Below, piece by piece: positions 1 to 64,000 of a stretch of DNA of 64,000 bases. The notes beneath the pieces are model-generated. The model did not search any database. It was given only the letters and a program-made list of their open reading frames with translations, and had not been told where the DNA came from. A program made the position numbers and the translations under genes. Position 1 is the first letter of the stretch. The number at the start of each line of letters is the position of its first letter. Location: NCBI GenBank assembly GCA_039105265.1, contig JAPFFF010000018.1, forward strand, positions 2,108,001 to 2,172,000. Direction: 5' to 3'. The DNA comes from Tritrichomonas musculus (taxonomy: Eukaryota; Parabasalia; Tritrichomonadida; Tritrichomonadidae).

Positions 1-271
1 AAAATATAATATCTTTAATTAATCGACAATCGACTTCAAAGCTATGACCTGCAGAAAATCCATCAGGAGGAATATTTTCTTGAGTTTGCGATATTGAGCT
101 CGCAATTTGCTGCTTTTCATTTTTACTTGAAACAAATCTAAGATAAAATCGAGTAGAAGTTTTTATAAGATTTATTGTACCAATTAATTTATTTGTCTGA
201 TCAATAACTGGCTCAACAGAAGCAACTACTGTGTGAGCTTCAGGCTTTTTTCCTTTATTTGCGTTAAACAT
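1..271 (-). CDS. unknown protein, 3' part cut by window edge
   Basis: An ATG at 271 opens a frame that runs leftward off the window without a stop, giving about 90 residues. The N-terminus is MFNANKGKKPEAHTVV, followed by a stretch rich in beta-type residues (VEPVIDQTNKLIGTINLIKT) and then a Ser/Gln-rich segment. No family was recognised. An ACTTTTTAA box, a variant of the promoter 10-mer seen elsewhere in the window, lies about 95 bases upstream near 365. Coding status rests on the long open frame, the ATG start and normal composition. Confidence 0.6.
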   Translation of the reverse strand, partial: MFNANKGKKPEAHTVVASVEPVIDQTNKLIGTINLIKTSTRFYLRFVSSKNEKQQIASSISQTQENIPPDGFSAGHSFEVDCRLIKDIIF

Positions 272-533
272 GATTTATAATTAGGTGATTTTTTTTGAAA
301 CAGTCAATGCTCAAAAACGGTTTTGGTCAAAATAGATGATTTTGCAATTGCTGATTTTTCTCTTCAACTTTTTAAATGAAGCAGGCTGTTTTACAATTGA
401 AAAAAATTAAATAGATTAAATCAAAAAATTTAAATGAGAAAATCATAATTTTAAAATAAAGAATAGGTTCCATCCCTATTTAAAAAAACTCTTTTATTTA
501 AAAAACAATTGTAGAATGTTCTAGATGGGGAAA

Positions 534-971
534 TTAATGTGATTGCCTTTTCTCACTTTCAATCATTGCTTTAACTTGTTGGTATTGAATTCGAGCTAAA
601 TTCTTCAATATTGGTTGACCTCTTTTTGTTTTCATTCTTAAGAGCCTTCTATTTTTCTCTTTTTTTTCACGAATTCTCTGTGCTTCTTGTTTTTGCCTAT
701 CTATTTCTTTTTGATTTTTTATTTGTTCATGTATTTCTTCCATTCTATTTGAAAGAAATTCAAGTCTTGCTTTTTGCAAAGAATTGATTTTATCATGAAT
801 TGCTAATTCTGCCAGTTCCAAAAATTCTTCTTTAAGATCTGAATCAGGAATTATCGATAAATTGACATCATCACTAACAAGATTTTGCGCTGCTAAAACA
901 AGAGAAGAATCATCATTTTTTCTCTTTATTTGCTGATTCTTTTTTTGTTTTGGTCCTCTATGATTCTTCAT
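534..971 (-). CDS. small basic coiled-coil protein, Fyv7/TAP26-like rRNA-processing candidate
   Basis: 145 residues, ATG at 971. It is lysine-rich at the N-terminus (MKNHRGPKQKKNQQIKRKN), then a charged helix over residues 60-110 with many K, E, R and Q, and ends with a TKRGQP motif followed by a short amphipathic helix (ARIQYQQVKAMIE). A basic coil ending in T-K-x-G-Q-P plus a helix is the layout I associate with the Fyv7/TAP26 (CCDC59) family of small-subunit rRNA-processing factors; this assignment is inference from a short motif. It is divergently arranged with an RRP1/Nop52 gene whose ATG is 98 bases away, which fits a nucleolar role. It could instead be an unrelated basic coiled-coil protein. 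Confidence 0.55.
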   Translation of the reverse strand: MKNHRGPKQKKNQQIKRKNDDSSLVLAAQNLVSDDVNLSIIPDSDLKEEFLELAELAIHDKINSLQKARLEFLSNRMEEIHEQIKNQKEIDRQKQEAQRIREKKEKNRRLLRMKTKRGQPILKNLARIQYQQVKAMIESEKRQSH

Positions 972-1069
972 TTAAATCTAGATTTTGTTAAAATGATTCA
1001 ATTTTTACATCTGCCAGACTATTTTCTTTGAAATTCAATCTTCTCACAAATTATGGTCCTAAACATATC

Positions 1070-1954
1070 ATGGCTGAAATTTGTGGATCACCTTTTCCAT
1101 TTGGTGCACGAATTGCATCAGATGAGCATGAAATTCGATTAAAAGCTATTGATGAAGTTTTTGACTGGCTGAAAAATCAGAAGAAATTTGATATTGACGA
1201 TGGAAAAAAATTATGGTATGTTTTACTTAACGGGCTTTGGAAAACAGGTGGCTGGAAAAATCAACATGCATTAGCTAAAAAGTTATCTAGCATTCTACAA
1301 GAAGACTTTCCTGAAGATTCGAATATTCAGAAAGAGACAATAATTTCCTCCTTCTTTCTCTGTTTTGGCAAAGAATGGGGAAGTCTTGACAAGTGGAGGA
1401 TTGAAAAGTTTCTTGTTCTTGTCAGACAATTTGTTAATGCTATAATTGAGTGGACAAAAAATAGCGACAAGCTTGATTATTTACCATCACTCTTCAGAGA
1501 GGTACTTGCTCTTGATAACTGCGTTGGCTTGCAACAACAATTTGTTGATGTCATTACTGACCCACTCCATGATTTAATGAAATTAGACTTAAAAATGTAT
1601 AAAGAAAAAGAAAATTCAACATTAAAAGAACCAGCCGACTTTTTAAAACCATTTTCAGCATTATTCGCTGATTCACACTCGAAACCAGCTCTTGTTATTC
1701 GAATCAATGACCTAATAATTGATCCACTCGTCAGTTCAGATGGAGAGACATTATTTGGAAATGATATTGATGCAATTCTTCATTTCATGAGAGGCCTTAT
1801 TTCAAAACTAAATACGTCACTCAAACAAAACGAAACAAACGCTAAAGTTTCTCAGATTAGATATGATACAGCTGCTAGAGTAAGGCAACTTATTGCCGAC
1901 ATATTAAAAGCCAGAGAAGAAGCAGGCGCTCCTCCAGAAAAATCAACAGATTAA
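1070..1954 (+). CDS. RRP1: ribosomal RNA-processing protein RRP1/Nop52
   Basis: 294 residues from the ATG at 1070. An in-frame TTG at 1028 would add 14 residues, but the ATG is preferred and has an initiator-like TCACA at 1044. Family signatures in order are FGARIASDEHEIRLKAIDEV near residue 10, then KLWYVLLNGLWKTGGW, then GKEWGSLDKWRIEKFLVLVR. These are the hallmarks of the Nop52 domain, a nucleolar protein needed for 27S pre-rRNA and 60S maturation. The length is close to yeast Rrp1 and lacks the long C-terminal tail of animal RRP1B. The stop lies in TAAA. It shares a 98-bp divergent promoter region with a Fyv7/TAP26-like gene. Confidence 0.88.
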   Translation: MAEICGSPFPFGARIASDEHEIRLKAIDEVFDWLKNQKKFDIDDGKKLWYVLLNGLWKTGGWKNQHALAKKLSSILQEDFPEDSNIQKETIISSFFLCFGKEWGSLDKWRIEKFLVLVRQFVNAIIEWTKNSDKLDYLPSLFREVLALDNCVGLQQQFVDVITDPLHDLMKLDLKMYKEKENSTLKEPADFLKPFSALFADSHSKPALVIRINDLIIDPLVSSDGETLFGNDIDAILHFMRGLISKLNTSLKQNETNAKVSQIRYDTAARVRQLIADILKAREEAGAPPEKSTD

Positions 1955-2222
1955 ATTTGTTTCATATAAATATCACTATTTCTTGAATAAAAATGTTTTT
2001 TAAATAAATTCCATTTGACTAAATTAATGCTTCAACTACTATTTACATTTTCAGAATTTAAACATATGAATATAAGTATGTACGCTTATTACTTATATAA
2101 AGATTTTAATAATAACAATAAAATCGATTTTATACCGAGTTTTTTGTTTTTTTAAAATAACATTTATATTGAAAAATACTATTAATCACAAAAATTATAA
2201 TTTGATAGAGGATGTGAGCACT

Positions 2223-3041
2223 TCATTCATATTGCCTTTTGAGCATTTCAGCTGCCTTCAATATGATGGCTTTAACATTTTTCTCATTCAAACCATTATT
2301 ATCAATGTCAACAAATTGGCGAAATTGAGTTGCTATGAATGAGTACAGATCTAAATTTTTCGATTCATATTCGGCACGTATTGAAGCTAGTTCTTGAAGC
2401 TCTCTAGTTCTTCGCTCTGCTTTTGATTCCCGATGTGAGATCGCAAATTGTTCGATCATCAATTTCGCTTTTGAAAAATTTTCTCTAAGTTGATTATTTT
2501 CTGCTGAAAGTGTTTCACACTTCCTCTGCAATTGAATGAAAACACGATTATTCATTACTTTTTCTTTTCGTTTACGTTGTAGCTCGAGTAATCTGTTAAT
2601 AAGACATTCAACTTCGTCACACTTTATATCGGCAAAATTTTCAAGATATGTTATATATTTTGCCCTAGCAAGTTCACTTTTATTAATATTTAAACGAAAA
2701 TTTTGGCTACATACTCTTCTCTTATTTTTTCTATATAAATTTACTTCACTATTATCTTCTTCTTCATCGAAATCATCTTCATTACTTTGCTCAGATGATG
2801 TCTGATCTTCTTTATTTTTATTCATGCTAGCCAATTGAGCTTCATATTCAGAAACTTTTTTTTCCAGCTCAGTAATCCTTTTTTTTGCTGCATCAAGCTT
2901 TTTTTTGTATTTCATACGTGATCTTTCTTCTAGATTTTGAAATTTAGTAAGCAGCTCAAGTTCTTCAGCATCAGAAACATTTGGAGAATGAGCTGAAGAA
3001 TGAAGCATCTTTCGGAAAAGAGAATCTGTGCTTAAATTCAT
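2223..3041 (-). CDS. coiled-coil protein, function unknown
   Basis: 272 residues, ATG at 3041. A predicted coiled coil covers residues 25-80 (SRMKYKKKLDAAKKRITELEKK), then an acidic Asp/Glu linker near 85-100 (NEDDFDEEEDNSE), then a basic segment, then a second coil over 125-240 (LQRKRKEKVMNNRVFIQLQRKC). No membrane segments or catalytic motifs. The upstream DNA contains a GGCGGGAAA box at 3102-3110 and two AACGG words near 3073-3085, unusual GC-containing sites in this AT-rich window, so transcription may be cell-cycle or Myb regulated (inference only). Family unknown. Confidence 0.75.
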   Translation of the reverse strand: MNLSTDSLFRKMLHSSAHSPNVSDAEELELLTKFQNLEERSRMKYKKKLDAAKKRITELEKKVSEYEAQLASMNKNKEDQTSSEQSNEDDFDEEEDNSEVNLYRKNKRRVCSQNFRLNINKSELARAKYITYLENFADIKCDEVECLINRLLELQRKRKEKVMNNRVFIQLQRKCETLSAENNQLRENFSKAKLMIEQFAISHRESKAERRTRELQELASIRAEYESKNLDLYSFIATQFRQFVDIDNNGLNEKNVKAIILKAAEMLKRQYE

Positions 3042-3609
3042 ATTGCAAAAACACTCTGTTTCGAAATAAAAAACGGCATAAACGGTATAGATTGAAAAAA
3101 AGGCGGGAAATGATCAAATCAATTTCAAACTAGTACAACAAGGATTTCACAATGGGATTGCTAACAAAAGTTATCTTTTATAGTTGTTTTTAATAATATT
3201 ATTATTACTAATCATATTTTTTCATTATTATTAAAAATATTATTTTACAAATGAACTCGTACATAAAGTATTTTCATCTTATGATTATACAAACATTTTT
3301 GGATTTTAGTTATAATAATTTTTTGTTACTTTAAAGCAACTTAAGTTGGAAAAAAGCCTTGATTATTTTTAAATTTTATGAATCTAAGATTAATGACTAT
3401 TTCTGGAAAGTTACTGATATATAAACTCTCTAATTTCATATAGTTGTTGATGAAAATTTAATTCATTTCAAATGCAAAGAAATTTATTAGAGAAAATAAA
3501 GAGTATCATTTTAATTTATGCATCATTTAAAAAGATGTTTATATTCAATAAAGAACCCCAATTAAAGACAAATAATATTTTCATAATATAGAATAATAAT
3601 ATATTTTTA
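3042..3609. other. intergenic region, AT-rich
   Basis: Contains the E2F-like box (3102-3110) near the start of the leftward gene; the rest is AT-rich, with no plausible open frame, repeat or RNA gene seen. Confidence 0.5.
3102..3110. promoter_or_regulatory. E2F-like site GGCGGGAAA
   Basis: GGCGGGAAA (reverse complement TTTCCCGCC) matches the E2F/DP consensus TTTSSCGC known from animals and plants. It lies about 60 bases upstream of the ATG at 3041. Use in trichomonads is not established here. Confidence 0.3.
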
Positions 3610-6177
3610 TTAACAATATTTAATTTCTTTAAGAACATGAGATGCGCGAAGAGATAATTCCATATCTTCATCAACTGTTATCTTTTGAACAATAGATTTA
3701 ACGCATTTTTTGTTAAGCTGAAAGTTAACTTTTGCTGATATTGTTCTTAATACAACATTTAAATAATCAATAATCTCAGATTTCAATCTTGGTGTCATGT
3801 TTGGAAATCGATTCATTATTTCGAATAAACGAGTAATTTGTCTGTAGTTTGATACAATAACATCTTCATATTCTGATCCTGCAGAAGACAAAATTAAACT
3901 AGAATAACCTTCTAATAGTGCAATACAAAGCATACAAGTATTAGCTCCATCCAATTGATCATTGTAAAGTAAAGATTGAAAATTTGTCAATTGTTGCACA
4001 AATATAGGATATGCAGGAGAAATTACTAATTTTAAAACTTTAATCATTTCAGCCATTGCGAATAGAATTTGAACCTTTGCTGATATGTCCAGGTCTTGAT
4101 CATTTAAGTTTTGAATAAAAATGTTGACAATCTTTTGATTTCTTTCTTCATCAGTAGCCATGCTCATTCCTAAGGTATTAAAAAGCGAATAAATAACACT
4201 AGAACTCATTTCAATAATTTCTTTTACATGTGATTCTTGGGAAATATAAAATATTTGAACAATTTGTTCTATATATGGATGAATTTTTTCTCCAAGAACA
4301 TCAATGAGGGCAGAAAGCGTGATAAGGCCTTCTTGTTGACAAATGACACTCTTTTTACTAAGAAGAGATAATAAAGTTTGCATGATCGTTTCATAATATG
4401 GCTCAATCTTGGATTGCAATCGCTTAACACATGAATAAATTATTACACAGTAAAATTGTATTTTCATTTGGATGTACTCATGAGGAACAATATCTTGTCT
4501 AGTAATTTCTGCATGTATTCGGTCGTTCATTTGATGTAATACTTGATAAATACTAGGCTCAAGTGTCTTTGGTGCCGCTAAGATGAGTGATGACAAACCT
4601 TCAGAACAGTGAGATCCAAGAATAGTATTTGGTGAATCATCTCTTTCAAGAGTTTTAAGCATTGATTCCATTATACTTGGAAAAGCTTTTTCATATGATC
4701 CACTATTATCCTTTATTCCTTTAAAATTCTTTCCTAATATATTAACAATATCACATATTCGAGTAGTAAGAATTAAAGGAGCATATGGAGCATTGTTAAT
4801 TATTACTTGTAATAAATTAAGAAAATTTTCATCAGTTGCAATTGATTGATACTTATTGAATATAATATTAATAATCCAGAGTGCTGCATCATCAACAGCA
4901 TAAGATTGATCATTTACCATTGAAATTATCGAGATGAAGTTGGCAGATAAAAACTCGATTTGGTCATGAATGTTTGATGATTCAGTTATACAATAGAGAA
5001 GAATAAGAGAAGCGTGGCGAACCTTCCAATCTGCATTAGTGCTCATTTGTCTAAAATTATTAGTAACGAAATTAAACACATATAATGAAAGCCGACCAAA
5101 AGAAAGAAGAGCTTCTGCAGCATCATGGCAAAAGTTTGCTTCTCCAGCGCACTCATCAGGAGGCTTTTCATTTGATGTTTGAATAATAAACTCAACAATC
5201 GGAACAAGCAGTACTTGACTCACCTTTTCTGTAATATTTTGCATGACTATATCGTCTTCTATGGAAAGCACAATGTTGCGTTCTTTCTCTTTGGTCAATT
5301 GATACTCATAATTAGCAACTTCATTCCAAAAACAAATTGAGGGTATTAATAATTCTGCATTTGGCCTTGAAAAAGAGGTTTTCGTAATTTGGAAAATTGA
5401 TTCGATATTTTGATCAATAAATTTATAACAAGTCTGGAAAAAAGTAAAAAGAAATTGGTACAAAACATTTTGAAGTTCAAAATCCAACTCATTTTCAAGA
5501 ATTGAATTAATTAAACTTATCAAAAGAGTTTTGGTTTGAGAATTTTTAGGTGTATTAATTAATTTTCCATAGAAAGGAAAAATTGTTTTATAACAAGAAA
5601 TGGCAGCAATAAAAATGCTTTTTGGAAATTCGCGTGGATATGTTAAAATATAAATGAGATATTGAATAAAAACAGGAAATGAGAATTGGTAATTTTTTGT
5701 TCCTGAACTAATAACTCGTAATTGAATTAATTCTTTCATAGCAAAAACAAAACCAATTTTATTTTGGTTTGGAATTTCTTGGTTGATAATATCAGTTGTA
5801 ACTATTTGAATAATATCCAAGTATTGCTTATCGGCTTCAGCAATAAATGCAAAGATAGCAGATGCATAGTTCATTATGGTTGCATCCGAGCTCCGAATTC
5901 CACGAATAACTGCGTCTTTAATTATTTCTCTTTTATCAAGCTTTATATTTTCCCAATTAGATGAAATAAAAGGCCTAATTCTATTTATAAGTATGAACGA
6001 CATTTTTGCGCAGATAATAGGTACGCTTTCGCCAAGTAAGATTGTTTTACATGATAATTCGAGAATCTTATTTTGAGGTATTGATGAAATATAATCATAG
6101 GTAGCTTGCATGATTTTATTATCACCACTAGTAACATTTTGAAGTATTTTTATATACTGAGAAAGTTCATCATCCAT
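3610..6177 (-). CDS. importin subunit beta (karyopherin beta-1 type)
   Basis: 855 residues from the ATG at 6177 (MDDELSQYIKIL). An upstream in-frame TTG at 6213 is rejected as start. The protein is all-helical HEAT repeats of about 40 residues throughout. Importin-beta-like landmarks are IPSICFWNEVANYEYQL in the acidic-loop-preceding region (compare FWxxVCDEExxL), followed by DAAEALLSFGRLS and ADWKVRHASLILLYCI, then ISMVNDQSYAVDDAALWII (compare LxNDQSxxVRDTxAWxIGRI). Length matches importin beta-1 and Kap95 (about 860). Known role: carries importin-alpha/NLS cargo through nuclear pores and is released by Ran-GTP. The N-terminal third is diverged, so another beta-karyopherin is possible but less likely. 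Confidence 0.82.
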   Translation of the reverse strand: MDDELSQYIKILQNVTSGDNKIMQATYDYISSIPQNKILELSCKTILLGESVPIICAKMSFILINRIRPFISSNWENIKLDKREIIKDAVIRGIRSSDATIMNYASAIFAFIAEADKQYLDIIQIVTTDIINQEIPNQNKIGFVFAMKELIQLRVISSGTKNYQFSFPVFIQYLIYILTYPREFPKSIFIAAISCYKTIFPFYGKLINTPKNSQTKTLLISLINSILENELDFELQNVLYQFLFTFFQTCYKFIDQNIESIFQITKTSFSRPNAELLIPSICFWNEVANYEYQLTKEKERNIVLSIEDDIVMQNITEKVSQVLLVPIVEFIIQTSNEKPPDECAGEANFCHDAAEALLSFGRLSLYVFNFVTNNFRQMSTNADWKVRHASLILLYCITESSNIHDQIEFLSANFISIISMVNDQSYAVDDAALWIINIIFNKYQSIATDENFLNLLQVIINNAPYAPLILTTRICDIVNILGKNFKGIKDNSGSYEKAFPSIMESMLKTLERDDSPNTILGSHCSEGLSSLILAAPKTLEPSIYQVLHQMNDRIHAEITRQDIVPHEYIQMKIQFYCVIIYSCVKRLQSKIEPYYETIMQTLLSLLSKKSVICQQEGLITLSALIDVLGEKIHPYIEQIVQIFYISQESHVKEIIEMSSSVIYSLFNTLGMSMATDEERNQKIVNIFIQNLNDQDLDISAKVQILFAMAEMIKVLKLVISPAYPIFVQQLTNFQSLLYNDQLDGANTCMLCIALLEGYSSLILSSAGSEYEDVIVSNYRQITRLFEIMNRFPNMTPRLKSEIIDYLNVVLRTISAKVNFQLNKKCVKSIVQKITVDEDMELSLRASHVLKEIKYC

Positions 6178-6430
6178 CAAAATTCCAAGATTGAAAAGGA
6201 GGAAAATTTTCAATTGAAAATAAACTTTCTATTTGAAAGCCATATAAAAGTATTATATCAAAATATTGCTATCATTGATGAAATGAGTCATTATTAATAA
6301 GAATTATTGTGTATAAAAGTAATATTTCAGTTTGTGAAAAAGAAATTATGGACAAATAAAATCTCAAAAATTTTATTTCGACCGTTTATATTAAATAAAT
6401 TTTAAGCATCAAATTTTCTCATTGGAAAAA

Positions 6431-9115
6431 ATGATATCCCAGAAAAAATCAACTTTAAAAACAAAAAAAACATTAAAATCGAATCCAACACATTTCAAAA
6501 CTTATGTTAACAAAGCTCTCACCAAAATTCCTTCATTTAAATCGTATGCAACGATAATAAGTCTTGACGTTTCTCAAAATCCCATTAGCAATTTTGAAGG
6601 TCTCGTTTTTCTCCCATCCTTGAGAACATTAAGAGCTGATTATACAAACATATCGTCTTTTCGAGGTGCTTTAGCTCTACCAACACTTCAAACTATCAGT
6701 TTAATAGGAACTCCTATTTCAAAATATAAGCATTTTAAACTCATGTGCATGATCTCGTTTGGAAATTCAATTTTAATTATTAACGATCAGTATGTAAACG
6801 ATACTTTAAAAAAATCCGCCAGAAAACTTTCTGAGTACTTTTTACCATATCTCAAAGAAGATTATATTATTTTGAATTCTAAAACAAAAGAGGTCTGGAA
6901 ACCTGGCGAAGATAATTCCATTAATCTTGACCTTCAGCCAAGTGATGCAAGAAAGCAATTAAACCAAATAAAGGCAAATAATGAAAAAATTGAAGAAATG
7001 AAGAATATTAAGAAGAGAATTCAAAGTGGCGAAAAAGTTGATAAACAAGAAATTCAAGAAGCAATTGCCGAAGAGCCAGCACCTACTGAAGAAGAAGATA
7101 TAAACGAAATTCAAGAGACCACTCAAGAAATTGCTGATAGCCAACAATATGCGCAAGAAGAAGAGCAAATTCAAGGAGAAGAAGAACAATATCAACCAGA
7201 AATTAATGACCAAAATGCAACAAATGAATATGAGCAGCCAATAACGTATGAAGAAGAAGAAGAACTTAATGAAACCCAGCAAGAAGAAAATGAAAATCCA
7301 CCAGAAAACGAACAAAATGAATCATACGGCAATGAATTATTAATTGAAGGTGGAGAACATCAAAATGAAGAAGAACCAGCAATTACAAACGGAGATGAAC
7401 AGCAATGGACGCTTGGTGAAGGAGAACAACCTACAGAAAACCAAGAGCAAGTTCAACCAGAAGAAAATGAGCAGCCAGTTGAAGGTGTAGAAGGTCAAAA
7501 TGAAGAAGAACCAGCAATCACAAACGGAGATGAACAACCTTGGACGCTTGGTGAAGGAGAACAACCTACAGAAAGCCGAGGGCAAGTTCAACCAGAAGAA
7601 AATGAGCAACCAGTTGAAGGTGTAGAAGGTCAAAATGAAGAAGAACCAGCAATTACAAACGGAGATGAACAGCAATGGACGCTTGGTGAAGGAGAACAGC
7701 CTACAGAAAACCAAGAGCAAGTTCAACCAGAAGAAAATGAGCAACTAATTGAAGGTGTAGAACAGCAAAATGAAGAACCAGCAATTACAAATGGAGATGA
7801 ACAACCTTGGACGCTTGGTGAAGGAGAACAACCTACAGAAAACCAAGAGCAAGTTCAACCAGAAGAAAATGAGCAGCCAGTTGAAGGTGTAGAAGGTCAA
7901 AATGAAGAAGAACCAGCAATCACAAACGGAGATGAACAACCTTGGACGCTTGGTGAAGGAGAACAGCCTACAGAAAACCAAGAGCAAGTTCAACCAGAAG
8001 AAAATGAGCAACCAATTGAAGGTGTAGAACAGCAAAATGAAGAACCAGCAATTACAAATGGAGATGAACAACCTTGGACGCCTGGCGACGGTGAAGAGCC
8101 TTCCATTGATGTTAATGAAAAAAGTGGAAATGAATTGAGAAGCTTGGAACAGAAGGAGCAAGTTGAAGGTGCTGAAGATCATAATCAGGAAATAGAAATA
8201 ACAAATGGAGATGAACAACCATGGACTGTTCCTGAAGGCCAAGAGGTAGTTGAGCCAATCGTTGGTGGAGAAGTTAATCCAGAAAATGGTCAAGAAGTTA
8301 CAAATGGAGATGAGCAGCCATGGACACTTGGTGATGGAGAAACAACAGAAGCACCAGTCCAACCAGAGGCAACAGAAGCACCAGTTCAACCAGAAACAAC
8401 AGAAGCACCAGTTCAACCAGAAACAACAGAAGCACCGCCACTTGAAGCAGTCCAAGAAGTAGCCACTAGAGACATTTCACAATCAGAGCCTCCTCAGCCA
8501 GAAGCAACAGAAGCACCAGCCCAACCAGAGGCAACAGAAGCACCAGCTCAGTCAGAAGCTCAGTCAGAAGCTCAGCCAGAAACAACAGAAGCACCAGCCC
8601 AGCCAGAAGCAACAGAAGCACCAGCCCAACCAGAAGCAACAGAAGCACCAGCCCAACCAGAGGTAACAGAAGCACCAGCCCAACCAGAAACAACAGAAGC
8701 ACCAGCCCAACCAGAGGTAACAGAAGCACCAGCCCAACCAGAAACAACAGAAGCACCAGCCCAACCAGAGGTAACAGAAGCACCAGCCCAACCAGAGGTA
8801 ACAGAAGCACCAGCCCAACCAGAGGTAACAGAAGCACCAGCCCAACCAGAGGTAACAGAAGCACCAGCCCAACCAGAAGCAACAGAAGCACCGCCACTTG
8901 AAGCTGCCCCAGAAGCAGCCACTAGAGACATTTCACAATCAGAGCCTCCTCAGCCAGAAGCAACAGAAGCACCAGCTCAGCCAGAAGCAGCCGAACCAAC
9001 GCAAGGCGACAATCAGCCATGGAACCTTGGAGATGGAGAGCAGCCACCAGCAGATGCTCCACCCGAAAACGATACGCCAGGAGACAATCAACCATGGACG
9101 ATGCCGCCTGAATAA
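6431..9115 (+). CDS. leucine-rich-repeat protein with giant acidic/PTE tandem repeats
   Basis: 894 residues from the ATG at 6431; the in-frame TTG at 6422 is not needed. Residues 1-160 form an SDS22-type LRR cap: TIISLDVSQNPISNFEGLV, then LRTLRADYTNISSF, then LQTISLIGTPIS. A charged linker of about 150 residues (EEIQETTQ-like) follows, then five near-identical 44-45 residue units (7382-8050) built on ITNGDEQPWTLGEGEQP, three diverged units, and about 19 copies of TEAPAQPE-type octapeptides (8341-8990). It ends with two GDNQPW motifs. The repeats are extremely acidic and proline-rich, probably unstructured. LRR plus repetitive acidic tail suggests a scaffold or cytoskeletal protein, but no function is assigned. 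The stop is in TAAA. Several long antisense open frames are only shadows of the repeats. Confidence 0.85.
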   Translation: MISQKKSTLKTKKTLKSNPTHFKTYVNKALTKIPSFKSYATIISLDVSQNPISNFEGLVFLPSLRTLRADYTNISSFRGALALPTLQTISLIGTPISKYKHFKLMCMISFGNSILIINDQYVNDTLKKSARKLSEYFLPYLKEDYIILNSKTKEVWKPGEDNSINLDLQPSDARKQLNQIKANNEKIEEMKNIKKRIQSGEKVDKQEIQEAIAEEPAPTEEEDINEIQETTQEIADSQQYAQEEEQIQGEEEQYQPEINDQNATNEYEQPITYEEEEELNETQQEENENPPENEQNESYGNELLIEGGEHQNEEEPAITNGDEQQWTLGEGEQPTENQEQVQPEENEQPVEGVEGQNEEEPAITNGDEQPWTLGEGEQPTESRGQVQPEENEQPVEGVEGQNEEEPAITNGDEQQWTLGEGEQPTENQEQVQPEENEQLIEGVEQQNEEPAITNGDEQPWTLGEGEQPTENQEQVQPEENEQPVEGVEGQNEEEPAITNGDEQPWTLGEGEQPTENQEQVQPEENEQPIEGVEQQNEEPAITNGDEQPWTPGDGEEPSIDVNEKSGNELRSLEQKEQVEGAEDHNQEIEITNGDEQPWTVPEGQEVVEPIVGGEVNPENGQEVTNGDEQPWTLGDGETTEAPVQPEATEAPVQPETTEAPVQPETTEAPPLEAVQEVATRDISQSEPPQPEATEAPAQPEATEAPAQSEAQSEAQPETTEAPAQPEATEAPAQPEATEAPAQPEVTEAPAQPETTEAPAQPEVTEAPAQPETTEAPAQPEVTEAPAQPEVTEAPAQPEVTEAPAQPEVTEAPAQPEATEAPPLEAAPEAATRDISQSEPPQPEATEAPAQPEAAEPTQGDNQPWNLGDGEQPPADAPPENDTPGDNQPWTMPPE
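7382..8050 (+). repeat. tandem repeat, 5 units of 132-135 bp
   Basis: Five in-frame units start at 7382, 7517, 7652, 7784 and 7919, each encoding ITNGDEQ(P/Q)WTLGEGEQP plus a Glu/Gln-rich remainder. Lengths alternate between 45 and 44 codons by loss of one Glu codon. Three more diverged units continue to about 8340. Confidence 0.92.
8341..8990 (+). repeat. 24-bp coding minisatellite (TEAPxQPE)
   Basis: About 19 copies of a 24-base unit encoding TEAP(A/V)QPE, alternating in the last residue (A, T or V). It is split by two copies of a longer spacer encoding ATRDISQSEPPQPEATEAP, showing a higher-order duplication. Confidence 0.92.
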
Positions 9116-9518
9116 AGGCACAGCAATTATTTAGATTTAATATTTTAGGATAGTAAGTAATTATAGTTTGATTGATTTTATTAAACTAAAAATAATCTTC
9201 GAATCATAATTATATCATTTTTAATGAACAAACTATTTAGCATTTTTTTTTTTTTTTTTTTTTTTTTTTGTACCATATTCAATATTTATCAAATAAACTT
9301 GCTTTTTTATTGAATTTTGTGAATAAAGAAGGAAATTTCGATACAATATTGTAAGTAGTTTAAACTATTTCCGCATTGATGAGATTGTTAAATCTCTTTT
9401 TGCTAAATATGATATTGGCAAATGACAATCAAATAATACCATTCCAAAATAATGCATGAATTGTTGGTAAGCTTATTGATAAAATTAAATAATTTCATAT
9501 AACAAGTCATTATTTTTA
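9116..9518. other. intergenic region with T27 homopolymer and 14-3-3 promoter
   Basis: Contains a run of about 27 T at 9243-9269 and an initiator-like TCATTA at 9507-9512, seven bases upstream of the 14-3-3 ATG. No open frame of note. Confidence 0.5.
9507..9512 (+). promoter_or_regulatory. initiator-like TCATTA before 14-3-3
   Basis: Matches the trichomonad Inr consensus TCAYTW at the short distance from the ATG typical of that lineage. Confidence 0.45.
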
Positions 9519-10241
9519 ATGAGCTCTCCAAGAGAGCAATGCCTAAATGTTGCGCGAGTTTTAAAGAAAACTGATCGATATAAGATGATGATTAGTTCAA
9601 TGAGAGAAGCCATTAAATTTGATCCAAAATTAAATGCTGAAGAAAGGAATTTAATTGCTCGTCCATACAAAGCATTAATTAATGAGCGTCGTGAATCACT
9701 TCGTGTAATTTCAGCTGCTATAGAAAAAGAAAACTCTGATCCTTCACCCAAAGTATTGAAATTTCGAGCTTTTAAAAGCAAAGTTGCTACTGAGCTTTCA
9801 AATATTTGTAATGAATTAATTATATTGATTGAATCAAAGTTGATTCCAAATGTTGTGGATCAATTTTCAAAGATTTTTTTTCTACAATTAAAAGCAGACG
9901 TTTATCGTTATTTATGCGAGTTTGCTGATATTACAGAAATAAATGATTTCATTGAAAAAGCCACAGATTCATACAACCAGGCAATTAATTTATGTTTAGA
10001 GAATTTTTCAAAAAATCATCCGACATCACTTCGTGTGCACCTTAATTATTCAGTTTTCTTGTTCGAAATCATGAAAAAAAAGCAAGAAGCCCTCTCTCTT
10101 CTTGAAGCGATTTTCTCAGATTGTTCAAAAGAAATAAAGGAACCTCAAGCACTTACAGAAGCCCAACAGTCAGAATCTCGTATGCTCCTCCAGCTTATTT
10201 GTGATAATTTGGCTTTATGGCAAAAAGGCAATACCGAATAA
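9519..10241 (+). CDS. 14-3-3 protein
   Basis: 240 residues, nine-helix 14-3-3 fold. Phosphopeptide-binding residues are visible: the Lys in YKALINERRESLR (helix 3) with the Arg pair that follows, Arg-Tyr in DVYRYLCEFA (helix 5), Asn in LRVHLNYSVFLFEI (helix 7), and the C-terminal signature ICDNLALWQ. Length is typical (about 245), with a short tail. Known role: dimeric adaptor for phosphoserine/threonine ligands. The helix 3 signature RNLLSVAYKN is degenerate here (RNLIARPYKA), as expected for a diverged protist paralogue. ATG at 9519 is supported by an initiator-like TCATTA just upstream. Confidence 0.93.
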   Translation: MSSPREQCLNVARVLKKTDRYKMMISSMREAIKFDPKLNAEERNLIARPYKALINERRESLRVISAAIEKENSDPSPKVLKFRAFKSKVATELSNICNELIILIESKLIPNVVDQFSKIFFLQLKADVYRYLCEFADITEINDFIEKATDSYNQAINLCLENFSKNHPTSLRVHLNYSVFLFEIMKKKQEALSLLEAIFSDCSKEIKEPQALTEAQQSESRMLLQLICDNLALWQKGNTE

Positions 10242-10549
10242 GGATCATTATTTTTTTTTAATGTTATATAATATTATTCCTTTTCATGTTGACATAAAAT
10301 ATAGATATATACATATTATTTTATTTTATATATATATTCCACAAGATTGAAATGAATCGATGGAAGTCATGATTTCTTTGTGCAGCACAATCATTTTATA
10401 TTTCACTCATATGAAATTAGTTATATCAACAATTTAAATAGATTACTATATTGAATTAATTAGATATTTATTCATAAGTACTATTTTTAAATAAATCAGC
10501 AAACAAACATAAAAACATATATTATTTTGGATAAAAAATAAAAAAAGAG
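10242..10549. other. convergent intergenic region
   Basis: The 3' regions of two converging genes; AT-rich with a TA-rich microsatellite-like patch near 10300-10335. Nothing else seen. Confidence 0.4.
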
Positions 10550-11416
10550 TTAAGAATTCATTGACTGTTTTTGTTCCTCAGACCTTTGCTTTTGTTGTTC
10601 AAGCGCTTCAGCAATTTTCTTAGCTTGGTCCTCAAGAATTTCTTGAAGATACTGTTTTTTCTTTTCATCATTCTCAAGAATAATTTTAATATTCTCTTCT
10701 TCCTCTTGCTTTTCTTTTTTCATCTCTTCGATATTTTCAAGTAGTTTTTCTTTTAGTTTTGGATACAAATCTGAATTTTTCTCCATTTGTTCAACTGCTG
10801 TGTTTGCAATTACTCTGTATTCGCCATTTAAATAAGCTTTTAATTTATCGGCCAGCTGGCCAATCTGAATTTGATAATCATAAATTTCTCTTTCATATTG
10901 TGCTTCGTCAGCAATTTCTTGTTGAACACGGGCTATTTCATTATTTATAACCCGTTCACCTTCACGTACAGCAGATACTTGGCTATTTAAACGATCATTT
11001 TCATTGTAATATTCAATGACTTCAACTTGAAGTTCATCTGATAGGGCAAGTTTGTCATTTTGCCTGAGTTTATCTAGTTCTTTCTCTCTTGAACGAAGGG
11101 TATTATCTAATGAAGAAATATTCTCTCGAAGTTGATTTAAGGTTGAATAACTTGCTGTTTTAATTCCTTGAGGTTCACCTGTTTGAGCCAAAGCTTTGCT
11201 TATTTGAGAATTTCTTTCATGAATTATTTGCTTCATTCTTGATATTTTTGACTTTAGTTGCCTAGTTTCATTATCCATTTGAATTGTTTGAATTTTTAAT
11301 TCGTTAATTTCATCCATTACTGCCTTTGTATTCATTTGTGGTTTAATTGATGGGGTTATTAGTTTGGTTTCTAATCTTGTTGAAGCGAGTGCTGATTTTG
11401 TTTGCTTTCGATTCAT
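10550..11416 (-). CDS. coiled-coil protein, function unknown
   Basis: 288 residues, ATG at 11416. A basic Ser/Thr-rich head (residues 1-30, RKQTKSALASTRLETK) is followed by nearly continuous coiled coil from 35 to 285. The stretch SDELQVEVIEYYNENDRLNS resembles the coil paragraph found in several ciliary coiled-coil proteins of IQCE type, but this is weak. The tail is Glu/Lys/Gln-rich. No membrane segment or enzyme motif. A structural basal-body or axonemal protein would fit the flagellated host cell but is unproven. Confidence 0.75.
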   Translation of the reverse strand: MNRKQTKSALASTRLETKLITPSIKPQMNTKAVMDEINELKIQTIQMDNETRQLKSKISRMKQIIHERNSQISKALAQTGEPQGIKTASYSTLNQLRENISSLDNTLRSREKELDKLRQNDKLALSDELQVEVIEYYNENDRLNSQVSAVREGERVINNEIARVQQEIADEAQYEREIYDYQIQIGQLADKLKAYLNGEYRVIANTAVEQMEKNSDLYPKLKEKLLENIEEMKKEKQEEEENIKIILENDEKKKQYLQEILEDQAKKIAEALEQQKQRSEEQKQSMNS

Positions 11417-11664
11417 TTATAGTAAAAAAATTGGAATTTGAATTGATAAGAATTTTTTATTAGTTAACGTATGAACTAACGAACAAAACTGAATTTGAAA
11501 TTCTATAATGCAAACAAAAATGATGGTCTGGTAAAACAATCAAGAAAGGTTAAAGAAAAAAGGGTGTCTATAAGTTTATTTTCGTAGTAAATGAGTAAGT
11601 AAACAAGTTTTGTTTATTTTAAAAAAAAAAAAATGTATTTTGAGAAATCAGTTGCGCATTGATT

Positions 11665-12030
11665 TTAATGTTTATGCAAGTGCCTTAAATTAAGTTCATT
11701 TGGTTTAATCTCTTTTAAAGCTTTTCTATCCGCCTGAAAACTTTCATCTGATCCATTTTCAGAATTACAATTTCCAGCTTGGTGAGTATTAGTCGAACTT
11801 TTTAAGCTTAGTCTAAGACTGATCAGATCTTTGCCATCTTGATTCGTTTTTATTTCTACTTGATTTTGTCGTGCCATATTTAAAATTAAATTTTCTAGTT
11901 CTTTCCTGGTAGAGTAGATATATTTTTGATGATACCGAAACCACAATTCTTCTTTCGTAAAAAAAGTTCCCTCGCCAAATTCTTCTATTATTAAAGATCG
12001 AATTGCGCTCTGTGAAACGTTTTTGGACAT
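11665..12030 (-). CDS. small protein, possible winged-helix-like N-terminus
   Basis: 121 residues, ATG at 12030. Residues 1-70 read as short helices with a Phe-Thr-Lys-Glu-Glu-Leu motif (SLIIEEFGEGTFFTKEELW) and a following Leu-rich helix (RKELENLILNMARQN), which could be a small winged-helix domain; the C-terminal 45 residues are polar and probably disordered, ending LRHLHKH. No family recognised. It is divergent from the Rab gene, with 77 bases between the two ATGs, so the promoters must overlap. Confidence 0.55.
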   Translation of the reverse strand: MSKNVSQSAIRSLIIEEFGEGTFFTKEELWFRYHQKYIYSTRKELENLILNMARQNQVEIKTNQDGKDLISLRLSLKSSTNTHQAGNCNSENGSDESFQADRKALKEIKPNELNLRHLHKH

Positions 12031-12107
12031 TTGATTTTAAATGCAAAGCATCAAAAAGAGAAAAAATCGCATCAAAAAAAATTTATTTGAAAAAGTGGGA
12101 ATAAATA

Positions 12108-12731
12108 ATGAACAAATATGCTGTAAATTTTTTTTTTCGAAAAATGGAGAGTCAACTATCTCCAAAGGCAATAAAAATTATTCTTGTAGGGAATACAGGT
12201 GTTGGGAAAACATGCCTAATTGGGTCATACTTAAAGCAGCATTTTGATGAAAATACACAAGCCACTTTATCACCCGCATATTCAACGCAACAAATTACGA
12301 AGTCAGATGGAACAAAAATCACAATTCAGATATGGGATACAGCAGGCCAGGAAAAATATCAGGCAGTTTCTCAATTATTTTTCAGAAATTCGGATATAGC
12401 TATTTTATGCTTTACTGCTGGAGACCGAGAATCAATGACATCTATACATGAATGGATAAGTATGGTTTGCAGCGAATCACCAAAATGTAAATTAATTTTT
12501 GTTGCAACAAAATCGGACTTATTACAGAAAAAGGATTTCGAAAATGTAATTCATGACGCAGAAGCAGAATTTCAGCAATATCAATCGCCAATTATTTTAT
12601 TAACTTCCGCAAAAACGAGTTATAATATTGACAATGTTTTTCGTATAGCAGGTGAAATCGCAGAATCTATTTCAACGGTTGCTCCTAATGAAATGGATTT
12701 GCAGCGCACTGAAAAATCATCATGCTGCTAA
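12108..12731 (+). CDS. Rab-type small GTPase
   Basis: 207 residues from ATG 12108; an internal ATG at 12144 (MESQLSPKAIK) gives a more usual Rab N-terminus of 195 residues and may be the real start. Motifs are G1 GNTGVGKT, an effector loop with Thr (ATLSPAYST), G3 WDTAGQEKY, G4 TKSD, G5 TSAK, and a C-terminal Cys-Cys for double geranylgeranylation. G4 has Thr where Rabs normally have Asn (NKxD); TKxD is normal in Rho/Rac proteins, so nucleotide binding should be retained. The double Cys tail and the absence of a Rho insert favour Rab. Role: vesicle traffic switch; the exact subclass cannot be assigned. Confidence 0.9.
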   Translation: MNKYAVNFFFRKMESQLSPKAIKIILVGNTGVGKTCLIGSYLKQHFDENTQATLSPAYSTQQITKSDGTKITIQIWDTAGQEKYQAVSQLFFRNSDIAILCFTAGDRESMTSIHEWISMVCSESPKCKLIFVATKSDLLQKKDFENVIHDAEAEFQQYQSPIILLTSAKTSYNIDNVFRIAGEIAESISTVAPNEMDLQRTEKSSCC

Positions 12732-12879
12732 TTTTTTGTTGACCTTATTTATATTAGATTTTTGTTCATATTTATATAAATCATTTTTATCTTAATAATA
12801 CAATCTAATTTTTATTTTATTAGCCAATACATTTATTTTATTATAAAGAATTTTAGATTTCTTTTTTTTTGACACAAAA

Positions 12880-12889
12880 AACTTTTTGA
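12880..12889. other. AACTTTTTGA word in a convergent 3' region
   Basis: The only exact copy of the promoter-associated 10-mer that does not lie upstream of a gene; it sits between the 3' ends of the Rab and B56 genes. Confidence 0.4.
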
Positions 12890-13014
12890 AAAACATTTTT
12901 GTCACAATGTTCTGAAAAAGTTCATATGTTTAAAATATTTCTCACAAAAATTAATAAAAAAAATGAACATAAGAAGATAAAATAAAAATTTACAAACAAT
13001 AAACATACAAATAG

Positions 13015-14652
13015 TTAAACTGGCATATTTTTTGCCTTATTAATAGCACTTAAAGGAACTGGACGTCGTGGTGGAGACATCTTCGGACTTGGAACTTCAG
13101 GAGGCTTTACATGAAATTCTGTAGCCTTTTTTTTATTTTTTACAGCATTTCCCTTTTCTTTACTTGTCATTTTTTTAATATCATTCCAAAACTTTTGAGT
13201 TGTTCTTTCTTTAATTTTGATTTTTTCTCTCATGTCGTTTATATTTAATGTTCCTAACGGCGGGATACAGGATTTTAAATGCAAAAGTGCATCTGTGGCA
13301 AAATTTCTCGTTGATGCAAGCCAGTGGTTTTCAGAAACATCTAAAATTCTAATATATAGTGTATGAGTCATTTTATTTCCTTTTGTTAAAATTAAATTTG
13401 TCATTCCATCATCCATTATCATAAAAAGTGCCTGCTGTGAAACATCTGCTGTACAATCGCTAAATGTATTTGAAATTCGGCCGAGCAATTTTTCAGTTGT
13501 TGATACTGATATTTTCTGATGAAACTTTGAGACAATTTCGTGAACTGCATTTAAAAAGAGAGTCGTACGGTTTGGACTTGTGATTGGCCAATGATTTAAT
13601 AAATAGAGTAAATAGCTATCAACTAACGATGAGTCTGTATTCATAAAGACTTCTATAATGCAAAGATGAGTGGCATGGAATGCTTCGAATTCTTTGAGCA
13701 TAATAAGCGGGAATAATTGCATTAGAATAAAAGAATGAGCATTTTTTGGTCGAAGATATAATATCGAATGAAGATAGAATTCAAGAAAAACAGGTAATGA
13801 AGCTTGAGTCGAGAGATCATATTGTGCTGCTGTTAAAAATGATGAGCATTTTGCAGCAATATTTAGTCGCTGGTCCTGATAACGACGGCAGATTTCATTT
13901 AAACAGCGTCCAATACTTTGCTGTTCGCGCTTATCTGGCATACGAAACATTAAAAATAAATTTCTAATATAACTTTTGAATTGAGTTTGAGATATGGAAA
14001 AAGAATTAATATTCAATAATGAGATAAACAAATCATATGCGATTTCAATATGCTCCCATTCTAAATCAACTGCATAATCTGTTGTTTCATAAAGTTGTAC
14101 GAAGCATACAGGACGGAAAATGTTAATTGATATCATGTGCATAAGAGAATTGAGGCAATCATTATTTAAATGACGTGCCAAATTTGGATGCTTTAGTAAA
14201 GAAAGAAGTTCCTGAAGGCATTCGAGTTTAACTTTTTTGTTTTCATTTTCGTCTATATCTTCTCTTGAAAAATCACAAAAATAACAGCAAATTCTGCATT
14301 TTTGAAAAAAGAGTTTTAAAAAATTCGAAGGAGCGCAAGTATCAAGTGGATCTGTTTTTACAAGCTTTAATCGTTTACGAGTTGAACGAGGTGAAAAATA
14401 ATAGACAGCACGCATTGGAATCTCTTCGCCATCGCCAGTCGTTATCCAGCGAACAGGTTTCTGGTTTGATTCATATCTCGGTGCTGCATTTGTTTGAACA
14501 AGAAATGAATTACTAGTGAAGTTTAAGGACTTCAGAACAGTCGAAAGATTTGGAGCTGAGCGGATAGCTGTATTATTACTATTGTTCTTAATTGAATGAG
14601 GAGATCGTCCTGAGCGTTTATGTTTTGGAGGGCGTATAATTTTCTTTTTCAT
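13015..14652 (-). CDS. PP2A regulatory subunit B56 (B') family
   Basis: 545 residues from the ATG at 14652 (MKKKIIRPPKHKRSGRSP); an in-frame TTG at 14680-14682 is rejected. It has a basic, Ser-rich N-terminus (1-90), a helical B56 core, and a Pro/Lys-rich tail (PPEVPSPKMSPPRRPVPL). Core landmarks: NFLKLFFQKCRICCYFCDFS (compare LFxxKLxxCCxxFDFS), RPVCFVQLYETTDYAVDLEW (with the family's E/PxWPH step read here as DLEWEHIEIAYDLF), then HEAT-like repeats, and a C-terminal EKTTQKFWNDI-type segment (ERTTQKFWNDIKK). Known role: targets and gives substrate specificity to protein phosphatase 2A. Diverged, but the overall order is conserved. Confidence 0.85.
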   Translation of the reverse strand: MKKKIIRPPKHKRSGRSPHSIKNNSNNTAIRSAPNLSTVLKSLNFTSNSFLVQTNAAPRYESNQKPVRWITTGDGEEIPMRAVYYFSPRSTRKRLKLVKTDPLDTCAPSNFLKLFFQKCRICCYFCDFSREDIDENENKKVKLECLQELLSLLKHPNLARHLNNDCLNSLMHMISINIFRPVCFVQLYETTDYAVDLEWEHIEIAYDLFISLLNINSFSISQTQFKSYIRNLFLMFRMPDKREQQSIGRCLNEICRRYQDQRLNIAAKCSSFLTAAQYDLSTQASLPVFLEFYLHSILYLRPKNAHSFILMQLFPLIMLKEFEAFHATHLCIIEVFMNTDSSLVDSYLLYLLNHWPITSPNRTTLFLNAVHEIVSKFHQKISVSTTEKLLGRISNTFSDCTADVSQQALFMIMDDGMTNLILTKGNKMTHTLYIRILDVSENHWLASTRNFATDALLHLKSCIPPLGTLNINDMREKIKIKERTTQKFWNDIKKMTSKEKGNAVKNKKKATEFHVKPPEVPSPKMSPPRRPVPLSAINKAKNMPV

Positions 14653-15324
14653 TAAAATTTTAAAGTCCAACAAAGGCGGCAAAAATTATTAAAAAAATTA
14701 CAAAACATTATTAAAATAATTATTTGTAATATAATTTAATTAATGTATATTATAAATAATTTTTATATTTTTTATGATCAAAAACAAGATAAAAGATAAT
14801 TTTATAATAACGTTAATCGAAAAATTGCTTCAATTATTCTATATGATCAGAATTTTTCAATGTGGAACGATTTCAAACATTTCGTTTTGCTTAAAAATTG
14901 TAAAGATCATATCTTTAACTCCGATAAGGTAATTTAGAAGTTTAAAAAAAACTTTTCCTGTGATTTTAAAAATATTTGATATGAAAGAATTACAATATCT
15001 TATGATTAAAAAATAAAGTAGTTAATCTATATATCCATAAATATCAATAAAAGATATCTTGAATTGGAATTCTTTCATACTTGTAAATACTTAATGCTAT
15101 TATTTTTTGATTCAATAATATAGAAAAAGCGCAATTCAAGTTTATCAAAATTATAAATGCTAAATGCCTTGCAATATGGGCTCTGTTGCTCTCAAAATTT
15201 ATTTGGAAATTTAAATTTTAAAATCCACATTAAAAATTATTAATCTTTCAATTATATAATTTTATGTTTACTAATTTATCAATCTATTTCTATAATAAAT
15301 CTAACAATGTTAAATTATAATTGC
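14653..15324. other. intergenic region, AT-rich
   Basis: Upstream of the B56 gene and downstream of the transporter gene; AT-rich with no open frame or repeat that I can support. Confidence 0.4.
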
Positions 15325-16620
15325 TTATAAAGCTTCTGGTTCATCTTCCTCTTCTTTCTCTTCAGTTTGATCTTTTAGTTCATCATCTTTTTCTTCGTTA
15401 TTTTCTTCATGGTTAGGTTCATGAACGCAAAATGCGGAGAATATGATAGCGCAAAATGAAATGCATAAGAAGAAAATGAGAGCGCCAAACATTCCCATTC
15501 CGCTCTTCATTGATGGCCAAACCATAATGACAAGGAATGAGAAGATCCAGTTTGCTGCAGTAACAATCATTGTTGCCATTGAACGAACATCATCATTGAA
15601 ATATTCTGGAATGATGAACCATGGAATTGGACCCATACCAAGACCGAAACCTAATTGATACAAGAAGATGCAAATTAATGGAAGAACGTTTGACCAGTCA
15701 TATTTGACATTTAAAGCGAAAATTAGTAAGAAAACGCAGATCATACAGCATGAAATGATCATTGTAATTCTTCGTCCAATTTTATCGATAATCATTGCAC
15801 CAACGAAAACAGCAATCAATTGTGCGCAGCTTGCAATACCTGCTTGATAGTTACCATCGATATCTAAACCTGAATCGTTCATGATATCTGATAAGTTTGT
15901 TAAGATAGCATTGATACCACAGAATTGCTGGAACAACATCATTAAAATACCAGAGCATAATCCAAAAGCATACTTCTTTTGCCATAATGTTTCTTTAGGT
16001 TTATCATGTTCGTTAGCTTTCATTTCTTCTTCGTCTTGATTGATCTTTTCGACAGCTGGTGACTCTTCAACTAACCAAATTAAGCATGCTTGTAATGCGC
16101 AAATAGCTGAACCGATGTAGTTGAGATCCATATAATTCAATGAAGGAGCTATGAAATCAAAGAAGACCATACCAATAACAATTCCAATTTGATTCAAACT
16201 TCCGAAGAAACCACTGGTGCCTTCTGGTGCAATTTCAACTAAGTACATTGGATTGATTGATGAATAAGCGCCCATTACGATACCTAAGAATAATCTGATG
16301 ACGATACCTGCCCAAATATTAACTTTTGTGAGACAATTGAGTAACCAAAATACGACACCGAGGCAGGCACATGTAAAAACAACTTTCTTTCTAGAATTGT
16401 GAAAAGCTTTCAAAAAGCCAACAGTTACAAATGGTCCTGCAATAGCGAATAATGATGAAACTGAATTATAAAAAGACCATTGTGCTGAATTATCTGATAA
16501 TCCAAAGTGTTTCCTAATTTCTTTTCCTGTTGGTGATGGATAACACATAATTGTACCAAATGTTATTGGACCTAATAAGAGAATCATTGCATAACCAAGT
16601 TCTTTAACACAAATATTCAT
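15325..16620 (-). CDS. major facilitator superfamily sugar transporter
   Basis: 431 residues from the ATG at 16620 (MNICVKELGY); a TTG-initiated 39-residue extension is rejected because it is AT-driven and polar. About 12 membrane segments. Sugar-porter landmarks are GIVIRLFLGIVMGAYSSINP (TM4-5), PMYLVEIAPEGTSGFFGS (compare PxYxxEIAPxxxRG), VEESPAVEK in place of PESPRWL, QQFCGINAI in TM7, DKIGRR, and GPIPWFIIPEYF in TM10. The canonical PETKG motif after TM12 is absent; the protein ends in a 45-residue acidic tail (HEENNEEKDDELKDQ). Likely a facilitative hexose carrier of the plasma or lysosomal membrane. Confidence 0.92.
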   Translation of the reverse strand: MNICVKELGYAMILLLGPITFGTIMCYPSPTGKEIRKHFGLSDNSAQWSFYNSVSSLFAIAGPFVTVGFLKAFHNSRKKVVFTCACLGVVFWLLNCLTKVNIWAGIVIRLFLGIVMGAYSSINPMYLVEIAPEGTSGFFGSLNQIGIVIGMVFFDFIAPSLNYMDLNYIGSAICALQACLIWLVEESPAVEKINQDEEEMKANEHDKPKETLWQKKYAFGLCSGILMMLFQQFCGINAILTNLSDIMNDSGLDIDGNYQAGIASCAQLIAVFVGAMIIDKIGRRITMIISCCMICVFLLIFALNVKYDWSNVLPLICIFLYQLGFGLGMGPIPWFIIPEYFNDDVRSMATMIVTAANWIFSFLVIMVWPSMKSGMGMFGALIFFLCISFCAIIFSAFCVHEPNHEENNEEKDDELKDQTEEKEEEDEPEAL

Positions 16621-18638
16621 TTTATTTTGTTTTACTTGTAAATTAAAAAATGAAATGAGTTCAATCTCATTTTTAGTATTTTCATTTTTAAAGTCATTTG
16701 AATTATTTTTATATTTTATTTTATAAATTGTATTCAATTGATGGATTTGAATTTGTTAACGAAAATTTTTGTGAGTATTCGAAATTTTAATATTGACATT
16801 ACATTGAAATTTTGAGATACAAAATTCTATTACAAAAATTGTGATCTATCAAATTATCTTAAATTAAATAATATAACGATAATGAAAATGCTCAAAATTT
16901 TTTAACCCAGAAAAATAATATTGCAAATTTTTTTAAAAAAAAAATAAATATAATTGATATTAATTTATTGATTCTTTTTTCTAAATTTGAATTAAAAAAT
17001 CCTCCAAATGAGAGGTATTCATGTTAAGTGACTTAACGTCTTTTTGAATTTTTCTAATCTCATTATTTCCATCAATATTAAGTTATATGCATTCAAATCA
17101 ATAATTCTTAATTGGTTGCTCGATATAATCATTTTAAGAATGTCTAACACTGTTAATTTTGTAAAAAATTTAATCTGGTATATCTTTAATATTTCATTCA
17201 ATCTTTATGATTTTTGAAAATTCCAAATATATTTATATTAATACACATAAGATTAATTAAATTATTTGATTTTTCAAATTTAATTAGATTTATAAACAGA
17301 AATAAAAAGAAATTAAAAATTTTTTCAGATATAAACTTATCATATCTTTTTTTTCAGCCTAGAATTTTATATAATACTTTTCCATATGATATTTTATTAT
17401 ATGTATTAATGTATATGTTGGTGCTTAAGATATTTATACGCTTAATTTTGAGAAATAATGGTTTTGATTTTAATGGCTTATTTTAATGGTGTAAAATGTC
17501 ATAAAAAGGGTTTAAAAATATGTATTTCAAGAAATAAGAAAGTATTCAAGTATATATTTCACTAAACATATTTATTGTATTTTGAATATTATTGTATTTT
17601 ATTTTTTATTGTAAAAATAAAATGATTAATCAAGATTTTTTAATTGATTAGTTTAAAATATATTAATTCAATATTTATTTTATTTCATTCAATATATAAA
17701 CTAACCAAGTATTCAAAAAAATGATCGTCATTTCAATAATAAATCTTTATTCAAATTATAATTATGATTTTATCTTAATATTTAAATAAAATAAACCATA
17801 TTATATATATATTAATATAATATATAACATTACATAAAAAATAAATAAATAATATAAATAAAATATATTAAAATATTATATAAATAAATCAGCAGCAATA
17901 AAAAATTAAATTATTTCAATTTTAAAAAAATCCTTTGAAATATTACTCCATTTTCATTGAAATATTTTCTTTCAAATCAAACAACTTTTGTTAATGATAT
18001 TCAAAATTGAGAATTTAATTTCACTAACAAAAGCTCTCCATAGCCATTTAGTCATAGAAATATAATTTATATTAATATCTCGAAATTAAACGTATAAAAC
18101 ATTATATACTTTCTATTATAGCATAAATATAAAATATAAAAAATAATATATAATTATCAATCGATTCTCTAGGCTAGATCTCTTCGTGAATACCTCTTCC
18201 AAATGATAAATGCGTATTCTTAATCTCAAGAGAAATGAAAATGCAGTATTAATGGTTCAATAATGAATATTTTTTTCATCAGTTAATGATAAAATATTTA
18301 TGATACTTGGAAATAAATTCATTATATATTTATTGATAAATAATATTTTTAAAATTAATTCAAAAAAAGCTTCATAAGAGTTTAATCAGTCTTCAATAAA
18401 ATAAATTGTTTCCAAAAAAAAACTGAATGTAAAGATTTTCACAAAGATTTGTAGTATTTTTCCGATTTTTTTTTCAATGAAAAATGATCGTTCATTTTCA
18501 ACATTTGATAATGAATGAATTTGTTCATTATCATCTTTTCAACATTTTATTACAATTGCATTCATTAGTTCAGATTTTTCATCTTTTATAAATAGAAATT
18601 TATTATGTTAATTGGTTCATGATCAACAGTAAAAAGAT
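16621..18638. other. gene-poor AT-rich block
   Basis: Very AT-rich, with only short low-complexity frames. A minus-strand patch at 16980-17200 reads in two frames as a Leu/Ile/Asn-rich segment (LRIIDLNAYN, then INGNNEIRKIQ in a shifted frame), which might be a decayed leucine-rich-repeat gene, but this is weak. A 90-residue plus-strand frame at 17214-17486 is Ile/Leu/Phe/Asn-biased and is not called. Confidence 0.35.
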
Positions 18639-20083
18639 CATGACAAAATTTACGATTGAAGATCTATTAGCAGCAGAACTGAATATCTTAGTATATGATT
18701 TGAGAAGGCAGTTAACTATAAGGTCTTTTATTTTTTTCCAGGACAGTAATTTTTTCCAAGGATAACTTCTTTTTTTGGTGTATAATTTCATTAGAGATAA
18801 ATGATTAAAATTAAATTGTGGTTATCCTGGGATTTTTTCAATACTGTTTTATTGTTTATTAAAAGAAAAAGTTTTATTTAGGCCCATTTTTAGTTTCATA
18901 GATGAACTATATTGACCAAAAGTATTTTAGTGAATAATAAATTTGGATTGTAGAAAATAAAATTTATGTTCAAAAGAACCATATGCTAGAATTTCCATTT
19001 TATATGAAGAAGAGGAAAATTCATTTGAATCATTGACGCATAATGCTCTTAGATGTTGCTTCAAGAGGTTATCATTATCTCAAAGGTGGGAAAAAAGAAT
19101 GACAGGTTGTAGATTACCAATATTTTCGGATGTTGATATAGACGAAATGAAGCAAATGATAATCGAAAACGCCATTTAAGGCGAATATATAGATATGGAT
19201 AATTCTGTTGAAGTTGCTGAAATTTTAAGAAACATAAGAACTCAAAATGCAATCCACTTTTTAAATGCAATAGAATGCTATAAAATTTGAGACTAAATAA
19301 GAGAATTTGCACAAATTATAGAAACAGGAAAAACTTGTATCAACGAGCACCTTATTGAATTAGAATCAGAACTCCATACACCTAGAAACATCGAATTAAA
19401 TCGAATAATAGCTTGCACACTTCAAAATATCGAATTGTTTACACAAGTTTTCTTGCCAATTGTTTCGAAAATACCATCATCATTAAGATTTAGCGCTGAC
19501 GAAACTATGCTCCAACCAAACATAATTAAGAAAGTTTTAGTACTGAATAGTTTTGCCATACCAATTCTCCAACAATGCATTCCTTTGCTTCATGTTATTG
19601 CCATGTGCTGTGCTAACTATTGGAAGATAAAATATCTCTTTTCATTATAATTCCGCAAATGGTGAAGATTCTCAATGAATTGGAAGAATTTCAACACAGA
19701 TATCATGCAATATTTGCTAGTACAAACATGGTTGGCAAACTCGAGACACATTTTTATGGTTCTGCATATGTTTCGTTAACTTTTTGTTATTCTTCAGAAC
19801 AAATCTTGACTCGATCATCAGAGACTAAACAGCTCTTTTGATCCTTGATGGGCACAAAAGTCGTGAGTGCCTAATAGGCATTCATTTACAGAAGCAACAT
19901 AGCATTGAAGTTTTTGTGTTGTCGTCTCACACGTCGCATCTAACTCAGATGTTCGACGTGGAGATCAACTCTCTTATGAAGGCAACTATCAGCTCACAAT
20001 TTAACAAACTAATGGAGAACTTTACTCCAGAGCTGAACCAAGTAGCTCAACTCATGCATTTCTGTGTTTATGCAGCTCTGTAA
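18639..20083 (+). mobile_element. decayed DDE transposase (pogo/Tigger-like, trichomonad DDE superfamily endonuclease)
   Basis: A plus-strand coding relic spread over three frames with several stops. An HTH-like piece (FTIEDLLAAELN, then YDLRRQL) starts near 18639. From about 19000 a frame with at least three internal stops ends in SLRFSADETMLQP, carrying the first catalytic Asp, and PLLHVIAMCCAN. After a frameshift near 19620 follow FIIPQMVKILNELEEF and HAIFASTNMVGKLE. After a second shift near 19838 come LDGHKSRECLIG (second Asp) and SSHTSHLTQMFDVE (third Asp), matching the LxDGHxSR and PxHTxHxLQxFDV signatures of the DDE_1/Tigger family. At least two frameshifts plus stops make it non-functional. 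No terminal inverted repeats were found. Confidence 0.85.
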
Positions 20084-22322
20084 TAGTATATAAGAGTTGG
20101 TTTCCTGTGCACAGGTACCACCTCGAGAATCTCATGCCTACTCACTGTTAAAACACAGCATCAAATAGATGATATATACCATTAAGATAACTCTATAAAT
20201 ATTATATTTGGATTCTTTTACTCATAATATTCATAATATTCACAATTATATTATGAGCTTTGTATATATTTATCATTGATTTTCAAAATTGCTTTACAAT
20301 GACCAATAGATGCTTCACCTCTGAAAAATGATGCACATTAAAATATCTAGTTTTTTCCATTATTGCTAATATATCTGTTTATTTGAATGTAAGTATCTAT
20401 AACACCAAAACCTTCATTTCTTTGAACAAATGTAAGAAATATGTTCTGTGATATTGCTTATTTTCCAAATGAATTCTGAACTCTGTTGGATTTGTTTTTC
20501 AAAAGATAATTATTTTTAAATATAATGATTTTTTTTAAAGAAATCTCTGATCTTCTATTTTTTTCCAATCTTCAACGAAACAATGTTTTATCAATTAATA
20601 GCATCAAGTAAATTACCAATTTGGAAGGAAAAAAGTGACTTTCCTATCCTTATCAATAAGTGTTTTTGGTAAATCTGATACTGTTATTTTGTGTTTTAAT
20701 GAATGATTTCAATGCTTTGTATGATCAAACTTTACAACTTAGAAATAATCTTTAATCTTCAGAGCAAAAGTATTTTGAAAAAAAAAAAAACAAAGAATTC
20801 TTTATTAATAAACCAATTTTTTTTGGATCTATTCTGTCATTGTATAATTCATCAAAAAATACAGAATAAAACTTATAATTCCAAGAAAAACCTTAATGTA
20901 TTGTAAAATAGTATTTAGCTCGATCAAATTCACTAGCTTTGTAAGATCGAGTGTAAAGCTCTAATGTTTCATTGCATTCAAAAATCAATTTGAGTTCCTG
21001 AATATGATCATTCTTTTTGCATATTTTAGCTAAAATAATAAGTTTATATGGATCGTTAATTCGACACATGCTTTTTTCTTTAAGGGGAGAAGTTGTTTTT
21101 TGAACTTTTTCAATGAAAAAACTAGTCAAACTTAGAAATATCAGCTATGCCCTTTATTAGTCACAAAAAAGTTTGTATTGACTAAAGCGAGAAAGAATAC
21201 TTGAGTGGAAAAGAGTACGATTTTTTTTGGTTTCATTTGTAGGAGAATTGCATGGATTTGTTTGAGTGAGGTTGAATTTTGAACTTCTTCTTTTGGAGAG
21301 AAAATCATGAATTGCTTATTTGTATCTATCAGAAATATATTGATAGTTGAAAAATATGAATTGGTGGATATGTTAAAGGATGTATACTTGATAGAATGGT
21401 TGAACCATTTAAGGCGAGATAATTGATCTGTGTTGATAATTACATATTTTGATTTTGAATAGTAATAATCATTTGAGCTCAAATGAATAATAATATAATT
21501 TATATTTTAATTTGAAGTTCTTGCTATCTATTTTGCAATGAATCGTTTGATTTTCTATATCAAGAAAGCTTTAGTTAGAAATTTTATTGCCTTAAGGTTC
21601 TCCTTCCCAAAAAAAATGTAAATCATTCAATATTGATTTAACTCATAGAGTAAATAATTCAATAGAGTATTTTTCGGAAAAAGTTTTGGTGAAAAATAAA
21701 AAAATTGGCCTCAACGATTAAATCTTATTTTATTCAAAATTTTAATTGAATCTTTAATTCTATGATTTCTATCTGTAAAAAAACAAAATCGATAAGATTT
21801 CATAAATATATTTTTATTCAATCATTTGAAATATATATCTATATAAATTTTATATTTTAATTCATTTTTAAAAATGATATTTATGTATATTTTATTTGTG
21901 AAATCTCATTGAATTTAATCTTATGAATTTGAAAGGAGAACCTTAAATTGAATAAATATTGAAAAGTTTGTTAAAATGGATAGTGAAATATATTTTCACC
22001 ATTTGATAGGTCATTTTTTAAAAAGTGTCACACAAAAAAATCAACAATGTTAGTAATCAATTCAAAATTTGAAATATGATTAGAAAAAGCTGGTGCCAGT
22101 TTTTATTAATTTCACATCATTTTCCAATTATTGGACAAACTTTATTTTCAAAAATTTGAAAATTTTGAAGAAATTTTAGTCTAGATTCGTTTTTGGCACA
22201 GTTGTAGCAAAAACATATCAAGCAATTTAGAATTTTAGTATCAATTCATTATAATTTAAATACTTTTTTTCGAAATTATTATTTCAATCAAAAAAAATTC
22301 AAAAAATCAACCTGTTTATTAT
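20084..22322. other. gene-poor block with possible MITE
   Basis: AT-rich. Two short minus-strand frames (21141-21482, 113 codons; 20893-21129, 78 codons starting only at TTG) are adjacent and could be remnants of one gene, but nothing in them is recognisable. The inverted repeat at 21592-21605 and 21933-21946 is described separately. No RNA gene was seen. Confidence 0.35.
21592..21946. repeat. possible MITE-like inverted-repeat element
   Basis: A 14-nt perfect inverted repeat (TTAAGGTTCTCCTT at 21592-21605 and its complement at 21933-21946) frames 355 bases. The similarity continues imperfectly inward (a TCAAT/GATTT segment in both arms). No open frame inside. Confidence 0.35.
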
Positions 22323-23054
22323 TTATTTGTTAGATGGGTTCTTTGATGGGTCCATAACGATTCCATGTTCTGTATATCTTGCAGCATTTTTAGCTTCTTC
22401 AGCTTGCTTCATAGCTGCATCGTTATAGTCGCCAACATAAGCATATTTCTTTTCTGGAGCGGCTCCGTGTGTAACATTCTTTGATGGGTCCATAACAATT
22501 CCGTGTTCAGTATATCTTCCTTCTTGGATATTTTCACCAATTTCTTTCTGTGCTTTTTCGGTGAATGTTGGGCCAAGATATGGGCCTGCAGTTGCTGCAA
22601 CAGCTTTGCCTGGTCCTGAATTCTTGACGGCATCTTGAAGAATTGGGCCTTTGTATCCTGGCTGATATTGTGTGTTTCTAGCAAGTGCAATAATGTTGAC
22701 TAAGAATTGACCCATGTTTTTGTCATCATAAACATCTTCGAAAACTGCTGTTTCTGTGTCTTTGCAGCCAAGCTTGAGGCATGCATTTTGGAAGCTTCCG
22801 AAGTTTTCACGGCGGAACATAAGAATTGGTGATTTATGAATCTTCTTGATGGTACCTGGGGCAAGGACGTTAATGAGATCGCAGATAGCGACTCCATCCA
22901 TTAAAGATTCACGAAATGTTGCTCCTTCCAATTTCCTTCCAATATTTCCTTCAATCCATTCGCGGCATCTACCTTCAAGTTCTACATCATATTTCGCCTG
23001 CCTTTTGGCTGCGTAATCGGCGTAAATTCCCATTGATGCTGGACGTGTTGCCAT
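22323..23054 (-). CDS. calponin/transgelin-like single CH-domain protein
   Basis: 243 residues from the ATG at 23054 (MATRPASMGIYADYAAK); a TTG extension upstream is rejected. Residues 25-140 form one type-3 calponin-homology domain: REWIEGNIGRKLEG, FRESLMDGVAICDLINVLAPG, RRENFGSFQNACLKLGC and GQFLVNIIALARN. The tail carries two exact copies of RYTEHGIVMDPSKN separated by about 45 residues, in the position where calponins carry CLIK repeats. Expected role: actin-filament binding or bundling. An initiator-like TCACTTT lies 9 bases before the ATG, and an AACTTTTTGA word lies about 90 bases upstream. The stop is in TAAA. Confidence 0.92.
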   Translation of the reverse strand: MATRPASMGIYADYAAKRQAKYDVELEGRCREWIEGNIGRKLEGATFRESLMDGVAICDLINVLAPGTIKKIHKSPILMFRRENFGSFQNACLKLGCKDTETAVFEDVYDDKNMGQFLVNIIALARNTQYQPGYKGPILQDAVKNSGPGKAVAATAGPYLGPTFTEKAQKEIGENIQEGRYTEHGIVMDPSKNVTHGAAPEKKYAYVGDYNDAAMKQAEEAKNAARYTEHGIVMDPSKNPSNK

Positions 23055-23062
23055 TTTTGTGT

Positions 23063-23069
23063 AAAGTGA
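23063..23069 (-). promoter_or_regulatory. initiator-like TCACTTT before calponin-like gene
   Basis: Matches the trichomonad Inr consensus (TCAYTW) 9 bases before the ATG at 23054. Confidence 0.4.
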
Positions 23070-23144
23070 TATGAACTCATATTTAAAGGTCAATTTTCAA
23101 TAAAATTTTATCTGAGAAAAAAAATGTTCAATGATACATTGAAA

Positions 23145-23154
23145 AACTTTTTGA
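23145..23154. promoter_or_regulatory. AACTTTTTGA element upstream of calponin-like gene
   Basis: Exact copy of the recurrent promoter-associated 10-mer, about 90 bases upstream of the ATG at 23054. Confidence 0.4.
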
Positions 23155-23616
23155 TGTTATATTTTTACAAAATCAAGATTTTGTTTGTATTAAATATAAA
23201 TAATAAAATCATATTGATTTATCTTATTCATTTTTATGAAAATCATCGATCGTCTTTTGAATATTCATATTAATTCCATAAAATAAATTTCAAAATTCAA
23301 TTATTTCTAAAATTTATTTATCGTTTTCGATTAACTTCATCAAATCCTTTTTTATTCCATTCTCCAATAAGAGATTTTATTAATGAGAAAATATATTGAA
23401 CTATTTTTGAAATTAAAACATGCTAGTTAACTTTATTTATTATACAAACTTGTCAATATGAAGGATTGATTAACAAAAAGAAAGATTTAACCATATGTAT
23501 TGTTTAATCAAATTATACGATAATATAACCTTGAAATAAATTGTTATTATTAACTATCGAATAATAAAATACATTTATTTAATAATAATATAAAAAACAA
23601 AAAACTCTAATAAAAA

Positions 23617-24945
23617 TTATTCAAAATGGATAACCTTTATATTATCTAAGCAATAATTTAAAGGATTTTTGGCATGCTCATTTAAGATTTGAACCAATGC
23701 AGAGTTTTCACTTTGATTTGCTAAATCCAAACATGTTTTTTTAATACAACTAACAGTACTCTTATTGATTCCAATAAAATCATTTTTGATTTCCTTCCAC
23801 CACGAATCAAACCTATCAATTCCTTTTTCATTTTCAACATCATGCTTTGTTTGCTTATATCCATAAAAATAACGAGGAAAAAAAGAATTGATATCAGTAT
23901 ATTTGCAATTAATGATCGAATTTTCAATATCAAAGTTAATTTTTTGACATGATAGTAAAAGTTGGACAATATTTAAAATTCCTTCTTCAATTGCTAAATG
24001 TATAGGAGCCTTTTTTCTTTGATTGAATTACATGTGAATGTATCATAAAAATATCCAATCTTTGTAATCGAAGATTGAAGATTAACATTGATACTTTTAT
24101 TTGATAATAAAAGCCGAAGAATTTCAAAATCTTTATTCTTGATCGCCATAAACAAAGCAGTTCTCTTTTTCATCAATCCAAAATTATTATCATCTCCATC
24201 ATACGACCAATTTTCAAGGTTAACATCAATATTTAGACATGATAATAATAATTTTACGATTTCTATATTTCTTTTCTTCAATCCAAAATGTGCAATGAAG
24301 TCATTTCTTTTCGCAAGATAATCTCATCATCTAAATTAATGATTTGTCTCAAAATTTGATTGACCAATCAAAGTTGAAAGTGGTAAATTATATGATTTTA
24401 TATGCGAAATAAAATCATCAATCAAATCATTTTGAATTAATTTGCATATGTAACTATCGTTTTCCATTTGTCTTTGATAAAATATTTTTTAGAATATTTT
24501 CGTCTTGGATGAAAGATTTAATTTCTGGTGCAAAATATAATGGATAGCTTGCTTTGATATATTTGCCACATGTCATAGAATGAGCAATATATGAATCTGG
24601 TTTGATCAATCCTTCTTCAAATAAAAAGAGGTGGCTTTTTTTGTTATTTTTGAAAATATTAAAAATCTCGGTGTTTGAAAAATAATTGCTGATTTCTTCG
24701 GTAAAGTGTAAAATAATATTCAAAATTTTTGAAAGAAAATTATTTTTGCGATTATGGTTATTAGAAATTTTTGAAATTAAATGGAGTAATTCTTGAAAGT
24801 CTTGCTTGCTTTTTTGAATTTGCTGCTCTTCAGAATTTTGCTCTATATTTTGATATATTTCTTCCGTTCTCTCTTCCTCAATAATATATTCATGAATACT
24901 GTCTTGTATCATCTTCTTTTTCTCCAAATATTCTTTAATTTCCAT
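23617..24945 (-). pseudogene. DUF3447/ankyrin-repeat protein, frameshifted
   Basis: The ATG at 24945 opens 163 codons of the DUF3447-type N-terminal domain typical of trichomonad ankyrin proteins (MEIKEYLEKKKMIQDSIHE, then FLSKILNIILHFTEEIS, then PLYFAPEIKSFI). The continuation is recovered only by changing frame near 24465 (MENDSYICKLIQNDLIDDFI), again near 24330 into ankyrin repeats (RNIEIVKLLLSCLNIDVN, then EILRLLLSNKSINVN), and again near 24010 (APIHLAIEEGILNIVQLLLS). It ends at a TAA at 23617. At least three frameshifts and none of the short inserts seen in the next ankyrin gene, so this is ordinary decay. Intact paralogues are abundant in trichomonad genomes. Confidence 0.82.
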
Positions 24946-25563
24946 TCTCAGCTAAAGAAATAAACATAAATAAATATTAATTTTTTCAATTATTCATTTG
25001 AATTTAGAATAATTATCATAATAAAAATCTTGTATCTTATAAATAAAAAGATTTTTATTTATTAAAATTATATTCACATTATTAATATAAAATAATATAA
25101 ATAATTTATTTGTTTTTTAATATGAATTAAATCATGTAATCGCAGAAATTATAAATGTTCTTTATTTCAATATTGAACAACTTTGTTTAGATATAAAAAT
25201 CATATTATACTAATAAAATCATAACATTACTTTTAATAAAACAATAATATATGCGATAGAATTATTATTAAAAGTAAAAGTTATAAAATATTTATTATGA
25301 AAACATTATGAAATATTTTCATGTTTTCTTATTCATTATTACAAATCAGAGATTAAAATCTGTATTAATACTGAAAATCGAAAACTTATGATTATAAAAT
25401 GCATCTATATAATATAGACCAAAAAGATATAAAACTAATCCAAATTTTTTTTAACAATATTTTCTAGAAAATATAATAACTAATATAATATTATTATTTT
25501 TATTACATAGTAAATGAAATAGCAATTATTATTTTTATTACAAAGTAAATAACAACATGATTT
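24946..25563. other. intergenic region, very AT-rich
   Basis: No gene, RNA or clear repeat seen, apart from two near-identical short AT words at 25510-25555 (gcaattattatttttattaca-like, duplicated in tandem). Confidence 0.4.
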
Positions 25564-28118
25564 CTAAGTGCTCACTTGCCTGGGAATTTTAGGCATTTTC
25601 AAGCGAATCATGCTAGCAATCTCTGTCAATTTACTCCTACAAGCAGCAATATAAGGTGTTTGATAAAAAAAAATTTTTAAAAATTCCACAATAAGAAAAA
25701 AATTGCATATAAAACTCTGTCAGCAATTCCAACGTCAATCATTGGATGATTCAAAAGGATCTGAACAATTTTTCTATCACCAGATCTAGCAGCCAAAAGC
25801 AGCGGAGTAACACCAAAAATAAAAAGAAATAGAAACGTTATAAAAAAACAAATAAATTAAAAACAACATCGCTTTGATTGATATCAATTTCAGGATGAGT
25901 CATTAATAATTCAACAAATTCAACATTTTTCTTTGAAATTGCCCAATGCAAAGCAGTTTGACCAAGTAAATTGGCTGAACAAACGTCAATTCTTGGATCA
26001 TTTATTAAAACCTTGGCTGTTTCAATTTTTTCCCGATCAACACACCATTGTAAGGCGGTTGTTAACAAATTATCTTTCATGTTGACTTCAATGTCAGGAT
26101 GAGCTAATAAAAGTTTTAAAATATTAACATAACCACGATCAGCAGCATCATGAAGAGGAGTTCGATGAGAAAAATATTAATCTTTAAAATTCCTAAAACT
26201 CGTTTTTTATTTATCTCAATTTTTGAATACTTTACAAGTAACTCAACAGTTTCAAAATGTCCTCGACTTGAAGCAGAATGAAGAGCGGTCCATCCAAGAC
26301 CATCACCAATATTTACATCAACATCTTTATTATTAAGTAAAAGACGAACAATTTCATAATTACCAGAATCTGATGCTCTTTCAAGTGCTGTCTGACCTGC
26401 ATTGTTTTTGGCATTTATATCAATGTCAAACGAATTTATTAGAATTCGGGCAGCTGCTATTTTGTTATTAATTGCGGCTAAGTGAAGTGGAGTTCGATCA
26501 AAATAATAAAAATGAAAATTCCTGATTGTTGTGCTTTCCTATATCGTTTCGATTCTTTTTCTACTATCTCTACTTGCTCTTTAGGATTTATTCGGCGCGT
26601 TGCCGGCATATTGAGAACAAACACCGTATCAGTTGATTTTCCATCTTTTGAATTAACATCAATTTCAGTAAATGCAATCAAATAATTTAAAATTGATGGA
26701 TAACCACACTCGGCAGCAACGTGAAGTAGTGTTACACCATTTTTATCGGCATTATTTGTTTCAATTCCTGGCTGTTCAACGAAAAAAGTAACAAGTTGTT
26801 CTGAACCACTTGCAACGGCATGATGAATTGGTCTTCGATAAATTTATTTTATAAATAAAACGCCTGCTGTATTTTTCTTATTCAAGTCTTTTGTTAATTG
26901 AAAAAGTGCTTTACAAAATGTAATGTGACCGTAAAAAGCAGCAGCATGCAAAGCTGTATTTCCACTCTTATAACCTTCATTTATTTTCCATCCTGTCGTG
27001 AATAAATGAAGAAAGATACGAAGATTATTAGAAATAACGGCTTTTTGCATTATATTAAAACCACTCTTGTCTTTTAATGATACTTTATCTAGCTTTTCAA
27101 TATGAAGCTTAAAAAATAATTCATTATGATGAAATTCAATTGAGAGATGAAGCGACGATTTGATTGGTATATTTAATGTAAAAAGATAATTTGTGATTAT
27201 GTTATGACCACTCATCGTTAAAAAATCACTTAAAGGTCGTCCAGTTTCATCAGGAATTTCTATTTTTGCATGATGCTGTAACAAAAATCTAAAACATCGC
27301 ACTGAACCACATAATGCACTATATTGAATAAGCGTTGGCCTATGCTGCTGATAATCTGATCTCGCAAATATAGTTGATTCAATATGCTGATTTATATCAA
27401 AAAGTGAACCTTTTGATAAATGCGTAAGATAAGTTAACTGGTCGTGCTCTATTACTGATGAAACTAAAAAAGGATCAAATTCATAATCTCGACGTGATTT
27501 GAATATTTTCCAATCATTTTCTTTTAATTTCTCAAATTCTTCGAAATATGAATGAAAAACTCGCTGAAGAAAAGGATCTTCGTCTTTAAATTCAAATAAT
27601 TTGAGTAAGCTAAAGTAAAAATCTTCATTACAATCCTCTATTTCAGGTGCAAAAAGACAAAAAAGCCACTTTTTGGATTTTATAGATATCAAAGTTTCAG
27701 GCTTGTAAAGCGACGATATTGCAATAAATTCACGAAACGTTAATACCTCTTGATTGATTAATTGATATAGAAAGTATGGAACAGATGTATTTTCTGGAAA
27801 TGGATTTGGAAGCGATAAGACATTAATTATCAATTTAATTAAATGCATTCGAAATTCTGAAAGCTGATAGTATTCATTATTATACTCAAGCAATTTTTTA
27901 ATAAAGACAGCGATTGTAGATATTTGGCTTGGCCGTATTTTAATAGTATACATAATTGCACTTAATAAATGAGGAACTTCTTCTTTTTTGTTTGTGAATT
28001 TTGATGAGAGAATTTCGGTAATTGCGTTTGCCATTCGTGTTTTAGTTAAATTCACAATAAGTTCTTGCATTTGAACATATGGACTAAGATTTGAAACTAA
28101 TAAATCTTTATCTGCCAT
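25564..28118 (-). CDS. ankyrin-repeat protein interrupted by five short AT-rich inserts
   Basis: ATG at 28118, stop TAG at 25564-25566. The first block (28118-26862, 419 codons) has a helical DUF3447-like N-terminal region (SPYVQMQELIVNLTKTRMA, then LFAPEIEDCNEDFYFSLLKL) and the first ankyrin repeats. Five further open blocks follow: 26837-26520 (106 codons), 26496-26191 (102), 26164-25862 (101), 25814-25716 (33) and 25662-25564. All continue the ankyrin consensus (RTPLHLAA, GQTALERAS, GWTALHSAS, RTPLHDAAD, GVTPLLLAA). Joining them gives about 790 residues with some ten ankyrin repeats. Each gap is a 23-53 nt AT-rich insert, some frame-breaking and one with an in-frame TAA. Open blocks argue for an expressed gene whose inserts are removed; a recent pseudogene is the alternative. 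An AACTTTTTGA word lies 63 bases upstream of the ATG. Confidence 0.7.
25663..25715 (-). other. AT-rich insert 5 in ankyrin gene (limits uncertain)
   Basis: Maximum extent 53 nt, between GCT GAC AGA and CAA ACA CCT. The 22 nt at its 3' end follow the GGA|ATTTT...AT|CAA pattern of the other inserts, so the real boundary may be internal. Confidence 0.5.
25815..25861 (-). other. AT-rich insert 4 in ankyrin gene (limits uncertain)
   Basis: About 47 nt (up to 53) between codons for NQSDVV and GVTPLLLAA; contains an in-frame TAA when read through. Confidence 0.55.
26165..26190 (-). other. AT-rich insert 3 in ankyrin gene, 26 nt
   Basis: Lies exactly between GGA (Gly) and CGA ACT CCT (RTP) of an ankyrin repeat; begins ATTTTAAAG and ends CTCAT. 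The length is not a multiple of three. Confidence 0.65.
26497..26519 (-). other. AT-rich insert 2 in ankyrin gene, 23 nt
   Basis: Lies exactly between GGA (Gly) and CGA ACT CCA (RTP); begins ATTTTCATT and ends TTGAT. The length is not a multiple of three. Confidence 0.65.
26838..26861 (-). other. AT-rich insert 1 in ankyrin gene, 24 nt
   Basis: Lies exactly between GGC (Gly) and CGA AGA CCA (RRP); begins GTTTTATTT and ends TTTAT. A multiple of three but with an in-frame TAA, so read-through would terminate. Confidence 0.65.
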
Positions 28119-28435
28119 TGCTGCTAAAGGAAAATCTCAGACAATTTTGAAAGAAAAGTTATTTAAAACGTATTTTATTCAACTTTTTGATTTTCAAATT
28201 TTTTTTTTATATGAGCTTTTTCAATTAAAATAAAATATGTTCTCAAATTAATTTAGTGAACATGAAAAATATTAATGATTTTCATTAGCTTTAGGCAATG
28301 ATATAAATTTTAATTGCTAAACCTCAAACAAACAATTAATAACAAAATCAAATAAATCTCGATTTTATTTAATTAATATTAAAAATAATATAATAAACAA
28401 AAACACAATTTGAATCAATCAAATCAGCAAATTAA
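28119..28435. other. intergenic region with ankyrin-gene promoter word
   Basis: AACTTTTTGA at 28181-28190, 63 bases upstream of the ankyrin ATG. The remainder is AT-rich 3' region of the next gene. Confidence 0.4.
28181..28190. promoter_or_regulatory. AACTTTTTGA element upstream of ankyrin gene
   Basis: Exact 10-mer, 63 bases upstream of the ATG at 28118. Confidence 0.4.
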
Positions 28436-29851
28436 TTAATCAGCAAATGGATCCGACTCAGTTTTTTCTTCATCCTCATCTTTTTCTTCGCTTTTATCTT
28501 CATCCTCATCTTTTTCTTCGCTTTTATCTTCATCATCATCTTTTTCTTCGCTTTTATCTTCATCATCATCTTTTTCTTCGCTTTTATCTTCATCATCATC
28601 TTTTTCTTCGCTTTTATCTTCATCATCATCTTTTTCTTCGCTTTTATCCTCATCATCATCTTTTTCTTCGCTTTTATCCTCATCATCATCTTTTTCTTCG
28701 CTTTTATCTTCATCAAAATCACTTTTCATCGTGCTCTCAAAATCATCTTCCATATTTTCTGAATCCTTTTCTTTTTCAGATTCGTTGTTTTCACTTTTAT
28801 CTTCTTTTTCTTCATCATCATTGTCTGAATTTTTGCTCTCCTTTTCTGACTCGTTGTTTTCGCTATTTTCTGTTTCATGTTCACTCTTTTCTTTATCTTC
28901 TTCACTCTTTTCCTTATCATCTTCATTTCCACTTTCATTGTCACTCTTTTCTTTATCACTTTCATTTTCTTTGTCACTTTCATTATTATCAAATGATTCT
29001 TTTTCACTTTCACTATTTTTCTTACCAGTATTTGCAAGGGCACTATTAATGCTTTGGAATGTGTCGCCAAGCGTGTTATTATTTGTAGCTATATTTTGAT
29101 TATCAGCTTCACTTGCACCAAGTGCATCTGATTCGTATTCTTGACTTTCTGGCTCTGTTTGCGTTTGCGAAACTAAAACTTTTCGTTTGTATCTTGAAGA
29201 TGAATCATTTGAAGGTTCTTGAATTGTAACACCATTTCTTTTATTGCCACGTGCTGAATTGGGCTGATTTGAAGGTGGTGTAATTGGACATTGCCCAAAT
29301 GAAATATAGTTACCACTTCGCTGAGACCTAGCAGAAGCAGGCCCTTGGTCAGTAACTTGCATACCATCTTCTAAACCAGTTGGTTCATATAATTCTCCAG
29401 CTGTGATTTGTTCGTTATCGTCTGGGAAAATAATTTTTGCTGCAGCTGGAGTTCGATAAGTACGTTGTGATTGAAGAGGACGGAGTTGCAGTTGTTTTGA
29501 GAAAGAAGTAGATGCTGGAGACTGTTTACTGGTCTTAACTTTACCTAGCTCAGCAATCCAATCACGCGTCGTACCAGGTCTTCTTTGCTTTTTTCTTGCC
29601 ATTTCTCGATCTTTGTAAGTTTTTCGAAGCATTGCAATACATTGATCATCCAACTTCTTTTGCGATTTACGATAATCTTCGGATTTCTTTCTATAAGCGA
29701 CAAGACGAGGTGCCATTGGAATTTCTGTCATCTCGATATCAGGCTTCATTGCATTAATTGTATCAACATGTCGAGCATATCTCCTTCTTCTGTCTAAAAT
29801 CGTATAATAACTCTGTGAAACTGCGATTGTGACTCTTAACTTATTATCCAT
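28436..29851 (-). CDS. acidic repeat protein, function unknown
   Basis: 471 residues, ATG at 29851. The basic N-terminal 105 residues contain an Arg/Lys-rich helix (RRRRYARHVDTINAMKPDIE, then RKTYKDREMARKKQRRPGTT). Residues 105-265 are Ser/Pro/Gln-rich and probably disordered; 270-380 are Glu/Ser/Asn/Lys-rich; the C-terminus (about 385-465) is eight tandem copies of a 10-residue unit DEDKSEEKDD, ending TESDPFAD. The net charge is strongly basic at one end and acidic at the other. No family recognised. The antisense strand is open over the repeat because of its composition only. Confidence 0.8.
   Translation of the reverse strand: MDNKLRVTIAVSQSYYTILDRRRRYARHVDTINAMKPDIEMTEIPMAPRLVAYRKKSEDYRKSQKKLDDQCIAMLRKTYKDREMARKKQRRPGTTRDWIAELGKVKTSKQSPASTSFSKQLQLRPLQSQRTYRTPAAAKIIFPDDNEQITAGELYEPTGLEDGMQVTDQGPASARSQRSGNYISFGQCPITPPSNQPNSARGNKRNGVTIQEPSNDSSSRYKRKVLVSQTQTEPESQEYESDALGASEADNQNIATNNNTLGDTFQSINSALANTGKKNSESEKESFDNNESDKENESDKEKSDNESGNEDDKEKSEEDKEKSEHETENSENNESEKESKNSDNDDEEKEDKSENNESEKEKDSENMEDDFESTMKSDFDEDKSEEKDDDEDKSEEKDDDEDKSEEKDDDEDKSEEKDDDEDKSEEKDDDEDKSEEKDDDEDKSEEKDEDEDKSEEKDEDEEKTESDPFAD
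28480..28720 (-). repeat. 30-bp coding tandem repeat, about 8 copies
   Basis: Thirty-base units encode DEDKSEEKDD, differing only by synonymous changes and by Asp/Glu swaps in the last copies. Confidence 0.9.
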
Positions 29852-30236
29852 ATATGATCTAATACGTTAAATGACGAATTTGCAATTATTTCAAAAATTG
29901 AAAGTATATACTATTTCATATAATCTAACTGATAAATAAACGTATATAAACTAAATGGAATATATCTTGGCCTAAAATAATAAAAATAATTTTTTTTATA
30001 TATTTCATAATATATATTCAGAAGACAATTAGTTTTATTTTTTTTAAAAATGTTTTTAATAAAGAAAAATAAAAATTATTCACTTTTAAACAGCATTTGC
30101 TATATATTATGATTAACATTTATTATACAATAAACACATTCGTTATTAAAATCGTTTGATGCATCAAAAATGCGCAATTTTTATTATAAAAGAGATATTC
30201 CTGAAAGAGTCGTCAAATTGATCTTTTTGTACTTGT
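29852..30236. other. intergenic region, AT-rich
   Basis: Nothing identifiable beyond AT-rich sequence and short T/A runs. Confidence 0.4.
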
Positions 30237-31850
30237 CTACTTACCTTCAAAATGGGGCGCCATACCTAATATATTATATGGAAGATAAAAACGATTTGAA
30301 TCTCTTATAAAAGAGGGAGGTAAATTTGAAGTAATATACATAATGGTATTGGCATGCTTCAATACTTCTTCATCTTCAGGAGTTATAATATAAATAACTT
30401 GCTTAGAAACATCGACAGCTCTAACAAAACCAAATCCGCAACATTTCATTACTCTTGGCTTCACAATTGAAAATAGTAATTCTTCTTCTTTTCCATAGGA
30501 AGATGTATCAATACAAAATGAAATAAGAGAACAATTTAAGACACGGGGAACTTGCGAAATACATCTTTTAATATTTGTATCACCCGGAAATGAATATCTA
30601 AATTGTTTTATTGGAAAAGGAATGGGAACCATTGATGATATTGGTTGATACAAGCAACAGGAAACTGAATTAACATCTTTCTTCAACATGAAATATCTTT
30701 CAAAACGAATATTTCTGAGATGTATTGGATCGAGATGCACTACTTCACGAATCGGCTTAATCTCAACATTAAACTGATTGTCATTAATTTTTCTAGGCGG
30801 TCTATCCTTATTTTTATAGAGACAAATTACTAAATCTGGCTTCATTGATTTGATTGTTTCGATTTGAAGTTGGAAACCTATATCTTCAATCCAACCATGA
30901 GAATTGATAACAACAAGCTCATTCTTATCCGATGAATTATTTTGGTTAAATTTCTTTCCGATTAAAAATGTCGAATATGAATAATTTGAAGATATACTGC
31001 TAATGTTGATAGAGGAAAGGGAGTATTTCTCATGAGCAAGACAAGAATGATGCTCTGACGATCCAAAGAGGAAAGGACAATCTTCAGTATAAGAAACTGT
31101 TGTTGGGAGAGAAATTTCTGGCTGCCCAGGATCGAAATCCACAAATGCCACTTTTCTATTAGAAATTTGATCATTATTGCTATCATCATCGTCGATATCA
31201 TTACTTTGGTCATCCAAAAAATGATAATACTTTGATTCAGCATTGTTATTGCTACTTTGATTTTCTTCCTGATTAGGATTTAGATTATCTTCTTGATCAT
31301 TATTTTGATTTTCCTCCTGAGCATTATTTTGACTTTTTTCTTTAATATTGTCAGCCTCTTCTTCTTTTAGGCAATCATCGTCTTGAAATTTCTCAGGACT
31401 TGCAGGAAATGATTTGAGCATATTGACTAAAAAATTTGAAAGAGTTGATTTTCCTATTCCTTTTCCACCATATAGATATATACGATATGACTTATTAGAA
31501 ATCAAAATATCATTTATTTTTTTGATTAACTTTTTTGGATATCTTGGTCCTTTGTTTCCATACGAATAATATACAAATGGAAGAATTTGTGTAAAGCCAT
31601 CAGGAGTAAAATTATAATAGAGTAATTCATTTAAATGAATTTCTTTCTCTTGAACTTCATCAAATTGGATACAAAATGGCTTGTCTGATTGAATTGGGAT
31701 GGCTAATTGGTGAAAAGGAACAAAAATTATATCAGAAAAACCTTTGCTAACAGTAGCACCAAAAATAGATACGGTACCATAGATTATTTTTATTTTAAGT
31801 ACACCATAAAATGAATGCGTTCCTTCTTGAAATACAATTCGCTTTAACAT
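30237..31850 (-). CDS. polynucleotide 5'-hydroxyl kinase, NOL9/Grc3 family
   Basis: 537 residues from the ATG at 31850 (MLKRIVFQEGTH); the upstream TTG extension is rejected. Order: beta-rich N-terminal domain (1-115), Walker A YGGKGIGKST near 130, an Asn/Gln/Glu-rich low-complexity insert (about 165-220), Walker B-like VAFVDFDPGQPEISLP (family signature DxDPGQPE), then VVINSHGWIEDIGFQL (compare NTxGWxxGLG), and a C-terminal substrate domain. Known role: Grc3/NOL9 phosphorylates the cut 5' end in ITS2 for 25S/28S and 5.8S rRNA maturation, with Las1. The low-complexity insert is an unusual lineage feature. Two AACTTTTTGA words lie 44 and 80 bases upstream of the ATG. Confidence 0.87.
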   Translation of the reverse strand: MLKRIVFQEGTHSFYGVLKIKIIYGTVSIFGATVSKGFSDIIFVPFHQLAIPIQSDKPFCIQFDEVQEKEIHLNELLYYNFTPDGFTQILPFVYYSYGNKGPRYPKKLIKKINDILISNKSYRIYLYGGKGIGKSTLSNFLVNMLKSFPASPEKFQDDDCLKEEEADNIKEKSQNNAQEENQNNDQEDNLNPNQEENQSSNNNAESKYYHFLDDQSNDIDDDDSNNDQISNRKVAFVDFDPGQPEISLPTTVSYTEDCPFLFGSSEHHSCLAHEKYSLSSINISSISSNYSYSTFLIGKKFNQNNSSDKNELVVINSHGWIEDIGFQLQIETIKSMKPDLVICLYKNKDRPPRKINDNQFNVEIKPIREVVHLDPIHLRNIRFERYFMLKKDVNSVSCCLYQPISSMVPIPFPIKQFRYSFPGDTNIKRCISQVPRVLNCSLISFCIDTSSYGKEEELLFSIVKPRVMKCCGFGFVRAVDVSKQVIYIITPEDEEVLKHANTIMYITSNLPPSFIRDSNRFYLPYNILGMAPHFEGK

Positions 31851-31893
31851 TATTCTAAAGAAAATTTTTGAAAATTTTGAAAATTGATTGAAT

Positions 31894-31939
31894 AACTTTT
31901 TGATTGTCAATATTTCCTTTTATCATGATAACTTTTTGA
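31894..31939. promoter_or_regulatory. paired AACTTTTTGA elements upstream of NOL9 gene
   Basis: Two exact copies, at 31894-31903 and 31930-31939, spaced 36 bases start to start. Confidence 0.45.
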
Positions 31940-32659
31940 TTGATTAATCAAGTCAAAAGACAAAATAAATAATACTATAAGTAACTTACAGTTGCCCAAT
32001 TTGAATTTCTTTTGATTATTTTACCATAATGGTATGAAGGCTATAAAAATTTTAAGTTCAATTTATTTATATATTATTTATTACTAGAAATTATATAAAG
32101 TAAAGATTATTTACAATATGCTGGATGTGCAAAATGCAAAATAAAAGAAAAAATTCATCATTATCATTAAAATGAAAATAAGAAAAAAGAGTCAATTATA
32201 TTTAATTATGATATTTTAATAATATTGAAATGAAATAACTATCTAAATATATATTTTTATCCAAAATGTATATTTTCAAATCAAGATAATGAAAATATTT
32301 GATATATAGAATTGAATTCACATAGAAAATACTTTTTTTTTTAAAAAAAATACGTATATTAATAAAATACTTTATAGACTAAACAGAATTCTAATTATTA
32401 ATTTATTTCTAAATAATATAAAATAATTAATGCATTTATATTTTGTTAAATGCTAAATTATTCAAAATAAATATGAATAAAATTCATTATTCAAATTTTA
32501 TAAATTAAAATAAAAATTTATTAGCTTGCAATGGATAATTTTTTAAATAATCATAAAAATAAAACTTTATTTTTATTTTATAATATGATATTATGAGTTA
32601 ATTAATTAAAATTTAATAATTTGGGATTTTTTATTAGTCACTTTTTAAGCAAGACGGTT

Positions 32660-32669
32660 ATGGTCGGCC
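32660..32669 (+). promoter_or_regulatory. ATGGTCGGCC element at the uL6 start
   Basis: A GC-rich 10-mer ending six bases before the ATG at 32676; its 3' part merges into CCTTTCTC, resembling the CCTTT start-site motif (M5-type) described for trichomonad genes. An identical 10-mer, inverted relative to its gene, lies upstream of TTC27. A short ATG-containing upstream frame would start inside it. Confidence 0.4.
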
Positions 32670-32675
32670 TTTCTC

Positions 32676-33242
32676 ATGCCTCGTCCAGTTCTTCACCAAG
32701 ACCATCTCAAAATCGAAGAAGATGTTCAAGTTAGTATCAAATCCGGTATTGTTACTGTCAAAGGCAAGCGCGGAGAATTAACACGTGATTTCAAGAATCT
32801 TCGTCTCGATTTCGAATGGGACGAAAAGGAAAAACAAGTTGTTGCACGCTGCTGGTTCGGAAACCGCAAACTCATTGCTCGCATTGGTACTCTTTTTGGC
32901 CATATCAAAAACATGGTTACAGGTGTTACACTTGGATATAGATATAAGATGAGATTTGTTACTGCCCACTTCCCAATCAAACATACAATCAGTGACAAGA
33001 ATGATGAATTCTCCTTCACTCACTTTATGGGACAACGTGAAAAGAAGAAGGTTACAGCTCCACCTGGCGTTAAGATCTCTGAATCAAAACAAAAGGAAGA
33101 AATCATAATTGAAGGAAACAATCTTGATGATGTTTCACTCACATGCGCCAAGATTCATCAACTTACAAAGATTCACAATAAAGATCTTCGTAAGTTCCTT
33201 GATGGTATTTATGTCTCAGAAGAAGGCCACATTGAAGAATAA
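32676..33242 (+). CDS. RPL9: 60S ribosomal protein L9 (uL6)
   Basis: 188 residues. Typical eukaryotic uL6: the N-terminal VQVSIKSGIVTVKGKRGELT beta-sheet, ARIGTLFGHIKNMVTGVTLGY (family signature), KMRFVTAHFPI, and the second repeat ending ISLTCA-type (DVSLTCAKIHQLTKIHNKDL), KFLDGIYVSEEG. Length and order match RPL9 (about 190). It binds 25S/28S rRNA near the sarcin-ricin loop. Codon use is noticeably less AT-biased (AAG, CTC, GGC) than in neighbouring genes, as expected for a highly expressed gene. The stop is in TAAATAAA. Confidence 0.96.
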   Translation: MPRPVLHQDHLKIEEDVQVSIKSGIVTVKGKRGELTRDFKNLRLDFEWDEKEKQVVARCWFGNRKLIARIGTLFGHIKNMVTGVTLGYRYKMRFVTAHFPIKHTISDKNDEFSFTHFMGQREKKKVTAPPGVKISESKQKEEIIIEGNNLDDVSLTCAKIHQLTKIHNKDLRKFLDGIYVSEEGHIEE

Positions 33243-33557
33243 ATAAATTAATTGAAGCTTTATTTGAATTTCACACCATTTATTTTTTATTTTTCCAAAA
33301 TTTCAAGAATATTAATTTTTTTTAAAATATCCCAAATAAAAATTTGTTCATGCTAATTTCATTCTTGCTAAGCTTATTGTAGAATAAAATAAGAATGTTT
33401 TGCTCTATCTCTTTTACAATATACACAAAAAAAAGTTTTTATAAAACTTTTTCGCTTGAAAAATGGTCGATAAAAATCTTAGATAAAATAGCTGTTACTT
33501 TTTAAATGATATATAAAATATAAATACATATTAAAAAAACAATGGATTTTTTAATTC
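33243..33557. other. convergent intergenic region
   Basis: 3' regions of uL6 and the aminopeptidase; a variant ACTTTTTCG word near 33446 and AATGGTCGA near 33462 occur here but no gene does. Confidence 0.4.
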
Positions 33558-34805
33558 TTACACATTTGCCAATGTGAAAGTTCTTAACTCTTCAAAATTA
33601 TTTAAAATATACTTCAACAGGTTGATTAAAGAGTCAACATCATCAACATTCATCATTTCTCGACAACTATGCATTGCATAACATCCCACACCAGTATCAA
33701 GCGTAGTAACACCCTCAAGATATTCAATTTTTGGTCCGATGGTACCACCTCCACTTGGACCATTTTTTGGTCCTAATATTTGATGTTTAACATTTCCTCT
33801 GATGGCTGCTTCTCTCATTAAGGCGTCGCCTCCATCATCAAATGCAATATTTGATTTATATGATGTTTTGATAATGACGCCACCACCTGGCTTCATTTGG
33901 TGAAGCGGTTCACCAATATTTTCATAGTTTGGATGTTGAATATGACCTGCATCACATGACAATAAAAGACTTCGAGCTTTAAGAGATAAAATATCTGTTT
34001 TCGTTGAAAGAAGTTGCCAAACTGTTCCAAGTTCATCAGAAAGTGCTCCTGTTCGCGTTTTACTACCAATTTCCTCTGAATCGAAAATCGCCAAAATATT
34101 AATGTTATCTTTAGCATTACTATCAAGAAATGCCCGGAGGCAACTATATGCTGAACTTAAATCATCAAGTCTTGGAGAAGTAATCATATTTCCTATGAGA
34201 GTGGCTGGACGAGCGTCAACAAGCGAAATATCATGAGAAACAATTGAATCAACCGGATAATTAATTTTTTCTGAAATGTATTTAAGAAGATCGGCTCCAG
34301 CGAGACCCAATATTGGGTTCATTCCATTTTCGCGATCTGCTGTAAATTGCAAACCTTTTGTAAAATCGTAAGGAACTGGTATCGTACCAATTGCTTTTTC
34401 TGATCTAAATGTGACTCTTTTAAGTTTCCCGTTATCTTTGACAATGACTGCTCCTGCAGCTTGAAGATCACGACCGTACCATGTATTAGCAAGACCACCT
34501 GCATAATTAACTGTTCGTGCAGTACTAACATTACCACTCTGATTCATAAATTTTGGTTTTAATTTTAATTGGGGAGAGTCATTATGTGCTGCGACAACTA
34601 CAGCTGATTTAAATCCACCAATATCTACAGCAATGACTGATCGCCCATCACGAACAAAAAAGAAACGATTTGGAATTTCGGAGGGGAAATTAGATTCAGA
34701 AAGTTCTTTATATCCACGTTCGATAAGAAGGGGGCGAGCATATTCAACATATTGATATGGAGTCGTTGATTTCGTCATAAAATCAGCAAAAGCTTCAGCA
34801 CTCAT
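33558..34805 (-). CDS. aspartyl aminopeptidase-like M18 metallopeptidase
   Basis: 415 residues, ATG at 34805. M18 landmarks in order: FADFMTKSTTPYQYVEYA, VVAAHNDSPQLKLKP (metal His and the DSPxLKLKP signature), SPRLDDLSSAY (bridging Asp), FDSEEIGSKTRTGA (catalytic and metal Glu), SCDAGHIQHPNY (Asp/His, compare DMxHAxHPNY), GPSGGGTIGP, and the C-terminal DTGVGCYAMHSCREM (metal His). The family works as a cytosolic dodecameric exopeptidase removing acidic N-terminal residues. Slightly shorter than animal DNPEP (about 475), closer to bacterial and protist M18 forms. All zinc ligands are present, so it should be active. Confidence 0.95.
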   Translation of the reverse strand: MSAEAFADFMTKSTTPYQYVEYARPLLIERGYKELSESNFPSEIPNRFFFVRDGRSVIAVDIGGFKSAVVVAAHNDSPQLKLKPKFMNQSGNVSTARTVNYAGGLANTWYGRDLQAAGAVIVKDNGKLKRVTFRSEKAIGTIPVPYDFTKGLQFTADRENGMNPILGLAGADLLKYISEKINYPVDSIVSHDISLVDARPATLIGNMITSPRLDDLSSAYSCLRAFLDSNAKDNINILAIFDSEEIGSKTRTGALSDELGTVWQLLSTKTDILSLKARSLLLSCDAGHIQHPNYENIGEPLHQMKPGGGVIIKTSYKSNIAFDDGGDALMREAAIRGNVKHQILGPKNGPSGGGTIGPKIEYLEGVTTLDTGVGCYAMHSCREMMNVDDVDSLINLLKYILNNFEELRTFTLANV

Positions 34806-35004
34806 TTTCCTTTCTTATGTCACTTTTTTTTAAATTGTACTTAAAAAACTAATTTTACACTCTTATTTTATTAATAAATCAATATATTTATAATTAAATT
34901 ATAAAATTACTATTTATTAATACATGATTTTCTTGTAATGACCTAAAAGAGATAGATTTAATATTTATGAAAATAATAAGAGTTGATAAACATATACGAT
35001 ATAA

Positions 35005-36630
35005 TCATTTATTCAATGAATTTCGCATATTAATTATAAAAGTTTCTAAAGAATTTGCATTATGGGCAATATTTGAATCAGTACTATTTGACAAATTAGA
35101 AATTATTGAAAATCCATCATTTTCATCAAACATTTGCCATACAAAAGATAATTGAGGATTTTTTGTTCCTATATCAAGAAAGGCTAAAAGAGGTGGAATT
35201 ACTAAATTAATAAATTTTTCACTATCAATAGATGCTAGTTCGAGAAAATAATGTATAAAGCCAGACTTAATACATAATATATGCTGATCCATATTTCCTT
35301 TCATTACTACTAAAGCCATAATTGAGACAGCTTCATATTTTACACACAGTTTAGAAACATGGCTTATTTTATCAATTGCTATTGGAACAATATTTAATGA
35401 TAAAAATAAGCTAAAATGGTTAAAATTATTTGCCATCATATTTTTAATGATTAATAACGTAGCTCTTGATAGAGCATCACTTTTTCCTTTTGCAAATTTT
35501 AACAGCATTTTGAAATGAACTTCTTTATTGAAAATTTGCAATGGTGTGGAGTAATAAGTAAAATGAAAATTTAATATTGAAATTGCAATCACTTTTAATT
35601 TACAAAACGGAACAGATTTATTATCCATTATGAAACTCAGACATATATTTTGTATTTTACTAATAACATTCTGATAAGTTTTTTCATCAAAAATCATTGA
35701 TCTTAAAATTTGCAATAAATCATTCCAAAAAACATCAAAATGCTGATTTTGCAAAAACTGAGTTAAAAAATCTATAATTTGGGACATTTGCTTTAAAATC
35801 AACGAAATTTGAGTTAAAATAATTTGGAAATATAAGGGATCAAATTGCGATTCTGAAAGTGTTTTATTAAGTAATTGATACTGCTCTTTTTGATAGTTTG
35901 ACAATTTACTCATAATTTGAATTGGTATAGTTCGAGTTTGCTTTGAAAAACGCTCATTTTTAATAATATTGTTAAATAAATTTAAAGAATCTAGTCTTAA
36001 AATTTGAGTTCGCACAGATTCAAAATTCGATAAGCTTTCTTCATAGAATTTTAAAATATCAACAATAAAGTATTCATTTGAAAAATTCAAAAAAGCAGAA
36101 TGATTAATATTTTCGAAAAGAGAGCATTTTATAAAATGCTCAAAAAGTTTCTGTTTTGGCGATTTTCCAAGTTCAGTTATAAATCGAATAAATTCTTTTT
36201 GAAGTTCAATCGGGCTATCTACCATTAAACTAACAGATATTTGAGGAATTCTATATTTAAAAAATTCTTTAAATTCATTTAAAACTAGAGTTTGAGCTAA
36301 ACATCTTAAATTCACTAATGCTTGTAAAGTATTTTGATAATCTTTTAATGAACAGAAATTACAAAAATCATAAAAACATCTAACAACATCATCTTGCTCA
36401 CCTTTCAAATTATAATCGTCAACATAAATTAATATCGGATTATCTTTATAAGTTTCTTCAACTGCTTTCAATGAATTGATATATGAAACGATTCCTTTTA
36501 AATCTTTTTTTGATTCTTTCTTTTCTTTTGAAAGGATTGATAAATCATTTTCATTCATATATTTTGAATTATAGGTAATCGTTTGACTGAAATAAAATGA
36601 ATTGATTTTAATCGTAAATTTTGATATCAT
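35005..36630 (-). CDS. helical (ARM/HEAT-like) repeat protein, function unknown
   Basis: 541 residues from ATG 36630; the internal ATG at 36558 (MNENDLSILSKEKKESKK) is an equally good start and would leave 106 rather than 34 bases to the divergent neighbour. The protein is almost wholly alpha-helical with repeated Leu/Ile-rich 40-residue units (LQALVNLRCLAQTLVLNEF, then SRATLLIIKNMMAN), suggesting an armadillo-type solenoid. No catalytic motif, membrane segment or named family recognised. Confidence 0.75.
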   Translation of the reverse strand: MISKFTIKINSFYFSQTITYNSKYMNENDLSILSKEKKESKKDLKGIVSYINSLKAVEETYKDNPILIYVDDYNLKGEQDDVVRCFYDFCNFCSLKDYQNTLQALVNLRCLAQTLVLNEFKEFFKYRIPQISVSLMVDSPIELQKEFIRFITELGKSPKQKLFEHFIKCSLFENINHSAFLNFSNEYFIVDILKFYEESLSNFESVRTQILRLDSLNLFNNIIKNERFSKQTRTIPIQIMSKLSNYQKEQYQLLNKTLSESQFDPLYFQIILTQISLILKQMSQIIDFLTQFLQNQHFDVFWNDLLQILRSMIFDEKTYQNVISKIQNICLSFIMDNKSVPFCKLKVIAISILNFHFTYYSTPLQIFNKEVHFKMLLKFAKGKSDALSRATLLIIKNMMANNFNHFSLFLSLNIVPIAIDKISHVSKLCVKYEAVSIMALVVMKGNMDQHILCIKSGFIHYFLELASIDSEKFINLVIPPLLAFLDIGTKNPQLSFVWQMFDENDGFSIISNLSNSTDSNIAHNANSLETFIINMRNSLNK

Positions 36631-36664
36631 ACGTTAAGAATTTTTAAATATTATAAATCTTCCA

Positions 36665-38146
36665 ATGGAAAATCCAGCTGAAGTTCAAGAATTACGAAAT
36701 AAGCTTCGCATGATGAAATTGCCTCAAGATGACATTATAAATACAGTTCGACGTCAACAACGAGCAATTCATAAACAAAAAATGGCGAATGATACAATCC
36801 GTAATGAAATATCAGAATACGATACTCAAATTAGAAATCTTGACAAGGATATAGAAAAATATAAAAATAATGAAGAATTACAAAAACTTCATTTGCAATA
36901 TAAGAATTTATTAAATAAAAATAGTATAATTTCTGCTGATTTAGCTGCAGAAGAATCGAAAAGAAAGAAACTAGAAGAGGAGGTTTCCAAAGCAAATTCA
37001 AAAGCTGGTGGATTATTCAAACAAGCACACGAAAATGAACAATTACAATCCCGACTTCGAACAATGGAAAATAGACTTGACAAATCACTCGTAAGATACA
37101 ACAAAAGTTTAATTAAGTTGAGCAATTTACGCTTTGAAATAGATGAATTAAGGAAAAATCGTAATACTTTCAGACAAGTTATATCCCGTGCCGATGAAGA
37201 CAGCCGTGCAAAAGATCAAGAATTGACATCTTTGATTGCGGCATCAAATGATTCATATTCTGAGAGAGATAGAATGAAAATGGAGCTTGTTCGTATTAAA
37301 CAAGCCGAAAAGGAAGACATTGATCTTTTTAATTCAGAACTCGCGCGCTTAAATCAGACTATTGAAGGACAGAAACTAACCCAAAATAGGCCACCTCAGC
37401 AATCGGTTGTTCCATCTATAAATAGTCAAATTGGCTCAAATAGTGATCAACAGGAAGAAATTACGCAACTTACAGAACAATACCAGACGGTGATCAATCG
37501 AACTTTGGAATTAATTGGTGTTCAAAGTATTGATGAACTCATTGCGAAAGCAGACGAACTTGAACGTGAAAACTTTTCTCTTTATAATTATGTTGTTGAG
37601 CAAGGAGCAAGGAGAACTAAGTTACAAGATGAAATTGAGGGGCTCGAAATTCAGCATAAGAGTTTACTTGCCCAAGTTCAAGAAAAGGACGGAAGCCAAT
37701 CAGAAAAATTTCAAGAATTAACAAAAGTTATACAATCTGTTAATTCAGATCTCGATGAAAATATAAAAAAGAAGGAGCAAAATGAAGCAGAATTTGTTTC
37801 AATTTACGATTCTATTGAAAACCTTTTCAATGCATTAGATTGCAATTGGGGAAATTCACCAGATGAAGGCAACCATGTTACCTCCTCAAATGCTATGTAT
37901 TGTTTATCCGAAATAGAAATAGCCGCTTCAAATTTAATGGCTCAAGTTTGTGAGAGATGCCAAATGTTATTTAACATGAGAGCTCAAGATCCAAAGACAC
38001 TTATTGTTGACGATAAGTCAGAATCATCAGTACAAAAATCTGAGAATCATCCAAAGCCTTCAGACAAAGATATTTTGAAAGAGAAATGTATCGATTCAAA
38101 TAAACCACTTACAATTGAAGAGATGAAGGCAATATTATCATTTTAA
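36665..38146 (+). CDS. outer dynein arm docking complex coiled-coil protein (ODA1/ODAD1-like)
   Basis: 493 residues, coiled coil almost throughout. The region near 140-190 reads MENRLDKSLVRYNKSLIKL, then RFEIDELRKNRNTF, then ASNDSYSERDRMKMEL, matching the ODA1/CCDC114/CCDC63 block (LENRLDKxLVKFN, then LRxxIDxLRxERxxF, then SNxAYExRD). A second conserved block is IGVQSIDELIAKADELEREN followed by FSLYNYVVE. Known role of the family: anchors outer dynein arms to the A-tubule of axonemal doublets. The sequence ends in a Lys/Ser-rich tail. Flagellated trichomonads have outer arms, so this fits. The ATG lies only 34 bases from the start of the opposite-strand gene. Confidence 0.82.
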   Translation: MENPAEVQELRNKLRMMKLPQDDIINTVRRQQRAIHKQKMANDTIRNEISEYDTQIRNLDKDIEKYKNNEELQKLHLQYKNLLNKNSIISADLAAEESKRKKLEEEVSKANSKAGGLFKQAHENEQLQSRLRTMENRLDKSLVRYNKSLIKLSNLRFEIDELRKNRNTFRQVISRADEDSRAKDQELTSLIAASNDSYSERDRMKMELVRIKQAEKEDIDLFNSELARLNQTIEGQKLTQNRPPQQSVVPSINSQIGSNSDQQEEITQLTEQYQTVINRTLELIGVQSIDELIAKADELERENFSLYNYVVEQGARRTKLQDEIEGLEIQHKSLLAQVQEKDGSQSEKFQELTKVIQSVNSDLDENIKKKEQNEAEFVSIYDSIENLFNALDCNWGNSPDEGNHVTSSNAMYCLSEIEIAASNLMAQVCERCQMLFNMRAQDPKTLIVDDKSESSVQKSENHPKPSDKDILKEKCIDSNKPLTIEEMKAILSF

Positions 38147-38574
38147 TTGATAAAAAATTTATGTTTAAGATCAAAATGCAACAAATTATCATTGTTATCG
38201 ATATCTTATCAAAATATCATAATTCTTTCATTATTATTGCTTTTTTCACATCACCTATTAAGTATTTTGTTAATTTATAAAAAATGTAACTTTTTTTACG
38301 ACTTTTCTAAACCATTTATTTAATAATTTTTTTTTGCAAACCAGGATAAAGACATTTGACAAAATAATTGAATCAGAAAAGTAACAAGGATTACAATCAA
38401 ATCCTTATTATATGGATAAGTAACAAGGATTATTATATAAAGGATATAAGAAAATACGAAACTTTTCTCAATCAATACAATTAATTCGTTATAAGATTTA
38501 TCAATTTTGAGAAACTTCTTCAATTTAAATCAATTTTTTGAATAATGTAAATTTCTATCGTTCATTAACGTCCA
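38147..38574. other. intergenic region with 15-nt direct repeat
   Basis: AAGTAACAAGGATTA occurs at 38379-38393 and 38418-38432, with an inverted AATCCTT between. A 67-codon minus-strand frame over the same DNA is hydrophobic and not called. Confidence 0.45.
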
Positions 38575-41500
38575 ATGACTTCTTCTTCGACTCTTCGATA
38601 TCAGTCATCGACTCATGAATCAATCGAAGGGACGAAAGATCAACTTTATCTTCAGAATGCAGAATTAAATCAGAAAAATCAGCATTTATTAGAACAAATC
38701 CAAACATTACAACACCAATTTGAAGTCGCATGCGCCGCAACGTCAGAATTACAAGAAATATCAAATTGTAAGACAAATCTTGAAAAAGAAGTAAATGTTT
38801 TAAAAGGTCAAAACGATGATCTATCTCAAAGGATTGAAATTCTTGTTCAAGCGAATTCGGAACTTACTCAAAAATTAAAGCAAATGGAGACATGTACAAA
38901 ACGCGTTCAGTTTTCAGAAATTTCGAATTTACAGAAAAAATTAGAAGAAGAGAGGATAGATTCAAATCACAAAATATCTGAACTTCAAGACAATATTCAA
39001 AACTTGAATGACTCAAATGAAAAATTAAAGCTCGCCAACACAAAATTAAACTTATCTCTTACTAAAATATATGAAGCTTCTTCCCAGAAATTTTCTACGC
39101 AGATATCTGATCCAGAAACGGTTGTTGCCCTCTTATTGACGAATTATGAAAAAGAAAAGGAAGAAACCACAAATCGTCCAATTGATAGAATCAGTTCAAT
39201 GACTCAAACTTGCTCAAATGAAAAAGATAAAAAAAAAGATTTCAATAATAAACAGAATATCATGAAATCAAAAATAAAAAAGATGAAAAATTTAGTTGAT
39301 ACGTTACGGATTGAAAAAGAATCGACCATCAAAGAAATTACAAAGAAATATGAGAATCAGATATCTGATTTAAATGCCTTAATTGATCAACTCAAAAGCG
39401 AAATCGAAAAGAGAAACGAAAGAATTGAATATATTTCCCAAGAAAAGAAAAATTTATTGCAAGAAAATGGAAAATTAACGGCTCAAGTTGAATTTTCAAC
39501 TAATCAGAATTTATTTCAACAGCAAATAAGTAAAGTTAAACAAGTAAGCGTTAGCAATAATAATTCACTTGTTAGCGATAGCGAACCAAATATCGAGGTT
39601 AATCAGTTACGAACAGCGAATGAAAAATTGAAAAAACAACTTTCAACATCGATTTCAAAAATAAAATTACTGGAAGACGACAGAAGCAGGCTTAAATTTC
39701 AGATGAAGACACAAAAACAATCAATTTTAGATATGAGTACAGATATAGAACGATTAAACAACGAAAGACAAGAAATGAGTCAAAATATTATTGAACTTGA
39801 GAAAAAGTTATCTATAACTATTCAAAAACATAGATCAGCAGCAATTGCAGCTCAACAACAAAGTGAATATTTAGGTCAAAAAACAATTGATTTTGAAAAG
39901 ATTAAAATTGCATTAACAAAAGATCAAAATCAATTTTCTCAGCAACTTGATGAAATTCAAAATCTTCAAGAAGAGAGGAAAAAAATTGTTTCGCTTCTTC
40001 ATCGGGTTAGCTTGCTTCTCAATCAATATGATAGATATGAACATGAAAAAAATCAAAAAGAAGAACTACAGAAAAAGTTTAAATTGAGTACAAATTCAAA
40101 TTTCAGTAACAATTCAAATTATAATTCATATGATAATTTAAATGACATTACAATTCCGGTTGCAGCTTTTACCTGCACTGAGTTTCCTGAAGATTTAGCT
40201 GATCTCGTTAATTCTTTAGCGTCAAAAAATAATCTTCGAACAATTGCGAAAATTAAACAAATTTTACTTGTAATCGCTCAATATTACAACGAACAGATAA
40301 TAGAAATCAGAAATTCAATGAAAGATGAAAGAGAAAGATATCTCAAGACCAACGATAATTTCAAAAACCTTACAGATTTCCTAATTAATCTTTTTCCACA
40401 ACTTGACCTTGACTTTGAAAACGGGTTTAAAAAGACTTTAACAACATACATTGAAGATCTTCAAAAGATTAAAAACGATTATTCTAAACTTAAAACCAGT
40501 TTTCAAGAATTTGAACAAATTCATTATTTAAATCAATCAATGCCTCCACAATATTCTCAAAAAGTAACGCTTTATAATTATAAAAATAACAATAATAATA
40601 ATGACAACAGTGAAGAAACAGTTCATGAAAATAATAATAACAACGTTTTGGATGAAAATGAAAGAAAAGCTAAAGTTGATCTTCTTCGCATTCTTGATTG
40701 TGATACAATTAATGAGGCTCGTAAAAAAGTTGTTGAAATACAAAAAAAACTTGGAAAATATGTTATCAAATTTAAAAAAGAAAAATTAAAAAGAAAACAA
40801 ATATCAAAAGAAGCAATGCAACATGAGAATAATTTACGAGAACAACTAGAATCAGCAAAGATGACTTTGAGCGAATTTGAACAAAGCGCATCATCACTTG
40901 AAATTCAAAAAGAAGGTGAAAGAGCTGCATTAACCACTCATATTGAAAAAATTAACAGCGAAAATGAAAAATTAAAAGATGAAGTGTCCCGTTTAGAAGC
41001 ACTCAAAACTCAGTTTCAATCAGATATGACTGAAAAATATCGTAGATTGCAAAATATTGAGTCACAACTTATAAATAAAAGCAAAGATTTGAAAAATGCA
41101 TGCCGTGCTGTTGAATTATTACAGCAACAAGTAAGAAAAAAAGATTTAGAAGTAAATGAGTTGAGATCGAAGATCAAATTAACAATGAAGCAAAATTCCG
41201 AAAAAGTTAAAAATGAACGAGAAATGATGCAATCAAGATTTGATCAAATTGTTGAACCGTTAAAACTGAAAAATAATGAATTCCAAAATGCGGTAAATGA
41301 TCTAAACGATACAATTGCTAATCTTGAAACAGACAATATGAAATTAAGAAAAGAAATAGCAGAAAAAACTATAGAAAACGAAAAACTCGCAATGCTAGCA
41401 GATTCTGCCAAAAAAGAAGCTGATCACGAAAAACAACTAATTGAATCTAAATCAAAAGCAGCAATTTCATCTCTAGAAGTCGAGTGTAGAACTAAAGTCG

Positions 41501-41757
41501 ATGAATACAAGTGGAAAATCGATCAATCAAAGAAAGATGTAATGGGCCTAGTTGGAATGCAATTTTGCAATTTGTATGATTTAAATGAAAAAATTGATGA
41601 AAGTAATTTTGAAAACTTTTTAAAAGGAATTAGAATTATGCTCGAGAAACTTGTGGCTCAGGATTCTCGCTTACGACAATTACTTTGTTTAGGACCAAGT
41701 CAATCGGTTGAAGATGCTGTTTCCAAACTACTTTTAGAATCGAACCCAATCGTATAA
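38575..41757 (+). CDS. long coiled-coil protein, function unknown
   Basis: 1060 residues, ATG at 38575. Heptad-rich coiled coil runs from about residue 20 to 1000 with two breaks: a polar Asn/Ser hinge near 505-525 (TNSNFSNNSNYNSYDNLN) and an Asn-rich run near 680-700. The region between the breaks (about 530-640, TCTEFPEDLADLVNSLASKN) is less coiled and may be a small domain. The C-terminal 60 residues look globular (VGMQFCNLYDLNEKIDESNF). Long coils of this kind in trichomonads are centrosome/costa/axostyle or Golgi candidates. No family is assigned. Confidence 0.82.
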   Translation: MTSSSTLRYQSSTHESIEGTKDQLYLQNAELNQKNQHLLEQIQTLQHQFEVACAATSELQEISNCKTNLEKEVNVLKGQNDDLSQRIEILVQANSELTQKLKQMETCTKRVQFSEISNLQKKLEEERIDSNHKISELQDNIQNLNDSNEKLKLANTKLNLSLTKIYEASSQKFSTQISDPETVVALLLTNYEKEKEETTNRPIDRISSMTQTCSNEKDKKKDFNNKQNIMKSKIKKMKNLVDTLRIEKESTIKEITKKYENQISDLNALIDQLKSEIEKRNERIEYISQEKKNLLQENGKLTAQVEFSTNQNLFQQQISKVKQVSVSNNNSLVSDSEPNIEVNQLRTANEKLKKQLSTSISKIKLLEDDRSRLKFQMKTQKQSILDMSTDIERLNNERQEMSQNIIELEKKLSITIQKHRSAAIAAQQQSEYLGQKTIDFEKIKIALTKDQNQFSQQLDEIQNLQEERKKIVSLLHRVSLLLNQYDRYEHEKNQKEELQKKFKLSTNSNFSNNSNYNSYDNLNDITIPVAAFTCTEFPEDLADLVNSLASKNNLRTIAKIKQILLVIAQYYNEQIIEIRNSMKDERERYLKTNDNFKNLTDFLINLFPQLDLDFENGFKKTLTTYIEDLQKIKNDYSKLKTSFQEFEQIHYLNQSMPPQYSQKVTLYNYKNNNNNNDNSEETVHENNNNNVLDENERKAKVDLLRILDCDTINEARKKVVEIQKKLGKYVIKFKKEKLKRKQISKEAMQHENNLREQLESAKMTLSEFEQSASSLEIQKEGERAALTTHIEKINSENEKLKDEVSRLEALKTQFQSDMTEKYRRLQNIESQLINKSKDLKNACRAVELLQQQVRKKDLEVNELRSKIKLTMKQNSEKVKNEREMMQSRFDQIVEPLKLKNNEFQNAVNDLNDTIANLETDNMKLRKEIAEKTIENEKLAMLADSAKKEADHEKQLIESKSKAAISSLEVECRTKVDEYKWKIDQSKKDVMGLVGMQFCNLYDLNEKIDESNFENFLKGIRIMLEKLVAQDSRLRQLLCLGPSQSVEDAVSKLLLESNPIV

Positions 41758-41922
41758 GCTTTATTATTATTATTTATTTTTGTTTTGTTAAATACTTATT
41801 TTATTATATTCATTGAAAGATGAGATTCTTTTTTCTAATGTTTTTAATTTTAAAATTTTGTCAGAAAAAACAAAATGAATAATGATATAACGTACATTTT
41901 TGATTCAATTCAATGATTTTTA

Positions 41923-41932
41923 AACTTTTTGA
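41923..41932 (+). promoter_or_regulatory. AACTTTTTGA element upstream of DZIP1-like gene
   Basis: Exact 10-mer ending 27 bases before the ATG at 41959. Confidence 0.4.
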
Positions 41933-41958
41933 TACCATAATTAAAAATTTTTAAACGC

Positions 41959-43128
41959 ATGAGTAGCTACTTTCCTCCTCCACAGCATATATACCAACCT
42001 CCACAGCAGTCCCAAATACCACCGCAATATGCGCCAGGAATGTATCCACCTCAAATGACTCCTTCTATTCCTCCAAACCCAGATTTTCAAGCAATTCCTC
42101 CTCAGAGATTTCAACAACCACCATACCAAATACCAAATATACCGCAAATTAACCCAGCTCCTACACCAATTCCAATTAATGCGCCTGCTGGCGTTCCATA
42201 TCAGCCTGTACAAAATCCTCAGCCATCGAAACTTAATCAGCAATTTAAAAAAGCACCTCCTCAGCCCCAACAATTTTCAATCATTGCATCAAATTTAAAC
42301 CAATCAAGTAAAGAACGCTATGTATGGACACAAAAAAAAGAAAAGATGAAATGGGGACTTGCTGAATCAATTGATGTAGACCAGATTGCTAGAACTGGCG
42401 ATATAAATTCTGTTTTATTTTACTTGAATCAATTTATGAATGCTAATATTACAAAAGATGATATAAAACAATTTGGCACTAAAGGATCATTAAATGCATT
42501 TTTAATTTTACAACTGGGCGTTGAATATTTGTTAAACGGGTATAATAAAATTAAACAGGAATATGAACAGAACTATTATTCAGCTGAGGAATTTATGGAA
42601 GTAGCTAACAAACTTAGTAGCCAAACGGACGATTATAATCAAGCATTACTTGAACGAGAAAAGCAAATTCAGATACTAAAAGATCAAAAAAAAGAACTTG
42701 AGAGAAGGGTGAACGAATTGAAAACTGCAATACAAACCAAGCTTGAAAAAAGAAAGAAAAAGCATAATACTGATCAAACATCAACTCTTGGAACCCATAA
42801 ACACCATCATCATAGTAAACCAAAGAATGAAACATCTGAGCCAGGTGAAATGCATAATAGCACAGCTTATCAGCAATTTAAAGACAATCAGCATTCAAAT
42901 AAAGCTAAAAATAGCAAAAAACATAATAATGACGATGATTCAATCCATTTCGGAAATACAAACTCAGAATATAGTTCTGGTGAAATACATGGCCAGGTTG
43001 CAGAAGATGTTGTTTCTTTCCTAACTCAAAATGATGGTTATGATAATGACACTGTGAACGATAGCAGTAAAGAAGAAGGCGAGATTGTACAGTATGAAGA
43101 AGAAGAAGACGAAGGCGATGTTTATTAA
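41959..43128 (+). CDS. DZIP1/Iguana-like ciliary protein
   Basis: 389 residues. The first 100 are Pro/Gln-rich (PPPQHIYQPPQQSQIPPQYA). Residues 120-200 match the Dzip-like N-terminal domain: MKWGLAESIDVDQIARTGDI, LFYLNQFMNANITKDDI, and LILQLGVEYLLNGYNKIKQ (compare WxxLxSIDVDRIxREGD and LAQLxIEYLL). A coiled coil follows at 210-270, then a His-rich segment (HKHHHHSK) and an acidic tail. The C2H2 zinc finger that follows the domain in animal DZIP1 is not seen. Animal DZIP1 acts at the basal body and transition zone in ciliogenesis; a similar role here is inference from the domain. Confidence 0.8.
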   Translation: MSSYFPPPQHIYQPPQQSQIPPQYAPGMYPPQMTPSIPPNPDFQAIPPQRFQQPPYQIPNIPQINPAPTPIPINAPAGVPYQPVQNPQPSKLNQQFKKAPPQPQQFSIIASNLNQSSKERYVWTQKKEKMKWGLAESIDVDQIARTGDINSVLFYLNQFMNANITKDDIKQFGTKGSLNAFLILQLGVEYLLNGYNKIKQEYEQNYYSAEEFMEVANKLSSQTDDYNQALLEREKQIQILKDQKKELERRVNELKTAIQTKLEKRKKKHNTDQTSTLGTHKHHHHSKPKNETSEPGEMHNSTAYQQFKDNQHSNKAKNSKKHNNDDDSIHFGNTNSEYSSGEIHGQVAEDVVSFLTQNDGYDNDTVNDSSKEEGEIVQYEEEEDEGDVY

Positions 43129-43437
43129 TTATTTGTGTTTTTGTAAATGTTATGTATTATTAAATCTTATTTAATTTTTTTTTTTTTTTTTTGAAATTTG
43201 ATCGACCATCTTTAAATTCAAAATATGAGTATTTAATAATATATGATCAAATAACTATACCAGAATATACTCATTAGAAAACAATATATTAAAAATAAGA
43301 TTATATTTTATTAATAAAATGTTTTATAAAAACATAATAATTTTACATAACTCACTTTAACTTTCCAAGATAAAACATGTTTTCCAATATTGGCGAAATT
43401 TGAGAAAAACTTTTTATACACAAGATTAAAATTATCA
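43129..43437. other. intergenic region with T18 run
   Basis: A run of 18 T at 43175-43192 just after the DZIP1-like gene; a GATCGACCATC word at about 43200 and an ACTTTTTAT variant at about 43408 precede the next gene. Confidence 0.4.
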
Positions 43438-44622
43438 ATGAGCATCAACTTCGAAGAATATATTAGTAGTAAATATCCTCAACTTTCTGATACAGCTTTT
43501 CTTGATTATAATTTCACAGCACCAATTTCAACTTCGCAAATTCAAAAAATCAAAAGTCTTAGTCAAAAATTAATTCCATCTCCTCATTCATCAGAAGAAC
43601 AAAGTGATTTTGACCGAACTATATCTTTATTACGTTCAAAAATTGCAGAACTTTTCTCAACAAATTTAATTAACTATTCTGTTATTCTTTTTCAAAATCG
43701 GGAAGCAGCAATCGATGAAATTTTCGAAAGCTTCCCCTGGAATAATGGATCACATTATATTATTCATCCCAATTTTGATAAAAACATCAAATTGTTAGAA
43801 TCAACATTCAACTTTGCCTACGCTTCTGGCGCAAATCAAATATTGAAAGAAAGCAAAGATTTTACAAAAGATATAAAATCTGTTACAAAATCAGGAGCTC
43901 ATTCACTCTTACTTACTTCTTTTTACGATAACCAAGAATCACTTGATATTTCAAAACAATATTTGAAACAAGGCTTTGGCGTTCATCATGTATTATTTGA
44001 TGCAACATCAGCAGCTCCATTTCATTATCCTAATCTTTCCACAAACTCATTTGACTTTGTTTTATTATCTTTCAAAAAGATTTGCGGAATTGATCTTTGC
44101 GCTTTATTAGTTAAATTACAATCAGCTGAACAACTAAAACCACAATTTTATGGAGGCGGTGCTGTTGCATTTAGTTGTGCTCGTAGTTTAGTTCATCGTA
44201 ATTTTAAGTCTCATACAAAAAGATTTGAAAATGGCACACCATTACTTCTTTCAATTTTTGCATCATATGAAGGCTTGGTTGATTTAACAAAGTTTATCAA
44301 TTCTGAAATAACTTTTTCTGAAGAGTCAACAGCAAATCTTTCAGAAAAGATAGATCAATTAATGACAAAAATGGTTGATCAAATAAATCAACTACAACAA
44401 AATATAAAATGCGAAATTGACCAATGGGCGAAAAAAGTTACTATTAATTTTGAAGATGAAAAATTTGCTGATGCTAAGATGATGCAAGTTAAATATATAG
44501 AAAATAGAGTTATTGTTGGAGTGAATGCTAATAATCATATTTGCGCATCTTTCGGATTTGGAGTGAGAGATTCTGATGTTGATCATTTTATTGAAGCGAC
44601 AAAAAACATTTTATCCCTTTAA
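43438..44622 (+). CDS. aminotransferase class V fold protein, MOCOS N-terminal-like
   Basis: 394 residues from ATG 43438; the TTG at 43390 is rejected. PLP-fold landmarks: an N-terminal FLDYNFTAPIS (compare FLDHxGxxxxS), VLFDATSAAPF (PLP-pyridine Asp), LLSFKKICGIDLCALLV with Lys as the Schiff-base candidate (compare SFYKxFGxPTGxGALLV), FYGGGAVAFS and KRFENGTPLLLSI (compare RFExGTxxFLxI). These are the signatures of the molybdenum cofactor sulfurase N-terminal domain and plant/fungal relatives. The MOSC domain of full MOCOS is absent. The reaction would be cysteine desulfuration; the physiological acceptor is unknown, and many trichomonad enzymes do not need Moco, so another sulfur or amino acid role is possible. 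The stop is in TAAA. Confidence 0.83.
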   Translation: MSINFEEYISSKYPQLSDTAFLDYNFTAPISTSQIQKIKSLSQKLIPSPHSSEEQSDFDRTISLLRSKIAELFSTNLINYSVILFQNREAAIDEIFESFPWNNGSHYIIHPNFDKNIKLLESTFNFAYASGANQILKESKDFTKDIKSVTKSGAHSLLLTSFYDNQESLDISKQYLKQGFGVHHVLFDATSAAPFHYPNLSTNSFDFVLLSFKKICGIDLCALLVKLQSAEQLKPQFYGGGAVAFSCARSLVHRNFKSHTKRFENGTPLLLSIFASYEGLVDLTKFINSEITFSEESTANLSEKIDQLMTKMVDQINQLQQNIKCEIDQWAKKVTINFEDEKFADAKMMQVKYIENRVIVGVNANNHICASFGFGVRDSDVDHFIEATKNILSL

Positions 44623-44879
44623 AACATGAAATTTTTAACATATACCAAATTGTTTTAAATTCTTCAATCACTTTTATATTAAATATATAATATGTATTAT
44701 TCTTTTTCAATTGGCATCTAAAGAAATAAAATAAAAATTCTTTTACTGTTATTGAATCATTGTACACAACGCTTATTTATTGCAAATACCTTTTAATGAT
44801 ATCAAAATCATTCATAAATCATTAATAATAAAGAAATAAACAATAAAAATATTAAATAATAATTAAATTTTAACTAAAT

Positions 44880-47800
44880 TTAACCGTATATTGAGTCAAC
44901 ATACCCAGCAAAGTCATATCCGCCATCGACTTGTTTCATGTGAGTCTTAAGATACTCACAATCTTCTGGGCTGAAGTATTGGGCAAGCTGCTGATCGGTA
45001 ATAACTGGTGAATTTTGAGAAATAGACAAAAATGCTTCTTTTGTACTTTCTGGAGTTTCCTTCTTGGAGTGGCGATCAAGCATGAAGTTGACATAGCTCT
45101 TGAAATCGAGAGCTGCAGCGCCAGGAGAATATTTGTTGATAATTTGCTTGGCCTCTTCTTCAGTAATTGAATCTCCCATTGCAGTTAAGCAAGCAACAAA
45201 TTCGAATGGAACAAGAGCTTTATCTTGATCTTTATCGAAGTAATTGAAGTTTTCACGGAATTCGTTAATTTCGTCTTGTGAGATTTCGAGACCTTTTTCT
45301 TGTGCAATTGCTTTGTGAATGGCTTGAATGACTGATTCAGCATGCGAATTTGCATTGCTGATGAAAGTTTGAACAGTCGATGGAGTATTTTCGATTTCAA
45401 GGTGAAGTTCGTTCTTTTCGAGATCATTGTAAAGATTTGAAAGTTCTTCAACATCGGCGTTCTTTGCACTAATTTGTTCTTCTTTTTTGTTTAATTTGGA
45501 AATTCTCTCTTCGTTTGAACCTTCAACTGAGCCGATTTCAGCATCAATTGCTTTAACTGCGTTGATGATTCCTGATGCTTTCTCGTTGTATGCATTGATA
45601 CGTTCTTCGTTTGCTTTGGATGTCATTTGTGCTTCGACAGATTTCTCTTTATGCTGTAACTGTGAAACTAATTGTTCATACATGCTGCGAACATCATTTG
45701 GTGAAAACTTAGCTTTATAGTTTAATTTGAATTGCGTTAATTCATCATATGGAACATCTAATGATTTAAGTTGTTCTTGAATTGGCTGCGTTTGGCTTTG
45801 CAAATTGTCAATTGCTGACTTGAATGATTCAATATCACCACTTGCTGCTTGGTTTTCAAGTTGATCGTTGATTTGTTTAATATTATCGGCAATTTGAATT
45901 GTATTTTGGTCATAATTTGAAACCATTTGTGCATAGCATTGATTAAGACTATTTGTAATATCGTTAAAAATAGCAGCATAATGTGATGATATTGTAGATG
46001 GTGTTGTTTCAACTTTAAGGTGAAGACCACCTTTTTCGAGGTTATGGAATGGTTCTTCGAGCGCCTTAGATGCTTCTTCACGTTTTTGTAAAAGCTCTTG
46101 TTGTTTAGAAATTAATGCATCTCTTTTAGATGCATAATCACCATCAATTGATTTAACTGATTCTTCGAAATCGTTAACTTGTTGATTGTAAGAAGCTGCA
46201 AGCTGGTTGTATTGGTCGATAAGAGCCTTGTTTTGTTCTTCAATGATTGCTGCTTTGTTCAATTCTGATAATCTGGCCAATTTAGTTAATAACATTTCAA
46301 CAGAACCATTAAGGTCAGCTGGTGATTGTTTAACTTTCAATTGAAGGTTGAATTTACAGATCTTTTCATAAGGATCATTAAGTGTTGTTGGAATATCATT
46401 TTGAATTGCTTGTGCACGTTGAATTAAGTTAGCAATAGTATTGCCTTGCTCTTCTAATGATCCACTAAGGTTGTCAGATTGTGTACTTATATCATTAATA
46501 GGCTGTTCGAGAGCTTGTGCAAGTTGGTCATATTCAGCAACCATTTCATCGAAAACTTTTTGATTTGCAAGAATGCATTGAGTAAGAAGTTTGGAATATG
46601 AATCTGAGATTGATTCTGGTGTATTGACGATACTAAGATGGAGACCTTCTGAAGCAAGTTGATTGAAATCTGGAACAAGTTCGTTGACAGCTTCTCTCTT
46701 TTGGGTAATTTCTTCTTGTTTATTCAACCAGGCATCACGTCGTTCATCAGTTGAACCTTGAATTTCTGATAATGATTGTTCGAGAGCTTTTTCTTCATCA
46801 ACATATTTTTGTGCTTTGGCGTTGTATGCAGCAATCTTTGCTTGATTTTCTTCTTCAATTATTGCAGCATTATTCTGATCAATCAATCTGTTGAGATGGG
46901 AAATGACTTGCTCAACAGTATTACGAACTGAATATGGAGTGTTATTAGTTTTTTGAGAAAGATTCAAAGATGTTAATTCGTCATATGGTTCTTGAAGGGT
47001 TTCAACGTTTGGCAAGAGTTCATTGGCCTCACTTAAAAGAGATTGAAGAGTTTCTCCTTGCTCCTTGAGAGATCCATTAAGAGATCCAGATCTTTCCTTA
47101 ATATCATTTGCTTGTGATGTAATTGCTTGGCATTTTTCATCAAACTCTTTAAGAAGGGCGTCTTCAAGATCATGTAATTCTTGTGTAACTCGGGCTCTTG
47201 TTTGAGCTTGCGTTTCTTCAAGATCATTGAATGCATTATCTAAAGATTCAACATCTAAACCTTCCTTTGGTTTTGGAATTGGCCTTGAGTTGGAACGGCA
47301 ATTTGTGACAAGGTTAGCCCAGGTGCTCAAAGCTGTACCACGAAGTTCAACAATATGTGGTCTTCCAACACGTCCATATTTAACAACATCAACAAGTTTG
47401 GCTTTAGTCCCAGGAACGGTTTTTTCATAGCTTGTGTCTGTTATGTTAGTCTTTTCAGTGTTAATAGCATCAATTGTGTCTTGGGCTTGTTTTTCATAAT
47501 TGCTAAGCAAATCTTCAAGTATTTTTTGAATTGCAATTGTATTCCTGATCTTGTCTGCGCTTTGTTGTGTCTTTGATTGGCCGGCGAAAAAGTGGAAGAA
47601 TTCAGATACTTGTGTAACAACTGATTTATCATCTGGCGTAGTATTAACAAGATCTTCGGGATCTAAGAAAACTGTTATTCCAAGTTTCTTGCAGGCATCA
47701 AATGCAGCAACACAGTTGGCTGTATGATCGCTTCTATCAAGAGCATTATAATCGAGAACATCTGGTCTAAAATGATTAATTAAAGCACAAAAACCAAGAC

Positions 47801-48299
47801 CTGACGACCATGAAGTTGTGAAGTTGGTAATGTTAACATCTTCATATCCTTGAGTGTTTTTCTTGCACCAAATAAGAAGTGCATCACGAGCTGTTGCTTC
47901 TTCAACTGAAATATCTTCAATTACAAACTTAAGGATGCAAGACCAGATAAGACCAAGTGTTAATTTCAAATTGCAATCAACAATATCTTCTGGATGAATA
48001 CCAATCAATTTGATTTTTTTGATTTCAGTAATATAATGAATTGCTAATTGGCAATTTTCCAACATTTGGAACCTGTTTTTGGGGTTTGCATGCCATCTAC
48101 CATCCATTTTTTCACCTCCAATGATTTCTAAAAGATTAATGAGCTTGACACCGTTGCTAAACTCAGTTCTTAATGTTTCAAAAGGAATATTTCTAACTCT
48201 GAGATGTTTAGCGCACCATCTGCTGAAAACTTTAATTTGCGTTTCTTCCCAAGCTTTGTTGAGAATTCCTTGTTTCATAGTAGATTCTCTTCCAGTCAT
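44880..48299 (-). CDS. alpha-actinin with expanded rod
   Basis: 1139 residues, ATG at 48299. Tandem calponin-homology domains at about 10-240 form the actin-binding region (AWEETQIKVFSRWCAKHL, ALLIWCKKNTQGYEDV, FTTSWSSGLGFCALI). The rod at 250-1000 contains three long related modules, each with a DERRDAWLNKQEEITQKREA-type block and a GLHLSIVNTPESI-type block. The C-terminus has an EF-hand pair: FDKDQDKALVPFEF keeps the main Ca ligands, while the second loop (SPGAAALDFKSY) is degenerate. About 250 residues longer than human alpha-actinin, owing to the duplicated rod modules. Role: anti-parallel dimer crosslinking actin, with a Ca-sensitive head. An initiator-like TCACTTA (48315-48321) lies 16 bases upstream. 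The stop is in TAAA. Confidence 0.95.
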   Translation of the reverse strand: MTGRESTMKQGILNKAWEETQIKVFSRWCAKHLRVRNIPFETLRTEFSNGVKLINLLEIIGGEKMDGRWHANPKNRFQMLENCQLAIHYITEIKKIKLIGIHPEDIVDCNLKLTLGLIWSCILKFVIEDISVEEATARDALLIWCKKNTQGYEDVNITNFTTSWSSGLGFCALINHFRPDVLDYNALDRSDHTANCVAAFDACKKLGITVFLDPEDLVNTTPDDKSVVTQVSEFFHFFAGQSKTQQSADKIRNTIAIQKILEDLLSNYEKQAQDTIDAINTEKTNITDTSYEKTVPGTKAKLVDVVKYGRVGRPHIVELRGTALSTWANLVTNCRSNSRPIPKPKEGLDVESLDNAFNDLEETQAQTRARVTQELHDLEDALLKEFDEKCQAITSQANDIKERSGSLNGSLKEQGETLQSLLSEANELLPNVETLQEPYDELTSLNLSQKTNNTPYSVRNTVEQVISHLNRLIDQNNAAIIEEENQAKIAAYNAKAQKYVDEEKALEQSLSEIQGSTDERRDAWLNKQEEITQKREAVNELVPDFNQLASEGLHLSIVNTPESISDSYSKLLTQCILANQKVFDEMVAEYDQLAQALEQPINDISTQSDNLSGSLEEQGNTIANLIQRAQAIQNDIPTTLNDPYEKICKFNLQLKVKQSPADLNGSVEMLLTKLARLSELNKAAIIEEQNKALIDQYNQLAASYNQQVNDFEESVKSIDGDYASKRDALISKQQELLQKREEASKALEEPFHNLEKGGLHLKVETTPSTISSHYAAIFNDITNSLNQCYAQMVSNYDQNTIQIADNIKQINDQLENQAASGDIESFKSAIDNLQSQTQPIQEQLKSLDVPYDELTQFKLNYKAKFSPNDVRSMYEQLVSQLQHKEKSVEAQMTSKANEERINAYNEKASGIINAVKAIDAEIGSVEGSNEERISKLNKKEEQISAKNADVEELSNLYNDLEKNELHLEIENTPSTVQTFISNANSHAESVIQAIHKAIAQEKGLEISQDEINEFRENFNYFDKDQDKALVPFEFVACLTAMGDSITEEEAKQIINKYSPGAAALDFKSYVNFMLDRHSKKETPESTKEAFLSISQNSPVITDQQLAQYFSPEDCEYLKTHMKQVDGGYDFAGYVDSIYG

Positions 48300-48314
48300 T
48301 TTTCTCGAAAAAAA

Positions 48315-48321
48315 TAAGTGA
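48315..48321 (-). promoter_or_regulatory. initiator-like TCACTTA of alpha-actinin gene
   Basis: Matches the trichomonad Inr consensus TCAYTW, 16 bases upstream of the ATG at 48299. Confidence 0.45.
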
Positions 48322-48351
48322 AGTGAAAAGACTTATCTTCTAATTTTAAGC

Positions 48352-48361
48352 AACTTTTTGA
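48352..48361. promoter_or_regulatory. AACTTTTTGA element upstream of alpha-actinin gene
   Basis: Exact copy of the 10-mer, 53 bases upstream of the ATG at 48299. Confidence 0.45.
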
Positions 48362-48382
48362 AATACTAACAAATAAATTGAA

Positions 48383-49009
48383 TAAAGTCGAATTCAAAAA
48401 GCTTGGGACAACTTCTCAATTAAATTCTGATAAAAGTGAAAAACACAATCTTCTTTTCAATTATTTTTTTTTCTTTATTTATTGAGTTATATTCTCTAAA
48501 ATTCCAATCAATAGTGAAAAAATGTTTCCAATACGAGCCAAAACATATATTACTGAACTTTCAATTTATAGTGCAATACTTAAAAATCGATGATCATCAA
48601 CTTTTTTGTAAATTCATGATCAAAAAATAGTATTTGAGCAAGTGTTTACAAAAGAAATTCTATTTTAATGTCATTGCAGGCTTTACAATGCGTTTTCTAG
48701 TGAATTAGTGCAAAGATCTATGATAATTTTCACCAAAGATTAGGTAAATTGTATTTTTTTGAGGATTTTTTCCTTACAAAAATATGGATTAATGATAGAT
48801 ACAACATTAACCATATGAAAAAATATATGTTTTTATATAAAAATGATCTTTTATTCTTTGTTTTTTTATTATTTTCCCCTTTTTCCCCTTTAGCAATTCA
48901 ATTTTTTTCAATATATCTCACAAAAAAAATCATTCATGCTGGGACAAAATTGAATACTTTTCAGTATATATTTAAAAAGTTTGTCCCAAGCTTTTTGAAT
49001 TCGACTTTA
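48383..49009. repeat. 29-nt perfect inverted repeat framing 569 bp
   Basis: Arms at 48383-48411 and 48981-49009 are exact reverse complements. They contain a CAAAAAGCTTGGGACAA core that includes an overlapping variant of the promoter 10-mer (CTTTTTGAA). A further pair (TGGGACAA plus CTTCTC at 48404-48417; GAGAAG plus TTGTCCCA at 49010-49024) extends the match with one indel. Confidence 0.85.
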
Positions 49010-50144
49010 GAGAAGATTGTCCCATTCAATTTTTTTTTTCATATCACCTTAAATTATAATCTTTAGCGGGAACGATCAAAAAACGTAAATTACCAACTTT
49101 TTCTTTTTTATCGAGAGGATAGCCTTTCCACTGTATTTCTGGCTTTTAGTCATTATTTACAATTTCGCTGTCAAAATCTTTTCTTTCTCCTTTCTTTTTG
49201 GTTTTTCCATCTTAACTTTATTTATAATTTTAAACTACTCGATTGACATCAAGCCAATTTTAATGAATGCTACTCTTTTTTGAATTCATCAATATTATTT
49301 TTTCCTCCTTGTTTTCTTTTTTTTCCATTGTTAGTTATATCATCTTAATTATTTATTTCATGCTGAACATAAGAAAATTATGTTTTCCAAAGAATGCCTA
49401 TTTTAAAAACTTTTCCAATAATCGTTTTTATTTTGTTTTTAAATCCTATTAATCATACTTATCTTATTACTATAAATTAACTTTATTTTTGAAAATTAAT
49501 ATTAAAAAATGAAATGTATATTGTCTTCAGGAACTTCTGAAAGCAATACTATTAAAAAACAAATGTTCTCCTTTTAGAAGGAACGTTTAATTCCAGCATC
49601 AATCTATGAGCACTTTGCATTGGTTTAATGAACATGTAATTGCATAAATTGCGCTTCAACATGTTAAAGAACGCAAGCAAAAATAATGGTAATTGAATAA
49701 TTATTGTTGTTATATTTAATTTCTCGTAGAACTGTAATATTTATAGTATAATAGACTCTGAATAATGATGCATCTTTCTTCTTATTATTAACTTTATGTG
49801 TATTAATAAAATTCTTTTTCCAAAAAAAAAAAAATTCTTCACTTGTTAGTAGTTCAAGTAACTTATTGAACGCTTTTTTTTTAGCCGCTCCAATTATTTC
49901 TTGTTATTTCTACACATTTTTCCAAAGAGTTGTTTCAATTTATCAGGATAAAAACTCAAAGTTTTCTTGCCTTTTTCCTATATTTATTTCTTCTTCAAAC
50001 TCTGAATATAAGTTTGCCATTTTTGTCTTTCGATTTTGATGCAGCTTTGAAAGATTACTCCATTAAAAAAGTTAATGATGCGTTCAATTATTGAATGATT
50101 ATTCAAATTTTGACTTTAGAAGTTTTAATTTGCTTGGGATATAA

Positions 50145-51794
50145 ATGATATTCGTGCCATCACCCCAAGCACTTCTTCATGGAAATCACCCAAATTATAA
50201 AAAATCAAATTCAAATATTTGTGCAATTCTAGAAAATCAGAATTTAACAGAACAACAATATCTCGATTTTGGAACTATTTTAATTGATTTTAATCTTTTA
50301 AATTCATCAAATTCAAAAAATCCCTCTTTATTATCATATTTTAAATCGTTAATAGCAATTATCGCATCTTTAGATTACGAGAAAAATATGGATCATTCAT
50401 TATATCATTTTTTTTTCGGATTATTATCACTTCAATGTGGCGATAAAGAAAATGCAATTTATTTTTTAAAATATGTAGCTGGAAAAGGAAATATTGATGC
50501 AATTAATTTATTGTCAAAGATTCTTTTTTTCTTTAAAGATTTTTATAAAATAGAAAATTCAACAGAAATAGCAAAAAATGTTTTAATGAATGCATATCGT
50601 CAACACTCAATTGATTCATTATTTCAATTAGGAAATATATATAAATCGCCAAATTATATATTATCGCTTTATTTTTTTTACGAACATTTTCGCAAAACTG
50701 ACTCTAATATATCAGTTTTACAAATATGTAAATTATTGAGAGATCATATGAACGATGATATTTTAGCCAAAAAATGGATACTTTTTAGTTTATCTCGTGG
50801 TGAACCGAAATTTATTAAAACAGTTATTAATGAAAATTTTGGTCAAGATAATCAAATTCAATCTTCTGAAATATGGAAACGTGTAATTTCCAACTTATCT
50901 GAGAAATTATCGATTTCATATCAAATAAATTCTTCTGATAAATCTAAAGCAAACGCCAATTCTAATTTTTACTCAGATGTTTATGTAAATTCAAAATTCG
51001 ATTTAAGTGCTGATCCAAATATTTTTTATATATCAAATCCAATCTCGTATAAATTATTTGAAATGACCCCAAATCTTTATCAATATCAATCATCAATAGA
51101 AACAAATCAATTTTTTCCCATCCATTCGAATTCTATATCACAAGCGAATAATATTATCCCTTCATTTCCATCAAAAAATAAAACGAAACTTATTCTTAGT
51201 ATTTTTGAATTAACCTCATCAAATTTTAAAAAACGAAATCTTAAAATTGCAAGTCTTTTTCTTTCTGAATTATATAAATATCATTCAGATGGCGTATTAT
51301 CAAGTGAATTATTTAAGTTGAGATGCGATTCATCAAATCACGAATGGATGTCTTGTTGTGGTTTCATTTACTTACTACTTAATGAAATTGAGTTAGCATT
51401 GAATATGTTTTTAAAATCCTCAAATCTTGGTAATTATTGCGCCACAATGATGTGTGGTTTTCTACTCTTTCACTGGAAAAATGATCAGGAACAAATGAAA
51501 AAGAAAGCATGTTTTTTTTTCTCAAAATGTTCTGCAGATCCAATTGCATTAATCCATCTTTTCTTTATTTTTGACGATGTTTCATTACTTGATCGTGCTT
51601 GCTCAATTCTTGGGATTGAATCACGAATCAAATGTATCTTTTGGCTCGTAAATTTACTCATTGATGGAACCAAAATGCCTTGTTTACCTAACTGCCCAGC
51701 AAAAATGATTTGTGCTGCTGCAATTGATTTTGGTGTACGAAATGATGAAGATACAACTGATCTTTATAATTATTATTTACATAATTTTCAATAG
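50145..51794 (+). CDS. Sel1/TPR-like helical repeat protein
   Basis: 549 residues, ATG at 50145. Helix-turn-helix repeats of about 36 residues are visible, for example HYFFGLLSLQCGDKENAIYF-like (YHFFFGLLSLQCGDKENAIY) followed by VAGKGNIDAINLLSKI, and LFQLGNIYKSPNYILSLYFF, with the small-residue pattern (G and A at turn positions) of Sel1 or TPR units. A Ser/Asn-rich linker lies at 265-350, then more repeats (ALNMFLKSSNLGNYCATMMC). Cys-rich near the end. No enzyme motif. Probably a scaffold or adaptor; divergent within the lineage. Confidence 0.72.
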   Translation: MIFVPSPQALLHGNHPNYKKSNSNICAILENQNLTEQQYLDFGTILIDFNLLNSSNSKNPSLLSYFKSLIAIIASLDYEKNMDHSLYHFFFGLLSLQCGDKENAIYFLKYVAGKGNIDAINLLSKILFFFKDFYKIENSTEIAKNVLMNAYRQHSIDSLFQLGNIYKSPNYILSLYFFYEHFRKTDSNISVLQICKLLRDHMNDDILAKKWILFSLSRGEPKFIKTVINENFGQDNQIQSSEIWKRVISNLSEKLSISYQINSSDKSKANANSNFYSDVYVNSKFDLSADPNIFYISNPISYKLFEMTPNLYQYQSSIETNQFFPIHSNSISQANNIIPSFPSKNKTKLILSIFELTSSNFKKRNLKIASLFLSELYKYHSDGVLSSELFKLRCDSSNHEWMSCCGFIYLLLNEIELALNMFLKSSNLGNYCATMMCGFLLFHWKNDQEQMKKKACFFFSKCSADPIALIHLFFIFDDVSLLDRACSILGIESRIKCIFWLVNLLIDGTKMPCLPNCPAKMICAAAIDFGVRNDEDTTDLYNYYLHNFQ

Positions 51795-52122
51795 ATTGTT
51801 TTTTAATATAAAATATGTTTTTTATGATTAACATAATTTTTGTTTATTTCTTTTTCTTAAAGTAAATTATCCTTTTTTGAGTGTCAAAAACATGTTTTAT
51901 CGAAAAGTAGTATTACATTTTTTGTAATGTATACTAAATATTATCCCATCCATTATTGTTAAAAGTTGATTTTGCAACCATTTGTTTGTTCTATTTAAGT
52001 TCTTCTTTGAGAGTAAATTTTTTTTAAGAATTTTGAATAAAAAACTGTTGATTACTCATGTAAAAAAGCTCAGAGAGCATATATGATAATAAATAAAAGA
52101 TAAAATAAATAAATAAAATAAT
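51795..52122. other. convergent intergenic region
   Basis: AT-rich 3' regions of two converging genes; nothing else seen. Confidence 0.4.
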
Positions 52123-53742
52123 TTACACATCTTCTTCTTCTTCTTGTATTAAAATTTCGTTTGAATTAGGTTGATGCCTCATTGTCTTCTTCATCACTTG
52201 AAGGCAAATTTTCGCATCTTTTTTAATCTGTTCATCTTGCTTTTTCATCTCTCTTTTGAGAATTGTATGGAAGTCCATTTTCTTGAAAGCCGAGGCGCAA
52301 TTATAATGTTGCGACAAAATAATTGCAACTTTAATTCCAGTAACTGCAGCCGTAATTTTATTATTTTTAATTTTGTTGTCATTGTTATTACTATTTATTA
52401 AGTTTTCGCTATTTTCTGAATATTCAGTAACAACCGAACAAATAAGTTCACAAACTGTGTCAAGCTCAGAAATGTATTTTTGCCTTGAAATGACATCTGC
52501 AAGGAGAAATGATGATATGTACAAAGCATCAGAATTCATTTTCTTGATAAGGGAGAAATATCTTCTGAAAAAGTCTATTTCTGAACAAAGCTTATCAATT
52601 AACGTTTCTGTAATATTAATATGGCGAATTATGTGCGGTATTGAGTCGATAATGATAGGTCTTTTTGCCTTTAGCATATTGTCAAAAAGTGGAACGATTT
52701 CTCTTTTATTTGCCAATTCATCTCGTAAATTCTGATGGATCAAAACAACGCAAAATAGTTTAACAGTGTTTTCATAGGTTGGAATAGCATCAGCGAGCCA
52801 CTCATGAGATATTTCAACTAAGTGCTTAGCATAATTATTATTTTCAGCAAAATAGCATAGCAATAATGTTGCATTTTCATTGTTTTTAGAAATTTTGACA
52901 AGGCTATCAATCAATTTAATTTTTTGCTCGTCTGTTAAGGAAAATTCAGCATCTTCTTTGTTCAAAATTGCTTTTTCTGATTTTACAATTCTATTTAAAA
53001 GTGATATAACAACATTTTCTAAGTCAGTATAATTAATATGTTCGGTGACAGTATTATATGGGATTTCATTTGTAAAGATATAAGATGAATTAATATCATA
53101 TAGACTGCATAATGCATTGTAAGTATCAATATATAAATTCTTATATTGACTCTTTAAAACTTCACAAAGAGTTTGCCAGCATTTTTTACCATTTTCTTTT
53201 TCAAAAGTTTTATTTGTGTTGCACAGATAGATTAAAAGAGAGATATAATCTTGAAATATTCCTTGTTTTAAAAAAATATTTGAGTATGAAAAAAGTAATT
53301 CTTCCATTTTCTGCGATGAACTATTCTCTTTTTCAATATTTTTCAAAAATAAAGCTAATATCGTAAGGCTTTTAGTTTCATCATAAGATATGATTTTTGA
53401 AAATTGTGAAATTAAATAATCATCAAAAGTGTCTGGCGCTCGTACTGCATATTCATTTAAAATATTCAAAATGTTTGGATAATATACTGGATCAGAAAAG
53501 GGAAGTTCGGAATTAAAACTGCCTTTTAGAAATTCTTTCAGATGATCTGGAGAACAGATTGTACGGGTTGCTGCATTGAGAATTTCAGCACCTTTAATTT
53601 CAGGAAAATCTTCTGAAAATAAACCAAATAGTTGCTTAAAAAACTCATTTGTTGATTTTACGGGGAGTTTTGATGGTATAAGTCGAAGTTGAGCATGAAA
53701 ATCTGGAGAATTGTAATCACTTAGTTTCGTTAATTCTAACAT
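52123..53742 (-). CDS. alpha-helical repeat protein, function unknown
   Basis: 539 residues, ATG at 53742 (MLELTKLSDYNSPDF). All-helical with irregular HEAT/ARM-like repeats; an Asn-rich low-complexity loop (ENLINSNNNDNKIKNN) near 460; a Lys-rich helix (MKKQDEQIKKDAKICLQVMK) followed by an acidic Glu tail. No family recognised. An ATGGTCAA word sits within 25 bases upstream of the start, similar to the divergent SNARE/BAR promoter. Confidence 0.75.
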   Translation of the reverse strand: MLELTKLSDYNSPDFHAQLRLIPSKLPVKSTNEFFKQLFGLFSEDFPEIKGAEILNAATRTICSPDHLKEFLKGSFNSELPFSDPVYYPNILNILNEYAVRAPDTFDDYLISQFSKIISYDETKSLTILALFLKNIEKENSSSQKMEELLFSYSNIFLKQGIFQDYISLLIYLCNTNKTFEKENGKKCWQTLCEVLKSQYKNLYIDTYNALCSLYDINSSYIFTNEIPYNTVTEHINYTDLENVVISLLNRIVKSEKAILNKEDAEFSLTDEQKIKLIDSLVKISKNNENATLLLCYFAENNNYAKHLVEISHEWLADAIPTYENTVKLFCVVLIHQNLRDELANKREIVPLFDNMLKAKRPIIIDSIPHIIRHINITETLIDKLCSEIDFFRRYFSLIKKMNSDALYISSFLLADVISRQKYISELDTVCELICSVVTEYSENSENLINSNNNDNKIKNNKITAAVTGIKVAIILSQHYNCASAFKKMDFHTILKREMKKQDEQIKKDAKICLQVMKKTMRHQPNSNEILIQEEEEDV

Positions 53743-53804
53743 ATATCATATAAAACTAAATGGTCAATTTTTTGTATTAAATAGGTCAAAAAAATAATTT
53801 TTCT

Positions 53805-53805
<1 letters not shown>

Positions 53806-53837
<32 letters not shown>
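53806..53837. repeat. T32 homopolymer run
   Basis: Thirty-two consecutive T, 64 bases upstream of the helical-repeat gene start and about 200 bases beyond the stop of the next gene. Confidence 0.85.
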
Positions 53838-53840
<3 letters not shown>

Positions 53841-54036
53841 TATATCATTTATTTTTTAAGCTAAATAATAATAAGATAAAAGATATTAAAGATCATTCAA
53901 GCAATTGTAAAATATAAAGAAAATGGCTACAAAAAACATTTGATTTTAAAAAATAGCAACACTAAAAAATGAAATTCATTAAATAAAATAGATTTTCTCC
54001 TCTATTATCTTGATACAACTTACTAAATTTGCGAAT

Positions 54037-54510
54037 TTATTGATCCATTATTGATGAGTGGTCTGATAAAAAGGATTCAGATTCAGGCTCAGCAAAAAGT
54101 GATTGGAGTAACTGGACATGATCATTATGTAAGGTATTTTTCAATGTTACTATTTGATTTTGAACTTGTTTAATAAAGAAATAGGTGTCTGGCGTTATTC
54201 TTTGTTTTTGTTGAGAATCTTCATATTTAGCTGCTTTTTTGACTTCCATTCCATTTTCAACACGCTGAACAAATAAATCAAATAGGCTTTGATCATTTAA
54301 AAAGTCGGTTGCATCAGATACAGTATCTGGATTGATGTCGGAAAGTTTGGCGCATATGCTTGTTAATTTATTGATCATGTCGAGTGCTCTTTGAAGAGAA
54401 ATATTATTTTCATCAGAAAATTCATTAAAATCATTTCTTTCTCGCATTGACGAAGTAGCATCAAAGGTTGTTGGGTTTCTATTGAATTTGTATTTCTGGT
54501 TATCTTGCAT
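54037..54510 (-). CDS. small helical protein, function unknown
   Basis: 157 residues, ATG at 54510. A polar Asn-rich N-terminus (QDNQKYKFNRNPTTFDATSS), then amphipathic helices (LQRALDMINKLTSICAKLSD; TYFFIKQVQNQIVTLKNTL), ending in an acidic Ser-rich tail (FAEPESESFLSDHSSIM). Composition and ATG support coding; no family recognised. Confidence 0.65.
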   Translation of the reverse strand: MQDNQKYKFNRNPTTFDATSSMRERNDFNEFSDENNISLQRALDMINKLTSICAKLSDINPDTVSDATDFLNDQSLFDLFVQRVENGMEVKKAAKYEDSQQKQRITPDTYFFIKQVQNQIVTLKNTLHNDHVQLLQSLFAEPESESFLSDHSSIMDQ

Positions 54511-54642
54511 GACGTAAATAATTTTTTTAAATCAAGTATTAACAATTTTGTTTTGAAAGTATAAATGGCCGCATTAATTTAATACTAAAATTTTATCGAA
54601 AAAAATATAATAAATAACACAATAATACAAATATAAATAAAT

Positions 54643-56802
54643 TTATTGATTTAAAACATTTTGTAATGATTGCAATCTAGTGAAATCGTCTGTTGTTGAA
54701 AAATCATCACCATATTTTTTAATGAGAACTTTAATTCTCTGCACAGTTCCTCTCTTCTTTTCCATTATTTTCTTTGTTGTATTTACAAGTTTCTCTGCGG
54801 CGTCAACTATTCTTTTGAATTCTTCAGGTTCCATAACTTTTCCATTTTTTTCAAGAAGTTTAATAACTGTGTTTCTCATATCCAAAGCTCTTTCATTATA
54901 ATTTAAAGCTTCGCAAATATCAGCATAAATGGTCCAAAAATCAAATCCACAATCTGCATTTTGTGAAATAAGATCGAGTACGTTAAGCAACCGTTGTAAA
55001 TCGCCTTTCTTTGATATTACATCTTCTAGTACTTCATAAAGCAACGGTGTATTACACCACTTGTTATCAGCTTTTTGAGCCTCTTCTATTCCAAGAAGGG
55101 CGTCATTCAAGTTATCACTATTTAATGAAATAATAATATAATTTTCCCAAAGTTTAACTCGCCTTCTATCGAATCTAACTGCTTGTGAAATTGCTTTATG
55201 GGCTTCAGGGAACTTTTTAAGTTGTTGAAGACAAATTGCCAAGTTGGAGAAACTATCAGCATCATCTGGTTTTTGAGAAACGACCTGTTGAAAGGCTCCA
55301 ACAGCTTCCTCGTATTTGCCAACGTTCATTGAACAGCATCCAAGACTAAACCAGCAATCTGGATAAAGTCTATTTAATTCAAGAGCTTTTCTGTAACAAT
55401 CAGCAGCATCATCCCATTTAAATTCATGAAGATATATTCTTGCAAGTGATCTCATTGCTCTAGAAAACTTATGATTTGAAGCCTCCCAAGCTTTTATTAG
55501 CATATCTTTATCATTTTTGAGTTCCCCGATAATTGTTGTTATAAGTGGAGTTTTTTCTTCTTTATCAATGACATCCAAAGCTAATTGAGGATCTTTTGCT
55601 ACTTGGCAGCACATAACGAGTTCATCCCACATTTTATGTTCTATGAATATTTTTGATGCACTACGAGCTGCTCCTATCATTAGCATTTGTAATCCGCTTT
55701 CTCGTCTAATTTCCCATAAAGCTGGATGATCAAGAAGGAAAAAGCATGATAATCGATCTTTAAACAAATTTGAAGATAAGCTATCATATTTGTTATAATC
55801 TTGAATAATTGAGTCAACTTGAATTGAAGCTCTCTGTTGTGTGTACATATTTTTCTTTTCAATTATTGATTTGAAGAAGAGTGCGCAAGTTGTAATCGAA
55901 TAGTGTGGCTTGCATTGAAGAACAGTCTCTAAAAGAGGAATTCGACGTTCATCTTTGGTTTCAGTTACTGCTCTATCAGCAATTGCATAGCATTCAAGAA
56001 GCAAGTAGCAAAGTTCTTCATCTGTAAGAGGTGGTATTTCATGCTCATCTTCTAAATGAGGTCTTTCGAGTAAATGTGAATCATCCTCAAGATGAATTTC
56101 TCGTTCATTTAATTGATCTGTGACTGTATTAGCTGCAACACTATTTTCTCTAATGTACGCTGAGTTTGTAACTTTTAATGTGAGTTGAGCTTTTGAATCT
56201 TGCTGAAATTTTGTTTTCTTGCCAAGAATACCAGTTAATTCAAAGTCAAATTGAAGCTTTTCTTTTCGATATTTTTCTAACTCTTCCAGAAATTTAGTAT
56301 ATTGGTGATATAATCGATACGCTAAAGATCGTTCGATTCCATATTCGTCTTGTAGATTTGTGAAAACAATATTTTGTAATATTTCAGATGGGCCTGAAAG
56401 GCATTTTTGAAGGATTATAGCGCAGCGTGAAATCCAGATTGGAGGTGCATTATATTTTCTAAGTAAATTAAATGAAATCCATATGAATTCTGAAAGTGAT
56501 GCAAGGTGTGAAATCTGTTCTCCATTTAAATCGATAGGTTTAATAAAGTTATCAGGAATTGTGTTTCTTATTGAATGAAGAAGATTTTCATTAATATTAG
56601 ATGAAATTGATGGTCCGGTAAAATTCTCAATGATAAAGCATAGTAAAGTAGCAACACCAAAAGAAATAGCTTTTTCACGTGATTCTGTTGAATCATCATT
56701 GAAGATTAATTTTAAATCGTCTGATGATACCGAGTTAAGATACTCGAGTGGATTGTCAAAAATAGTGGCGCATTGGTCTGGTAGTCCAGATAGATTGAAC
56801 AT
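54643..56802 (-). CDS. TTC27: tetratricopeptide protein TTC27/Emw1 homologue
   Basis: 719 residues, ATG at 56802. A diverged helical N-terminal half is followed by the TTC27 core: an RLSCFFLLDHPALWEIR-type block, SASKIFIEHKMWDELVMCC, then TPR repeats ending SRAMRSLARIYLHEFKWDDA, YPDCWFSLGCCSMNVGKYEE, ADSFSNLAICLQQLKKF, and RRRVKLWENYIIISLNSDN. The order WFSLGC, then SxxNLA, then VKLWENYIxxS is diagnostic for TTC27 (yeast Emw1), an essential protein linked to pre-rRNA processing and chaperone clients. Length is a little shorter than human (843). Two AACTTTTTGA words and the ATGGTCGGCC 10-mer lie upstream. The stop is in TAAA. Confidence 0.9.
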   Translation of the reverse strand: MFNLSGLPDQCATIFDNPLEYLNSVSSDDLKLIFNDDSTESREKAISFGVATLLCFIIENFTGPSISSNINENLLHSIRNTIPDNFIKPIDLNGEQISHLASLSEFIWISFNLLRKYNAPPIWISRCAIILQKCLSGPSEILQNIVFTNLQDEYGIERSLAYRLYHQYTKFLEELEKYRKEKLQFDFELTGILGKKTKFQQDSKAQLTLKVTNSAYIRENSVAANTVTDQLNEREIHLEDDSHLLERPHLEDEHEIPPLTDEELCYLLLECYAIADRAVTETKDERRIPLLETVLQCKPHYSITTCALFFKSIIEKKNMYTQQRASIQVDSIIQDYNKYDSLSSNLFKDRLSCFFLLDHPALWEIRRESGLQMLMIGAARSASKIFIEHKMWDELVMCCQVAKDPQLALDVIDKEEKTPLITTIIGELKNDKDMLIKAWEASNHKFSRAMRSLARIYLHEFKWDDAADCYRKALELNRLYPDCWFSLGCCSMNVGKYEEAVGAFQQVVSQKPDDADSFSNLAICLQQLKKFPEAHKAISQAVRFDRRRVKLWENYIIISLNSDNLNDALLGIEEAQKADNKWCNTPLLYEVLEDVISKKGDLQRLLNVLDLISQNADCGFDFWTIYADICEALNYNERALDMRNTVIKLLEKNGKVMEPEEFKRIVDAAEKLVNTTKKIMEKKRGTVQRIKVLIKKYGDDFSTTDDFTRLQSLQNVLNQ

Positions 56803-56854
56803 GGATATTTTATATTTGTAAAAATTAAAATCTTCATTTGTTTTGAAATTTAAT

Positions 56855-56929
56855 ATGGTCGGCCAAGAAACTTTGTATAAAATCTCAAACTTTTTGAATA
56901 AAAATTGGACATTTTTTAAAACTTTTTGA
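56855..56929. promoter_or_regulatory. TTC27 upstream element cluster
   Basis: The GC-rich ATGGTCGGCC (56855-56864) lies 53 bases upstream of the ATG, followed by two AACTTTTTGA copies at 56888-56897 and 56920-56929, spaced 32 bases start to start and each followed by ATAAAA. Confidence 0.5.
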
Positions 56930-57408
56930 ATAAAATCCGTTTGGAAAGAAGAATTATTTTTGATATAGCAATACCTAATAAAGATTCTTACTTGAAAAAT
57001 CTAAAAACAATTTTTATGTGTCAATGATATCGTGGTATTCATAATTATAATAAGTTGACTAAAATACTTTTTTAAAAAAGGAGCAATTATTTATTTATAC
57101 ATCATAATTTATGAGTCATAAATGAGTAATACTCTTTGAGTATTAAAAATAAAAGAGAAATAAATATATTTTTCCTTTTGTTATTTATTAGCAAATAAAT
57201 GGAAATATGGGGAAATGCAATTAAAAAAAAAGGTAATAGCTCTTAATAATCCTTTTTTGAGATTTGAAGATTTTGTAAATGAATAAGATATCTATATATG
57301 ATCCACTTGCATATATAGATTTTAGATATTTTATAGAGAAATACAGAGAATTATTAAGTTCATTCTTACTTCATCAAAATATTTTCAAAAAGTGGTGCTT
57401 GTTTTGTA

Positions 57409-57418
57409 AACTTTTTGA
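57409..57418 (+). promoter_or_regulatory. AACTTTTTGA element upstream of NAA30
   Basis: Exact 10-mer ending 41 bases before the ATG at 57460, with an inverted near-copy at 57385-57394. Confidence 0.45.
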
Positions 57419-57459
57419 TAATTATAAGTCTAATTTTGAATAAACGTTCTCCAGTAGAA

Positions 57460-57984
57460 ATGTCACATACAGCCCCTTCTAAATTAGCAAAAGTTGAACC
57501 GAACGATTCTCGTAATCCGACAATTTTATATCGTTTCTACAAAGGCGAAGAAGAAATTCTCGAAATTTTTAAACTTGTCGACGCTCATTTATCTGAGCCA
57601 TATGGTGTATTTACATACAGATATTTTATGGATGTCTGTCCACAACATTGCGTCGTTGCAGTTGATACAGAAAAAGACAATAAAATCATTGGTGCAATTA
57701 TTGGTAGAGAGACTGTAAAGGGAGAAATTGTTAAAGGATATATTGCAATGCTTGTTGTTCTTCCCGAATATAGAAAGCGTGGTATTGGAAAGCATCTTGC
57801 TATTCAAGTTATTAATAATATGAAATTAACATGCAATTGCGCTGTTCTTGAAACAGAAGTTGATAATTATGGAGCACTTTATCTTTATGAATCGCTCGGA
57901 TTTGTTAGGACAAAACGTTTATTCAGATATTATTTGAATGGAAATGAAGCTTACCGCCTCAAAATATGGTTTGATAAAAAATAA
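57460..57984 (+). CDS. NAA30: N-alpha-acetyltransferase 30, NatC catalytic subunit (NAA30/MAK3)
   Basis: 174 residues from the ATG at 57460 (MSHTAPSKLAKVEP); a TTG at 57415 is rejected. GNAT fold: FTYRYFMDVCPQHCVVAVD, GYIAMLVVLPEYRKRGIGKH with the acetyl-CoA loop RKRGIGK, then LETEVDNYGALYLYESLGFV and the NAA30 diagnostic C-terminus KRLFRYYLNGNEAYRLKIW. Known role: with NAA35/NAA38 it acetylates N-terminal Met followed by hydrophobic residues on nascent chains. No partner genes nearby. The stop is in TAAA. Confidence 0.95.
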   Translation: MSHTAPSKLAKVEPNDSRNPTILYRFYKGEEEILEIFKLVDAHLSEPYGVFTYRYFMDVCPQHCVVAVDTEKDNKIIGAIIGRETVKGEIVKGYIAMLVVLPEYRKRGIGKHLAIQVINNMKLTCNCAVLETEVDNYGALYLYESLGFVRTKRLFRYYLNGNEAYRLKIWFDKK

Positions 57985-58374
57985 AAACATAAATTTGATG
58001 AACCTGCCATTCGTTCAATCATAAAATAGATCATACTATTTTTTTCTTTAATTAAAAAAAAATATAAGATTATCTTTATCTTTTTTATTCAATTTTTCTT
58101 TAAATTTGTTTGTATTTGCTTTCGTATAATGATCATGATATGAATTGGAATGTTTTGATATAAACCAAAATGTGCCATGGCATTGAAGATTTGAATTTAA
58201 GAAAGTTTATCTTTGTAATAAATGCAGTCATATTATAAAATTGGATATATCATTTTAAAGCAAATAAATATATTTATTTATACGTGCATGAAATGAATAT
58301 ATAATTCCATATAATCACAAAAAAGCTCATTTATCTGAGCCACAATATAAAAGTATAAAGAATTGAATATTAGA
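57985..58374. other. convergent intergenic region
   Basis: AT-rich 3' regions; nothing further seen. Confidence 0.4.
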
Positions 58375-59142
58375 TTATACTTCCTCAGAATCATCATCGT
58401 CATGAGCCATGAGTTGATCTCGTATTGATTGGTTTTCTCTTTTTAATTTGGCAATTTTATTATTAGCTTCAGTTAATTCAGTGGTGAGGTCTTCAATTAA
58501 TTTATCTTGCTCAGATATTTGTCTTAGCAAATCTTCATCTTGATTTGCAGAGGCTAAAAGTTGGCTTTTTGAATTTTCAACTTGTTTTTCGAGCATTTTA
58601 ACTTGATTTTGGCTTTGAATAAGTTGCTGTTGTATTTCGCCATATAAAGATTGAGCATCATTATTTCTTGCTCGTGCTTTATTGCATTCCTCAGTAAGTT
58701 CTTGAGCCTTTTTTTCAAGTTCCTTGAAATGATTGCTAACGTTTGATCCATTACTGGTTGAGCTATGTTGAAAGTTTGCGATTATTTGAGCTTTTTCTCT
58801 TTCATTTTGTGCCATCTCATCTTCATATTCTTTGGCTTTTGCATTGTATTCAATCAATTTCTGCTCAAGCTTCGCATATTCTTGGTCTTGTTGAATGATT
58901 AGTTTTTCGAGTTCTTTTATTCTTTCTAAATCATTATTATTTGTAGTTTGAGTATCTTTTTTGGGAGATGGATAAATCATTTTTAATGAAGACTTTGAAA
59001 TCAGATTGAATATTCGATTATAATCATAATTTTCACGATCAGATGAATAGTATGCGTCACATAAAATCTGAATTATCATTTTTTGTTCTTTGTTTATTTG
59101 TTCTAATTGAGCGATTTCTTTCTGGAAACTATTCTTCTCCAT
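58375..59142 (-). CDS. coiled-coil protein, function unknown
   Basis: 255 residues, ATG at 59142 (MEKNSFQKEIAQLEQINKEQ). A short N-terminal coil, a less regular middle (LCDAYYSSDRENYDYNRIF), then a continuous coiled coil from about 75 to 245 and a very acidic end (HDDDDSEEV). No catalytic or membrane features. Structural role likely; family unknown. Confidence 0.75.
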   Translation of the reverse strand: MEKNSFQKEIAQLEQINKEQKMIIQILCDAYYSSDRENYDYNRIFNLISKSSLKMIYPSPKKDTQTTNNNDLERIKELEKLIIQQDQEYAKLEQKLIEYNAKAKEYEDEMAQNEREKAQIIANFQHSSTSNGSNVSNHFKELEKKAQELTEECNKARARNNDAQSLYGEIQQQLIQSQNQVKMLEKQVENSKSQLLASANQDEDLLRQISEQDKLIEDLTTELTEANNKIAKLKRENQSIRDQLMAHDDDDSEEV

Positions 59143-59379
59143 GACTAATCAAATTAAATATAATAAACGTACCTATTTTGAATTGAAAAAATTTTATTTA
59201 GTCACATGCTAAATCTAATGAATTATGCTAATAATAATAAAAGAAATTAGTATGTTTATATAAATATATTTATTTTACGCCGATTTTTATAGATAGAAAT
59301 GGTTTTAATAAAAATATCATGAATATTGTTCAATAAATATCTTAGTTCCCGTCATAGTACATTTTAATCTAAACTTATA

Positions 59380-59709
59380 TTAACCAAAGAGATACCAAAC
59401 GCAGAAAAACATAAGAAAGCCAATAAGGCTTCCAAGAATAAGTCTATCTTTCTTACGTTTTACTTGAATTTTAGATGTCATTGAGCCTATTACTGGTACT
59501 TTATTAATTATGGATTGATAAGTGTTTGCCGAATTATTCATAGTATTCATTTGGGCCATAATTCGCTCGTTTACAGCAATGCTTGTTTCTATTGCTTCGT
59601 CAGCCATTTGTGACGAATTTCTAAGACTTTGGGATTCTTTGATTAATATATCTGTTCTGTTATCTAATAATGGAGATTGATTTTGGTTTGTTTTACGAAA
59701 TGTAGACAT
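59380..59709 (-). CDS. short tail-anchored Qb-SNARE, Gos1/GOSR1-like
   Basis: 109 residues from the ATG at 59709 (MSTFRKTNQNQSPLL); a TTG extension to 59736 is rejected. A SNARE helix runs at about 15-75 with heptads around a central Asn/Gln-rich core (IKESQSLRNSSQMADEAI, then IMAQMNTMNNSAN), followed by KVPVIGSMTSKIQVKRKKDR and a C-terminal membrane anchor LILGSLIGFLMFFCVWYLF. The sequence PxIxxxxxKIxxxKxxDxxIL before the anchor is the GOSR1/Gos1 pattern (Golgi Qb SNARE). The long N-terminal Habc-type domain of GOSR1 is missing; the protein is barely more than the SNARE motif and anchor. Divergent from the BAR-SH3 gene, 86 bases between ATGs. Confidence 0.75.
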   Translation of the reverse strand: MSTFRKTNQNQSPLLDNRTDILIKESQSLRNSSQMADEAIETSIAVNERIMAQMNTMNNSANTYQSIINKVPVIGSMTSKIQVKRKKDRLILGSLIGFLMFFCVWYLFG

Positions 59710-59795
59710 AATTTTTAAATGGTCAAATAAACTCAAATTAAATTTATATAACGATTAAAATTTTGTAAATTATTGAAAAATTATGACATAACTAA

Positions 59796-61082
59796 ATGTC
59801 TAATCCTCTCAAAGGCTTTTATCATGAAGCAGATGATCGTGTTTACGATGCACTTTGCAGAAGAAAAAGAATAATAGATGATATAGTTGGTTATATGACC
59901 AATTTTAAAGCAAATGGCGTAAGTCTGTTACAAAAATTAAATACAGTTATCCAAGAAGTGCGTCAGATACCAGTGCAAAACTATACACCTACAGCTGTTT
60001 TCATATTAAAATGGATAATGAAACATGTTGGACTTGCCGATAATATTTCGGAATTTTATAATTCTTCAATAGAAGAAATAATTCAACTTTTCTCCAAATT
60101 ATCATCAGATATTGATAAAAAAATGAATGATATGAATTATGATTTAGCGGTGGAAGAAAAAGATTATAATACAGTTTTTGATCAATATATGAAATCCAAT
60201 GATAATTATTTTTCTGTACACAAAAGTCTTTCTGATATTCAAGAGAAAATTGATAAATTTGAAGCTGACAATAACACATCAAAAGTTAAAAAATTGGAAC
60301 CTGACTTTGATAAAGTGCAAAAACAATTACTTGATTCCGAAAAAAAATCATATGAAAATTGGAATAATTTTGTAAATTCCAAAATACAAGTTGCAGCAGA
60401 AGAAGAACATTATATGGTAAAGTGGGAGCAGTTTGATAGAGAAGTGTATCAAATAGTTCAAGAATTATTACAGAAATATTCTGAAAAAGTATTAAAAATA
60501 TCAAATGATCTTAGAGAAATGAGTCAAATATCGCTCAATACTGAATTAGAACAGCTTCGAGGTCAATGTGTAAATATCCCTGAAGACGAAAATATGAAAA
60601 ATTTCAATTATGAGCCATCTTTTACAAAACTAAAGAAAAAATATTATTTTGATGATAGTCTTCCAAAATTCGATTTTAACATATTCCAATTTTTAAAACC
60701 TGAAGAGGTATTCAGTTTTGACTTAGATACGCGAACATCTTTTTTGATGGCAAAGCAAAATTATACTACCAAAAATTTGGATGAAGTCGAAGTTAAGAGA
60801 GAAGATATTCTTAAAGTAATTTCAATTTCAGACAATGCATTTACAGTTAGAAATGAAAGAACAGGAGAAATAGGATTGATTTCTAACCAATATGTCAAGC
60901 AACTTGATAGTAGCATAAAAATTGTTCGTAAAGTTAGACGAGTCTATGAAAATAATAAAAAATTTGATCCTAGATATGTTTTAGTAATGAGTGATCCTGA
61001 TCCAGATTCACATCTTGTTAAATGTATGGATGCAGATGGAACAATTACTTATTTAGCTGATAATGTGTTTTATCCTGAATAA
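59796..61082 (+). CDS. BAR-domain protein with C-terminal SH3-like domain
   Basis: 428 residues, ATG at 59796. Residues 1-270 are long amphipathic helices (FYHEADDRVYDALCRRKRII, QRHxGL-like linkers, QVAAEEEHYMVKWEQFDREV) typical of BAR/F-BAR membrane-bending domains. Residues 320-370 form an SH3 fold: AKQNYTTKNLDEVEVKREDI, LKVISISDNAFTVRNERTG, EIGLISNQYVKQL, where ALYxY is replaced by AKQNY and the ligand Trp by Phe or Thr. A second small beta segment (PRYVLVMSDPDPDSHLVK) follows. Role: endocytic or tubulating adaptor, consistent with the SNARE divergent from it. Confidence 0.75.
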   Translation: MSNPLKGFYHEADDRVYDALCRRKRIIDDIVGYMTNFKANGVSLLQKLNTVIQEVRQIPVQNYTPTAVFILKWIMKHVGLADNISEFYNSSIEEIIQLFSKLSSDIDKKMNDMNYDLAVEEKDYNTVFDQYMKSNDNYFSVHKSLSDIQEKIDKFEADNNTSKVKKLEPDFDKVQKQLLDSEKKSYENWNNFVNSKIQVAAEEEHYMVKWEQFDREVYQIVQELLQKYSEKVLKISNDLREMSQISLNTELEQLRGQCVNIPEDENMKNFNYEPSFTKLKKKYYFDDSLPKFDFNIFQFLKPEEVFSFDLDTRTSFLMAKQNYTTKNLDEVEVKREDILKVISISDNAFTVRNERTGEIGLISNQYVKQLDSSIKIVRKVRRVYENNKKFDPRYVLVMSDPDPDSHLVKCMDADGTITYLADNVFYPE

Positions 61083-61396
61083 TTATTTATTGTATTATAT
61101 GGTTTTCTAGTTTCTAAATTATAATTATATTGCAAATTTTATATTATATTATTATTTAAATTTAAGAAAATATTTTTATTCAAATATCTGGATTAGGATA
61201 TATTATTTGATCATTTTTTTTTGAACATCAACAAGGTAATAACGAATGTCATAAGATTAATTTTAGCAATAATCAATATAATAGTTATTGATCATTAACA
61301 ATTTATACTTCTTTAAAATATTAACATAATTAATGATAGTACGAATAAAAAGCATTTAAATTAATTTAAAAAAACATACAATACTATTAGACAAGA
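61083..61396. other. convergent intergenic region
   Basis: AT-rich; nothing identified. Confidence 0.4.
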
Positions 61397-62113
61397 TTAT
61401 TTTTCCGATTGGTATTTGGTTGATTTAAAATCTATATCCAAATCAACCATTCCTATATTCGGTATTAGTGCTGTTGGAAGTAAATTTTTTTTAACTTGTT
61501 TCATTGCTTCATGGCATTTAGGATCACTTTTTGGATAGAACTTTGAATCTAATGAAATTCCATCTTTCCAAACAATGCATCTAACATTTTTGCACTCAAT
61601 ACATGAATATAATTTTTCGAAGTTGGGCATATCTTCATTTGATGTCTTTGAATGATGATCATCAAATTGAACTGGTTTTTCAGAAATTGGTAAGCCGTAT
61701 GGGATAAAAATTGAAGGGTCAGATTTTTTATATCTTGTTAAATCTCGCGTCAGTCTAGCTGTCAAGTCAGGTGGATTAGCGGGTGGTGGATTTGCTGATT
61801 GATTATCAAATGTTGAAGCCTGTGCTTCATCTCTTCTTCTTCTATTGGTAGATAATATTTGCAATGAGCTTTGCAGTGCAGATAGAATTTGATTTGGTGT
61901 TTGGCTTTGATTTTCGGATGTTCTAGTATTTGATGTCGACGACTGGCTATTTTCATTCATAAAATCTGATGGGATTTGAATTCGATAAGAATTATCAAAC
62001 CAATATGATATAGCAAGATTTAAATTTCCATTATGGCGTTGAAGACAGTACATGGCAGTTCGTCTGTCTTGAAGAGTAATATTCATAAATTCTTGAATAT
62101 CTTCTTCACTCAT
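61397..62113 (-). CDS. UBA-SEP protein, p47/Shp1-like without UBX domain
   Basis: 238 residues, ATG at 62113. Residues 1-42 form a UBA-like domain (MSEEDIQEFMNITLQDRRTA, then LQRHNGNLNLAISYWFDN, compare NxDLxxAIxxFF). Residues 45-150 are Ser/Asn/Gln/Pro-rich. Residues 165-230 match a SEP domain: CIVWKDGISLDSKFYPKSDP, then CHEAMKQVKKNLLPTALI, then MVDLDIDF (compare LTLWxNGFxVDxG, FLxxIxxGxxPxEL, VxVxLxD). p47/NSFL1C and Shp1 carry UBA-SEP-UBX; the p97-binding UBX domain is absent here, so direct Cdc48 binding by the usual route is doubtful. Confidence 0.8.
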   Translation of the reverse strand: MSEEDIQEFMNITLQDRRTAMYCLQRHNGNLNLAISYWFDNSYRIQIPSDFMNENSQSSTSNTRTSENQSQTPNQILSALQSSLQILSTNRRRRDEAQASTFDNQSANPPPANPPDLTARLTRDLTRYKKSDPSIFIPYGLPISEKPVQFDDHHSKTSNEDMPNFEKLYSCIECKNVRCIVWKDGISLDSKFYPKSDPKCHEAMKQVKKNLLPTALIPNIGMVDLDIDFKSTKYQSEK

Positions 62114-62487
62114 TTATAAATTTGGAAAAAAAAAAAAATTAAGAGAATTAATTCAATATTCAATATTATTGAAAAATAGACTTTAACATTTATTATGGTT
62201 ATTGATTTATAATCAAGAATATCAGCAAAAATAAAAGGAAAAAAACTGATCATGAGAAAAATATGATTGGATAAAGGAAAACTATTTTAATTTTCATTTT
62301 TAAAATATTTATTTGCTTTAATAATAAAAAATATTTTTTATTAAAAAATAAAAATAACAAATCAAGATAAATAAGTTTTAATTTCACATCACCTTTTGTG
62401 TTTGTTCACAAATTCATTGAGAAATTTGAATACTTGTGGTCAAAGATGTAGCATAGAAAAAGTTGTAGATTTTCATTTTAAAAATTA
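62114..62487. other. divergent intergenic region, UBA-SEP and radical SAM promoters
   Basis: AT-rich with an initiator-like TCATTTT at 62473-62479, 9 bases before the radical SAM ATG. No other feature. Confidence 0.45.
62473..62479 (+). promoter_or_regulatory. initiator-like TCATTTT before radical SAM gene
   Basis: Matches TCAYTW next to the ATG, implying the gene uses a normal trichomonad promoter. Confidence 0.4.
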
Positions 62488-63606
62488 ATGTTGTGGTTTG
62501 TAACATTGACCCAAGATTGCAACTTTAAATGCAAATATTGTGGAAGTGACGAGAACTTTGATATTGAAGACTTATCCCCATTTCCTGAGAATATCACATA
62601 CGACATTAACTTACTTAAAAAATTAAATGAAGAAGAAGACCTTGCGCTTTGTTTCTACGGTGGAGAACCCCTTCTTCGTATTGATTTAATTGAGCAAATA
62701 ATGGAGATTATTCCAAAAGCCAAATTCGTTCTTCAAACTAACGCGTCACTACTTGATAAATTAAAAACTCCAAACCTTCTTAAGATGGATACGATACTTG
62801 TTAGTATCGATGGTGATTCTGCTGTAACCAATGTTAATAGAGGGAAAAATGCATATGAAAAGGCAGTTAAAAATGCAAAAAATGCTCGTGATAGAGGTTT
62901 TACTGGTGATATAATTGCACGAATGACAGTTGGTGAAGATTCTGATATATATAGAGATGTAATGCATCTTCTAAATGTCGAGCATAATGGAAAGAAATTG
63001 TTCGATCATGTTCATTGGCAACTTAATGTTGAATGGGATACTCCTGCATACTCAGCCTATAAAGATTTCTTTGGTTGGCGTGACAAATCCTATAATCCAG
63101 GAATAACAAAGCTTGCAGATGAGTTTATCAGCCAATTAAAAGAAAATGGTACAATACTTGGAATCACTCCATTTTTGGGAGTTATTTGGTCTCATCTTTC
63201 TGGTGAAAAGTTCCAAACTGTTAGATGCTCTTCAGGTTGGGAGTCATTTAATGTTGCTACAAATGGTGATATTACAGCTTGTCCAATAGCCCCAGAGTTT
63301 GTTTCACTCGGAAATATTGCCAAGATACAATCTCCAAAAAGTGTTCACCACAAAGAAAAAGTTGATGAGCCTTGTACATCATGTGAAGTCCTTTCTGAAT
63401 GTGGTGGAAGGTGCTTGTATGCAAATCAAACACAGTGGTGGAACGAAGATGGATTCCAGGAAGTTTGTGTAACTGTTAAGCACTATTTAAACGAAATTAG
63501 AGAAAGAATTATGCCTGTTGTTCGCGCTGAAATCGAAGCAGGAAGAAAAACAATGGAAGACTTTCATTATCCCAAATATAACAATTCAACTGAAATTATT
63601 CCATAA
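62488..63606 (+). CDS. radical SAM/SPASM enzyme, putative peptide-modifying, prokaryotic type
   Basis: 372 residues, ATG at 62488. The N-terminus MLWFVTLTQDCNFKCKYCGS has the CxxxCxxC 4Fe-4S/SAM motif; then LCFYGGEPLLRIDLIEQIM (GGEP motif), VLQTNASLLD, ILVSIDGDSA, and a C-terminal SPASM-type region with Cys in VRCSSGWESF, ITACPIAPEF, EPCTSCEVLSECGGRCLYAN and FQEVCVTVK, enough for auxiliary clusters. It resembles the archaeal/bacterial 'putative peptide-modifying radical SAM' family (AF0577-like) and anaerobic sulfatase-maturating enzymes. Such enzymes are oxygen-sensitive, fitting an anaerobic host. No substrate peptide is obvious nearby. Likely acquired by lateral transfer. The stop is in TAAA. 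Confidence 0.9.
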   Translation: MLWFVTLTQDCNFKCKYCGSDENFDIEDLSPFPENITYDINLLKKLNEEEDLALCFYGGEPLLRIDLIEQIMEIIPKAKFVLQTNASLLDKLKTPNLLKMDTILVSIDGDSAVTNVNRGKNAYEKAVKNAKNARDRGFTGDIIARMTVGEDSDIYRDVMHLLNVEHNGKKLFDHVHWQLNVEWDTPAYSAYKDFFGWRDKSYNPGITKLADEFISQLKENGTILGITPFLGVIWSHLSGEKFQTVRCSSGWESFNVATNGDITACPIAPEFVSLGNIAKIQSPKSVHHKEKVDEPCTSCEVLSECGGRCLYANQTQWWNEDGFQEVCVTVKHYLNEIRERIMPVVRAEIEAGRKTMEDFHYPKYNNSTEIIP

Positions 63607-63920
63607 ATAGATTAATATAAGAATTTATAGATGTATATATTAGCTTTAAGTATTTTCTAAATTCTTGACTATTCCCATTTCTATTTTTTACTTTCAGAAT
63701 TATTGAAATTTTTTTATTTCATCTTTTTTATATTTTTTTGAATATATAAAATTGATCAATTTATTTCAACTTTTTGATATGGGGTATTGAATTATTTTCA
63801 TCATAAAAAACTTTTTGATGATTATAAAATATTTTTTTATGATATAAAAACCGTTTCTTTAAGTTATTTTTTCATTCAAAATGATAAAATTATTTGAATT
63901 GATTAAATATAAAAGATATT
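63607..63920. other. intergenic region with paired promoter words
   Basis: AACTTTTTGA at 63768-63777 and 63809-63818, 32 bases apart, 150 and 110 bases upstream of the ATG at 63921. Otherwise AT-rich. Confidence 0.45.
63768..63818 (+). promoter_or_regulatory. paired AACTTTTTGA elements before the right-edge gene
   Basis: Two exact copies, each followed by an AT-rich T/A context (ATATGG and TGATTA). Confidence 0.4.
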
Positions 63921-64000
63921 ATGGATCAAAACCTCGAGAATTGTGAGGCTATTTTTCAACACTATGCATCTCTCTTATCTGATGAAATTACAGATTATTC
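63921..64000 (+). CDS. start of a gene cut by the right window edge
   Basis: ATG at 63921 opens a frame reading MDQNLENCEAIFQHYASLLS and continuing past the window. Two AACTTTTTGA promoter words and a TCATTCA initiator-like word (near 63871) lie upstream. Too short to identify. Confidence 0.55.
   Translation, partial: MDQNLENCEAIFQHYASLLSDEITDY

What the first reader, a model, noticed from the sequence alone, without database searches (positions are those of the whole stretch)
25564..26862. Five short AT-rich inserts at homologous positions of ankyrin repeats, with atypical intron boundaries
Seen: on the minus strand, open ankyrin-coding blocks (419, 106, 102, 101, 33 and 32 codons) are separated by inserts of 24, 23, 26, about 47 and up to 53 nt. 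Inserts 1-3 fall exactly between the Gly codon and the following Arg codon of the G-R-(T/R)-P repeat start; all three match GG(A/C)|(A/G)TTTT...AT|CGA. Two are not multiples of three and one carries an in-frame TAA, yet every block stays open and in register with the ankyrin consensus. Known: trichomonad introns described so far have GTATGT-like 5' ends and ACTAACACACAG 3' ends, and very short ones (about 23-25 nt) are reported; these inserts have neither motif. Inference: an ultra-short intron class with new boundaries, copied with the repeat unit, or another removal process. Only about half the repeats carry one.
Basis: partly seen in the sequence, partly recalled or inferred. Interest (0 to 1): 0.76.

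Follow-up and report, generated by a model that had tools for sequence, protein, structure and literature searches.

The report
Tiny introns with odd ends
A trichomonad ankyrin gene is interrupted by tiny T-rich inserts that recur at the same protein-repeat position in related genes and species and look like a new kind of ultra-short intron ending in AT instead of AG.

Summary
The inserts are real and not confined to this gene. On the minus strand, six open ankyrin blocks (28118-25564) are separated by inserts of 24, 23, 26, about 47 and 53 nt. Relatives, including Tritrichomonas foetus TRFO_20500 (68% identical), have inserts of other sequence and length at the same positions; other relatives read straight through at single sites. 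In the window's own 193-Mb genome, 9 of 12 ankyrin loci that I fetched by place (chosen for short frames) carry inserts just before the x codon of the G-x-T-P repeat start. Across 18 bounded inserts (19-26 nt, one of 53) 17 begin RTTTY; by a strict frame rule 17 end AT, 16 YTNAT, none AG. 20,000 shuffles never reach these counts. Paralogs also hold ordinary GT-AG introns with CTAAC or CTAAT branch sites at such points. Best explanation: a non-canonical ultra-short intron class, probably excised by the major spliceosome, whose only conserved 3' element resembles a branch site at the intron's last base. No RNA evidence was available, several inserts fit the 3' rule poorly, and no convincing example was found in non-ankyrin genes.

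The parts
26862..28118 (-). Block 1 (419 codons, ATG at 28118): N-terminal region plus first ankyrin repeats
   Evidence: relatives P0001-P0006
26838..26861 (-). Insert I1, 24 nt, GGC|GTTTTA..TTTAT|CGA, in-frame TAA
   Evidence: read through as a 20-nt insert in P0004 (T. foetus); frames of P0003 and P0005 end there; empty in P0002, P0006
26520..26837 (-). Block 2 (106 codons, ankyrin)
26497..26519 (-). Insert I2, 23 nt, GGA|ATTTTC..TTGAT|CGA
   Evidence: frame of P0002 ends there, P0016 reads through an insert, empty in P0006
26191..26496 (-). Block 3 (102 codons, ankyrin)
26165..26190 (-). Insert I3, 26 nt, GGA|ATTTTA..CTCAT|CGA
   Evidence: read through in P0015 and P0016, frame of P0017 ends there, empty in P0006
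25865..26164 (-). Block 4 (100 codons, ankyrin); contains the G|Q site that is filled (I3b) in P0023 and P0024 but empty here
25818..25864 (-). Insert I4, about 47 nt, GTT|GTTTTT..TATT|TTT; boundary can slide; lies two codons before the G|x point
   Evidence: frames of P0023 and P0024 end there, empty in P0022 and P0006
25716..25817 (-). Block 5 (34 codons, ankyrin)
25663..25715 (-). Insert I5, 53 nt, AGA|GTTTTA..TTTAT|CAA
   Evidence: read through in P0022, frame of P0006 ends near there
25564..25662 (-). Block 6 (32 codons and stop): start of a last repeat and C-terminus; no Pfam match on its own

Best explanation
The inserts are a class of ultra-short introns in ankyrin-repeat genes of a Tritrichomonas-type parabasalid. 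They sit at the tip between repeats, just before the x codon of G-x-T-P, are mostly 19-26 nt and sometimes longer, begin (A/G)TTT(T/C) and mostly end (C/T)TNAT. Shown: position, motif, variable presence, and coding blocks that stay open on both sides. Inferred: they are cut out of the pre-mRNA, most likely by the major spliceosome, because true GT-AG introns occupy such sites in paralogs, four of those five share the GTTT 5' end, and the genome has U2 and U6 snRNA genes. Also inferred: YTNAT acts as a branch-site-like and 3'-end signal in one, with the splice at its last base.
For: Conserved position with drifting sequence and length in relatives, and empty sites in others with the protein intact. 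Lengths are not biased to multiples of three (5 of 18). In 18 bounded inserts from 9 genes: 5' RTTTY in 17 (10 of 10 where the flank is GGN), 3' AT in 17 and YTNAT in 16 by the strict rule, AG in none; 20,000 letter shuffles never reach the first four counts (maxima 6, 5, 11 and 7). Held-out loci: L055 has 3 inserts, 3 of 3 fit both ends though longer than predicted; the other, L056, has no insert. GT-AG introns with CTAAC or CTAAT: 5 in 3 loci. Close paralogs L045/L047: exons 564/564, 302/306, 175/180, 58/78 and 52/57 identical, last insert 13 matches in 21-24 nt, one insert present in only one copy. Sites I1-I3 and I3b map two residues before a repeat's first helix in a model of P0006; I4 and I5 lie within about two codons of such points. 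U6 (2 copies, just below Rfam's cut-off, ACAGAGA box intact) and U2 (6 copies over cut-off) present.
Against: No transcript was seen. No AG and no fixed internal branch site. If the A of YTNAT is the branch point, only one base separates it from the splice junction, far less than any spliceosome known to me allows (recalled). Exceptions: I4 ends AT only after sliding by one base; L049b begins GTTCT; L053a ends TAAAT; L053b sits before the Gly; P0016 I3 reads ..TT|CGG; L044 has one long insert ending TTTTT and one ending ACAAT. No convincing case in non-ankyrin genes: 264 kb including the window gave 4 motif hits, two of them the window's own I2 and I3, against 1-3 in five controls; 24 other loci gave 4 against 0-1 in four controls, of which one (L033) was not looked into. 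U1 was not found by its Rfam model, which the tool calls uninformative.
Confidence: 0.68

Rival explanations
1. The inserts are removed from RNA, but not by the spliceosome: an endonuclease and ligase, as in tRNA or HAC1/XBP1 splicing, or an unknown activity cuts at RTTTY and YTNAT.
For: No GT-AG pair and no separate branch site; +1 may be A or G; the classical trichomonad 3' motif is not enriched in the genome.
Against: GT-AG introns occupy such sites in the same genes and four of five share the GTTT start. 16 of the 18 inserts were folded: z-scores lie between -0.01 and 0.57 where defined, and 11 have no structure at all, so there is no helix that would bring the ends together.
Confidence: 0.17
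2. The genes are decaying pseudogenes or silent cassettes with AT-rich insertions.
For: A neighbouring ankyrin-type gene (24951-23617) is broken by plain frameshifts; L054 has a plain frameshift.
Against: Blocks stay open in the relatives and paralogs seen, inserts recur at one codon boundary with a shared motif, and relatives keep the same repeat order at 44-84% identity over block 1.
Confidence: 0.08
3. Inserts are translated as loops, with programmed or transcriptional slippage on T-runs restoring the frame when needed.
For: Some inserts are in frame and open (I3b in P0023 and P0024; I2 in P0016; L045c, L047d, L049b); the site is a surface loop.
Against: Only 5 of 18 lengths are multiples of three; I1 and L048a contain in-frame stops; the net shift differs from insert to insert.
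Confidence: 0.04
4. The inserts are recombination or mobile-element footprints removed at the DNA level.
For: Presence and absence at one target, and an 'empty' copy in a close paralog.
Against: Read from the sequence: no target-site duplication at I1-I3 (boundaries cannot slide without changing the sequence) and no shared internal sequence. No DNA elimination is known to me in parabasalids (recalled).
Confidence: 0.03

Closest known systems
Type B (short) spliceosomal introns of Trichomonas vaginalis and T. stableri
   Same: 23-28 nt, T-rich middle, degenerate 5' end with T at +8/+9, found among others in repeat-protein genes (PMC12316389: abstract and Results read; PMC6260720: passages).
   Different: Introns reported there are GT..AG with a CTAA-type branch site 7-8 nt before the end; ours have A or G at +1, end AT, and have no separate branch site.
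Non-canonical introns of diplonemids and euglenids
   Same: Lack GT-AG, removal mechanism open (PMC12621601: abstract and Discussion read).
   Different: Those have strong base-pairing between their ends; ours fold no better than shuffles (16 of 18 tested) and are very short.
GT-AG introns of this same genome (L045, L047, L049)
   Same: Same genes or gene family, same point before x-T-P, GTTT start in four of five.
   Different: 35-37 or 234 nt, CTAAC or CTAAT branch site, end AG, followed by TGG in all five.
U12-type introns with non-AG ends
   Same: A or G at +1 and tolerance of non-AG ends (recalled).
   Different: No RTATCCTT 5' site among the 18 own-genome inserts; no U12 or U6atac match (the tool calls these negatives inconclusive).

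Membership tests
Canonical trichomonad spliceosomal intron (types A and B) | GT at the 5' end | tested here: not met
   A at +1 in 12 of 18, G in 6 of 18; T at +2 in 18 of 18
Canonical trichomonad spliceosomal intron (types A and B) | AG at the 3' end | tested here: not met
   0 of 18 end in AG
Canonical trichomonad spliceosomal intron (types A and B) | CTAA-type branch site shortly before the 3' end | tested here: not met
   Read from the 18 sequences: no CTAAC; YTNAT at the very end in 16 of 18 by the strict rule
Spliceosomal intron in general | Excised from pre-mRNA by the spliceosome (lariat) | not testable with these tools
   No RNA data here; U2 and U6 genes present
U12-type intron | RTATCCTT 5' site, TTCCTTAAC branch site and a minor spliceosome (recalled) | tested here: inconclusive
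   Motifs not seen in the 18 sequences; no U12 or U6atac match, but nothing rang in the controls either
Euglenozoan non-conventional intron | Base-pairing between intron ends | tested here: not met
   16 of 18 inserts folded singly; none clearly better than its shuffles
Translational bypass element (byps) | Matched take-off and landing codons (recalled) | tested here: not met
   5' codon GGN in 10 and GAA in 4 of 18, last triplet of the insert NAT (read by eye)

The most novel reading that the evidence does not exclude
Introns that end at their own branch site: the 3' splice junction lies one base after a YTNAY branch adenosine, with A or G at +1 and no AG. This would need a second splicing step unlike that of any known spliceosome, or a separate excision machine dedicated to repeat-protein genes.
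Probability: 0.33. Interest if true: 0.93.

Novelty: new variant of a known kind. Interest (0 to 1): 0.77.

Why it matters
If confirmed, these would be among the shortest introns known and a coherent non-GT-AG class in a lineage thought to be almost intron-free. The published T. foetus annotation reports at most two exons per gene (PMC11415386, passages), so six-exon genes like this one would be mis-annotated. They would also test how close a branch site can be to a 3' splice site, and whether introns are gained at one protein-loop position repeatedly.

Tried and rejected
Canonical motif search in the window found 0 matches to ACTAACACACAG with up to 2 mismatches, chance mean 2.2. Genome-wide, ACTAACACACAG gave 6 against 29 for the reversed control, and RCTAACAATNNAG gave 282 against 272, so GT-AG introns cannot be counted by that motif alone. 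A coding-frame Viterbi survey of 264 kb gave 63 'genes' with inserts and was too noisy, mostly antisense artefacts.

Motif-bounded scans outside ankyrin genes found nothing convincing; 25 hits against 10, 19, 25 and 38 in four controls (GT..AG 195), many of them the window gene itself; 4 hits, two of them I2 and I3, against 1-3 in five controls; 4 hits in 24 non-ankyrin loci against 0-1 in four controls; in the 12 ankyrin loci 8 hits (6 of them in my set) against 0-1. Hits checked: 1912650 and 2076030 are antisense or non-coding; 2155794 lies inside a 1139-codon ORF and the L043 hit inside a Mob1 match without stops (by place only); the L044 pair led to another ankyrin gene; L033 was not looked into. 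Mob1: 20 matches, none with a stop inside the match. Viral and GTDB contigs held no relative. Boundaries shifted by +1 to +3 also keep G-x-T-P; I prefer the unshifted register because it keeps Arg at I3 in the window, P0015, P0016 (both back-translated) and P0006.

Dropped before the 18-insert count: window I4 and the second insert of L051 (boundaries ambiguous), L054 (plain frameshift), the five GT-AG introns, the three L055 inserts (held out) and the two L044 inserts (found later). Ankyrin loci fetched by place without inserts: L050, L054, L056. One search folded 16 of the 18; L048b and L053a were not folded. A 29-nt candidate near the start of a HECT gene was not followed up.

Full report
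Source. The window is G000:C18:2108001-2172000 of a 193,395,805-base genome in 746 contigs. The closest named protein to the gene is Tritrichomonas foetus TRFO_20500, 68-69% identical, so this is a tritrichomonad-like parabasalid; the species itself is not named by any tool.

Observation. The gene runs on the minus strand from 28118 to 25564. Blocks of 419, 106, 102, 100, 34 and 32 codons are separated by I1 (24 nt), I2 (23), I3 (26), I4 (about 47) and I5 (53). I1-I3 sit exactly between Gly and Arg of G-R-x-P. I4 lies two codons before the G|x point, and I5 directly before the x codon (Gln) with the two preceding residues missing. A random 100-codon frame in this region stays open with probability about 8e-4. 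Pfam ankyrin models match blocks 2-5 one by one; block 6 (32 residues) matches none.

Relatives by protein. An insert is read through, so that its length is known, in P0004 = T. foetus at I1 (20 nt, then CGA ACA), P0015 at I3 (23 nt), P0016 at I2 (63 nt if all of it is removed) and I3 (20 nt), P0023 and P0024 at the extra site I3b (24 and 30 nt), and P0022 at I5 (43 nt). In P0003 and P0005 (I1), P0002 (I2), P0017 (I3), P0023 and P0024 (I4) and P0006 (I5) the frame merely ends within a few residues after the site, which fits an insert but does not measure it. Sites that read straight through: I1 in P0002 and P0006; I2 and I3 in P0006; I3b in the window, P0022 and P0006; I4 in P0022 and P0006. 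Boundaries in relatives come from protein letters, so only the possible codons are known. P0002/P0023 and P0016/P0022 seem to share contigs, judged from equal contig lengths only. The pattern is what introns do: exons conserved, position conserved, sequence and length free, presence variable. It speaks against simple copying with the repeat unit.

Paralogs in the same genome. Searching block 3 against the genome gave 143 ankyrin matches (best 150 candidates scored). Eleven lie in open frames under 250 codons, two of these being the window gene's own blocks; the rest lie in longer frames, up to 3515 codons. The best paralogs sit in frames of 108-219 codons, the block size of the window gene. 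I fetched 12 ankyrin loci by place, chosen for short frames (L045-L056). Nine carry inserts (L045-L049, L051-L053, L055) and three do not (L050, L054, L056). Two kinds of insert occur. Kind one is an ordinary GT-AG intron: two in L045 (35 nt each), two in L047 (36 and 37 nt), one in L049 (234 nt, GTATGT start), all with CTAAC or CTAAT and all followed by TGG. Kind two is the window's class.

Consensus of kind two. Eighteen bounded inserts from nine genes (window and L045-L049, L051-L053) have A at +1 in 12 and G in 6, T at +2 and +3 in 18, T at +4 in 17, and A-T as the last two bases in 18 when L053b is placed before its Gly. By the strict rule (boundary three bases before the T-P-like codon pair) AT ends 17 and YTNAT 16, while AG ends none. 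RTTTY begins 17, and 10 of the 10 whose flank is GGN. In 20,000 letter shuffles the maxima for AT, YTNAT, RTTTY in all and RTTTY in the ten were 11, 7, 6 and 5. For the eight inserts whose flank is not GGN I set the 5' boundary with the motif in mind. The prediction was then written down and two more loci were obtained. L055 has three inserts: all begin ATTTT and end YTNAT directly before the x codon, but they are 112, 93 and 46 nt long, outside the predicted 19-30 nt, and their 5' starts were again partly my choice. L056 has no insert.

Close paralogs. L045 and L047 lie about 25 kb apart on one contig. Their exons match at 564/564, 302/306, 175/180, 58/78 and 52/57 bases, so the 3' part is less alike. 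The GT-AG introns differ only by one or two gap positions in runs of T. The last insert has 13 matches, 8 mismatches and 3 gaps, and one 23-nt insert is present in L047 only. Whether that is gain or loss cannot be told from two copies.

Where in the protein. In an AlphaFold model of the relative P0006 (mean pLDDT 75, ankyrin part mostly above 90), the G|x points of I1-I3, I3b and I4 fall after residues 279, 383, 485, 553 and 587; each time two residues lie between that point and the next helix. In the window I4 itself lies two codons before its point. For I5 the model ends before a further helix.

Mechanism. Shown: position, motif, variable presence, open flanking blocks. Inferred: removal from RNA. 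Lengths fall 5, 4 and 9 of 18 into the three residues modulo three, and I1 and L048a contain in-frame stops, so simple translation fails for most. The major spliceosome is present: U6 (2 copies at 42-42.5 bits, just below the cut-off of 44, ACAGAGA intact) and U2 (6 copies over cut-off). U1, U12 and U6atac gave no match, but the tool says this does not show absence. Kind-two inserts share the TTT 5' start with the GT-AG introns of L045/L047. Within their first and last eight positions the only fixed adenosine is the A of YTNAT, which matches the general branch-site consensus YTNAY (recalled). That suggests an intron reduced until branch site and 3' end coincide. A one-base distance is hard to reconcile with known spliceosome geometry (recalled), so a separate excision activity is kept as the main rival. 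No end-to-end pairing was found (16 of 18 inserts folded).

Limits. No RNA was examined. Kind two was not found convincingly outside ankyrin genes in 264 kb around and including the window or in 24 other loci totalling 76,614 bases; those scans see only inserts of about 18-29 nt whose interior is out of frame or holds a stop, and one hit (L033) was not looked into. Two hits led to another ankyrin gene (L044, beside a Mob1 gene) whose two longer inserts fit poorly: one ends TTTTT, one ACAAT. Window I4, L049b (GTTCT start), L053a, L053b and P0016 I3 are further partial exceptions.

Literature. Reported T. vaginalis introns are all GT-AG with a CTAA-type branch site, the shortest 23 nt (PMC12316389: abstract and Results read). 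Type B introns of 25-26 nt are described in PMC6260720 (passages). The T. foetus annotation has at most two exons per gene (PMC11415386, passages). A T. foetus review calls the genome intron-poor (PMC12428144, passages). The main text of PMC6679479 does not contain the word Tritrichomonas. Diplonemid non-canonical introns pair their ends (PMC12621601, abstract and Discussion). Searches on Trichomonas or Tritrichomonas introns, parabasalid introns, trichomonad ankyrin introns, non-canonical introns, short introns, AT-AT introns and branch-point distance listed nothing whose title or abstract start describes this class; for papers not named above only listings were seen, and subscription journals and bioRxiv itself are not held.

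Noticed in passing
window 23617-24951 (-): Neighbouring ankyrin-type gene broken by plain frameshifts and stops (read by eye); looks like a decaying copy. One break is a 32-nt stretch starting TATTTTT and ending TTCAAT before CAA.
   Followed up: partly
G000 whole genome: The trichomonad 3' intron motif ACTAACACACAG occurs 6 times in 193 Mb against 29 for the reversed control, so classical introns with exactly that motif are not enriched.
   Followed up: partly
L045 1030-1064 and 1371-1405; L047 (minus) homologous sites; L049 GGT|GTATGT..CATAG|TGG: Five GT-AG introns before ankyrin x-T-P codons with CTAAC or CTAAT branch sites, all followed by a TGG codon.
   Followed up: partly
L044 (minus strand), C18:1720101-1723589: An ankyrin gene next to a Mob1 gene has two longer T-rich inserts that fit the YTNAT rule poorly.
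   Followed up: partly
G000:C7:5899307-5899411 and C19:719277-719377; six U2 places: Two near-identical U6 genes and six U2 genes; no U1 match by the Rfam model.
   Followed up: no
L055 (C2:9462601-9463200): A repeat gene in which successive ankyrin-like repeats are separated by AT-rich inserts of 112, 93 and 46 nt.
   Followed up: partly
C18:2064442-2064470 (-), in L024: Possible 29-nt AT-rich insert (CAG|TTTATTAC..TTTATTT|ACT) near the start of a gene whose product resembles a HECT-type protein (by eye); it does not end in AT.
   Followed up: no
window about 28470-28720 (-): Acidic 30-base tandem repeat (about eight copies, counted by eye) at the end of the upstream gene 28436-29851, with an antisense open frame 28447-29049.
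   Followed up: no
G000:C5:6926829-6937731: Regularly spaced pattern hits (steps of 591 or 651 bases for most) suggest a tandem array.
   Followed up: no
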